Shown here: positions 1 to 32,761 of the stretch, in pieces
How positions within the stretch are numbered: the first letter of the stretch is position 1
Layout of the letters: the number at the start of each line of letters is the position of its first letter
IMG/VR virus record: IMGVR_UViG_3300007735_000623
Location: 1-32,761 of that record
Origin: a virus
Strand: one strand, 5' to 3'
Length of the DNA stretch: 32,761 nucleotides
Notes under the pieces: generated by a model
Seen by the model: only the letters and a program-made list of their open reading frames with translations
What the model was told of the DNA's origin: nothing
Databases searched by the model: none
Translations under genes and position numbers: made by a program

Positions 1-862
1 GGAAGAAAAACGGGCTTCCTGAGTACGTCATACGATAAATCGCACGTTCTAGGAACACTAGACCATACTCACCACCCGCTAAACCTGTGATATTCCCACC
101 ATCAGGTAGGTATTGAGAGTCAGATTGGCTAGAAGCACTAGCAACCCAATTCAATTCGTTGTTAATGTCTGACCAGTAGACAGTAGATTCACCGCCAGAA
201 ATGTTAGCAGCGACCACAAAGTCACGAACTACCGTTACAAACTTAGCTGGTGGAGCATTGCCAGTCGCTGTGATGGTCGTACTAGATACCGTTTGACTAG
301 CACTTACCGTATAAGTACCTGTACCACCAGTTCCAGTACCGTAAGCCGTAATCCTAGTACCGCCTGTAACACCTGTTCCGCTAATGGTCTGACCTACTAC
401 GACACTTCCGTAAGCCATAGAGGAAACAGTCAGCGTAGTGCCTGAAATAGACCCTGTGAATCGAGCATCATCCAACCCATAGAAGTATGCCCCACCAGAC
501 AAATCAAACGATTGCAGCTTGTCTAAGCCGTTAGCAACGATCATCTTCGACCCGAACTGAGTCACATCCCACGATGAAACAGTCGTGTAACCCGTAGTCG
601 TTAACGGATCAAGTGTCGTATCGCTAGAATCAAACTTATAGATTTGAGTAGCACCAGCAGCAAATAGCGAGTTAGTACCAGCGTACTTACCCGCAAACGC
701 TACCAATAACGATTGACCTGCGTTAGATGAGTAATCAGCTACATCACGAATAGGCGCATAACCGTTAAGTACCGGATAACAGTTCTTGGCATCCGTTACA
801 CCGCCAGCGATTCCCGGCTGGTCTGGTGTCCACTCACCAAAGTTTATTCTTGTCGTAGCCAT
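1..862 (-). CDS. Tail/virion structural protein, truncated at window edge (N-terminal 287 residues)
   Basis: The reading frame starts at ATG 862 and stays open to the left edge, so the C-terminus is missing. The N-terminus has the short motif [12 protein letters not shown] followed by a Cys-Tyr-Pro and [14 protein letters not shown] pattern, the style of large beta-propeller-like tail or DNA-stabilisation proteins that follow head genes in short-tailed phages. This family link is inference. Residues about 135-200 form a separate Thr/Gly/Ser-rich beta module ([12 protein letters not shown] ... [13 protein letters not shown]) that looks inserted. The start overlaps the end of the preceding repeat-protein gene by 19 nt, which supports translational coupling. 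Alternative: a tail fibre or tail-tube protein. Confidence 0.75.
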
Positions 863-1380
863 GTATCACCCACAGGAGCAACTTTTACCCATTCTTCACC
901 GTAAATCATGCCTTTAGCCGTTACCACAGACCGACCAGTAATCGACCCTACAGCAGTTGATCTACGAACACCACCAGTAGCCCTAACGTCAGCTTTGCCT
1001 AATACACCAGCACTTGCCAAAACAGCATTGTTAGCAATAGCCGTAAATATCGCTCTGCCTGTAATAGCACCTGACGCAAACTTAGCCGTACCACCAGCAG
1101 CCGTTACTATTGATCGACCATTAATAGCAGCAGTACCAACTCGTACATAACCACCGTTAGCCGTTACCGTTGCTCTACCTATGATAGAAGCATTGCCTTG
1201 TATCGGCCCTTCATAGGCCGTTACGATAGCCCTACCGAGGATTGCAGCAGACGCATTAGCCTGACGAGTACCAGCAGCCGTTACAACAGCACGACCAGTA
1301 ACGCTACCAGTCGCAGGAACTAAAGTCGTTATCCTGAGTTCGGATAAAGCAGCAGACGATAGCGGAGTAAATCCGAGCAT
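844..1380 (-). CDS. Tandem-repeat virion protein (seven ~20-residue GRA-VTA units)
   Basis: This 178-residue protein is mostly seven tandem units of about 19-21 residues with the core pattern (A/T)-x-(A/G)-x-(I/V)-x-GR(A/S)-x-(V/F)-TA-x-G. The C-terminal 20 residues ([14 protein letters not shown]) differ and may anchor it to a partner. Ala/Gly/Val/Thr-rich repeats with regular hydrophobic alternation suggest a beta-helix or beta-solenoid rod, as in tail spikes or capsid decoration proteins; this is inference. It sits directly after the tail-assembly chaperone-like gene (the chaperone's stop at 1381 abuts this ATG at 1380) and overlaps the next gene by 19 nt. I do not recognise a named family. 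Confidence 0.75.
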
Positions 1381-1821
1381 TTATGGCTCCACAGGCCATG
1401 CAACATCCCAAGGGAACCCCGCCTGCGTCGGCACATCGCGCAAAGCCTGACGGTAGGTAGCCCATGCAGCCTTATCTACAGGCGAGTCTTCTACCTGCGT
1501 CCAGTCTGATTCTGCCAGCCTGCGGCTACGCTCTGAACGCATGGAAGCAGCCTGTTGCTCATCCAAAGCGGCTTTGGCTTCATCACCCATGTCGGCTACG
1601 GCAAACTTGGTGTACCACTTACCATCTACCTGCTCTACGCCATCACGGTAAGCAACTTGGTAGCGAGTAGGCTGCGCTTGTGGCCCGTTAAAAACAGGAT
1701 CAGCACCAAACGCATCTAAGATTTCCTCGACCAAAACTTGAGGAAATCCTGTGTTTGGATGCATTGCGCGGAACTCGCTACTTGTTACTACCGCGCCAGT
1801 TTCTCGTATTCTGATTTCCAT
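1381..1821 (-). CDS. Tail-assembly chaperone-like protein (PF16778 type)
   Basis: The 146-residue product has the C-terminal block typical of the phage tail-assembly chaperone family Phag_tail_APC: an R-x-x-RRLAESDWTQ stretch, then a PVDKAAWA-YRQALRD segment, then a GFPWD-WP ending. Proteins of this family lie next to tail fibre genes and are thought to help fold or attach fibres; they are normally absent or minor in the virion. The N-terminus begins with EIRIRETGAVV, consistent with the family. The stop TAA directly precedes the next gene's ATG. In this phage the neighbouring fibre gene is separated from it by a homing endonuclease gene, so the chaperone and its client are no longer adjacent. 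Confidence 0.8.
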   Translation of the reverse strand: MEIRIRETGAVVTSSEFRAMHPNTGFPQVLVEEILDAFGADPVFNGPQAQPTRYQVAYRDGVEQVDGKWYTKFAVADMGDEAKAALDEQQAASMRSERSRRLAESDWTQVEDSPVDKAAWATYRQALRDVPTQAGFPWDVAWPVEP

Positions 1822-1828
1822 AATGACC

Positions 1829-2377
1829 TCAGGCTATTGCTAGATTATTGCCGTAACTAAAACCAAACTTCTGATTTTTAGCACGCCACTCAATTGTTGA
1901 TTTTTTAATCCCCAAAGCATTTGCAGCTAACTTAGCGGTAGCAAAAAATCCTTCAGGCGTAGTTACACCGATTGCGTTGTAATGTTTTCCACCACTGATA
2001 GATGCACTAAACTTTGCCTTTACTTCTGGTCTGTGCATTGGATTTTTTAAACCAACCGCCCAAGGTTTTGGTTTGCCAGACAATGCCTTAGATTTTTTAA
2101 GCTTTGTTTTTTCACTATCGGGCTTTCCTAAATTACCATCGCTGACATTTATTTTACCCAATCCAATAAACACATTTCCAATTTCATAACAACCCAAGTC
2201 ACCAATTCTGCACATACAATATTTGTTTGCTCCGCGACCTCTTTGATCCCATTTACCGGAATCAACCCATATTTGCTTCCACTCATCAAAAGTCAATTTG
2301 AACTCAATGTTACGAGTTTTAGCATTTGATTTGTGTTGCGAATACGCTTTTTTGTAAGGGTCTTTTGTCATATTCAA
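1829..2377 (-). CDS. Free-standing HNH/NUMOD-type homing endonuclease
   Basis: The 182-residue protein has an N-terminal segment (AKTRNIEFKLT-FDEW, then GKWDQRGRG, CMCRIGDLGCYEIGNV) of the kind seen in phage HNH-like nucleases. A central NUMOD3-like motif follows (NPMHRPEVKAKFS), then a C-terminal NUMOD1-like helix-turn-helix around FATAKLAANALGIKKSTIEWR. These modules bind DNA in homing endonucleases. A classical HNH His-Asn-His triad is not obvious, so catalytic competence is uncertain. It starts at TTG 2377, overlapping the fibre gene's TGA in the manner of a TTGA junction; ATG 2371 is an alternative start. The gene is visibly richer in A/T and Lys than its neighbours, consistent with recent acquisition. 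It lies between fibre and chaperone genes. Confidence 0.8.
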   Translation of the reverse strand: MNMTKDPYKKAYSQHKSNAKTRNIEFKLTFDEWKQIWVDSGKWDQRGRGANKYCMCRIGDLGCYEIGNVFIGLGKINVSDGNLGKPDSEKTKLKKSKALSGKPKPWAVGLKNPMHRPEVKAKFSASISGGKHYNAIGVTTPEGFFATAKLAANALGIKKSTIEWRAKNQKFGFSYGNNLAIA

Positions 2378-4290
2378 CTGATGGCAAGAAAAATGTATGT
2401 ACCGCCGTTAGCATTCAATCCTGCTGGTGCTGCTGCGGTTACTCGGAACCCAACAGATGTTGTGTCTACATAGTTGGTGTTGGTTACTTCAGCGGCAGTT
2501 GAGTTCAAGAACATATATGGATCATTACCGCTTGTGATCCCCCGTGTTGAGTCATACACCCACCAGTCACCCGTAGAGTCAGTGCGCTTGATAAGAATGA
2601 ATCTAGCGCCAGTAGAAAAACCACAGTTAATGGTTTGTAAAGCACCCGTGCCTGTGTAACTACCTACTTTTGATACGCCAGCTACTGTGGCGAATAGGTA
2701 GACAACATTGTTATATGCTGCGTTGGTAAGGTCAGGAGCAAATGTAACTGTTGTTGCTGTTCTGTTATATATAAAATTCGCCCCATTATCTGTTTGAGCA
2801 TTAGTTGCATTTAATGTTAAAAAATATGTATCAGGATTTGTCAAACCAACACAAGTTACTTTCCAACCAAAACCAGTTTGATTTCTGGCTTTCCATATAA
2901 CTAATTCAGGAGCAACTCCTAAATTGTGATTTACAGCAAGAGCCGATCCCGTTCCCGTATAGCACACCACATCAAAGAAACCGGGGGCGCGTTGGAAAGC
3001 GTAGTTAATGTAGCCAGATGCATTTCCTGAAAAGGTAGTAAACCTGAAATTAACATTACTATCAAAAGCGCCAGATGAAGCAACCTCAGCGGCTGTTGTG
3101 TTTGGCTTCAAGTATGGGTTGCCGCGCAGACGATCAAAGTCGTACCAAGCATCGCCGTTTGTACGATTGCCGTACCAACATGAGTCCACAGGGAAGTTTG
3201 TAGTGACGGTATATGTTCCACTGGACGATGCAAGCGCAGGTAAAAACACACTCGTACCACTCGTCGGTGTTTTCATCGGGCCGCGACGGATGGCGATGTA
3301 GATGTAGGTTGCTGATGCAGATAGAGGGCCTGAGTTATTAGGGTCACCAAACCCCGTAGATAATGGAACAACTTGATACCCTGCGGATTCAGCCGCAGAA
3401 GATTGCGCCTCAAGGTATCTATTTCCGGTTTGCGCAAAACCACGCATATTGTCTAGCAATGTCCAAACGCCAGCTGTTGAGCTGTCTGTTCGTTTAAATA
3501 GCAGCCATTGCGGTTCATAGCCAAGATTAACAGCGGTAAAACTGCCGCTTGCATCAGTAGTAAACGACCCACAGCTAATCACATTGTCCGCACCAGCAGC
3601 ACCAAAGCCACCTGCGTTGTGGGCGAATAGGTAGGCAACGTAGGTGTTACCAGAACCGTTTATGTTTCCATTACTTCCAACAGTAAATTGCGTAGATGTT
3701 GGATCAACATAGGTTGTGTTATTGCCAAAAGTGATTGTGTTAACTGAGTTTGTCTCTGCAGCAGTAGTGTTAAGAATTGAATAGTAACCGGCACTTTGCC
3801 CTCTATGCCACACATACCAACCAGCATTTGCGTCTGTTCTTTTAATAATGAGACAGCCAACAGTGCCACCTAGTGAATGAGCAATATTTTGAGTTGTTCC
3901 ATTCCCCGTATAAGTCACCACATCAAAAAACTTAGCTTGCTTGCGGAATGTCCAAGTAACGTAAGTATCTGAACTACCAAAACCAGAAACATCGGTAACA
4001 AAACCAGTTGATGAGAAACTTGTTGGGGTTCCGTTTCCGGTGGCAGTTTGCTCGGCTGCGGTTGAATTACTTAGCAATGATTTTCCAGAACCGCGCACAG
4101 TATCAGTCAACCTATGGTTTGACCCTAAAGTTCTGTCTTTAAACCAAACCATCCCACCCTTACCAGACAGATCAATCCCATTTGTAATCGTCTGTGAGGC
4201 ACTGTTTCCAGAAAATAGATACGTCGAGAATACGTCCTCGATATAGTTCGCAGCACTACTTACATTGTCTGTTTTACGAGCAGCAAACAT
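2374..4290 (-). CDS. Tail fibre/receptor-binding-type protein with repeated DUF7483-like modules
   Basis: This 638-residue protein contains about six related modules. Each has a hydrophobic strand ending in KRTD or a variant, a Trp-rich strand, a D-x-x-RG turn, then (Y/L)L-x-N-(T/S)TAAE, and finally a G-x-T-Y-(V/I) strand. This is the pattern I associate with DUF7483, a jelly-roll-like domain found in tail fibres of aquatic phages. Strands reading FFDVVxYTGxG recur between modules. Likely role: an exposed fibre or adhesin binding cell-surface glycans (inference). No transmembrane segment or signal peptide is seen, as expected for a virion protein. It follows the fibre-type protein at 4300-5145 by 9 nt and is followed by the homing endonuclease. 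Confidence 0.8.
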   Translation of the reverse strand: MFAARKTDNVSSAANYIEDVFSTYLFSGNSASQTITNGIDLSGKGGMVWFKDRTLGSNHRLTDTVRGSGKSLLSNSTAAEQTATGNGTPTSFSSTGFVTDVSGFGSSDTYVTWTFRKQAKFFDVVTYTGNGTTQNIAHSLGGTVGCLIIKRTDANAGWYVWHRGQSAGYYSILNTTAAETNSVNTITFGNNTTYVDPTSTQFTVGSNGNINGSGNTYVAYLFAHNAGGFGAAGADNVISCGSFTTDASGSFTAVNLGYEPQWLLFKRTDSSTAGVWTLLDNMRGFAQTGNRYLEAQSSAAESAGYQVVPLSTGFGDPNNSGPLSASATYIYIAIRRGPMKTPTSGTSVFLPALASSSGTYTVTTNFPVDSCWYGNRTNGDAWYDFDRLRGNPYLKPNTTAAEVASSGAFDSNVNFRFTTFSGNASGYINYAFQRAPGFFDVVCYTGTGSALAVNHNLGVAPELVIWKARNQTGFGWKVTCVGLTNPDTYFLTLNATNAQTDNGANFIYNRTATTVTFAPDLTNAAYNNVVYLFATVAGVSKVGSYTGTGALQTINCGFSTGARFILIKRTDSTGDWWVYDSTRGITSGNDPYMFLNSTAAEVTNTNYVDTTSVGFRVTAAAPAGLNANGGTYIFLAIS

Positions 4291-4299
4291 TAGATACCC

Positions 4300-5145
4300 T
4301 TACGGAGTGTAGTTCTGAGCAACAGTTACGCCATACCAGTTAGTTCCGTCAGCAAAGAACGAGAAAATATCTTGCTTACTAGCTGTGCTGGTAATCGTAG
4401 GAGCAGTTCCAGCAGGCCATTTAACCGTTGACCACGTTACAGTCCGGCTACCAGTACCATCCTGTTTTAACATTAGCAGGAACGACTTACCTGATGTCGC
4501 TGTAGGCATCGTAATCGTCGCGTTACCTGTTAACGTAATGATCTGGACTGTACCGTTAGTCAAAGCCAACGTAATAGCCGTACTACTATTCGCTGTGTAA
4601 GGAGTCTCAACGTAGTTCGTAACCGTAGGATTCGTTAACGTCTTATTGGTCAGCGTTTCGCTACCAGTCGGTGTAACGTAATCCGTACCAGCTACAGCAG
4701 CAGAAAACGCACTCTGACCATTGCCCTTGACAATACCTGTCAAAGTAGCAACACCAGTACCACCGTAAGGAACAGTAATTTCCGTACCATTCCAGACACC
4801 AGACGAAATCGTACCTAACGCATTGACGTTATTTGATGCATCTTTGTAAACAGCCTTATCAGCCGCATACGTTACGAATACATCCTTAGTACCAGCACCA
4901 AAGTTAACCGCAGTATTGCTGTTCGACGATTTTAGAACCGTAGTCCTAGCCAACGTACCAGCACCTACCGTACCCAACCCTACCTCATAATCACCATTCA
5001 TAGTGATCGTGTAGTAGCAAGTATTGGTATTGCCAATTGCTGAACTAAAAGTCCGAAAACCCGTTACAGCCCCGTCCAGCGTTAGAGTGCCTGTGCCAGT
5101 CGTGGTGGACGTTTCACGAACTCGGTCAGCAATTACGAGAGCCAT
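4300..5145 (-). CDS. Tail fibre-type protein with glycine-rich repeats
   Basis: The 281-residue protein opens with a short beta domain (ALVIADRVRETSTTTGTGT-LTLDGAV) common at the N-terminus of phage fibre-associated proteins. The centre carries fibre repeats of the form GTISSGVWNGTEITVPYGGTG and ETLTNKTLTNPTV. The C-terminal 80 residues form a compact beta domain ending in a Trp-Tyr-x-Val strand (DGTNWYGVTVAQ). The repeats are typical of trimeric fibre shafts. It is probably a virion component joining the baseplate or tail tip to the larger fibre protein downstream; this is inferred from order. It is separated from the upstream Gp80-like gene by only 3 nt. Confidence 0.75.
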   Translation of the reverse strand: MALVIADRVRETSTTTGTGTLTLDGAVTGFRTFSSAIGNTNTCYYTITMNGDYEVGLGTVGAGTLARTTVLKSSNSNTAVNFGAGTKDVFVTYAADKAVYKDASNNVNALGTISSGVWNGTEITVPYGGTGVATLTGIVKGNGQSAFSAAVAGTDYVTPTGSETLTNKTLTNPTVTNYVETPYTANSSTAITLALTNGTVQIITLTGNATITMPTATSGKSFLLMLKQDGTGSRTVTWSTVKWPAGTAPTITSTASKQDIFSFFADGTNWYGVTVAQNYTP

Positions 5146-5148
5146 AAA

Positions 5149-5535
5149 TTACTCCAGAGTCACAGAAAGGTTACCAGTCGAGATAGTAAATACATCGCCT
5201 GATGCAATAGCCTTAGAAGCGTCTAGTGGCGTGTAATACAACAAATTACCGCTAGTAGAAGCGTCCAAGATACCGATGTGAGTCACAGTTCCCCATGTAC
5301 CAGTTGCAGTCGGGAAAGTAACTGACGCACTATTCGTAGATACACCATTACTAGGCGCACCAAACGTCACAGCAGTACGAGCATAGGAACCACCAGATAC
5401 CTCAGTACCTGTATTACCCTCACCCGGATCGCTAGTGTAAAGACCTACATAAACCGTAGCAGGGCTTGTGTAGGATGTATTGCGGAGCGTAGCGTTAATT
5501 AGCGCGTTCTCCAGATAGTTCGACATCTCTGCCAT
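5149..5535 (-). CDS. Gp80-like phage tail fibre/decoration protein
   Basis: This 128-residue protein has the hallmark opening of the Gp80-type family: an N-terminal amphipathic helix (SNYLENALINATLR), then a strand VYVGLYTSDPGE, then a G-x-YAR-AVTF segment and a GTVTHIGILDA turn. The family occurs next to fibre and adaptor genes in many siphoviruses and podoviruses and is a small beta-sandwich virion protein. Its length matches the family (about 120-140). It is positioned between the head-tail adaptor (2-nt gap) and the fibre-type gene (3-nt gap), so all three are likely translated from one message. The exact structural role is unknown. Confidence 0.75.
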   Translation of the reverse strand: MAEMSNYLENALINATLRNTSYTSPATVYVGLYTSDPGEGNTGTEVSGGSYARTAVTFGAPSNGVSTNSASVTFPTATGTWGTVTHIGILDASTSGNLLYYTPLDASKAIASGDVFTISTGNLSVTLE

Positions 5536-5537
5536 GA

Positions 5538-6158
5538 TTACCTCACGTTGTAAGACATACTCATAGGTTGACCGGAATACTCACTTGCTTGGTCGGACGT
5601 AGAAATACCCTCTACCGCCCTAGAATACAAAGCTGCCCAAGTCTGCAACCTCGCATCATTCATTAAATACGGTTCAGCCTCGCCTAAAGCCGCATATAGC
5701 AACGCATCAGGGCAATACGCCAGAAACGTATTACTCGCATTAGTATCGCTAAGGAGAGCAGGTTTAGCGTAGTACAACATCTGAGCCGTATAAACCGTAT
5801 CAGGAACCGGAGCTAACTGCATCTCAGCACCTAAAATCGTGTAATCGATAGGCTTACCAGAGTCGGTTACACGGGCTGTTTCGTAGAATGAATTAGGAGC
5901 TTTGTAGCGCAATGTCGATACCGGAGTGGTATTCAAGTGAATATCGCGCATCGATAGAAAATCAGTCGGCAACCCTAGTGTAGAGTCACCTGCTGTTGTA
6001 GAAGCTGTAGCAACTACCAACATTTGCCGAATCCGTAAGTCTCGCTGCAAACGGTATTCAGCTAATTGAATAAAATCAGGAATAACAGAAGTCAGATCAC
6101 TACGCGCTAGGTAGTTAGCTACCGTTGTCTTTAAATCGGTATAGGTAGTGATCGCCAT
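5538..6158 (-). CDS. Head-tail adaptor (SU10/P22 gp4-like phage adaptor protein)
   Basis: This 206-residue, mostly helical protein starts with a helix (YTDLKTTVANYLARSD), followed by a segment containing AEYRLQRDLRIRQM, a later DFLSMRDIHL motif, and a C-terminal helix AALYSRAVEGI. This arrangement is characteristic of phage adaptor proteins that form the dodecameric ring beneath the portal. Location after the capsid gene and before the tail proteins fits that role. The family call rests on pattern recognition of the AEYRLQRDLRI signature; length is within the usual range of about 180-230. It begins 2 nt after the glycosyltransferase gene ends. Confidence 0.75.
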   Translation of the reverse strand: MAITTYTDLKTTVANYLARSDLTSVIPDFIQLAEYRLQRDLRIRQMLVVATASTTAGDSTLGLPTDFLSMRDIHLNTTPVSTLRYKAPNSFYETARVTDSGKPIDYTILGAEMQLAPVPDTVYTAQMLYYAKPALLSDTNASNTFLAYCPDALLYAALGEAEPYLMNDARLQTWAALYSRAVEGISTSDQASEYSGQPMSMSYNVR

Positions 6159-6159
6159 A

Positions 6160-6813
6160 TTATTCCTCTAACTGCTCAAAATCTTTCCAGCCATACTCGT
6201 AAGTGCCAATATGCCGGATATGCATCGATAGTTCATGGTCAACATACGTCTGAAAACCCTCTGAACCAGCCTTTACGCAGAAATACACATCCTCACCACA
6301 AGCACCGTTTGGCCCCCATCCAGCATCAAACCAAGGCCGACCAGTCTTTTCAAACACTTCTTTACGGATTAAGACAGCACCAAATCCTACCGCTGTGACT
6401 TCCTCAATCCCCTGTTTGCCCCTAGAGTCCACATTCGACCACTTGTGAACCATTGTCTCGCCTTCCATGTACTTCTCTACAATCTTAGCAGTTGGCGTGA
6501 CTGGCTTACGTCTAGTCGTTGCATTAACTCCAACTATAGGCACATCTCTACTTAGCAGAATAGTAATCATATCGTGCGGGAATCTCATGTCGCTGTCAAC
6601 AAACAACACAGCGTCACAACCCTCCTTCAACGCTACCTCTGCCAACTTCTCCCGCTGATCGAATATCAGCGTTCCCGGCATTGTGTACAGACTCAGACCG
6701 CCTTTGCCATCTTTGCACCGGACTGACGCATCATGAGCAGCCATCCTAGCAAAGTCAAAAGCAAACGCTGTATGAACCTCATCTCTTGCTGGAACACATA
6801 CGCCAACTCTCAT
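6160..6813 (-). CDS. Glycosyltransferase, GT-A fold, inserted in the head module
   Basis: The product (217 residues from ATG 6813) starts with VGVCVPARDEV, a Rossmann-like strand of nucleotide-sugar transferases. At residues 70-76 it has the metal-binding DXD motif in FVDSDMRF, followed by PIVGVNATTRRKP and, near the C-terminus, GEDVYFC and HIRHIGTYEYGW. These fit GT2-like transferases related to N-acetylgalactosaminyl or polyprenol-type enzymes; the donor cannot be read. I chose ATG 6813 because it forms an ATGA overlap with the upstream gene and has an AGAGG ribosome site 6 nt ahead; a longer start at 6837 is possible. Its position between capsid and adaptor genes suggests modification of the virion or of host surface sugars. 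Confidence 0.8.
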   Translation of the reverse strand: MRVGVCVPARDEVHTAFAFDFARMAAHDASVRCKDGKGGLSLYTMPGTLIFDQREKLAEVALKEGCDAVLFVDSDMRFPHDMITILLSRDVPIVGVNATTRRKPVTPTAKIVEKYMEGETMVHKWSNVDSRGKQGIEEVTAVGFGAVLIRKEVFEKTGRPWFDAGWGPNGACGEDVYFCVKAGSEGFQTYVDHELSMHIRHIGTYEYGWKDFEQLEE

Positions 6814-7100
6814 AGAGAACCTCTGTATGTTTTCCAAACAGCATTATCAGGATCATTTAGCCACTTAGCGAACCCAACCTCATCCACCACGTTAAAGCCC
6901 TTCATAATCCCCTGCTGGTTTAGTACATCGATCACCGTAAAGGGAATACGAGCTACATGATGCAATTCGTTGAGATGACCCGTCCTCTGCTTATCTACCT
7001 CCAACTGAGCCTTGTTAGCCTCAATAATCTCCGTTACATCCTGTTTAGTCTCGATGACGATACCACCGTCACCATCTGCGTGTACTGTCTGTGTACGCAT
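6810..7100 (-). CDS. Conserved small phage protein downstream of the capsid gene
   Basis: This 96-residue protein is unrecognised by name. It begins MRTQTVHADGDGGIVIETKQD, continues with a charged helix (IEANKAQLEVDKQR) and a middle segment LHHVARIPFTVIDVLNQQGIMKGF. It ends in a motif WLNDPDNAVWKTYRGSL that I recognise as recurring at the C-terminus of small proteins after capsid genes in short-tailed phages. No membrane segment or signal peptide is seen. The stop overlaps the glycosyltransferase start (ATGA). It may be a head completion or minor virion protein, but that is inferred only from position. Confidence 0.7.
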   Translation of the reverse strand: MRTQTVHADGDGGIVIETKQDVTEIIEANKAQLEVDKQRTGHLNELHHVARIPFTVIDVLNQQGIMKGFNVVDEVGFAKWLNDPDNAVWKTYRGSL

Positions 7101-7115
7101 AAATCCTTTCGTAGT

Positions 7116-7141
7116 TCCCCCTAGCCCGTAGGCTAGGAGGA
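7116..7141 (-). other. Stable hairpin directly after the capsid gene
   Basis: On the minus strand this is an 11-bp stem (one G-T pair) closed by a TACG loop between C and G, the extra-stable UNCG tetraloop type. It lies 11 nt beyond the capsid stop codon. No U-run follows, so it is not a canonical intrinsic terminator. A role as an RNase barrier stabilising capsid mRNA, or as a partial terminator lowering downstream expression, is inference. Confidence 0.6.
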
Positions 7142-7152
7142 TTTGCTACTAA

Positions 7153-7722
7153 TTATAGGCTCATGTCCAGATCGAAGATTCCGCCATGAGCAGCTTCGTT
7201 CTTAACTTCCAGCGTGACTTCAGCCAGCAACTGAGTATTCTCAGAGTCACCAGTCTTAGCCAGATCGTTAGTCTGGAACGGACGCAGATACGCCAGAGCC
7301 GCATACTCAGGATCAAGGATCAGAGCATCACGGGTACGCATGAAGCGGTTAGGAACAACCGACATAGTGCCAAAGTCAGACATATAAACGTCAGCAGCAC
7401 CGATAATGGTAGTCGGAGTGTTCGACGGAGCCATGTAACGCTGTGCAGCGATACCAGCAAACGACGAAACCTTCTGCTTACCAGCAGCACCGACCATCAG
7501 AATCTTAGGCGAACCACCCGATACGAACACCTCAGACACTACAGTCTTCAGCAGAGCCTCGGTAAAGGTACGCTGAGTACCGTCAGTACGAGTCGATACG
7601 CCGATAGTTGCAGGATCAGCACCACCCGAACCAACGTCCGAGTTAGTCTTGATCCACGACAGGATCGAACCGAGCTTACGAGCAGTAGTCGAGGAACCAG
7701 CCGAACGACCTTGGTTAGCCAA
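7153..7722 (-). CDS. Major capsid protein, C-terminal part (frame continues across an in-frame amber)
   Basis: This is the larger part of an HK97-fold-type capsid protein of the SU10/DUF5309-like family: it contains PATIGVSTRTDGTQRTFTEALL, a loop SGGSPKILMVGAAGKQKVS, and the C-terminal segment DALILDPEYAALAYLRPF followed by an acidic strand. The frame is the same as that of the N-terminal part at 7753-8097, and together they encode about 314 residues, a normal length. A TAG at 7753-7755 interrupts it. The only nearby in-frame starts are weak (TTG 7722), with no well-spaced ribosome site, so independent translation is doubtful. The open frame runs from 7752 with ELKRDLETILLANQGR joining the halves seamlessly. 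Confidence 0.85.
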   Translation of the reverse strand: MANQGRSAGSSTTARKLGSILSWIKTNSDVGSGGADPATIGVSTRTDGTQRTFTEALLKTVVSEVFVSGGSPKILMVGAAGKQKVSSFAGIAAQRYMAPSNTPTTIIGAADVYMSDFGTMSVVPNRFMRTRDALILDPEYAALAYLRPFQTNDLAKTGDSENTQLLAEVTLEVKNEAAHGGIFDLDMSL

Positions 7723-7752
7723 CAGGATAGTCTCTAGGTCACGCTTTAGCTC

Positions 7753-8097
7753 CTACGAGGCCTTAGCAAGTTGGTAAGCTTTTTCAGATTTTCTCCCGGC
7801 TTTATTAACTGCATCCAGAGTACCCGAAACCTGAACGGTCTTTTGGATGATCTGAGTGTAGTTACCAAGACGAACGGTAGGAGACAGAGTAGCCGATGTA
7901 GCGTCTGCACCTTCAATAGCTGCGTTACCAGTCGTAGCAGCAGCTAGGCTGTCAGTCTGCCACTCATGATAAACGGCTGTAGCTTTGGTCTTGCCAATCG
8001 AACTCATGAAAGGAGTCTCAGTAGGCGAGATGTTATAGATAATGTCGGTCAAATCTTCGCGCTGACCAATCGCGCTATGTGCTGTAAATGTAGGCAT
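7753..8097 (-). CDS. Major capsid protein, N-terminal part ending at amber codon 115
   Basis: The 114 residues before the stop match the N-terminal arm and early strands of SU10-like capsid proteins: TAHSAIGQREDLTDIIYNISPTETPF, then YHEWQTDSL and RLGNYTQIIQKTVQVSGT, then the helix AGRKSEKAYQLAKAS. In intact relatives I would expect this helix to continue with Lys-Glu-Leu-Lys-Arg. Here the codon at the Lys position is TAG, and the following codons encode ELKRD in the same frame. A single-base change from AAG would explain it. The gene begins 9 nt after the scaffold gene's own TAG. As one virion cannot form without this protein, the stop must be an artefact, a variant or be suppressed. Confidence 0.85.
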   Translation of the reverse strand: MPTFTAHSAIGQREDLTDIIYNISPTETPFMSSIGKTKATAVYHEWQTDSLAAATTGNAAIEGADATSATLSPTVRLGNYTQIIQKTVQVSGTLDAVNKAGRKSEKAYQLAKAS

Positions 8098-8106
8098 GAT
8101 AATTTC

Positions 8107-9078
8107 CTATAAGAATCGTTCAAATGCTCTTGCGGCATCAGCAACCCTTCCGGTCTGCTTTGCACGCGCCTTTAATTTCTTCAGTTCTTCGTTAGAATCC
8201 CTAGGCTGAGAAACCCCCGGTTTTAATACCTTTGGAGCCTCGTTTACCTTTTTAGTAATTCCGGGCTTAGACGATACTAACTTGTCGTATTGCATCGCCT
8301 TCCATAACGCTAGAACCTGCCGAGAATCATAGATTCCCGATAACTCTTGGTCTGAAAACCCTAACTTTAGGCCAAACTCCCTCAGTTCTCGCCGAGTTAC
8401 TTCACCCTTTTGCGGATCAGCATATTCAGGTAATGCCTCTGCCAGTTTACGAGCCTCAGCCTGTATTACCTGACCAAGTTGCTCCTGACGTTCCTGCTGC
8501 TGCTGTTCTGCAATTCGCTGTCGTTCAGCTTGGACTTGAGCCAACTGCTCTTTTCTCCGCTGCTGATCCGTATATGCGATGGCATAACCGATTGGATCGT
8601 TTTCCTTTAGTGCTTCTAGGTTTTCACCTTCTGGCTGCTGATTGAGCATTTGCTCGATAATCTGCAACCGTTCTGCGTATTGGTCACGCAGATACCTAGC
8701 TTCCTCGATACGCTGCCTCTCTGCTTCTACGGCTTTGCGTTCTTCAGCTACGGCTTGCGATTTCTTTGTATAGTCTGTGCCAAGTTGATAAGACTTGATA
8801 AGCTCATCAAGGGTTACCTCACGTTCTTCACCGGCTGCTTTCACCCGGAACTTTTGAGGCTCCTCTTGCTCATCCTGCTCATCTTCTTGTTCTACCTCCG
8901 ATTCGTCATAAGACTCCTCGGATTCGGCTTCGCTATCATTGGCTTCGGCTTGGAGTTCAGGTTGTTCCTGTTCGGAGCCTTCTTCTCCACCCATAAGACC
9001 CATAATAGCGTCGGCTGCACCACCTACAGTTAACTCTGGACTACCGGAATCCGGTGTCGTTCCTTGAGTATCGCTCAT
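8107..9078 (-). CDS. Capsid scaffolding protein
   Basis: This 323-residue protein is very acidic in the first third (runs of Glu/Asp/Ser around residues 30-75). It then becomes a long charged coiled coil rich in Gln, Glu, Arg and Ala (AVAEERKAVEAERQRIEEAR and later segments). It ends in a basic tail (KLKARAKQTGRVADAARAFE), as is usual for the capsid-binding end of scaffolds. Position immediately before the capsid gene is diagnostic. The stop is TAG at 8107-8109 and forms part of the AGGA ribosome site of the capsid gene, whose ATG is only 9 nt on and in the same frame. Confidence 0.85.
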   Translation of the reverse strand: MSDTQGTTPDSGSPELTVGGAADAIMGLMGGEEGSEQEQPELQAEANDSEAESEESYDESEVEQEDEQDEQEEPQKFRVKAAGEEREVTLDELIKSYQLGTDYTKKSQAVAEERKAVEAERQRIEEARYLRDQYAERLQIIEQMLNQQPEGENLEALKENDPIGYAIAYTDQQRRKEQLAQVQAERQRIAEQQQQERQEQLGQVIQAEARKLAEALPEYADPQKGEVTRRELREFGLKLGFSDQELSGIYDSRQVLALWKAMQYDKLVSSKPGITKKVNEAPKVLKPGVSQPRDSNEELKKLKARAKQTGRVADAARAFERFL

Positions 9079-9119
9079 TTTTTCTTTCCTAAATTATATC
9101 GGGAACCGCCCGAAACGGG

Positions 9120-9350
9120 TTACAAAATCTTTAATCTTTTCTCCTCGATGAGCTTGTTCGCTGCAAGCCCTTCTAAGTAAGTCTCAACTAATTCCAATGT
9201 CCTTAACCGCATATAAGCAGTCTCTCTAGCCTGAAGATCAGAATAATCGCTAGTTGCGAACTTATTAAGTTCAGCAGTCCTAAGATCAGTCATCATTTCC
9301 TGAAAGAACTCATCTCTCAGTAGATTCTCAGCCCATTGAACTTTGTTCAT
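9120..9350 (-). CDS. Small helical protein between portal and scaffold
   Basis: The 76-residue product is predicted helical, beginning MNKVQWAENLLRDEFFQEM and containing LQARETAYMRLRTLELVETYLEGL. The start ATG 9350 overlaps the portal stop (ATGA), so translation is coupled. I recognise a general similarity to short proteins found after portal genes of T7- and SU10-like phages, where they are of unknown or head-completion function. No Cys, membrane segment or signal peptide is present. A 41-nt gap separates it from the scaffold gene; it holds only that gene's ribosome site. Confidence 0.75.
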   Translation of the reverse strand: MNKVQWAENLLRDEFFQEMMTDLRTAELNKFATSDYSDLQARETAYMRLRTLELVETYLEGLAANKLIEEKRLKIL

Positions 9351-11446
9351 GCGGTCAGATTCCCTAGCTCTTTAATAGCCTTCAGGACAATATCAGCCTG
9401 TTTCTGCCGAGTAGTCTCATCAGCCAAGTCCATCGCTAGAATAGCTTGTAGTTGCTTAACTGCCAACTCAGCCTCTCGAATCTTCATATCGGCTTCTTGC
9501 TGGCGCGTTTTCATCGCCATCTCAAGACCCTTGCGAGTGAACTCAGCCTCTAACGACTGACGTTCTAGCTGTAACTTAGCAGCCTCGATCTCTGCCTTAG
9601 CTTGGGTCTTTTCTCGCTCTACCTCAGCAAATATCTTAGTAGCCTCTGCTTGCTGATCCGGTGAAGGTGGCTGTGGCTGAGACAACTGAGCATTTAACTC
9701 AGGAGGAATCTCGTTAAGGAAAGCATTAGCGTCCTTGAAACCAGCCGATTCAATCAGTCGTGCCAATGTATCCCGATACTGAGCCACGCTAACCAACGGA
9801 TTACTAGGGCCAAACTGAGTCAAAATCTGTTCCTGCTTGGCTAGAATCATTTGCAACATCGCTAACTTCTGCTCACGGTCACCAGACCCTAAACCCACGT
9901 TTATGCTTACGTCGTACTCGTTAGTCCATGTTCTCGGATCAAACGTCACAAACTTGCCACGCATACGGACAATCTTTGCCTGATCCTGATACTTGCCTAG
10001 CAAGTGCAGAATCCCCTTGAACAGCGACTTTACGCCTGTCTCAGCAAAGATTCGTGCTATCAACTCCAGCTTGCCAGAGTTCGACTTCATCATCGCGGCA
10101 ATAGCCGTAGCCGACACATTATTCAGCACATCTGGATCAAGACCCTGTTGCTGGTCGCTAACACCAGTACGTTTAGCCTGTACACCATCCATATACTCAA
10201 GCATTGGGAAAGCCTGAGCCGTTACCGCTGGAACCTCAATAGGCGTAATAGCACCAGCAGACTTCATCCGTACAACACCACCCGGCGTAGCATTTAGAAC
10301 GTCATCTAGATTCACCTGACCATCAACCACGCCAATACGCGCATTGTTTGTCAGATACAGGTTATCCAGCATCTGTCTCGTTACTGTGGACTTGATTAGC
10401 TGGATGTCCATCGTCCGGTCTGCCAATGACTGCCCAAAAAACTTGTGCGGAATCGGGATAGGACAGAGACTATGAAACGGAATCAGATCACATTCTTCGT
10501 CATCTAGGATTTCGTTGCCAGAGTAGATATATTTACGCAACTCGGCAATACCATCACCGTTAGCGTCAATGTAGATATAGACCTCGTAAACCTCGACCAC
10601 CTGCATCGCCGGATCAAGACTAATGTTCTCATCAGGCTGCTCACCCTGAGAAAAACGAGCTACTCGTTCAGTCGTGTACTGAAGGTCATCATAGCTTGGA
10701 AGGCCATCCACCACGTCTTTATCAAAGCCCATAGCTATCAATTCGCTACGGGTCATTAGCTTTCTATGCGCTACAAACGGACTATCTTCAATCGATCTTG
10801 CTGACTTGCTAATCAGGAATTCTTCTGGTGGCACGTTCTCAATCTTGACGCAGCCGTATTTCTTGGACTTCTTGACCTTGACCGAGTACATCGGAATCTG
10901 GATCGGCATCCCCATCGGGTCAACGCCACCATCTATGAACTCTACGTTCTGGCTAGTTACCTCAATGGCAGGATCACTCAGCAACAGGGCTAACTCATCC
11001 TCGGTCAGATTCTTGTAGGTTTCCTTGTTGACATCTTCCTGCGCTTCCCAATACGCCTTGACCACGCCAACCTTCATCATTAGCGCGTCTTTGAACCAGT
11101 TATGCAGGATGATTAAACCGTCATTCTCGCGGTAAAAGACCCAATTACAGTAGTCTGTAGCCTGTTTAGCAGATTCCTCATCGTCAAGAGTTCTTGGCTC
11201 AAAAGAAACAATATCCTCGGTAGTCGTAAAGACTCGGATAAGTTGCGGCAATGCACCGTCGATAGCCTCAGCTACCTCACCAGTAACAATCTGGCTGCGA
11301 CCTTCTACCTCGTTGCCATAGGGATAACGTAGGTAATACTCCAACGCTTTAGCACGCTGGTCGGTAGTCTCTGTATCTACGTACCCAATAGCATTATCTA
11401 TCTCGTTCTCGATAATGCCTTTGATTTGGCCTTCGTCCATCTTCAT
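9347..11446 (-). CDS. Portal protein
   Basis: At 699 residues this has the expected size for a portal of the P22/SU10 type, which forms the dodecameric DNA-packaging ring. It begins with an Asp/Glu-rich helix, then RAKALEYYLRYPYGNEVEGRS, a motif common to this portal class, followed by GEVAEAIDGALPQLIRVF. The central portion contains the wing and stem (FFGQSLADRTMDIQ; QQGLDPDVLNN), and the last 150 residues form a long Gln/Glu/Lys/Ala coiled coil resembling a barrel. It lies directly after TerL with a 23-nt gap and overlaps the next gene. ATG 11440 is a possible alternative start. Confidence 0.9.
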   Translation of the reverse strand: MKMDEGQIKGIIENEIDNAIGYVDTETTDQRAKALEYYLRYPYGNEVEGRSQIVTGEVAEAIDGALPQLIRVFTTTEDIVSFEPRTLDDEESAKQATDYCNWVFYRENDGLIILHNWFKDALMMKVGVVKAYWEAQEDVNKETYKNLTEDELALLLSDPAIEVTSQNVEFIDGGVDPMGMPIQIPMYSVKVKKSKKYGCVKIENVPPEEFLISKSARSIEDSPFVAHRKLMTRSELIAMGFDKDVVDGLPSYDDLQYTTERVARFSQGEQPDENISLDPAMQVVEVYEVYIYIDANGDGIAELRKYIYSGNEILDDEECDLIPFHSLCPIPIPHKFFGQSLADRTMDIQLIKSTVTRQMLDNLYLTNNARIGVVDGQVNLDDVLNATPGGVVRMKSAGAITPIEVPAVTAQAFPMLEYMDGVQAKRTGVSDQQQGLDPDVLNNVSATAIAAMMKSNSGKLELIARIFAETGVKSLFKGILHLLGKYQDQAKIVRMRGKFVTFDPRTWTNEYDVSINVGLGSGDREQKLAMLQMILAKQEQILTQFGPSNPLVSVAQYRDTLARLIESAGFKDANAFLNEIPPELNAQLSQPQPPSPDQQAEATKIFAEVEREKTQAKAEIEAAKLQLERQSLEAEFTRKGLEMAMKTRQQEADMKIREAELAVKQLQAILAMDLADETTRQKQADIVLKAIKELGNLTA

Positions 11447-11469
11447 AGCAAACCCCTATGTTTTGCTAA

Positions 11470-12726
11470 TTATACAATCCATTTGGTCGAAATTGGCAAT
11501 GCTGACTGCCATGAAGAATCAGTCTCGTCAAGCCCTATCGCTAAGTAACGGAAAGCGTCTGAAGCATGGCTAGAATAATCGTGTAACGGCTTCTCATAAA
11601 ATATCTGCCTACGCTCGTCATGCTCCCTGCGGTAGTTCCTTAGCGCGTTAAGCCCGTTCTTGGTTCTCGTGTGGAACCAGCATCTCGGCAACATCCGTCG
11701 CACAGCCTGTATCCCGTCAGCTACGCTAAGCCTTGGCGCAATCCTAATATCTAGCCCTGCTTCCTCTAATACTTCCTTGCGGCTCTTTCCTGTGCCTAGC
11801 TCTCGCACTTGTACGTCGTGCGGCAATATCTGGCTAAATTTCTCGTAATCGTTATCTCTTAGCCAACCTACGTACCAGTCCAGACCTACCCCATGATTCT
11901 CCACGTAATCGATTAGTCGAACTTCCTTTCCAGCCAGTTGAGCAACCCATATAGAAGTTGAGTCACCCATTCCAAGATCCCATGCAGCGTAGCTACGACA
12001 CAGACCGTCAACAGGAAAATCACTAATACGACCGTCCATTTCAAGATCGTTAATAATCTTGCCATAGTAGGAACCCTCGACAGCAGCGTTAAAACTACAC
12101 TCGAATTCCTGATTGTACTTGTCTTCGCCCATCTCTCGATAGGCAGCCTTTAGTTCTGAGTCAGGTAGAACTCCGGTCTGGCTAGCCTTGAACTCAAGAT
12201 ATTTCCATCCCGGTTCAGCCTTAGCTCTGTCGGCTAAAGTGGCGAAATGGTTATTCCCGCGAGGAGTACCAATGAACAAACACCAGCCAAGACGATCTGC
12301 CAAAGCTGGACGTAGGATTTCATTCCAAATCTTAGGGTTCTGGTCACCAATCTCGTCGAGACAAACTCCGTCGTAATACTGACCGCGCAGAGAATCGGGA
12401 TTATCAGACCCATAAAGACTAACGCGACGCCCATAGAAATCAACCCGTAACTCAGCAATGTTGACAGTTGCATTTAGTGGTCTCGTGTATTCCAGCAGAT
12501 AATCCCAAGCAATACGTTTAGCCTGACCGTATGTTGGAGCTATGTAAGCAAACCGAGGATTCGGCTTGTCACACTCTATGGCTGACTTGATTAGATGATT
12601 GATCGCTGCGACAGTCTTGCCAAATCGTCTGTGCATAACTCCGACAACGAAACGATGGGTGTCTAAAGCCTCATGCAACTCTACCTGATGAACTCTAGGT
12701 GTGTACGGTATAACGATCTCTGTCAT
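11470..12726 (-). CDS. terL: Terminase large subunit
   Basis: Packaging motor ATPase and headful nuclease, 418 residues from ATG 12726. The Walker A variant HRRFGKT lies at residues 32-38, the Walker B-like segment YDGVCLDEI follows, and the coupling motif is IGTPRG. The nuclease half has WDLGMGDSTSIW (first acidic residue) and, near the C-terminus, HASDAFRYL with its conserved Asp, both features of the RNase H-fold nuclease. I chose ATG 12726 because it overlaps the stop of the 29-residue upstream gene (ATGA); a GTG at 12756 would add ten residues. It is followed by the portal gene. The class resembles P22/SU10-like headful terminases. Confidence 0.92.
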   Translation of the reverse strand: MTEIVIPYTPRVHQVELHEALDTHRFVVGVMHRRFGKTVAAINHLIKSAIECDKPNPRFAYIAPTYGQAKRIAWDYLLEYTRPLNATVNIAELRVDFYGRRVSLYGSDNPDSLRGQYYDGVCLDEIGDQNPKIWNEILRPALADRLGWCLFIGTPRGNNHFATLADRAKAEPGWKYLEFKASQTGVLPDSELKAAYREMGEDKYNQEFECSFNAAVEGSYYGKIINDLEMDGRISDFPVDGLCRSYAAWDLGMGDSTSIWVAQLAGKEVRLIDYVENHGVGLDWYVGWLRDNDYEKFSQILPHDVQVRELGTGKSRKEVLEEAGLDIRIAPRLSVADGIQAVRRMLPRCWFHTRTKNGLNALRNYRREHDERRQIFYEKPLHDYSSHASDAFRYLAIGLDETDSSWQSALPISTKWIV

Positions 12727-12812
12727 GCAGTCTTTTGATACCCGCAGTTCAGACACTTGCTATTGACCAGAAATGCGCTGCACATAGGGCAGTTCGTAGG
12801 CTTGTAACTCAT
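12723..12812 (-). CDS. 29-residue double-CxxC zinc-ribbon microprotein
   Basis: This tiny frame begins at ATG 12812, overlapping the TerS stop (ATGA), and ends in TGA at 12723-12725, overlapping the TerL ATG. It encodes two CxxC knuckles separated by eight residues (NCPMCSAFL, then SKCLNCGY), the spacing of a rubredoxin-type zinc ribbon. The double ATGA coupling and the four cysteines argue strongly that it is translated. The role is unknown; a zinc-bound cofactor between the two terminase subunits could act in packaging or be a DNA- or RNA-binding adaptor. No relative is recognised by name. Confidence 0.7.
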   Translation of the reverse strand: MSYKPTNCPMCSAFLVNSKCLNCGYQKTA

Positions 12813-13114
12813 TTCTTCCCTCCCCACTTGATAACCATCTCCTGAGCTTCCCCATCCTTGCCCGTTACCTCTGTCCTAGCCAGCTTAGGCACATGGTACT
12901 CACACAGCTTGTTCATTAGGTCTAGAGCCTTGTATGGATCGTCTTTAGCCACCTGTGTTAGCCATTCATCCATGTTCTCGACATTACGCTCTAGTAGCCT
13001 TGCAATAGCTTCCTTAACGATACTTGTGGACTTATTAGGCACTCCTTTAGGTCTACCCGGACCTGCTAGTCCTTCTCCGATTTTTTGTGTTTCTTTAACA
13101 GAATTTGTTTCCAT
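12809..13114 (-). CDS. terS: Terminase small subunit-like protein
   Basis: The 101-residue product sits directly before TerL. It contains a basic motif GPGRPKGVPNKST typical of the N-terminal arm of TerS/DUF5681-like proteins, then helices SIVKEAIARLLERN and ENMDEWLTQVAKDDPYKALDLMNKLCEY, ending in a charged region KWGGKK. TerS recognises the packaging site and recruits TerL. The size is a little short for TerS, and no classical HTH is obvious, so the call relies on position and the GRPKG-NK motif. A ribosome site AGAGGA lies 9 nt before ATG 13114. Confidence 0.7.
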   Translation of the reverse strand: METNSVKETQKIGEGLAGPGRPKGVPNKSTSIVKEAIARLLERNVENMDEWLTQVAKDDPYKALDLMNKLCEYHVPKLARTEVTGKDGEAQEMVIKWGGKK

Positions 13115-13141
13115 TTTTGCACTATCCTCTGGATGTCATGC

Positions 13142-14482
13142 TTACTTCTTTGGTTTCTTCTCTTGCTTTTTTGGCAATTCTACTTGAGTTGATCCTATTA
13201 GTCCTACTGGCAATCCTGCTGCCAGAATGTCTGTCGATCCCATCTTAGCTGGATCGAACTGAGCAAACTTAGACCGTATTTGAGATGGGTTGAATACTAC
13301 GCCTACATCAATCAGTTTTGCTGTTCCTGCTCCCGGATCATAAGTATTTCTCATAATCAACGCATCATGCCCACCAGCTTTAGCCTGAGCCACAAGGTCT
13401 GCGTAAGTCTGATCCCTATATGCACTACCTTTAAAGTCGTAAACCATCGGATTCTTATACCGCAACGCTATAGGTAAAACATTTGCCCCACTCTGAACAT
13501 CTAGGGCTAATCTTTCGGCTGTTACAGACTTGTACTTATCAATGGCATTTACTACGTCAGCAGCTTTGTCTTTTCCTAATTTATTTATTAGTTCTTTTTT
13601 AACAGTTTCTAGTTGTGCAGGATTGTTATACCAGCCGTATCCCATCAATTTTTTAAATGCCGCATCTGACGCTTCTGCTTCAGACTGAGACATTGGCTTG
13701 TTATACCAAGCATCTTGTATTTTAGATAACATCATATCGCGGGCATCGCCATGTTTAGCAACTAACGACTGAGCTTGGTTCATTCGTTTTGTTTCTAACT
13801 CCTCAGCAATTTGTATCTGCTTTTCATATTCTGACCAATTTCTATTTTTTTCAGCAGCGGCTGCTTTACGCATTGCTTCTCGGTATTCTCTACTTCCACC
13901 AATCTGAGCATATCCTGATGCTTGATCCGCACCATGACCTTTCATTGAAACCGTATTCATGGCTTCAATTTCTGCGTCTGACTTACCCAATCTTTTCAAG
14001 AAAGCAATAGTATCTGGATCGTTAGATTTGCGAGTCATCTCCTTTGGTGGAGCAATCGGGTCTCTAGCAAAGAAAAACCCTTGTTTTGCACTAGCAGCAC
14101 CCGTAGCCTCACCAAGTAAATCTGGCTTAAATTCCTTAATATCTCCTGTCGTGCCGTGATACCAACCAGTATCGTAACCCTGCTCTAACATCCTTTGCTC
14201 TGGTGTACCTAACAAACCTGATGCAACTTTAGGAGTCTTGATGCTGCTCTGGAACTGAGCTAGATCAAATAGCTTCTGATAGTACGGAGTCTGCGTTATA
14301 TCCCCACCAGCTTGCTGAACAGCACGATACTGCTGCTCCTCTGCCCTAGTAGGCAAATATCTAGCCGTAGTCTGAGTTAGCCATTCCTGCGGATTACTCG
14401 CAAGCAAGCCAAGACCAGCCTTAGCAGCCTGTTTCTGTCTGTCAATCGCGCCTAATGCGCTAGAAAGTAATCCGTCAGCCAT
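13142..14482 (-). CDS. ADP-ribosyltransferase-like (ART-PolyVal-type) protein in the packaging module
   Basis: At 446 residues this resembles phage polyvalent proteins with an ART fold. Residues 107-112 read WYHGTT, the NAD-binding His-containing strand; residues 133-140 read KQGFFFAR, matching the second strand; and a C-terminal block has LRYKNPMVYDF, GGHDALIMRN, then VVFNPSQIRS (residues about 396-403), a strand-turn region of this class. The region between is helical and Lys/Gln-rich (about 160-300). The catalytic Glu cannot be pinned down. Proteins of this kind may be injected with DNA and modify host proteins, like T4 Alt; that role is inference. It ends in a Lys-rich tail (KKQEKKPKK). 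Confidence 0.65.
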   Translation of the reverse strand: MADGLLSSALGAIDRQKQAAKAGLGLLASNPQEWLTQTTARYLPTRAEEQQYRAVQQAGGDITQTPYYQKLFDLAQFQSSIKTPKVASGLLGTPEQRMLEQGYDTGWYHGTTGDIKEFKPDLLGEATGAASAKQGFFFARDPIAPPKEMTRKSNDPDTIAFLKRLGKSDAEIEAMNTVSMKGHGADQASGYAQIGGSREYREAMRKAAAAEKNRNWSEYEKQIQIAEELETKRMNQAQSLVAKHGDARDMMLSKIQDAWYNKPMSQSEAEASDAAFKKLMGYGWYNNPAQLETVKKELINKLGKDKAADVVNAIDKYKSVTAERLALDVQSGANVLPIALRYKNPMVYDFKGSAYRDQTYADLVAQAKAGGHDALIMRNTYDPGAGTAKLIDVGVVFNPSQIRSKFAQFDPAKMGSTDILAAGLPVGLIGSTQVELPKKQEKKPKK

Positions 14483-15176
14483 AGATAGCCTCGTACATAT
14501 CAGGACGGTTCTCTTTTATCCACGCCCTAGGTTCCTCATGGCATTTCTGGTAATCCATCCCCACTGTCTGACTTCCAGCATGATGAACATACGCCCTGCT
14601 TACGAAATGCCTAAATCCCGCTTCTTGCAGGTCATGGCAAATTATATTATCTGAATACCAATTAGTGCTAGGAAACTTTGCCGTATCCCATGCCTCTCTA
14701 GTTATGGTGGCAAATATTGGTGCTATCACCTGAGTTTCTTTGATGAAATTTTCATGGCTCCATCTCACCCCAACCCTACCGCCACCTTCAAATCTAATAT
14801 TCTGGTCTGGCAACACATAGTCGCTTCTTGCGCCCAAAAATCCTATTTTTTGAGCATTATCCTCAAGAATCCGCTTATCCTCGCCCAATAACTCAATAGT
14901 TTGGGGATTCAGTACGACATCATCGTTAGCCACAATCAATGAATCGACTGCGACCCTTCCAAAAACGTCGCTGATGGCTTCATTATATGAGTCTCCAAAA
15001 TTTCTACCAGTATTGGGTCGGACGATAACATTGGGCAAGATCCGCTTGAATCTCTCTCCTCGGCTAATGTCAACGCTATAAACGTAAACCGGGGTGGTAG
15101 GTGCATATATCTTTATGCTTTCCAGCAATACCGAGATACCCGGATTGCTTACGTGACAAATGACTATGGCTTGCAT
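14475..15176 (-). CDS. Glycosyltransferase family 2-like protein
   Basis: The 233-residue product from ATG 15176 starts with MQAIVICHVSNPGI, a Rossmann-type strand typical of GT2 enzymes, then RPNTGRNFGDSYNEAI, a recognised ribose/base-binding block. The acidic metal motif is in IVANDDVVLN at about residues 82-90. Later come GFLGARSDYV and VHHAGSQT near the C-terminus, which agree with GT2-like transferases. Donor and acceptor are unknown. ATG 15176 overlaps the methyltransferase's end by 13 nt; a TTG at 15185 is possible. It overlaps the next gene by 8 nt, making a coupled pair with the methyltransferase. Confidence 0.75.
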   Translation of the reverse strand: MQAIVICHVSNPGISVLLESIKIYAPTTPVYVYSVDISRGERFKRILPNVIVRPNTGRNFGDSYNEAISDVFGRVAVDSLIVANDDVVLNPQTIELLGEDKRILEDNAQKIGFLGARSDYVLPDQNIRFEGGGRVGVRWSHENFIKETQVIAPIFATITREAWDTAKFPSTNWYSDNIICHDLQEAGFRHFVSRAYVHHAGSQTVGMDYQKCHEEPRAWIKENRPDMYEAIYG

Positions 15177-15682
15177 AAGCCCCAAAAATATAAGTCTGCC
15201 GGACTAAAGTTACTGCTGAACTCGTAATGTAGGAACTTGTCCATGTCGCAGTTTTGCAAGAAATCCTGTTCCGTTAGGTTTTGGTAGTAATCACCGCAAA
15301 ATGGCGCATCCTCTGGACTTGTACGCCTCGTTCCATGCTCAGGTCTGCCAGTCGTAGCACAGGTCATGATGACGATCCCTGATGTCATCCTAGCCATGTT
15401 CTCGAACGTCTTTACCCACTCAGGATTATGCTCGAAACACTCACAGGATATTGCGACGTTGAAACTCTTGTCAGGAAAGTCTAATTCCTCTCCCTTAGCG
15501 ACAATGTCAACACCTTTGCCCTCGCCGAGATCAACCCCAAGATATTCACAGTTCTCAAAGAACTGCCGGACTGAACCGTTAATGTCCAGACTACCTATCT
15601 CTAGGACTTTCTTACCGGAAAAGAATTGCGGAAAGCGACGCTTAACCATCGCTACAAAGTCTAGCTGACTCTGATGGCTCAC
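15164..15682 (-). CDS. SAM-dependent methyltransferase (class I)
   Basis: This 172-residue protein has motif I VLEIGSLDING, the SAM-binding Gly-rich strand, near residues 25-36, followed by YLGVDLGEGKGVD, then the acidic loop EELDFPDKSFN and SCECFEHNPEW, which match motifs II-IV of methyltransferases acting on small molecules or sugars. The C-terminus ends in LYFWGLCKP. It starts at GTG 15682, overlapping the upstream stop (GTGA), and ends in TAG, an example of a real amber stop in this phage. Adjacency to the glycosyltransferase suggests that the pair decorates a glycan; the substrate is inference. Confidence 0.8.
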   Translation of the reverse strand: MSHQSQLDFVAMVKRRFPQFFSGKKVLEIGSLDINGSVRQFFENCEYLGVDLGEGKGVDIVAKGEELDFPDKSFNVAISCECFEHNPEWVKTFENMARMTSGIVIMTCATTGRPEHGTRRTSPEDAPFCGDYYQNLTEQDFLQNCDMDKFLHYEFSSNFSPADLYFWGLCKP

Positions 15683-15981
15683 TTTTTATTTCGTGCAGAA
15701 ATAGCTTTAGCCTTAGCCCTAGCGTCAGCCTTAGAACTGGCTCCCCATGCCTTCAGGCTTAGGAGTAACCGAGTAGGCTCACCGTTAGGCTTACGCTCTG
15801 GCCCCGGCATATTACCCATTCTTGCTAGGAAACTAGCGCGTCTAGGGTTATCTCCTGACTTTACAGGAGCCTTTAGGTCAGAACCGGGGTTAGCAGCCTC
15901 ATAGGACTTTCTGCCCTTCTCGTTAAGACCACCCTTCTTATTCTTGCCTTCAGTCCTCGTCCATGCCGGAGTTTTTTTCAT
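15679..15981 (-). CDS. DUF6321-like small basic protein
   Basis: The 100-residue product is very basic (many Lys/Arg). It holds the sequence TEGKNKKGGLNEKGRKSYE at the N-terminus, followed by RRASFLARMGNMPGP and GEPTRLLLSLKAW, the pattern of a family that I associate with DUF6321 in phages. The function is unknown; the basic charge suggests nucleic acid binding. It starts within the previous gene (32-nt overlap with 15950-16432) and ends at a GTGA overlap with the methyltransferase. I regard the start ATG 15981 as likely, given MKKTPAW as a common opening. Confidence 0.7.
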   Translation of the reverse strand: MKKTPAWTRTEGKNKKGGLNEKGRKSYEAANPGSDLKAPVKSGDNPRRASFLARMGNMPGPERKPNGEPTRLLLSLKAWGASSKADARAKAKAISARNKK

Positions 15982-16432
15982 CGTCCATTTCTCCGTATTC
16001 GTTTTCAGCTTCCATCTTAGCCATCTTTAGCATGGTCTTTTCACGGTTTGACATCTTTTCCGTTACAGGACCACCAACTAGCCAAGCCGAACAAGTCCTA
16101 TCTGCTGCACACTTGAACTCGAATAGCTCACAATAACCTAGATCAGCCGAATCTACGACCTCGTTAGCGTAAGTCTCAGCGTCAGATTCCTCACCCTGAA
16201 TACCGCCAATGATGCACTCCATCATCTCAGGAGTCTGGATAAATGCAGAGCAGTTGCCACAACGCATCGTTTGAGCATTTTCAGGAGTCGTATTCCACTC
16301 CTCAGCTCGTTTATCCCAAAAATCTTCTGGTTCTTCAGGATTCGCTGGCCCATAACCTACGTTTTTAAAAGCCCAATCACGTTTTTTCAGGTTGTATTGA
16401 ATGTCGTAGGTGGCTTTAGGACAGTTCTTCAT
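15950..16432 (-). CDS. Cys-rich conserved phage protein
   Basis: This 160-residue protein contains CGNC near residue 60 and further Cys residues in CIIGG, LGYCELFEFKCAADRTCSAW, making a likely metal-binding domain (zinc or iron-sulfur). The C-terminal 40 residues are highly acidic/charged (REKTMLKMAKMEAENEYGEM). I recognise the block GYCELF-FKCAADRTCSAW as recurring in phage proteins near the small basic genes found here, sometimes called HiPIP-like, but function is unproven. The start ATG 16432 overlaps the stop of the upstream small gene (ATGA). Confidence 0.7.
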   Translation of the reverse strand: MKNCPKATYDIQYNLKKRDWAFKNVGYGPANPEEPEDFWDKRAEEWNTTPENAQTMRCGNCSAFIQTPEMMECIIGGIQGEESDAETYANEVVDSADLGYCELFEFKCAADRTCSAWLVGGPVTEKMSNREKTMLKMAKMEAENEYGEMDDEKNSGMDED

Positions 16433-16578
16433 TTCTTAACCTTAGCAGTCTTAGCCGCTTCTTTAAAAGCCTTAGCGGTAGGTGCGCCCTTAGTTCCCGG
16501 CTTACGCATCTTCTCCTTACTGCCAGCTTCTATCCGCTTACGCTTTGCATGGATGTTGGCATAGAGTCCGGGCTTCAT
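16429..16578 (-). CDS. Conserved 49-residue basic phage protein
   Basis: The frame has ATG 16578 overlapping the previous gene's TGA and ends in TGA at 16429-16431, overlapping the next gene's ATG. The product MKPGLYANIHAKRKRIEAGS is followed by EKMRKPGTKGAPTAKAFKEA and a Lys-rich tail. I recognise this as a short basic protein conserved near DUF6496-like genes in many uncultured phages. With about a quarter of residues Lys/Arg it probably binds nucleic acid or anionic surfaces; function is unknown. The two coupled ends make translation likely. Confidence 0.75.
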   Translation of the reverse strand: MKPGLYANIHAKRKRIEAGSKEKMRKPGTKGAPTAKAFKEAAKTAKVKK

Positions 16579-16742
16579 TTCTTCTTCCCCTTAGCTGCTT
16601 TCTTGCCCTCTGAAATCGCTATTGCAATCGCCTGCTTAGGATTCTTTACGACCTTGCCATCCTTGCCGCTGTGCAAAGTTCCTTCCTTAAATTCTTTCAT
16701 TACCTTGCCAACCTTAGCTTGCATCTTCGTGGGCTTCTTCAT
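16575..16742 (-). CDS. DUF6496-like small basic protein
   Basis: This 55-residue protein reads MKKPTKMQAKVGKVMKEFKE then GTLHSGKDGKVVKNPKQAIAI and a Lys-rich tail GKKAAKGKKK. The VxKVMxEFKxGTLxSG...VxNPKQAIAIAxSE pattern is what I know as DUF6496, a small protein frequent in phages and also present in bacteria. It may bind DNA because of its charge, but there is no known activity. ATG 16742 lies inside the upstream HNH gene (28-nt overlap), and its TGA overlaps the next ATG. Most of the first few residues are thus encoded in two frames. Confidence 0.75.
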   Translation of the reverse strand: MKKPTKMQAKVGKVMKEFKEGTLHSGKDGKVVKNPKQAIAIAISEGKKAAKGKKK

Positions 16743-17019
16743 TTAGCAATTCCTCGACTAGCTGTTGGAGTTCCTGTTCGGTAACCCCGTATTTACGCTC
16801 GAAAGCCTTACGACCTAAACCGTGATACCCAGTATTACCCCTGTGATGCTCAGGACATAGCGGTATTACGTTGTCGTGAGAGTTTCGAACCCCCATCCCT
16901 AACCCCAAACCTCGGATATGATGAATCTCCGCAGGAGTGCCAGAATAACCATTTTTATAACAGATAATGCACCCAATGTCAGCAACTTTACCTAGATACT
17001 GAGACTCTCGTTTTCTCAC
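16714..17019 (-). CDS. HNH nuclease, Ref/DUF968-like
   Basis: The 101-residue protein has a zinc knuckle C17-x2-C20, then AEIHHIRG with tandem His at 33-34, and a C-terminal NVIPLCPEHHRG with C55, H58 and H59. This is the ββα-metal (HNH) signature of small phage nucleases such as P1 Ref or DUF968 proteins. Ref-type enzymes cut DNA at RecA-made joints, which would fit the recombination functions here; that is inference. It begins at GTG 17019, in a GTGA overlap with the upstream gene, and overlaps the DUF6496-like gene at its end. Confidence 0.8.
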   Translation of the reverse strand: MRKRESQYLGKVADIGCIICYKNGYSGTPAEIHHIRGLGLGMGVRNSHDNVIPLCPEHHRGNTGYHGLGRKAFERKYGVTEQELQQLVEELLNEEAHEDAS

Positions 17020-17198
17020 TTATTTTTCCCCTGTATCTTCTTTTCTATTGCCCTAGCAAACGCATATATTTCTTCAGAATAATACGATTCTGCGTTACCA
17101 AAATGCCTGTCTGCTAACCGCTGAATCTGGTCATCCGTTAGCTTTTTTAGCTTTAACGGTAACTCTTTCGGAGCAAACAAGGCATCTTGGTTAGGCAT
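17016..17198 (-). CDS. Unknown small helical protein upstream of HNH nuclease
   Basis: This 60-residue protein (MPNQDALFAPKELPLKLKKL...) has a Pro-rich N-terminal strand and two charged helices with DDQIQRLADRHF and YAFARAIEKKIQG. No Cys, membrane segment or signal peptide. Its TGA overlaps the GTG start of the HNH nuclease, so the two are probably co-translated and it may modulate the nuclease. No family is recognised. The 33-nt gap to the next upstream gene holds nothing obvious beyond a ribosome site. Confidence 0.6.
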   Translation of the reverse strand: MPNQDALFAPKELPLKLKKLTDDQIQRLADRHFGNAESYYSEEIYAFARAIEKKIQGKNK

Positions 17199-17231
17199 TT
17201 GGCAAGATAGCTACCTTATGATGCCTATAGT

Positions 17232-17777
17232 TTACCCAATGTTTTTCTCTTTTAGCTTGGCTTCGATGGCACGGGTAAGAAATTCGGTAGATACAACGCC
17301 CATTGTTTTGCCTCGAATGTTGTACAAGATTTCCTCTACTTCCTCATCCGTCAGCCCTTGCCATTCGACAGCTTTAGCTGGCGCTTCGTCGCGCTGTGGT
17401 GGGGCGGAATTCAATAACGCACAGTCCGCCAACTTCTGCGCTATATCTTTTACTTGCTCCATATCTATTTCTTTCTTCCCACGTTCAAACGCTTCATCAA
17501 TCAACCGCGCAACTTTGGCTGGGTCAAGAAAATGTAGTGGGATGGGGTAGAGCATGGTTCCGACCGGCAACTCTGCAATCTCGTCTTCATCAAAATCAAT
17601 GCCGTGTTTCTCGCCGTTCTCATAAGCAACCCACGCCACCGGCTCCGGTTCAGGCTGCGCTAGTCGGGCGCGGAGTGCTTCATGTGCTTCCATACATGCC
17701 GCTATATATGGCCTGTTGTCACTCAGCGCAGAATCCAACGCATCCAGCGCTTGCTGCATCAGTTCTCGGTCAGTCAT
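17232..17777 (-). CDS. Phage ear/eae-type accessory protein
   Basis: The 181-residue protein begins MTDRELMQQALDALDSALSD and has an early Gln/Pro/Glu segment (RLAQPEPEPVAWVAYENG), a combination I associate with a widespread family of accessory proteins in phages of Burkholderiales and enterobacteria. The C-terminal part (EWQGLTDEEVEEILYNI ... AIEAKLKEKN) is a helical domain also found in separate proteins, so this may be a modular fusion. Function is unknown. The region is more G+C-rich than neighbouring replication genes, consistent with a different origin. It ends 33 nt before the next minus-strand gene. Confidence 0.65.
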   Translation of the reverse strand: MTDRELMQQALDALDSALSDNRPYIAACMEAHEALRARLAQPEPEPVAWVAYENGEKHGIDFDEDEIAELPVGTMLYPIPLHFLDPAKVARLIDEAFERGKKEIDMEQVKDIAQKLADCALLNSAPPQRDEAPAKAVEWQGLTDEEVEEILYNIRGKTMGVVSTEFLTRAIEAKLKEKNIG

Positions 17778-17907
17778 CGCACACCCCTATCAAAGCAGCG
17801 CAGCTACCACCCGCGCACATGTAAACACCATCCTGCCAACCTAGTGATGCACATACCACTATGCCGCCAATGCAGACGTACAGCAAAATGAGTTTTTGGC
17901 TAGTCAT
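17770..17907 (-). CDS. 45-residue small membrane protein
   Basis: The frame has ATG 17907 overlapping the stop TAG of the upstream gene (8 nt) and TGA at 17770 overlapping the next gene's ATG. The product (MTSQKLILLYVCIGGIVVCA ...) has one clear hydrophobic helix at residues 5-21, then a Cys- and Gly-rich tail (MCAGGSCAALIGVCDD). It may be an inner-membrane peptide or, less likely, a lipoprotein-like secreted peptide with disulfides. Both junctions being tight supports translation. No family is recognised. Confidence 0.55.
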   Translation of the reverse strand: MTSQKLILLYVCIGGIVVCASLGWQDGVYMCAGGSCAALIGVCDD

Positions 17908-18118
17908 CGCCCAGATCCAGTAACATCTTCTCGCACCGCTTCAGGTACCACAGCGCATCGGCTCCGTCTGCCATAGAAGCGGCGAAGTACTCTTGCCCAT
18001 CCTTACCCATACCAGCGATCACGACACACTCCAGCTCGCCGACTGCGTTCTTCAGCACAAGGTCAGGGTCAATGTCCAGTCGGGTAATGCCGCCGAAAGG
18101 GATTACGTTGTCAGTCAT
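17900..18118 (-). CDS. Small conserved accessory protein
   Basis: The 72-residue protein reads MTDNVIPFGGITRLDIDPDL then VLKNAVGELECVVIAGMGKDGQEYFAAS, and ends in DALWYLKRCEKMLLDLGDD. I recognise the AxGxDALWxLKRCExxLL pattern as common in short phage accessory proteins; function is unknown. The start overlaps the upstream stop (ATGA at 18115-18118). The stop is TAG at 17900-17902, one of the normal amber stops in this genome. No signal peptide or membrane segment. Confidence 0.65.
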   Translation of the reverse strand: MTDNVIPFGGITRLDIDPDLVLKNAVGELECVVIAGMGKDGQEYFAASMADGADALWYLKRCEKMLLDLGDD

Positions 18119-18297
18119 CGCTGCGCTCCTCGTAGTACATTAATTTGTACACATGTGTTTTTGCTCTGGTGAGATAGCTTCATCGCAACTTCTTGCAGCC
18201 TTTTGCAGTCTTCTAACGTCTGCATGGGCGGTGAATACGCCAAGCCACTTGCATATGAATCAAAAGACACAAGTACCCAAACCAAAATAAATGTCAT
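18115..18297 (-). CDS. 60-residue exported small protein
   Basis: The N-terminal 18-20 residues are hydrophobic (MTFILVWVLVSFDSYASGLA) and act as a signal peptide or anchor. The rest is polar with two Cys (CKRLQEV and NTCVQIN), likely to form a disulfide in the periplasm. It resembles the small secreted accessory proteins carried by phages of Gram-negative bacteria, possibly active at the envelope. Both ends overlap neighbours by ATGA, which supports translation. No family name is assigned. Confidence 0.6.
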   Translation of the reverse strand: MTFILVWVLVSFDSYASGLAYSPPMQTLEDCKRLQEVAMKLSHQSKNTCVQINVLRGAQR

Positions 18298-18485
18298 GGC
18301 GCACCCCTTTCTCTAATAGCGAACGCGCAGCGATCTGCATACCCGCCTTCGAACCCATCCTCATCAGAAATCTTGTCACACAACGCAGCACACGCCTCGC
18401 GCTCCAAATCAATCGCGTATGAAATCCTATCGCGCAAGTTTTGCTTACCAGCAAGTGCCAGATCAATAATGTCATCTCTGTTCAT
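18294..18485 (-). CDS. Accessory protein with 'EREACA' motif
   Basis: The 63-residue protein begins MNRDDIIDLALAGKQNLRD and has a central LEREACAALCDKI followed by GYADRCAFAIRERG. The EREAC-xxxC ... C-xxAIR-RG pattern recurs in many Burkholderiales and enterobacterial phage proteins of unknown function. The start overlaps the upstream gene by 14 nt and the stop overlaps the exported protein's ATG. An out-of-frame alternative at 18260-18475 lacks any such pattern and is rejected. Confidence 0.65.
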   Translation of the reverse strand: MNRDDIIDLALAGKQNLRDRISYAIDLEREACAALCDKISDEDGFEGGYADRCAFAIRERGAP

Positions 18486-18741
18486 TGCTACCCCTAATCG
18501 TTAGATTCTCCAAACTCGGATGAGGCATCATCTGCTTATCAAATAACCGCTTATACACCCTCGCAGCCTTCTCAGCCGTGTAATCACCCATGTTATCCAC
18601 AGAGTCACAGTTCGGACAATAGAACAAACCCTCTCCGCTAACCGCACATTGACCACCCGGAATCTCTACCCAATCATCCACAAAACCGCAGTCAAAACAT
18701 ATTGCTAAGTTGCTATCGTCAATCTCGTTTACGAATTCCAT
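18472..18741 (-). CDS. Zinc-knuckle-like small protein
   Basis: The 89-residue product has CFDCG (residues about 15-19) and, after a GGQC segment, FYCPNCDS, suggesting a zinc-ribbon fold. The C-terminal half is helical and basic (TAEKAARVYKRLFDKQ). The N-terminus is acidic. ATG 18741 is preceded by AGGAGA with 6-nt spacing, a strong ribosome site that marks the head of the accessory block. Function is unknown; a nucleic acid- or protein-binding adaptor is possible. Confidence 0.7.
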   Translation of the reverse strand: MEFVNEIDDSNLAICFDCGFVDDWVEIPGGQCAVSGEGLFYCPNCDSVDNMGDYTAEKAARVYKRLFDKQMMPHPSLENLTIRGSNEQR

Positions 18742-18752
18742 ATCTAGTCTCC

Positions 18753-19082
18753 TTATTGAGTATTCCGGTCTAAACCACGATTAGAGGCTTCCTGTGACCT
18801 CCAGACATCTATCCTTGCCTGTGCTGCTACCAGCATCCATCTAAGCCCTTCAGCCTTCTCTACAGCCGCCTTAAGCCCGTCAAGTACAGCGAGATACTCT
18901 GGATGGCTATAAGCCTGATTTTCCCGATCCGCTACGGTATTGCCGATAGCAGATGAGAACAGCATGGCTTTCTTGCTTTTGCGGAACTCCTCTAGGTAAG
19001 TCACCTCAGCCTTGGCTTGAGCATAGGCTTTAGCATTTTTAATCATGTAATTGATTGCTTCATGAGGGTCGATTGAGTTCAT
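18753..19082 (-). CDS. Conserved replication-module protein of unknown function
   Basis: The 109-residue all-helical protein contains YAQAKAEVTYLEEFRKSKKAM then AYSHPEYLAVLDGLKAAVEKA and ends in LVAAQARIDVWRSQEASNRG. I recognise this as a conserved protein next to replication or recombination genes in many uncultured phages. The LEEFRKSKKA ... PEYxxxLxGL ... RWxLxAAQxRxxVWRxxEA pattern is very regular. No nuclease motif is visible. Position after the PD-(D/E)XK nuclease gene suggests a partner role, which is inference. Confidence 0.75.
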   Translation of the reverse strand: MNSIDPHEAINYMIKNAKAYAQAKAEVTYLEEFRKSKKAMLFSSAIGNTVADRENQAYSHPEYLAVLDGLKAAVEKAEGLRWMLVAAQARIDVWRSQEASNRGLDRNTQ

Positions 19083-19084
19083 AT

Positions 19085-19546
19085 TTATCTAAATTTTCTT
19101 AATTTATCTTGTTGGATTCCGTATCCAATCCCGTGACCTAAATCTATTTTGTTTCCATCATTAAACAAAACGTTGCCATATTCCCATCCAACAATATCCG
19201 CACCTTCATCATCAACTATTGCCAATATGTACACATCGCATGATTCATCTTTTTTCTTCAAGGTAGCCAGTAATCTGCCATTTTTATGCCTCGTTGATTT
19301 CACATCTATTGTTTTCCCTTTTGAAATTAAATCGTGACCACCTTTTCTAGGGCTAACTGATAAATCAACGCAAACATTCAACATCTTTGCTACGCAATAC
19401 TCGGCTACGACACCATCAATATCTATCGACCAAACACAGTCTTTACCTACTTGCTGATCCTTAACATTCTTCATGGCAACAGAACGCCTCATAACTCCCA
19501 ACGTCCTGCATATAAATAATTCTTCATCCGTAAGATTAACTCTCAT
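19085..19546 (-). CDS. PD-(D/E)XK nuclease-like protein
   Basis: The 153-residue protein has a plausible nuclease core: Glu49 in VVAEYCVAKML, Asp72 in GGHDL, and D81-V-K83 in GKTIDVKST, together matching E ... (G)D ... (D/E)-x-K. These residues bind the catalytic metal in the restriction endonuclease-like fold. The following strand (LLATLKKKDESCDVYIL) agrees with that fold. It may process recombination or replication intermediates, or degrade host DNA. A+T-rich codon use is noticeable. The 37-nt gap to the next gene is A+T-rich and holds its ribosome site. Confidence 0.65.
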   Translation of the reverse strand: MRVNLTDEELFICRTLGVMRRSVAMKNVKDQQVGKDCVWSIDIDGVVAEYCVAKMLNVCVDLSVSPRKGGHDLISKGKTIDVKSTRHKNGRLLATLKKKDESCDVYILAIVDDEGADIVGWEYGNVLFNDGNKIDLGHGIGYGIQQDKLRKFR

Positions 19547-19583
19547 ATCTCGTATTTCTCAATCTAAATATTTCTATCAAGAA

Positions 19584-19874
19584 TCATTCCTCAATAGTTT
19601 CCAAACAAGAAATCCTTACAGCCTTAATAGCAGCCTGTGGATTCGACACTACCGCTACCTGACCTCGCCATGTTTGATGCCAGATAACCTGATCCGGTGT
19701 CAGCTTGGCTTTCTCGTCTTTCTTTATTTCTAACAAAATGTTCCTGCCACGATAGCCCACCAGAATATCCGGGCATCCCTGACCGACTCCATGTAAGTGC
19801 TGGACATCCATGCCTACTCTGCGTAATTCTTTAACGATTTGCGTCTGGTTTGTGTCCACCTTCTTAAAGACCAC
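19584..19874 (-). CDS. VRR-NUC / Holliday-junction resolvase-like nuclease
   Basis: The 96-residue protein is a compact PD-(D/E)XK nuclease of the VRR-NUC type: an opening helix (TNQTQIVKELRRVGM), then GQGCPDILVGYRGRNILLEIKKD with D36, E49 and K51 as the catalytic triad, then a helix with LTPDQVIWHQTWRG and a final AVVSNPQAAIKAV strand-helix. Phage VRR-NUC proteins of this size act on branched or flapped DNA. It starts with GTG 19874, overlapping the upstream stop by 11 nt. It probably works with the helicase and ERF system. Confidence 0.8.
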   Translation of the reverse strand: MVFKKVDTNQTQIVKELRRVGMDVQHLHGVGQGCPDILVGYRGRNILLEIKKDEKAKLTPDQVIWHQTWRGQVAVVSNPQAAIKAVRISCLETIEE

Positions 19875-20070
19875 GCCAATCCCCTTTTTTGCCTCGGTTC
19901 CCTAAACCCCATTGCTGTTTACAGTCAGCCTCTAGCTGGTCAGCCACTTGATGCCCACGTTTCTGCCTAACAACGCTCAGATACTTTAAGGCTGAATCCC
20001 TGTCTGCTGCTCTCCAAGCTAGTACCTGCCTAACCTCGCATCGATGTCTTTCAGTCTCTAAAACGTCCAT
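19864..20070 (-). CDS. Small conserved replication-associated protein (DUF7696-like)
   Basis: I set the start at ATG 20070, giving 68 residues (MDVLETERHRCEVRQVLAWR ...), because this lies 20 nt inside the helicase end and begins the conserved part. A longer frame extends to 20163 in the helicase gene but lacks support. The product is basic and helical, with the pattern ExxRHxCEVR ... RDSALKYL..V..KRG....DQLxxDxxxQW. I recognise this from phage replication loci, likely as DUF7696. Function unknown. The end overlaps the VRR-NUC start. Confidence 0.65.
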   Translation of the reverse strand: MDVLETERHRCEVRQVLAWRAADRDSALKYLSVVRQKRGHQVADQLEADCKQQWGLGNRGKKGDWRGL

Positions 20071-21052
20071 TGTTGTCAAAGTCCATAGGTCTTGATCCTG
20101 CCGATTCCACAAACTGCTGGCTTGCCGAGTGATACCAAAGTTGATACCACTCCTGAGCCTCACCGTTACGCTGCTTCTCGTTCATTAGGAACGTATCGCC
20201 TTGGCTCTCATCTATCTGCTCACCACGATTGCGCTGGTTTTCTTTCTTCTTGTTACGCCACACAAGAAAGACGTTATCCACCTGATCGCTAATGGAACCA
20301 GAGCCTTTCAAGTCATTCTTATTCGGCGTAACCTCGTCACTCGCCTGTTTCCGAATATGGTGGACTAGGTGAATGTGTACGTTATGGTCACGAGCCAATG
20401 CCGTTAGCTCATCAATAAAGTTCTTCTGACCATTAAAATCATCCTCGTTCTTTACCGTTTTCATTAACGAATCGATAAATATATGCTGGACACCTAGTTC
20501 CATAGCGCAATATCTCGACATAGCGATAACCTTGTCAGGGCTAGTCGTTCCCTGCTGGTCGTATAAATATAAGGAATCAGCCGTATATTTCTCTAATCTT
20601 GCTAGAAGTTTTGTGATGTAACCCTCACGATCTGACGTTAGCGGATCATCTACATACTCACCTGCAAACTGTCGCAGCATCCTTTCTAACGTCTTTTGTG
20701 GCTTCATCTCAAACGACGCAATGCAAACGCATTGTTTCTGCTTCACTAGGTGCAAAGCTATCTGTCCAGTCAATAACGACTTGCCACCGCCGTTAGAACC
20801 CGCATAAACCGTTACTTCTCCGGGTCTAAACGCAAAAGAATCGTGCGTCTTAGTCCAAGGCAATAGTATTTTTGCATCTCTGTTAGTGCTGAGATAGCTT
20901 TCCTTTATTGCATCTAAGAAATCCCTCGCTTGTTTTACCTTTAGCGTTACATCGTTGGCATGAAGATATTTCTCTACGTCAATGCTATCCGACTTGATAA
21001 TCCTCAACCTCCTCGCCTCGTCTAGCTGTTCTGCTCGTTGCTCCAGACTCAT
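20051..21052 (-). CDS. DnaB-like replicative helicase (Twinkle/T7 gp4-type)
   Basis: The 333-residue ATPase has Walker A AGSNGGGKS (residues 84-92) and the motif SFEM at about 113-116. The Walker B segment HIFIDSLM follows near residue 193, then VHHIRK, and a final KGSGSISDQVDNVFLVWRNK corresponding to motif H4 in DnaB-family hexameric helicases. No primase domain is fused. It unwinds DNA at the replication fork and would partner with the zinc-finger protein encoded upstream. Start ATG 21052 is good; the frame overlaps the 57-residue upstream ORF by 68 nt. It is longer than RecA-type recombinase cores and shorter than full DnaB, lacking the DnaB N-terminal domain. Confidence 0.85.
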   Translation of the reverse strand: MSLEQRAEQLDEARRLRIIKSDSIDVEKYLHANDVTLKVKQARDFLDAIKESYLSTNRDAKILLPWTKTHDSFAFRPGEVTVYAGSNGGGKSLLTGQIALHLVKQKQCVCIASFEMKPQKTLERMLRQFAGEYVDDPLTSDREGYITKLLARLEKYTADSLYLYDQQGTTSPDKVIAMSRYCAMELGVQHIFIDSLMKTVKNEDDFNGQKNFIDELTALARDHNVHIHLVHHIRKQASDEVTPNKNDLKGSGSISDQVDNVFLVWRNKKKENQRNRGEQIDESQGDTFLMNEKQRNGEAQEWYQLWYHSASQQFVESAGSRPMDFDNNGRFRD

Positions 21053-21158
21053 CCTGTCTCCCTTGTTGATAAAGTTTATTTAAGGCAAAAACGCTACCTA
21101 CCCAAAACCCCGGTGTTACCTCGCTAAAGCCTAACTCAACTAACTTTGATTCAGTCAT
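20985..21158 (-). CDS. 57-residue small ORF between primase and helicase genes
   Basis: ATG 21158 overlaps the primase stop (ATGA), so translation could be coupled. The product begins MTESKLVELGFSEVTPGFWV and continues into a 22-residue basic/acidic tail encoded in the helicase start region (68-nt overlap); TAG ends it at 20985. It fills what would otherwise be a 102-nt gap. The N-terminal 33 residues look protein-like (GSVFALNKLYQQ), the tail less so. No family is recognised. It may be a real small protein or only a coupling leader peptide. Confidence 0.45.
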   Translation of the reverse strand: MTESKLVELGFSEVTPGFWVGSVFALNKLYQQGRQDESGATSRTARRGEEVEDYQVG

Positions 21159-21571
21159 AAATAACTTACCGCTTCGTTAATTCGTATAAAAGCCGTTTTA
21201 AGCCGTTTTTTATCGGTGTCTGATACCTGCCTACCTTCGGACAAATCAAACGCCGCTATGGACGTAATAAGTGCCTCAAATTGGATTATTTTCATTAGGT
21301 CTGTTGCATAGAAAGGCCGCTTGACTGGTTTATTGCCGTTATGAGGTGTAAAAGATTGGTTTTTAGGAAACAGATCGGTCAAGTCCATGCCTACGGCTGA
21401 AACCACTTCGTAAGCCGAACAACCAGCAAAGCACTTCAGCAGAATCCTGCCATCGTCTGTTTCCGTTATGGCAAGTGATGGTCGTTTATCTTCATGCGCT
21501 GGACAACAGGCTATCCAATGACCGCGCTTGCCTTGCACCTTGTCGAGCTTGTTTAGGAAATCTCCAATCAT
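21155..21571 (-). CDS. Primase-like zinc finger protein (CHC2/T7 gp4 type, no TOPRIM)
   Basis: The 138-residue protein has the zinc ribbon C23-x2-H26 ... C47-x3-C51 in the segments CCPAHEDKRPSLAI and KCFAGCSAYEVV, followed by GMDLTDLFP. That is the template-recognition zinc domain of DnaG- or gp4-type primases. The TOPRIM catalytic domain is missing; the C-terminal 60 residues are a short helical extension. It may act as a helper for a host primase or for an unidentified archaeo-eukaryotic-type primase, or as a DNA-binding organiser. Start ATG 21571 overlaps the upstream stop (ATGA). Confidence 0.75.
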   Translation of the reverse strand: MIGDFLNKLDKVQGKRGHWIACCPAHEDKRPSLAITETDDGRILLKCFAGCSAYEVVSAVGMDLTDLFPKNQSFTPHNGNKPVKRPFYATDLMKIIQFEALITSIAAFDLSEGRQVSDTDKKRLKTAFIRINEAVSYL

Positions 21572-22218
21572 TTGACGATCCTTCCGTTAAAAAGATTCGG
21601 CGTACTGGCGACCATAACTTCATCCTCCCAACGCTGACCATTAAGCCATGACGCTGGATGAGGAATAAACTTTTCTTCTCTAGCGGACAGATTCTGCTTA
21701 GAAACTGCTGAGATTATTTTTTTCGTTAGGTCATCATCAGGCTTAAGTTTTAGCCAAGCCTTGAGTGCATTAGGCTTTGCTACCTTACGAGGGTAGTGTT
21801 TCCAGAAAGTATCAAATCGATCAATATATTCTTTATTAACTTGGTTATTGGTTATTGGTTTATGGTTATTGGTTGGTTGAACGTCCGTTGAACGGATGTT
21901 GTTCCGACGTTCAGCAGACGCTTTACCTGCGTTACTAGCTTGCTGTCTTTTAGTTTGAAAATGCTTGATTTCCTTGTCAACTCGCTGATGAAACCAACCT
22001 TCATCCGTTAGCGTAAAAAACTCCTCTAAGACCGCTTTGACCTCAGTTTCGTACTCACGCATATTGATCTGTCGTGCAACGGACGTTAAACCGGCGTTCA
22101 ACGGATGTTCCTGCAAGTAATACGCATCTAATAATCTTCGATAAGCCAAATCCTCTAGGTTAGTTAAATGCCTAGTGTGGCTTGCATAATCTCCAATATT
22201 AAATTGGTAATAGTGCAT
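21568..22218 (-). CDS. DUF1376 replication initiation-type protein
   Basis: The protein of 216 residues from ATG 22218 starts with MHYYQFNIGDYASHTRHLTN, the DUF1376 hallmark (N-terminal domain of phage replication organisers), continuing LEDLAYRRLLDAYYLQE. A variable linker (RRNNIRSTDVQPTNNHKPIT) leads to a C-terminal region (FDTFWKHYPRKVAKPNALKAW ... HPASWLNGQRW) found in replication proteins of many temperate and lytic phages. Probable role: origin binding and helicase loading. A TTG at 22230 would add four residues; ATG 22218 with GGA at -10 is preferred. It follows a terminator-like structured RNA. Confidence 0.85.
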   Translation of the reverse strand: MHYYQFNIGDYASHTRHLTNLEDLAYRRLLDAYYLQEHPLNAGLTSVARQINMREYETEVKAVLEEFFTLTDEGWFHQRVDKEIKHFQTKRQQASNAGKASAERRNNIRSTDVQPTNNHKPITNNQVNKEYIDRFDTFWKHYPRKVAKPNALKAWLKLKPDDDLTKKIISAVSKQNLSAREEKFIPHPASWLNGQRWEDEVMVASTPNLFNGRIVK

Positions 22219-22236
22219 AGCTTTTTCCAATAAAAA

Positions 22237-22311
22237 AAGCCCTAGGAGAGACTCTCACCGTTTCAGGTGTTGGCGGACTAGTGGGTACTAGCAGAGTCTC
22301 TTCTAAGGCTT
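22237..22311 (-). ncRNA. Three-way-junction structured RNA with terminator-like end, ahead of the replication operon
   Basis: On the minus strand the two arms (22293-22311 and 22237-22255) form a 19-position stem, 17 Watson-Crick pairs plus one G-T and one mismatch. It encloses two smaller hairpins: CTAGT/ACTAG with ACCC loop (22278-22291) and CACC/GGTG (22256-22269). The 3' arm runs straight into seven T (22232-22238), so the structure ends like an intrinsic terminator. It begins 30 nt after the zinc-ribbon ORF stop and ends only about 14 nt before ATG 22218. The architecture recalls the c4 antisense RNA of P1/P7-type phages; that likeness is from memory and needs a covariance search. Confidence 0.6.
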
Positions 22312-22340
22312 ACCCAAACACGCCGCCAAGCGTGAGCAAA

Positions 22341-22514
22341 TCATACCTTTATGTTTCTAATGATGCAAGTCCTACAGACCTCGCTATCCTTAAATTGCCC
22401 TATTGATCTTGTTTTTTTGCAAACAGGGCATAGACGGGTACTAAAGTTAAAGATCGTTCCCGTTCCAAGTGTGCCGGACTTTCGACGTAAGTGTTTTAAA
22501 TTTTCGGTTTCCAA
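22341..22514 (-). CDS. 57-residue zinc-ribbon protein (TTG start)
   Basis: This frame starts at TTG 22514, preceded by GAGG with 8-nt spacing. The product begins METENLKHLRRKSGTLG and has a zinc ribbon LCPVCKKTRSIGQF ... EVCRTCIIR: CxxC, about 14 residues, CxxC, with the Phe usual in small phage zinc-finger proteins. It ends in TGA at 22341-22343. The gene lies in the leader of the replication operon and overlaps the upstream 51-residue ORF by 68 nt in another frame. No ATG is available. It could be a regulator acting on the RNA or the promoter next to it; function is unknown. Confidence 0.55.
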   Translation of the reverse strand: METENLKHLRRKSGTLGTGTIFNFSTRLCPVCKKTRSIGQFKDSEVCRTCIIRNIKV

Positions 22515-22602
22515 TAGGTTGACCTCGTGGGCTTTCTTTAGGTAAAAATCTTTGCACTTCTTCCTTTTGTTGCTTTTTTGGTAATTCTTTTTTCTTCTTC
22601 AT
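22447..22602 (-). CDS. 51-residue basic small ORF at the head of the replication operon
   Basis: ATG 22602 opens a frame ending in TAA at 22447. The product is very basic, MKKKKELPKKQQKEEVQRFL followed by PKESPRGQPIGNRKFKTLT and a WNGNDL end. The ribosome site is weak. It overlaps the zinc-ribbon frame by 68 nt. It would be the first gene on the minus-strand transcript from the divergent control region. Evidence is composition and position only, so it may be noncoding leader. No family is recognised. Confidence 0.4.
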   Translation of the reverse strand: MKKKKELPKKQQKEEVQRFLPKESPRGQPIGNRKFKTLTSKVRHTWNGNDL

Positions 22603-22629
22603 AATTGTGCCAGAGTTACGATGTTTCGT

Positions 22630-22668
22630 AATAGAATGTTTCTATTGAGATACAGTTCTCTATAGAAA
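22630..22668. promoter_or_regulatory. Dyad operator cluster in the divergent control region
   Basis: Three copies of a half-site related to TTTCTATT/AATAGAA occur within 39 bp: AATAGAA (22630-22636), TTTCTATT (22639-22646) and ATAGAAA (22662-22668). The last two form an imperfect palindrome with inner GAGA/TCTC arms. They lie between the minus- and plus-strand operons, 28 bp from the minus ATG 22602 and 67 bp from the plus gene at 22735. A repressor such as the HTH protein at 24900 could bind here; that is inference. Promoter hexamers could not be assigned with confidence. Confidence 0.45.
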
Positions 22669-22734
22669 TGTTTTTATTTAGCAATATGTCGTATTCATGT
22701 ACTGTGTCGGAACTGCAGTTTACTAGGAGATTAG

Positions 22735-23076
22735 ATGATGTTTAACGATAAGCAAGAACTTGAGCAATTCCTAATCGGTACTTTACAAGATGCGTACCCA
22801 AGCGAATTAACCGCTATGTACAAAGATACATTAAGCCAGTCACGCGAGGAAAGATTAGAGTCAGAGTTGTGCCTGCTATTAGAGACTTGCGCTGTATTTG
22901 AGTCCGATGCAGCTAAACTACAAGCTGCGATTCGGCGACATATGGTAGGCATCGTCAATCGCTTAGTCAAAGATTCAGACCTGCCAGATTACGTCGAGAC
23001 TAAAGCAGATCGTGACATGGATCATGGCTGCTGGCTGTATCAAGAACGCAAAGATCGTGAGGCAGAAGGGCGATGA
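22735..23076 (+). CDS. Early operon protein of unknown function, helical
   Basis: First gene of the plus-strand operon. It is preceded by a good ribosome site AGGAGA and begins MMFNDKQELEQFLIGTLQDA; ATG 22735 or 22738 are both possible. The 113-residue product is acidic to neutral and helical (REERLESELCLLLETCAVFES ... LQAAIRRHMVGIVNRLVKDS) with a polar C-terminus (ERKDREAEG). No family is recognised. Its stop overlaps the next ATG. Its place as the earliest gene after the divergent control region suggests host takeover or regulation, an inference from order. Confidence 0.7.
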   Translation: MMFNDKQELEQFLIGTLQDAYPSELTAMYKDTLSQSREERLESELCLLLETCAVFESDAAKLQAAIRRHMVGIVNRLVKDSDLPDYVETKADRDMDHGCWLYQERKDREAEGR

Positions 23077-23279
23077 ATCCTAAACACGCAGAGATCGACA
23101 ACTGGCAACTAGCAGAAGTGATCTATACATTGCGATTACTGATAGACAGGCTAGAACGTAGAGATTGCTCTGATAAGGATAAACAGATAGTCTTTATGGC
23201 TTACAGAGCATTACAGCATACACCGCCAGTAGTACAAGAGATAGTCAATCAACTAGAACAGGGGAACGAAGATGAATAA
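23073..23279 (+). CDS. Small early protein of unknown function
   Basis: The 68-residue protein (MNPKHAEIDNWQLAEVIYTL ...) is helical and charged, with LRLLIDRLERRDCSDKDKQIVFMA and a glutamate-rich end (VNQLEQGNEDE). ATG 23073 overlaps the upstream TGA, so translation is coupled. One Cys only. No membrane segment. No family is recognised. It lies in the early operon between two unknown genes and likely has a regulatory or host-inhibiting role, though this is unproven. Confidence 0.65.
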   Translation: MNPKHAEIDNWQLAEVIYTLRLLIDRLERRDCSDKDKQIVFMAYRALQHTPPVVQEIVNQLEQGNEDE

Positions 23280-23385
23280 ATTATTTAGAGCAGATGATAA
23301 GTTAGCAGACTTTATTGACCGTCATGCAGGCTTGGTAATAGCCGCATTATTGTTAGTAGCGTTGCTAATGGACAGCTTTCTATGA
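23272..23385 (+). CDS. 37-residue single-pass membrane protein
   Basis: ATG 23272 lies 8 nt inside the end of the upstream gene and has GGGGAA as ribosome site. The product starts MNKLFRADDKLADFIDRHAG and ends in one hydrophobic helix (LVIAALLLVALLM). Its TGA overlaps the next ATG at 23382 (ATGA). With an N-terminal polar part followed by a membrane segment it probably inserts into the inner membrane. Such short proteins in early operons can alter host membranes or partner proteins; function is unknown. Confidence 0.65.
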   Translation: MNKLFRADDKLADFIDRHAGLVIAALLLVALLMDSFL

Positions 23386-23564
23386 AAAGAACCTTCCCAT
23401 GTATCCTAGACCAAGAATTCAAATATGTACCGTCTAGCAAAACAAATATTCGTCGCACTTTTGACCGCATTAGAAAGGAGCAAAGAGAAGCTACAAAGAT
23501 ACAGACTACTACGCAAACACAATCACACAATATTATCTTCAATAAAAAATTCGCTAAGGGATAA
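23382..23564 (+). CDS. Small basic early protein
   Basis: The 60-residue product (MKRTFPCILDQEFKYVPSSK ...) is very basic with TNIRRTFDRIRKEQREA and a Thr/Gln-rich segment. The middle reads as a short helix. ATG 23382 overlaps the stop of the membrane protein (ATGA). It lies 4 nt before the ERF gene. It could bind nucleic acid; no family is recognised. The stretch QTTTQTQS near the C-terminus looks unstructured. Confidence 0.6.
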   Translation: MKRTFPCILDQEFKYVPSSKTNIRRTFDRIRKEQREATKIQTTTQTQSHNIIFNKKFAKG

Positions 23565-23568
23565 ATAA

Positions 23569-24201
23569 ATGGATAACCAATTAGATAAGCAGGTTTACGA
23601 AAAATTGCAACGAGCTAGAGTAGAGTTGCAAGGCGTAAAACTAGAGAAGTCCGGTCATAACAAGTTCGCTGGATATAAATACTTTGAACTTGCAGACTTC
23701 CTGCCTACGGTGAACAAGATTTTCTTTGATGTTGGCTTATCGCATACGTTAGAGTTTACGGATACGCTGGCAACTATGTTGATTGTTGATACTGAATTAG
23801 GTGGAAGTTGTAAGTTCACTTGCCCTATGGCTACAGCAGAACTTAAAGGTTGTCATCCAGTACAGAACCTCGGAGCTTCAATCACCTACATTACTCGTTA
23901 TCTGCTGGTCATGGCTTTAGCTATCTGTGAACACGATGCTTTAGACGCTACAACAGGCAAGGATGAGCCTAAATCTGCAAAGCCAATCACTAAGGATGTA
24001 TTTGATTCACTGGATCAGCAGTCTCAGGATGAGATTAAGAGTTATGCAGCAGACATCATTATGATGCTACACAAAGATCAAGTAGGTGACGCTGTGGAGT
24101 ACATCAATTCTCTGGAACTAGATGCAGATTGGAAGGCTGCACTCTGGAGCCAGTTGGATAGCAAGCAACGATCAGCAATCAAGAAATTCGCACAAGGATA
24201 A
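23569..24201 (+). CDS. erf: ERF-family single-strand annealing protein
   Basis: The 210-residue recombinase begins with VYEKLQRARVELQGVKL and has KSGHNKFAGYKYFELADFLP, the signature block of the ERF superfamily (PF04404). The continuing VNKIFFDVGLSHTLEF, then CHPVQNLGASITYITRYLLVMAL, match the conserved core ending in a Tyr/Arg strand. ERF proteins anneal complementary single strands for phage recombination and can circularise DNA. Residues 140-210 form a variable helical tail. It is followed by an SSB-like protein, its usual partner. Confidence 0.9.
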   Translation: MDNQLDKQVYEKLQRARVELQGVKLEKSGHNKFAGYKYFELADFLPTVNKIFFDVGLSHTLEFTDTLATMLIVDTELGGSCKFTCPMATAELKGCHPVQNLGASITYITRYLLVMALAICEHDALDATTGKDEPKSAKPITKDVFDSLDQQSQDEIKSYAADIIMMLHKDQVGDAVEYINSLELDADWKAALWSQLDSKQRSAIKKFAQG

Positions 24202-24203
24202 TC

Positions 24204-24461
24204 ATGAAGAAAAAATACGATGAAGATAACTCAGGCACACTAGGTAAAAACACTAGACAGCGACCTGATAAAAAAGACCCTGAATACTCAGGTGAAGTTA
24301 AAGTCGATGGAACAGAATACTGGCTATCTGCTTGGATTAAAACGAATGGTGAAACAGGTGAAAAGTTCTTCAGCCTAGCGTTTAGACCCAAAGGCGAAAA
24401 GAAACCTGTAGAAGCAAAGCAAGAATTTAAGGACGATGACCTTGGCGATGTGCCATTTTAG
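24204..24461 (+). CDS. SSB-like protein with acidic C-terminal tip
   Basis: This 85-residue protein has NSGTLGKNTRQRPDKKDPEYS then VDGTEYWLSAWIKTN and a FFSLAFRPK strand, a pattern of phage proteins related to DUF736 with an OB-like fold. The C-terminus ends in DDDLGDVPF, matching the acidic tip (DDDxxF) by which bacterial SSB proteins recruit partners. It is far shorter than cellular SSB (about 175 residues) and lacks a long linker. ATG 24204 follows the ERF stop after 2 nt. It probably coats single-stranded DNA for ERF. Confidence 0.75.
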   Translation: MKKKYDEDNSGTLGKNTRQRPDKKDPEYSGEVKVDGTEYWLSAWIKTNGETGEKFFSLAFRPKGEKKPVEAKQEFKDDDLGDVPF

Positions 24462-24469
24462 GAGACACT

Positions 24470-24697
24470 ATGTTTACAGAACAACAGCAAAAGCAACTTA
24501 AGGACACCGTTAGACCTAAGATTGGCGAGGAGTATCAGTCAACAGAAAATAATGCCCTTAGCGTGGTTATTGAGAAACTGCGGTTTGAATCACCTGAGAA
24601 GTTCTTGACTGATTACTCAATGGAGAAACGAGTATTTTTCCATCAGCCTAGACAGGTAATCCCAATGGCAGGATATAAGGTTAAATTAAGAGCATAA
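24470..24697 (+). CDS. Small early protein of unknown function
   Basis: The 75-residue product (MFTEQQQKQLKDTVRPKIGE ...) is charged and helical with a C-terminal hydrophobic-polar strand pattern (YKVKLRA). A ribosome site GGAG lies 8 nt before ATG 24470. No Cys, membrane or signal features. It is the last gene before the structured leader, so it may share the recombination operon. No family is recognised. Confidence 0.65.
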   Translation: MFTEQQQKQLKDTVRPKIGEEYQSTENNALSVVIEKLRFESPEKFLTDYSMEKRVFFHQPRQVIPMAGYKVKLRA

Positions 24698-24702
24698 ATC
24701 AT

Positions 24703-24880
24703 GGGGGAAATCTGCACTTGCTTAACAACTGTATTGAGTTAAGGATAAATCCTGTGCAGTTAGTACCCCACCATCCACGCCTAGCTGGTAGTGGCGCGTA
24801 ACTCCAGCAGCATACGCAAGAGTCTCCTCAGGTTCGCTCCTTATGCCTTGTGAGTATGCGGACAGCCCGGAAAGACGGGC
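24703..24880 (+). ncRNA. Structured leader upstream of the HTH gene (candidate ncRNA)
   Basis: The 202-nt space between 24697 and 24900 is packed with stems. Domain 1 (24703-24769) nests GGGG/CCCC, CTGCAC/GTGCAG and CTTAAC/GTTAAG (16 pairs). Domain 2 pairs CGCC with GGCG (about 24780-24795). Domain 3 pairs GCATAC and CAAG with CTTG and GTATGC (24810-24859). Domain 4 is GCCCG-GAAAGA-CGGGC (24865-24880). An alternative pairing of TTATGCC (24841-24847) with GGCATAA (24878-24884) competes with domain 4. No credible minus or plus gene fills it. It may be a 5' leader, an antisense target or an origin. Confidence 0.5.
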
Positions 24881-24899
24881 ATAACCTAACGAGGAACCA

Positions 24900-25091
24900 A
24901 TGAAACTATTAGACTTTTTGAAAGAGAAATTCCACATTAAGAATGACCGACAACTAGCGATTATGCTAGGTTGCCAGCAACCTAAACTTAGCAAGATTAG
25001 AAATGGTCATTCATCGGTAACCGCTGACTTCATCCTGAAAGTGCATGAGACTTTCGACATTCCCATCAAAGAAATTAAGGCTTTGTTATGA
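24900..25091 (+). CDS. Cro-size helix-turn-helix regulator (XRE-like)
   Basis: This 63-residue protein has an HTH: helix 2 in RQLAIMLGC, turn, helix 3 in QPKLSKIRNGHSS, flanked by N-terminal LLDFLKEKFHIKN and C-terminal ILKVHETFDIPIKEIKALL. It is the size of Cro-like repressors. No dimerisation domain beyond the HTH is seen. It is likely to bind an operator in the divergent control region or upstream of itself. The ribosome site GAGGAA lies 4 nt before ATG 24900. Its stop overlaps the MazG-like start (ATGA). Confidence 0.8.
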   Translation: MKLLDFLKEKFHIKNDRQLAIMLGCQQPKLSKIRNGHSSVTADFILKVHETFDIPIKEIKALL

Positions 25092-25393
25092 GCTACGAAC
25101 AAACTGAGTTACAGGTAGTAATGTGGGGTGAAAAGCGAGGCATTATCCAGAACTCAGATAGCAAAACTCAGTTACTCAAAGCCTTTAGCGAAATGGGGGA
25201 ACTAGCGGATGCAATTACCAAACGAGATCGTGCAGCAATTATTGATGGACTTGGCGACGTTCTTGTTTGCCTCACTATGGTGGCTGCTATTGAGGATGTC
25301 GATCTAAAGTCCTGTTTTGCATCAGCCTACGAGGAAATTAAGCACCGCAAAGGTTATCTCAATAAAGAAGGCGTTTTCGTAAAGGAAGTGTAA
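25088..25393 (+). CDS. mazG: MazG-like nucleotide pyrophosphohydrolase
   Basis: The 101-residue protein has the all-alpha NTP-PPase pattern: AFSEMGELADAI (the E-x-x-E pair) then IIDGLGDVLVCLTMVAAI with the second acidic pair around Asp in DGLGD. It ends in AYEEIKHRKGYL, typical of phage MazG-like proteins. MazG hydrolyses nucleoside triphosphates; in phages it may clean up nucleotides or lower alarmone levels. It is shorter than cellular MazG. Coupled to the HTH gene by ATGA. Its stop TAA overlaps the next ATG (TAATG). Confidence 0.75.
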   Translation: MSYEQTELQVVMWGEKRGIIQNSDSKTQLLKAFSEMGELADAITKRDRAAIIDGLGDVLVCLTMVAAIEDVDLKSCFASAYEEIKHRKGYLNKEGVFVKEV

Positions 25394-25608
25394 TGGGCAG
25401 ACCTAGAAAGAATCCTGATGACCCTAAATGGAATATAAACGAGTCACCAGAGCAAGAAAGCACCATTTATGATTGGCGTATCTTCTTTGCAGCGGCTCTT
25501 GGAGGCTTAATCGCTAGAGGAGGTGGGCTATCCTACGACCAAATGATAGCCACAGCCTCTCAGATAGCTACAGACGCTCAGACTGCTATCAGTTCACCAC
25601 GGAAGTAA
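25393..25608 (+). CDS. Small protein at the end of the early operon
   Basis: The 71-residue product starts MGRPRKNPDDPKWNINESPE and has a mixed segment YDWRIFFAAALGGLIARGGG that resembles a membrane-proximal helix, then LSYDQMIATASQIATDAQTA. The basic GRPRK opening recalls AT-hook-like tails. No family is recognised. ATG 25393 forms TAATG with the upstream stop. The last 31 nt overlap, tail to tail, the end of the metallophosphoesterase gene on the other strand. Confidence 0.6.
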   Translation: MGRPRKNPDDPKWNINESPEQESTIYDWRIFFAAALGGLIARGGGLSYDQMIATASQIATDAQTAISSPRK

Positions 25609-26534
25609 ACATGACCCTCGTCCACCACCTGACATAGTTCAGGTGGCATCAGGACACCATCAATAAAGTTCAGCACCGCAAACCCTGACCGCCAGTTTTT
25701 AGGGTTATCTTCTGCGTATTCAAACTGACACCCATCAATGTCCGCTAGAGTGCCTGTATCTACACCGTATCTAGTGCCGTTGTAGTCAGTCCAAGGCGTG
25801 ACTTTAAGACTGTGCAGGTGTCCAGTAACGATAGAAACGCCAGACTTCATCGTATTGTTATAGACCGCATGAACGCCGTTGTGCCAGCGATGCTTAATCA
25901 TCGTATGGTCGTTAATCATCAGGCTAGTTGAGAACTTCCAACGTGGGAAATGGTCTTTTAAGTCCATCCCATGAATACCCTGCCAAGTATCGCCTACCTG
26001 ATTGACCAGACGCGAGTTAAACCGCATATCATGGTTGCCGTAGTTCCAATGTAGGACAGACCCTTTAGCAGCTTTCTCAATCTCTCCTAGACGCTCCTGA
26101 CAGGCTTCTAGCTCCTGTTTTACGCTAGGCGTAGAACCCCAAGTAATCTTAGGGTGTCTGGAGATACTAGCTCCGTCAAAAACATCCCCATTCATAACGA
26201 CCATCTTAGGATTAACCTTGTGGATGATGTTTACAAATGCGCGATGTGCTGTAGTAATAATCTCAGGGAAATAGTGACAGTCTGAAGCGACTAAAACATA
26301 CCCATTTTGTAACTCTGCTGTTACCCTGACATTATTTTCTGGATATTTAACATTGAAATCTGGAGAACGTGGGTCAGAAGATGGCAGGATAATGTTGTAT
26401 TTGTTTTCTAGGTTCCTGCGCCTTGCGTAAACATTTCTTTCGTTAAGACCTAATTCCTTGGCAACAGCAGCGTTACTACGCAATCGATCCCACGTTCGGA
26501 TAAATTCCTCATCCGAATATTTAGACTTTGACAT
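25578..26534 (-). CDS. Metallophosphoesterase with N-terminal helix-turn-helix
   Basis: The 318-residue protein joins an N-terminal DNA-binding-like region (about 1-45; RLRSNAAVAKELGLNERNVY) to a calcineurin-type phosphoesterase. Metal ligands are D85 and H87 in ASDCHYF, D117 in NGDVFD, N167-H168-D169 in YGNHDM, and G238-H239-x-H241 in TGHLHS, the full family set. Substrate is unknown; such phage enzymes may act on nucleic acid ends or 2',3'-cyclic phosphates. It closes the minus-strand lysis region and converges on the early operon. Confidence 0.85.
   Translation of the reverse strand: MSKSKYSDEEFIRTWDRLRSNAAVAKELGLNERNVYARRRNLENKYNIILPSSDPRSPDFNVKYPENNVRVTAELQNGYVLVASDCHYFPEIITTAHRAFVNIIHKVNPKMVVMNGDVFDGASISRHPKITWGSTPSVKQELEACQERLGEIEKAAKGSVLHWNYGNHDMRFNSRLVNQVGDTWQGIHGMDLKDHFPRWKFSTSLMINDHTMIKHRWHNGVHAVYNNTMKSGVSIVTGHLHSLKVTPWTDYNGTRYGVDTGTLADIDGCQFEYAEDNPKNWRSGFAVLNFIDGVLMPPELCQVVDEGHVYFRGELIAV
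25625..25646. other. Perfect 8-bp hairpin in the convergent region (candidate plus-strand transcript end)
   Basis: CCACCTGA and TCAGGTGG, separated by six bases, form a perfect stem 17 nt past the plus-strand stop at 25608. It lies inside the phosphoesterase coding sequence on the other strand. No T-run follows on either strand, so it is not a standard intrinsic terminator. It may help end or stabilise the early transcript; this is inference. Confidence 0.4.
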
Positions 26535-26542
26535 ACCAACTC

Positions 26543-26743
26543 CTAATTGGTTACACGCTTAAATTCCCCGCACCATTGATCTTTGCCAACGATTGCAAAA
26601 GAAAAGCTCATACCACCATCAGGCTCTATCATCACAGTAGGTGGCAGCCTGTGACACTCCCCAAACTCCTCTTTTTTGCTTGCCTCTAGGAAAACACAAG
26701 TTTCACATCGAGGCATCCAATCTTCTTCTTTTTTCTTCTTCAA
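26543..26743 (-). CDS. Small Cys-rich protein (four-Cys, metal-binding type)
   Basis: The 66-residue protein has CETCVFLEA (CxxC), then FGECHRLPP and a final QWCGEFKR, giving a C-x2-C ... C ... C set that fits a small zinc or iron-sulfur site. I recognise the CxxCxFL ... GECHRxPP ... WCGEF pattern as a common small protein of phages and Proteobacteria, of unknown function. The Lys-rich start (MKKKKEED) overlaps the upstream stop (ATGA). It ends in TAG, 8 nt before the metallophosphoesterase start. Confidence 0.75.
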   Translation of the reverse strand: MKKKKEEDWMPRCETCVFLEASKKEEFGECHRLPPTVMIEPDGGMSFSFAIVGKDQWCGEFKRVTN

Positions 26744-27048
26744 GGCTGATTATTCCCGACTTCAGGTTCCTTCGATAAGTATTCAAAAGACTTGATAGAC
26801 CAGAATCCTGTCTGCCCATCCTCGAATACGACCATTACACGCTCATTTTGCAACATCCAGCAGAATCGAACCACTGTCTTGCTATCAGCACCAAATGCGT
26901 AACCGTCACGCATATCCTTAGATTTACAATACTGGTCACGGTTAGCTATGACTGTCCAACCACCCGCATTGTTTTGAAAGCCAGCAGCTTCTGGATACTC
27001 ATCAGCAATGGCAATTAACGGCAACATTAACGCTACGAGGAATTTCAT
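26740..27048 (-). CDS. Exported small protein with signal peptide, after the spanin gene
   Basis: Start ATG 27048 is chosen because it gives MKFLVALMLPLIAIADEYPE, a signal peptide with cleavage likely after AIA, and has the strong ribosome site GGAGG. A longer frame to 27117 overlaps Rz and has no support. The mature part of about 85 residues has two Cys (QYCKSK; RFCWML) that could bridge, and Trp-rich strands (GGWTVIANRDQY; GFWSIKSFEYL). It may act in the periplasm, for example in superinfection exclusion or lysis; function is unknown. ATGA links it to Rz. Confidence 0.75.
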   Translation of the reverse strand: MKFLVALMLPLIAIADEYPEAAGFQNNAGGWTVIANRDQYCKSKDMRDGYAFGADSKTVVRFCWMLQNERVMVVFEDGQTGFWSIKSFEYLSKEPEVGNNQP

Positions 27049-27524
27049 GGAACCTCCTTGTTGTATTGCCGAATAATGGCCTGTAAAGCCTCTAACCGTC
27101 GTATAGAGTCTCGGCATGACTCGTAATTCTCTACTACGGTTTCGGTAAGGTCTTTAGCGGTAACGGAGGCTGCATTAGCTCCGGTGGTACTGGTATCCGG
27201 CATGGTTGCTGTTGCAGCAGAGTCGATGAGCATCCCGACAGTAGGATCAATAGGGCAAGTATTCTGTACACGATCAACCTCTTTGAGAATTGTCCGATAA
27301 ATGACCCGATCTTTCCGGCTTTCTGTGGCTACACTCTCCGCTACAGAATCGGCAACTACCTGCTGCCTCTTGGCAAACTCTACCGCAGCTATGACACTTT
27401 GCGCCTTCTGTGCATCCCATTCTCGTTGAACAGTCTGCTTGCCCATCACGTAACATTTCCATCCTGCACCCGCTAGAAACAACGTTATAACCGCAGCAAT
27501 CGCAACCCTTATTTGCCAAGACAT
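27045..27524 (-). CDS. Rz: Rz-like inner-membrane spanin
   Basis: The 159-residue protein has one N-terminal membrane helix (residues 5-22: IRVAIAAVITLFLAGAGW), then a long periplasmic region with alternating charged helices (KQTVQREWDAQKAQ, AKRQQVVADSVAES) ending in a helix with CRDSIRRLEALQAII. This is the i-spanin layout that joins Rz1 across the periplasm to fuse membranes at lysis. A second frame within it encodes Rz1 (27134-27271). It starts 15 nt inside the endolysin gene end and its stop overlaps the next ATG. Confidence 0.85.
   Translation of the reverse strand: MSWQIRVAIAAVITLFLAGAGWKCYVMGKQTVQREWDAQKAQSVIAAVEFAKRQQVVADSVAESVATESRKDRVIYRTILKEVDRVQNTCPIDPTVGMLIDSAATATMPDTSTTGANAASVTAKDLTETVVENYESCRDSIRRLEALQAIIRQYNKEVP
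27134..27271 (-). CDS. Rz1: Rz1 outer-membrane lipoprotein, embedded in Rz in another frame
   Basis: This 45-residue frame starts at GTG 27271 with an AGAGG ribosome site 6 nt ahead and lies wholly inside Rz in a shifted frame. The product opens with a hydrophobic signal YRILALLILL, then the lipobox LSGC with the modified Cys at position 14. The mature part is Pro-rich (CRIPVPPELMQPPLPLK), as in lambda Rz1. The TAG stop is at 27134. Overlapping Rz/Rz1 is the classical layout in Gram-negative phages. It has not the length of a chance ORF with these features, so I regard it as real. Confidence 0.85.
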   Translation of the reverse strand: MYRILALLILLSGCSSTLLQQQPCRIPVPPELMQPPLPLKTLPKP

Positions 27525-27973
27525 AGCTTGTACTCCTGCTGGCGACGAGCAGTTAAGCCCTTTAATTCCTTGCCGTTAAACTTGTTCCATTTAAGTAATT
27601 CACCACAAGCGGCAGGATAATCACGCATCTTTAAGTATTTGACAAGTGTAGATTTGCAGGCTGCACCAGTACCGACGTTATATGCCCAACTAACGACAGC
27701 ATCCCACTCATGCTGATACATCGGTACGTCACCGATACACTTCTTAAGTTCTCTTTGGAATGATTCGGTATGCTCAGATAACCGAATTAACGCCCTGATA
27801 GGATCAGTCTTGTCACCCATCTTGACGTTATGGGTGTCACCGAATCCAAGGGTAGGAACATCACCAGCAACAGGGATGTAAGCAGATTCTTTGTAACCTT
27901 CGTGAACAGCAATGCTAACTAACGCCGCCGCAGACAGCGTTACACTAGCCAATACCATTCGTGTGCTACTCAT
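27509..27973 (-). CDS. SAR endolysin, GH24 lysozyme
   Basis: The 154-residue lysozyme starts with a weakly hydrophobic Ala/Ser/Val segment (residues 6-23), as in signal-anchor-release endolysins that are held in the membrane until triggered by the holin. Catalytic Glu25 is in VHEGYKE, followed by AYIPVAGDVPTLGFGDT in which Asp38 and Thr41 fit the GH24 triad. The middle has MYQHEWDAVVSWAYNVGTG and the end has LTARRQQEYKLCL, typical of the R21-type class. Start ATG 27973 overlaps the holin's stop by 8 nt. It cuts peptidoglycan. Confidence 0.88.
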   Translation of the reverse strand: MSSTRMVLASVTLSAAALVSIAVHEGYKESAYIPVAGDVPTLGFGDTHNVKMGDKTDPIRALIRLSEHTESFQRELKKCIGDVPMYQHEWDAVVSWAYNVGTGAACKSTLVKYLKMRDYPAACGELLKWNKFNGKELKGLTARRQQEYKLCLGK

Positions 27974-28160
27974 CGTCTAATTGCTTTTTTGCTATCTTTA
28001 AGTGCTGGTACTTAAACCAGATATTGATAAATAGACCGATAACAGCAATGGCTAAACCACCTAGCGCAGCGAATTCGTTAGCCGTCAGCCCAAAAAAAAC
28101 GGCAGAAGCAGAACCGCCGTATGTTGCTATGGAAGATGATTTAGTCGCTATATCAGTCAT
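27966..28160 (-). CDS. Holin (small, one to two membrane segments)
   Basis: The 64-residue protein is hydrophobic in the middle: a weaker segment (SASAVFFGLTANEFA), then a clear membrane helix (LGGLAIAVIGLFINIWF), then a charged C-terminal tail KYQHLKIAKKQLDDE. This matches small phage holins of the class II type placed before an endolysin. It forms the timed membrane lesion. The start ATG 28160 overlaps the upstream fibre stop (ATGA), and its TAG is 8 nt inside the endolysin gene. Confidence 0.85.
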   Translation of the reverse strand: MTDIATKSSSIATYGGSASAVFFGLTANEFAALGGLAIAVIGLFINIWFKYQHLKIAKKQLDDE

Positions 28161-29320
28161 TTCCCCGCCTCCAATTGCTCAACCCTAGCACTCAATTCTT
28201 TCACAGCATTTACAAGTGCAAAGGTCAATTCAGACGTATCGACAATCTTAAAACCATTAGCGTCAGTTCTTACGCAATTGGCAAATGCTGTACCCTCTAG
28301 TTCTTGAGCAATAACCCCCACAAAAGCCTGTGATGGGCTATCAGACTTCATGAACTCAGCGGTATAACGGTAATTCTTAGGTTCAACCTGTTTAATCTCA
28401 GCCAAGCCCTTACTGTAAGCCGTAATATCCTGCTTATAACGCGAGTCTGAGTACGAGTTAAACGATCCACCACCGACCTTCTGAACGTCTGAAATACTAA
28501 ATCCAGCCGATGACGAGCCAACAAAAAACTTCATCGCTGACCCGATATAGACTTCCATTACAGCACCAGTCCAGTAGATCGAGTTACCTGTTGACGTAAA
28601 GTTATAACCGTTAGGCGAGATAATGCCTGTATCAAACGTCTTAGCACCAGCAAAACTCTGGCTACCTGTTGTTACTACTCCAGAAACCGTAGCAGAAGCC
28701 GTAGGCAATGCAGACGATGACCAAGCCGAGCCGTTAGACGTTAGGACTTGTCCACTAGAACCCGGAGCGACTGTCGATACCGCAGATGTACCGTTACCAA
28801 CAAGAACAGCACCAGTAGATAAGTTTGCTACGCCAGTACCACCGCTGGCAACGTTTAACGTACCAGTAAGGTTTAATGTACCGCTAGACGTAATAGGTGA
28901 GCCAGTAACGCCAATGCCAGATAGTCCTGATGTCAGAGCAACGCTAGTAACCGTACCGCTTCCCGGTGTTACAGTACCCCAAGAAACGCTAACGCCATTA
29001 GTCGTTAGGTATCTGCCTGAGTTACCTGTTTGGCTAGGAATCAACGCATTGATAGCCGTAGAAGCCGTAGTCTGGCCTGTACCACCCTGAGCAATAGGCA
29101 AAGCATTGGTTAGCGTGACGTTACCTGAAACACTCAGGTCACCACCCACAGTAAAGTTATCGCCAGATGTACCTGCTTGCTGGTCTTTCAACTGTGCCAT
29201 CAACTCACGGATAGCATTGTTGATAGTCGATGGTGGACAACCTTCAGCAATGTTAATACCGTCAATATCGGTATTATTAGCTGCTGTGGCACTAAATTCG
29301 CTGATCTTTGTCTTTGGCAT
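28157..29320 (-). CDS. Tail fibre with C-terminal S74 intramolecular chaperone
   Basis: The 387-residue protein starts with KISEFSATAANNTDIDGINIA, a frequent virion-attachment N-terminus, then carries fibre repeats (GGTGQTTASTAINAL; GTGVANLSTGAVLVGNG; SSGQVLTSNGSAW). Residues about 289-387 form an S74 peptidase chaperone: SDSRYKQDI with the Ser and Lys of the catalytic dyad, then VEPKNYRYT, QAFVGVIAQELEGT and an end coiled coil (VNAVKELSARVEQLEAGK). This domain guides trimer folding and cuts itself off. It is placed upstream of holin, as in several short-tailed phages. Confidence 0.88.
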   Translation of the reverse strand: MPKTKISEFSATAANNTDIDGINIAEGCPPSTINNAIRELMAQLKDQQAGTSGDNFTVGGDLSVSGNVTLTNALPIAQGGTGQTTASTAINALIPSQTGNSGRYLTTNGVSVSWGTVTPGSGTVTSVALTSGLSGIGVTGSPITSSGTLNLTGTLNVASGGTGVANLSTGAVLVGNGTSAVSTVAPGSSGQVLTSNGSAWSSSALPTASATVSGVVTTGSQSFAGAKTFDTGIISPNGYNFTSTGNSIYWTGAVMEVYIGSAMKFFVGSSSAGFSISDVQKVGGGSFNSYSDSRYKQDITAYSKGLAEIKQVEPKNYRYTAEFMKSDSPSQAFVGVIAQELEGTAFANCVRTDANGFKIVDTSELTFALVNAVKELSARVEQLEAGK

Positions 29321-29322
29321 GA

Positions 29323-30789
29323 TTACTTACCTTTAGCGCGATTTGCTTGATACATGATGTTATATGCTCTAGGGTCAAATGCTTGTGGGATAACTTGCTC
29401 TACTGCCCAAGGTGCGCGAGACAATAAACCAGCACCGTAAGCAGCCTCACCCATTAGTCTAGGAGATGATGCAAGCAATGACGCTGTGGCTAATGGAACG
29501 CCACCTGCTGAGAAAGCACCAGCAGCAGTACCTAAAGATGTAGCTCTTTGGATGCCCATAGGAGTCAATTCAGCTAATGATTGACCAGCCAAAGCAGGGA
29601 AAATATCTCCACCAGCAGCACTTAGCTCTTTACCTAACGCTACACGCTGGCCAAAGTTTGTATTGACGTTCTTACGCATCAACGACTGTAGCTTACGAGT
29701 AGCAGTATCAGCACTAGCCTTTTGGCCTAATGACAATGATCTTTCAATCTCTTTAATAAGCTCCGATGCCTCTGCATAATCACGCATTACCTTCGCATAA
29801 GTAGGAGCTTGCTTAGTAATCTCAGACTTTACAGAGTCATAAACACCACCAACTGCTGCTCTAGCTTGCTTCTGTTCGTAAGGGATATTCTCTAAAACAT
29901 CGCCAATCTTTTGCTTTAGCGCATCAAGACCCTCTGGTGTATGGAAATCAGCAGGGTTCTGAGCTTTCCAATCATCAACAATGTTTCTAACTGTCTCAAG
30001 TTCATTAAAGGCACGCTCATTAACAACCTTACCTTTGTAAGATGTTTTATTCTGAGCCGTTTGTACCGCCTGATCTATACCTTTGAAGTCTAGTACGGTC
30101 TTATCACCCTTGATATTGACCATGCCAGAGCGATACTGAGCCTGTTTAGCTTGGTTCATGTTGGCAAGATTCTGCTTTGCCATATCCAGAACATCAGTCA
30201 TTGGCGCAGTACCAGTAATGTTTGACCGGAACTGTTCACCAGCAGTACCACCTTCACGACCAGCTTTATAAGCCTGTTTAATAGCTTCTGTTCCAGCACC
30301 AGTAGTCATTCCCAAGACAGGAGCTACAGCCTTACCTACGGTTCCTACAGTCTTTGCAGTTAGCGATAGAGGATCAACCATCGATGCTGCTTTACCCAAC
30401 TTAGGAACAGCAGCACTACCACCAGTTAGCACAGCAGAAACATCCGATAGAAATCCAGCAGGATCGTTAGCGATAGTGCGTTTAGCTTGCTCTACGCCAC
30501 CATAACGCTGCACATATATCTGCCCAACTTTATTAGCAACTTCCCTAGATGCTTTGTCCTCACCAATGGCTTGAACAACGCTCTCAGGCAATACATTTTG
30601 CAAAGCACCAGCACCAATATCTAAGATAGTCTTGCCAGTCTGCAATGGGCTAGTAACCGCCTCATAGGTTCCCATTAGTACGTTTTTTAGCGAACTAGGG
30701 AAAGTCTTAACGGCCTGAGTAACGACCTCTTTACCAGTCATTGACTCGCTTTGTCCAACAGGACGAGCAGAAGCTAGATCAAATGCCAT
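29323..30789 (-). CDS. Candidate internal virion/ejection protein
   Basis: The 488-residue protein is Ala/Gly/Lys-rich. It has N-terminal GQSESMTGKEVVTQAVKTFP, hydrophobic segments such as ILDIGAGALQNVLPES, and long helices (FDVQ-type RSNITGTAPMTDVLDMAKQN; ARAAVGGVYDSVKSEI). The C-terminal 100 residues carry GTAAGAFSAGGVPLATASLL, a small-residue membrane-like segment. I infer an internal head or DNA ejection protein from the composition, size, and place between the similar gene and the fibre. No lysozyme motif is visible. The start overlaps the upstream stop (TAATG). Confidence 0.55.
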   Translation of the reverse strand: MAFDLASARPVGQSESMTGKEVVTQAVKTFPSSLKNVLMGTYEAVTSPLQTGKTILDIGAGALQNVLPESVVQAIGEDKASREVANKVGQIYVQRYGGVEQAKRTIANDPAGFLSDVSAVLTGGSAAVPKLGKAASMVDPLSLTAKTVGTVGKAVAPVLGMTTGAGTEAIKQAYKAGREGGTAGEQFRSNITGTAPMTDVLDMAKQNLANMNQAKQAQYRSGMVNIKGDKTVLDFKGIDQAVQTAQNKTSYKGKVVNERAFNELETVRNIVDDWKAQNPADFHTPEGLDALKQKIGDVLENIPYEQKQARAAVGGVYDSVKSEITKQAPTYAKVMRDYAEASELIKEIERSLSLGQKASADTATRKLQSLMRKNVNTNFGQRVALGKELSAAGGDIFPALAGQSLAELTPMGIQRATSLGTAAGAFSAGGVPLATASLLASSPRLMGEAAYGAGLLSRAPWAVEQVIPQAFDPRAYNIMYQANRAKGK

Positions 30790-32228
30790 TATTTGACCTC
30801 CTTAAACTGTGTCCTATCAGGACTAACCCAAGCCTTATTGCCATTTGAGTCAACATTTAATGTCCAGTTTTTACCAACACCTTCAGGACGAGTTTCTGTT
30901 ACCTGAGCAGCAGACTTACCTTGCTTCAACACAATATTGTCTGGATTTAGGTTATAGCTATTTGCTAAGTCAACGTATTGCTGTCTAATCTGACCGTAGG
31001 TATCTTCAGCAGCCTTATAAGCCAATTCAGCGGCTTTCTTAAAGTCTGCACGTTGAGCAGGGTTTAGACGCTCACCGTTCTGCAAACGCTGTAAGTAGTT
31101 ACCCATCAGGTCAATAGCACCTGTAGCAGCCATAGCCATACCAAGTTCAGATTCCCGAACTACAGAACCCGGATCAAGCAACTTCATAAACTTGGTAGCA
31201 GCAGCCAAATCGTTAGCAGCAGACGGATTGTTAAGAGCATTGATAACTTGCTTATGCGCTGTCTGAACCGTAGAGAACTCTTTAATCGCTGGCAAACCAG
31301 CAAATTCCTTACGCAAATCAGTCTCAGAGTTCAATCTGAAATCAGCATCTTTCTTACGAATTTCTGAAATAGCAGACTGAATTTCAGCAGGAGTCATACT
31401 GATAGCGTTCTCATTCAATGAGTCAACCATTGGCTGCAACATCGGATGAACATTCGCAAGACTTTTAGGAACAGAACCAGCAAGTTCTTCCTGACGCATC
31501 AAGTTACGCAAGCTATCTGCTTCTTCTCTAGCAGCTTTTGCTCGTTCAGTATTACCAGTACGAGAGAAATAAGCCTGTGCTGCTTCTGCCTCTTTTAGTT
31601 GTTGCATATAACGTGAGCCAGTTACCACAGTTGGGGTCAACTTCTCTGGCATTGGAGCTTCATCAGGAGATGGAACTCGGAAAGTTTCTGCTTGCCCTTT
31701 AAACGGTGGCAAGGCTTCAGGACGCATCCCCATTAAATCAGCAGAAGGAATAGTTGGAGCAGTTTCAGGACGAACTGTAGGCGTGGTAATACCCCTAGCT
31801 AACCGACCTTCCTCAATATTGATATAACGCTCTAATGCCTTATCAGGATTTGCTCTGAAATAAGCAACCATCGTAGGATTATTAGCAATTTCTGGAGTCT
31901 GAATTACTTTCTCAACAGCCTCTCTAGCTTGTTGCTGTCTTGCTAAGTCTGCCTGAGCTTGTTTTATTTTCTGAGCATTGACTATTTGTCCAATACCAGC
32001 CTCATAGGTCTGACCAGCACCAGTAAAACCTTGACCAGCCGCACTTAGTATATTTGCAATTGGCGAACGACTTGTTCTCATAGCTTGAGCCAAGCCAGCA
32101 CCAAAACCTAGCAATCCCGCTAGGTTAGACCGTTTCTGTAATGCCGCAGACTGTTCTGGCCCTAGCAGACCTTCATAGCCTACTGGAACACCGCCAAAAA
32201 TATTAGGGATGTAATCTTCTATTGCCAT
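30789..32228 (-). CDS. Candidate internal virion/ejection protein, coiled coil
   Basis: The 479-residue protein opens MAIEDYIPNIFGGVPVGYEG and has an early Gly/Ala-rich segment (LAGLLGFGAGLAQAMRTS and AAGQGFTGAGQTYEAG), then a Gln-rich helix (KIKQAQADLARQQQAREAVE). The centre is helical with long Glu/Lys runs. I recognise the ANILSAAGQGFTGAGQTYE region as common in proteins upstream of fibre genes of uncultured podoviruses. It lacks a lysozyme motif. Likely a structural or ejected protein; this is inference. It ends at TAATG with the next gene. Confidence 0.6.
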   Translation of the reverse strand: MAIEDYIPNIFGGVPVGYEGLLGPEQSAALQKRSNLAGLLGFGAGLAQAMRTSRSPIANILSAAGQGFTGAGQTYEAGIGQIVNAQKIKQAQADLARQQQAREAVEKVIQTPEIANNPTMVAYFRANPDKALERYINIEEGRLARGITTPTVRPETAPTIPSADLMGMRPEALPPFKGQAETFRVPSPDEAPMPEKLTPTVVTGSRYMQQLKEAEAAQAYFSRTGNTERAKAAREEADSLRNLMRQEELAGSVPKSLANVHPMLQPMVDSLNENAISMTPAEIQSAISEIRKKDADFRLNSETDLRKEFAGLPAIKEFSTVQTAHKQVINALNNPSAANDLAAATKFMKLLDPGSVVRESELGMAMAATGAIDLMGNYLQRLQNGERLNPAQRADFKKAAELAYKAAEDTYGQIRQQYVDLANSYNLNPDNIVLKQGKSAAQVTETRPEGVGKNWTLNVDSNGNKAWVSPDRTQFKEVK

Positions 32229-32236
32229 AATGTCAC

Positions 32237-32755
32237 CTAAATAAGACTAAGCTGCGGTACTCCAAACGACGATCTTTGTTGTTGTACTGGTATCTGTTTT
32301 CCAGTCATTAAACCCGATCTAGCTCTCATCTCAGCTAATCGCTGTGCATCTTCTTGAGCATTTTGTTGCATCACGTTTGATGCTAGATTCATCTGGAAAG
32401 GGTTTTCTTTAGCAAACTTAGTTGCTGCACCAATCTGATCCATTAACGTAGCAGGAGCAGTTATTGATGGGATAAGACCTGTTGAGCCACCTGTAGCAGC
32501 AAATGTCGGCATCGTAGGTGTAGCAAATGCCCCCGTACCAAAACTAGCTATAGGCGCACTAGCAGCAGTGCCAACAGGAACCGCACTAGCACCAGTCATT
32601 CCAGCAGTCGCAGCCGCATTACCAGCACCTAAAACAGCACCACCTATGCCACCGCCAATCCCGCCCAATAACGCGCCAGTTAAAGGATTCCCGCCCCTAG
32701 CGGCAGATGAAACCCCACCTATTAGCGCACCTATTAACATAGGAATAGGTATCAT
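32237..32755 (-). CDS. Glycine-zipper virion protein
   Basis: The 172-residue protein starts MIPIPMLIGALIGGVSSAAR and has repeated small-residue helices (ALLGGIGGGIGGAVLGAG), the pattern of glycine zippers that insert into membranes, followed by a Thr/Ala/Pro-rich linker and a polar C-terminal helix (QMNLASNVMQQNAQEDAQRL). Such proteins in short-tailed phages are small ejection proteins that form a channel. The stop is TAG at 32237. The 4 bases before ATG 32755 include TAA at the window end, probably the stop of another gene. Confidence 0.65.
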   Translation of the reverse strand: MIPIPMLIGALIGGVSSAARGGNPLTGALLGGIGGGIGGAVLGAGNAAATAGMTGASAVPVGTAASAPIASFGTGAFATPTMPTFAATGGSTGLIPSITAPATLMDQIGAATKFAKENPFQMNLASNVMQQNAQEDAQRLAEMRARSGLMTGKQIPVQQQRSSFGVPQLSLI

Positions 32756-32761
32756 TATTTA

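Follow-up and report, generated by a model that had tools for sequence, protein, structure and literature searches.

An isolated in-frame TAG at codon 115 of the major capsid gene in a metagenomic phage contig

The question raised by this locus is whether a TAG codon inside the major capsid gene of a phage is a functional feature or a lesion. The window analyzed here is the whole virus record of 32,761 bases, and it may fall several kb short of the complete genome. Two features define the problem:

7153..8097, minus strand: major capsid protein gene of the SU10/DUF5309 type, 314 codons plus TAA, cut by a TAG (assigned from PF17236, relatives and solved homologues)
7753..7755, minus strand: in-frame TAG at codon 115 of the major capsid gene (read directly; absent from all relatives)

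The capsid frame runs on the minus strand from ATG 8097 to TAA 7153, and the TAG at 7755-7753 is its sole internal stop. The frame is open on both sides of codon 115 and is the same before and after it. The original prediction had described such a TAG in a frame otherwise intact over 314 codons, and this was confirmed by direct reading and by a genome search of the record, which reported one internal TAG. When the TAG was taken as a residue, the translated frame matched Pfam SU10_MCP (PF17236) with an E value of 3.6e-105 over residues 9-310 of 314, which is the full-protein profile of an SU10-type capsid. Solved homologues are 9ny2 and 7z45. The likeness to these proteins is one of full-length similarity in which residue 115 can be aligned, within the AYQLAK..ELK.D.E stretch of SU10-type capsids, and the residues flanking the stop, S114 and E116, are invariant. 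The difference is that known members have a sense codon at position 115 and an intact frame, whereas the frame here is interrupted by TAG. The gene lies between the scaffold gene (8107-9078) and more head and tail genes. Judged by its sequence, it is a capsid gene by descent, with a predicted product that is cut when read by the standard code. Our verdict is that the TAG is real in the given sequence but is not a functional feature. In our reading it is a nonsense lesion without function, standing alone at a variable position in a capsid gene that is otherwise intact and conserved.

Codon 115 was compared in 80 tblastn-confirmed IMG/VR loci with 75-97% protein identity, and more loci were added by pattern scans. 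None of the 80 relatives had a stop at this codon, nor did any of the further pattern-scan loci. The 80 relatives encode Ala (mostly GCT), Ser (AGC, TCT and others) or Gln (CAA/CAG). Lys (AAA) was found only in some relatives at ∼66–68% identity, so the change from AAG to TAG proposed in the original prediction is not supported by any close relative. IMG/VR was scanned with two degenerate DNA patterns in which codon 115 was set to TAG, and no other contig matched, in a search where near-identical records may be hidden. As a positive control, the second pattern with codon 115 left free matched 140 of the 155 loci collected, a set in which some contigs are represented by overlapping pieces. With TAG it recovered the window itself, indicating that the pattern works. 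Across the loci compared and scanned, the TAG at codon 115 is private to this contig. In several relatives codon 115 is one substitution away from TAG, and two of these (L120 and L129) have it in the same codon context.

When the window capsid was aligned with 83 full-length ungapped relatives, it had no private residue besides the stop. Compared with L002, one of the nearest relatives, there were 34 synonymous and 6 non-synonymous codon differences behind the stop, and 19 synonymous and 4 non-synonymous differences in front of it. The lack of private residues indicates that there has been no decay behind the stop, which is therefore very recent, technical, or read through. Fast-changing tail genes and orphan genes aside, the capsid gene is the only conserved gene of the window that is cut while all relatives continue, in this case by 200 codons. 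Gene-by-gene alignment showed the other conserved genes to be intact and to end about where the genes of the relatives end. Genome decay was ruled out, as no other conserved gene is broken.

The TAG lies in a short tract that stands out from the rest of the gene:

7732..7815, minus strand: tract of codons 95-122 with synonymous codons of a second allele family, containing the TAG (found by codon comparison)

In these 84 bases, the closest relatives with the common allele type have another codon at 19–22 of 27 positions, nearly always a synonymous one, versus ∼15–28% of codons elsewhere in the capsid gene. The flanks of the tract are mostly 85–98% identical to L002. The excess of differences gave a hypergeometric p of ∼1e-6 to 1e-11, for a region that was picked after looking. 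The second allele family is present in L093, L100, L107, L106, L005/L090 and L010/L084, and also in the more distant capsids L064, L091, L095, L120 and L129. The tract is better matched by L093, L100, L107, L064, L095, L120 and L129. The same peptide is written in two synonymous families, one of the AGA/AAA/CAA/CTA type and the other of the CGT/AAG/CAG/CTG type. The two codon families appear to move between capsid genes by exchange of a short block. The TAG may have been brought in with the tract or have arisen within it. Patches of low identity to L002 also occur in other parts of the contig (8160-8279 and 8460-8639 are examples), which makes the tract a case of ordinary phage mosaicism or of mixed-strain assembly. 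The window also encodes an Erf-like annealing protein (23569-24201), which would fit frequent recombination.

A consensus or assembly error of this one metagenomic contig is our preferred explanation, with a rough probability of 0.55. The cause would then be technical and not a real mutation in the sequenced molecule. The TAG would contain a miscalled or low-coverage base, in a stretch where two capsid alleles may be mixed and the assembler would have been forced to choose a path; a mosaic tract is a place where mixed-population assembly may mis-resolve. The TAG is private, alone and not conserved, and its position inside the 84-base tract also counts for an error. Against an error, the tract is coherent coding sequence with, the TAG aside, almost only synonymous differences and not random noise, and nothing else on the contig points to poor quality. 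Low-identity patches are frequent throughout the contig, so that ordinary recombination is as good an explanation of the tract as mis-assembly. The original prediction had offered an error, a defective population member or true suppression, and had proposed comparing related genomes at this codon. That comparison favours an error or a defective member, excludes full recoding and adds nothing for suppression. The original prediction makes no mention of the tract of foreign synonymous codons around the TAG.

A real nonsense mutation is possible, and we hold it to be a serious though less probable explanation. The genome would be defective and short-lived, maintained by complementation during co-infection with intact phage. 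The otherwise clean contig and the relatives' codons a single step from TAG at position 115 are consistent with it, as is the undecayed sequence behind the stop, which would be expected if the mutation were very young. However, the defective molecule must have been abundant enough to become the consensus, and null alleles of the capsid gene are expected to be rare. In laboratory amber mutants of classical phages, a single amber in the capsid gene is expected to be lethal unless the host is a suppressor. The locus resembles these mutants in having a single amber in that gene, but it comes from a natural contig with no known suppressor host and its origin is possibly technical.

Readings in which the full capsid is made depend on how TAG is used in this genome. 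The nearest gene end is informative:

8107..9078, minus strand: scaffold gene directly upstream of the capsid gene, ending in TAG (phrog_3927; gene-end comparison)

The 40 genes of the window end in TAA (18), TGA (18) or TAG (4), and none of them, with 414 Gln codons in total, has an in-frame TAG elsewhere. The scaffold gene ends in TAG in the window and in TAG or TGA in the relatives. Gene 24204-24461 ends in TAG where relatives use TAG, TGA or TAA, and the TAG ends at 32237 and 15164 follow the same pattern. Most stops of the relatives are at, or at most 2 codons from, the same column as those of the TAG-ended genes. TAG-ended genes thus stop at or near the column where relatives use TGA or TAA, indicating that TAG is read as a stop here. 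Of the TAG-ended genes listed in the original prediction, those at 8107, 15164, 24459 and 32237 were confirmed, while 17900, 26543 and 27966 close unmatched frames of 68–79 codons. If TAG were read as Gln, scaffold and capsid would be fused into one frame of 641 aa. A search for tRNA genes gave none in the window, which may lack several kb, and none in nine long relatives (35–39 kb) and parts of two more.

True suppression, in which an amber suppressor tRNA of host or phage inserts a residue at the TAG to give full-length capsid, has a low probability. Position 115 tolerates A, S and Q, so that many inserted residues would do, and the frame behind the stop is fully conserved. The tRNA could be encoded in the kb of genome that may lie outside the window or in the host. 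In search of the host, a genome contig scan gave only 41–46% relatives, in three proteobacterial genomes. On the other side, no tRNA gene was seen in the genomes searched, no second in-frame TAG occurs in the 40 genes, conserved genes terminate with TAG close to the positions at which relatives terminate with TGA or TAA, and the scaffold would also extend into the capsid. The TAG is not shared by any relative; stop conservation, as expected of programmed readthrough or suppression, was seen neither in the fetched relatives nor in the IMG/VR pattern scans. Single-codon suppression is therefore unlikely. Even more doubtful is that the capsid is made only in some, amber-suppressing hosts, the codon having arisen very recently from a sense-codon allele. 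If suppression were true, capsid production would be tied to a suppressor host, which would be surprising. Pyrrolysine at codon 115 was rejected, as the relatives have A, S or Q there.

It is very improbable that the capsid is split into a 114-residue N-terminal part and a C-terminal part started downstream, working as two chains. TAGGAG resembles a ribosome site by chance, but the nearest GTG after it is out of frame and followed by ACC TAG. The in-frame starts after the stop are TTG 7722, which is the first, GTG 7539/7530 and ATG 7497, and none has a well-placed ribosome site, in agreement with the original prediction that there is no credible restart. The stop also falls between the invariant S114 and E116, and no split homologue was seen. 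An AlphaFold model of the capsid, of low confidence (mean pLDDT 42), suggests one helix of residues 103-131 running through the site, and a split would cut it. A frameshift bypass was rejected because the frame is identical before and after the stop, which makes a single shift useless, and translational hopping because the alignment shows no coding gap.

Genome-wide recoding of TAG (translation table 15) is the weakest candidate and is rejected, being refuted by the gene ends. The likeness is that a virion gene contains an in-frame TAG, which is also the case in Crassvirales-like phages (PMC10607447). Among recoded phages, phAss-1 has 41 ORFs with TAG and encodes three suppressor tRNAs (PMC10607447), and an amber suppressor tRNA is present in 52.4% of the phages predicted to use table 15 (PMC11210395). 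In contrast, the capsid gene is alone among conserved genes here in having an in-frame TAG, and TAG still terminates 4 of 40 genes at conserved ends. A tRNA with a CUA anticodon, a feature that is not universal in table-15 phages, was found neither in the window, which may be short of several kb, nor in the long relatives examined. The argument of the original prediction against full recoding is upheld by these ends. Recoding is ruled out by the conservation behind the stop, the homologous gene ends and the absence of the stop elsewhere. The locus is of interest mainly as a worked caution, showing how comparison with relatives can resolve a single stop within an essential gene on a metagenomic phage contig.

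A group I intron co-conversion footprint was considered as the source of the tract and rejected, as the intron of L045/L109 sits at about codon 18–20; no insertion near codon 115 was present among the loci found by the codon signature of the tract. The intron (RF00028, 73.7 bits in each) interrupts the capsid gene after about codon 18 at 5045-5341 of L045 and 822-1118 of L109. The same kind of split match places an intron in L111, which is on the contig of L045, and in L124. Besides the intron, the capsid gene of L109 (1153-1856) is without ∼62 residues (228-289), through an assembly error or a deletion. Two other frames of the window have no PHROG match. One, of 488 aa (29323-30789), has no counterpart in the relatives compared, and the other, of 446 aa (13142-14482), has only its N-terminal part in common with relatives.
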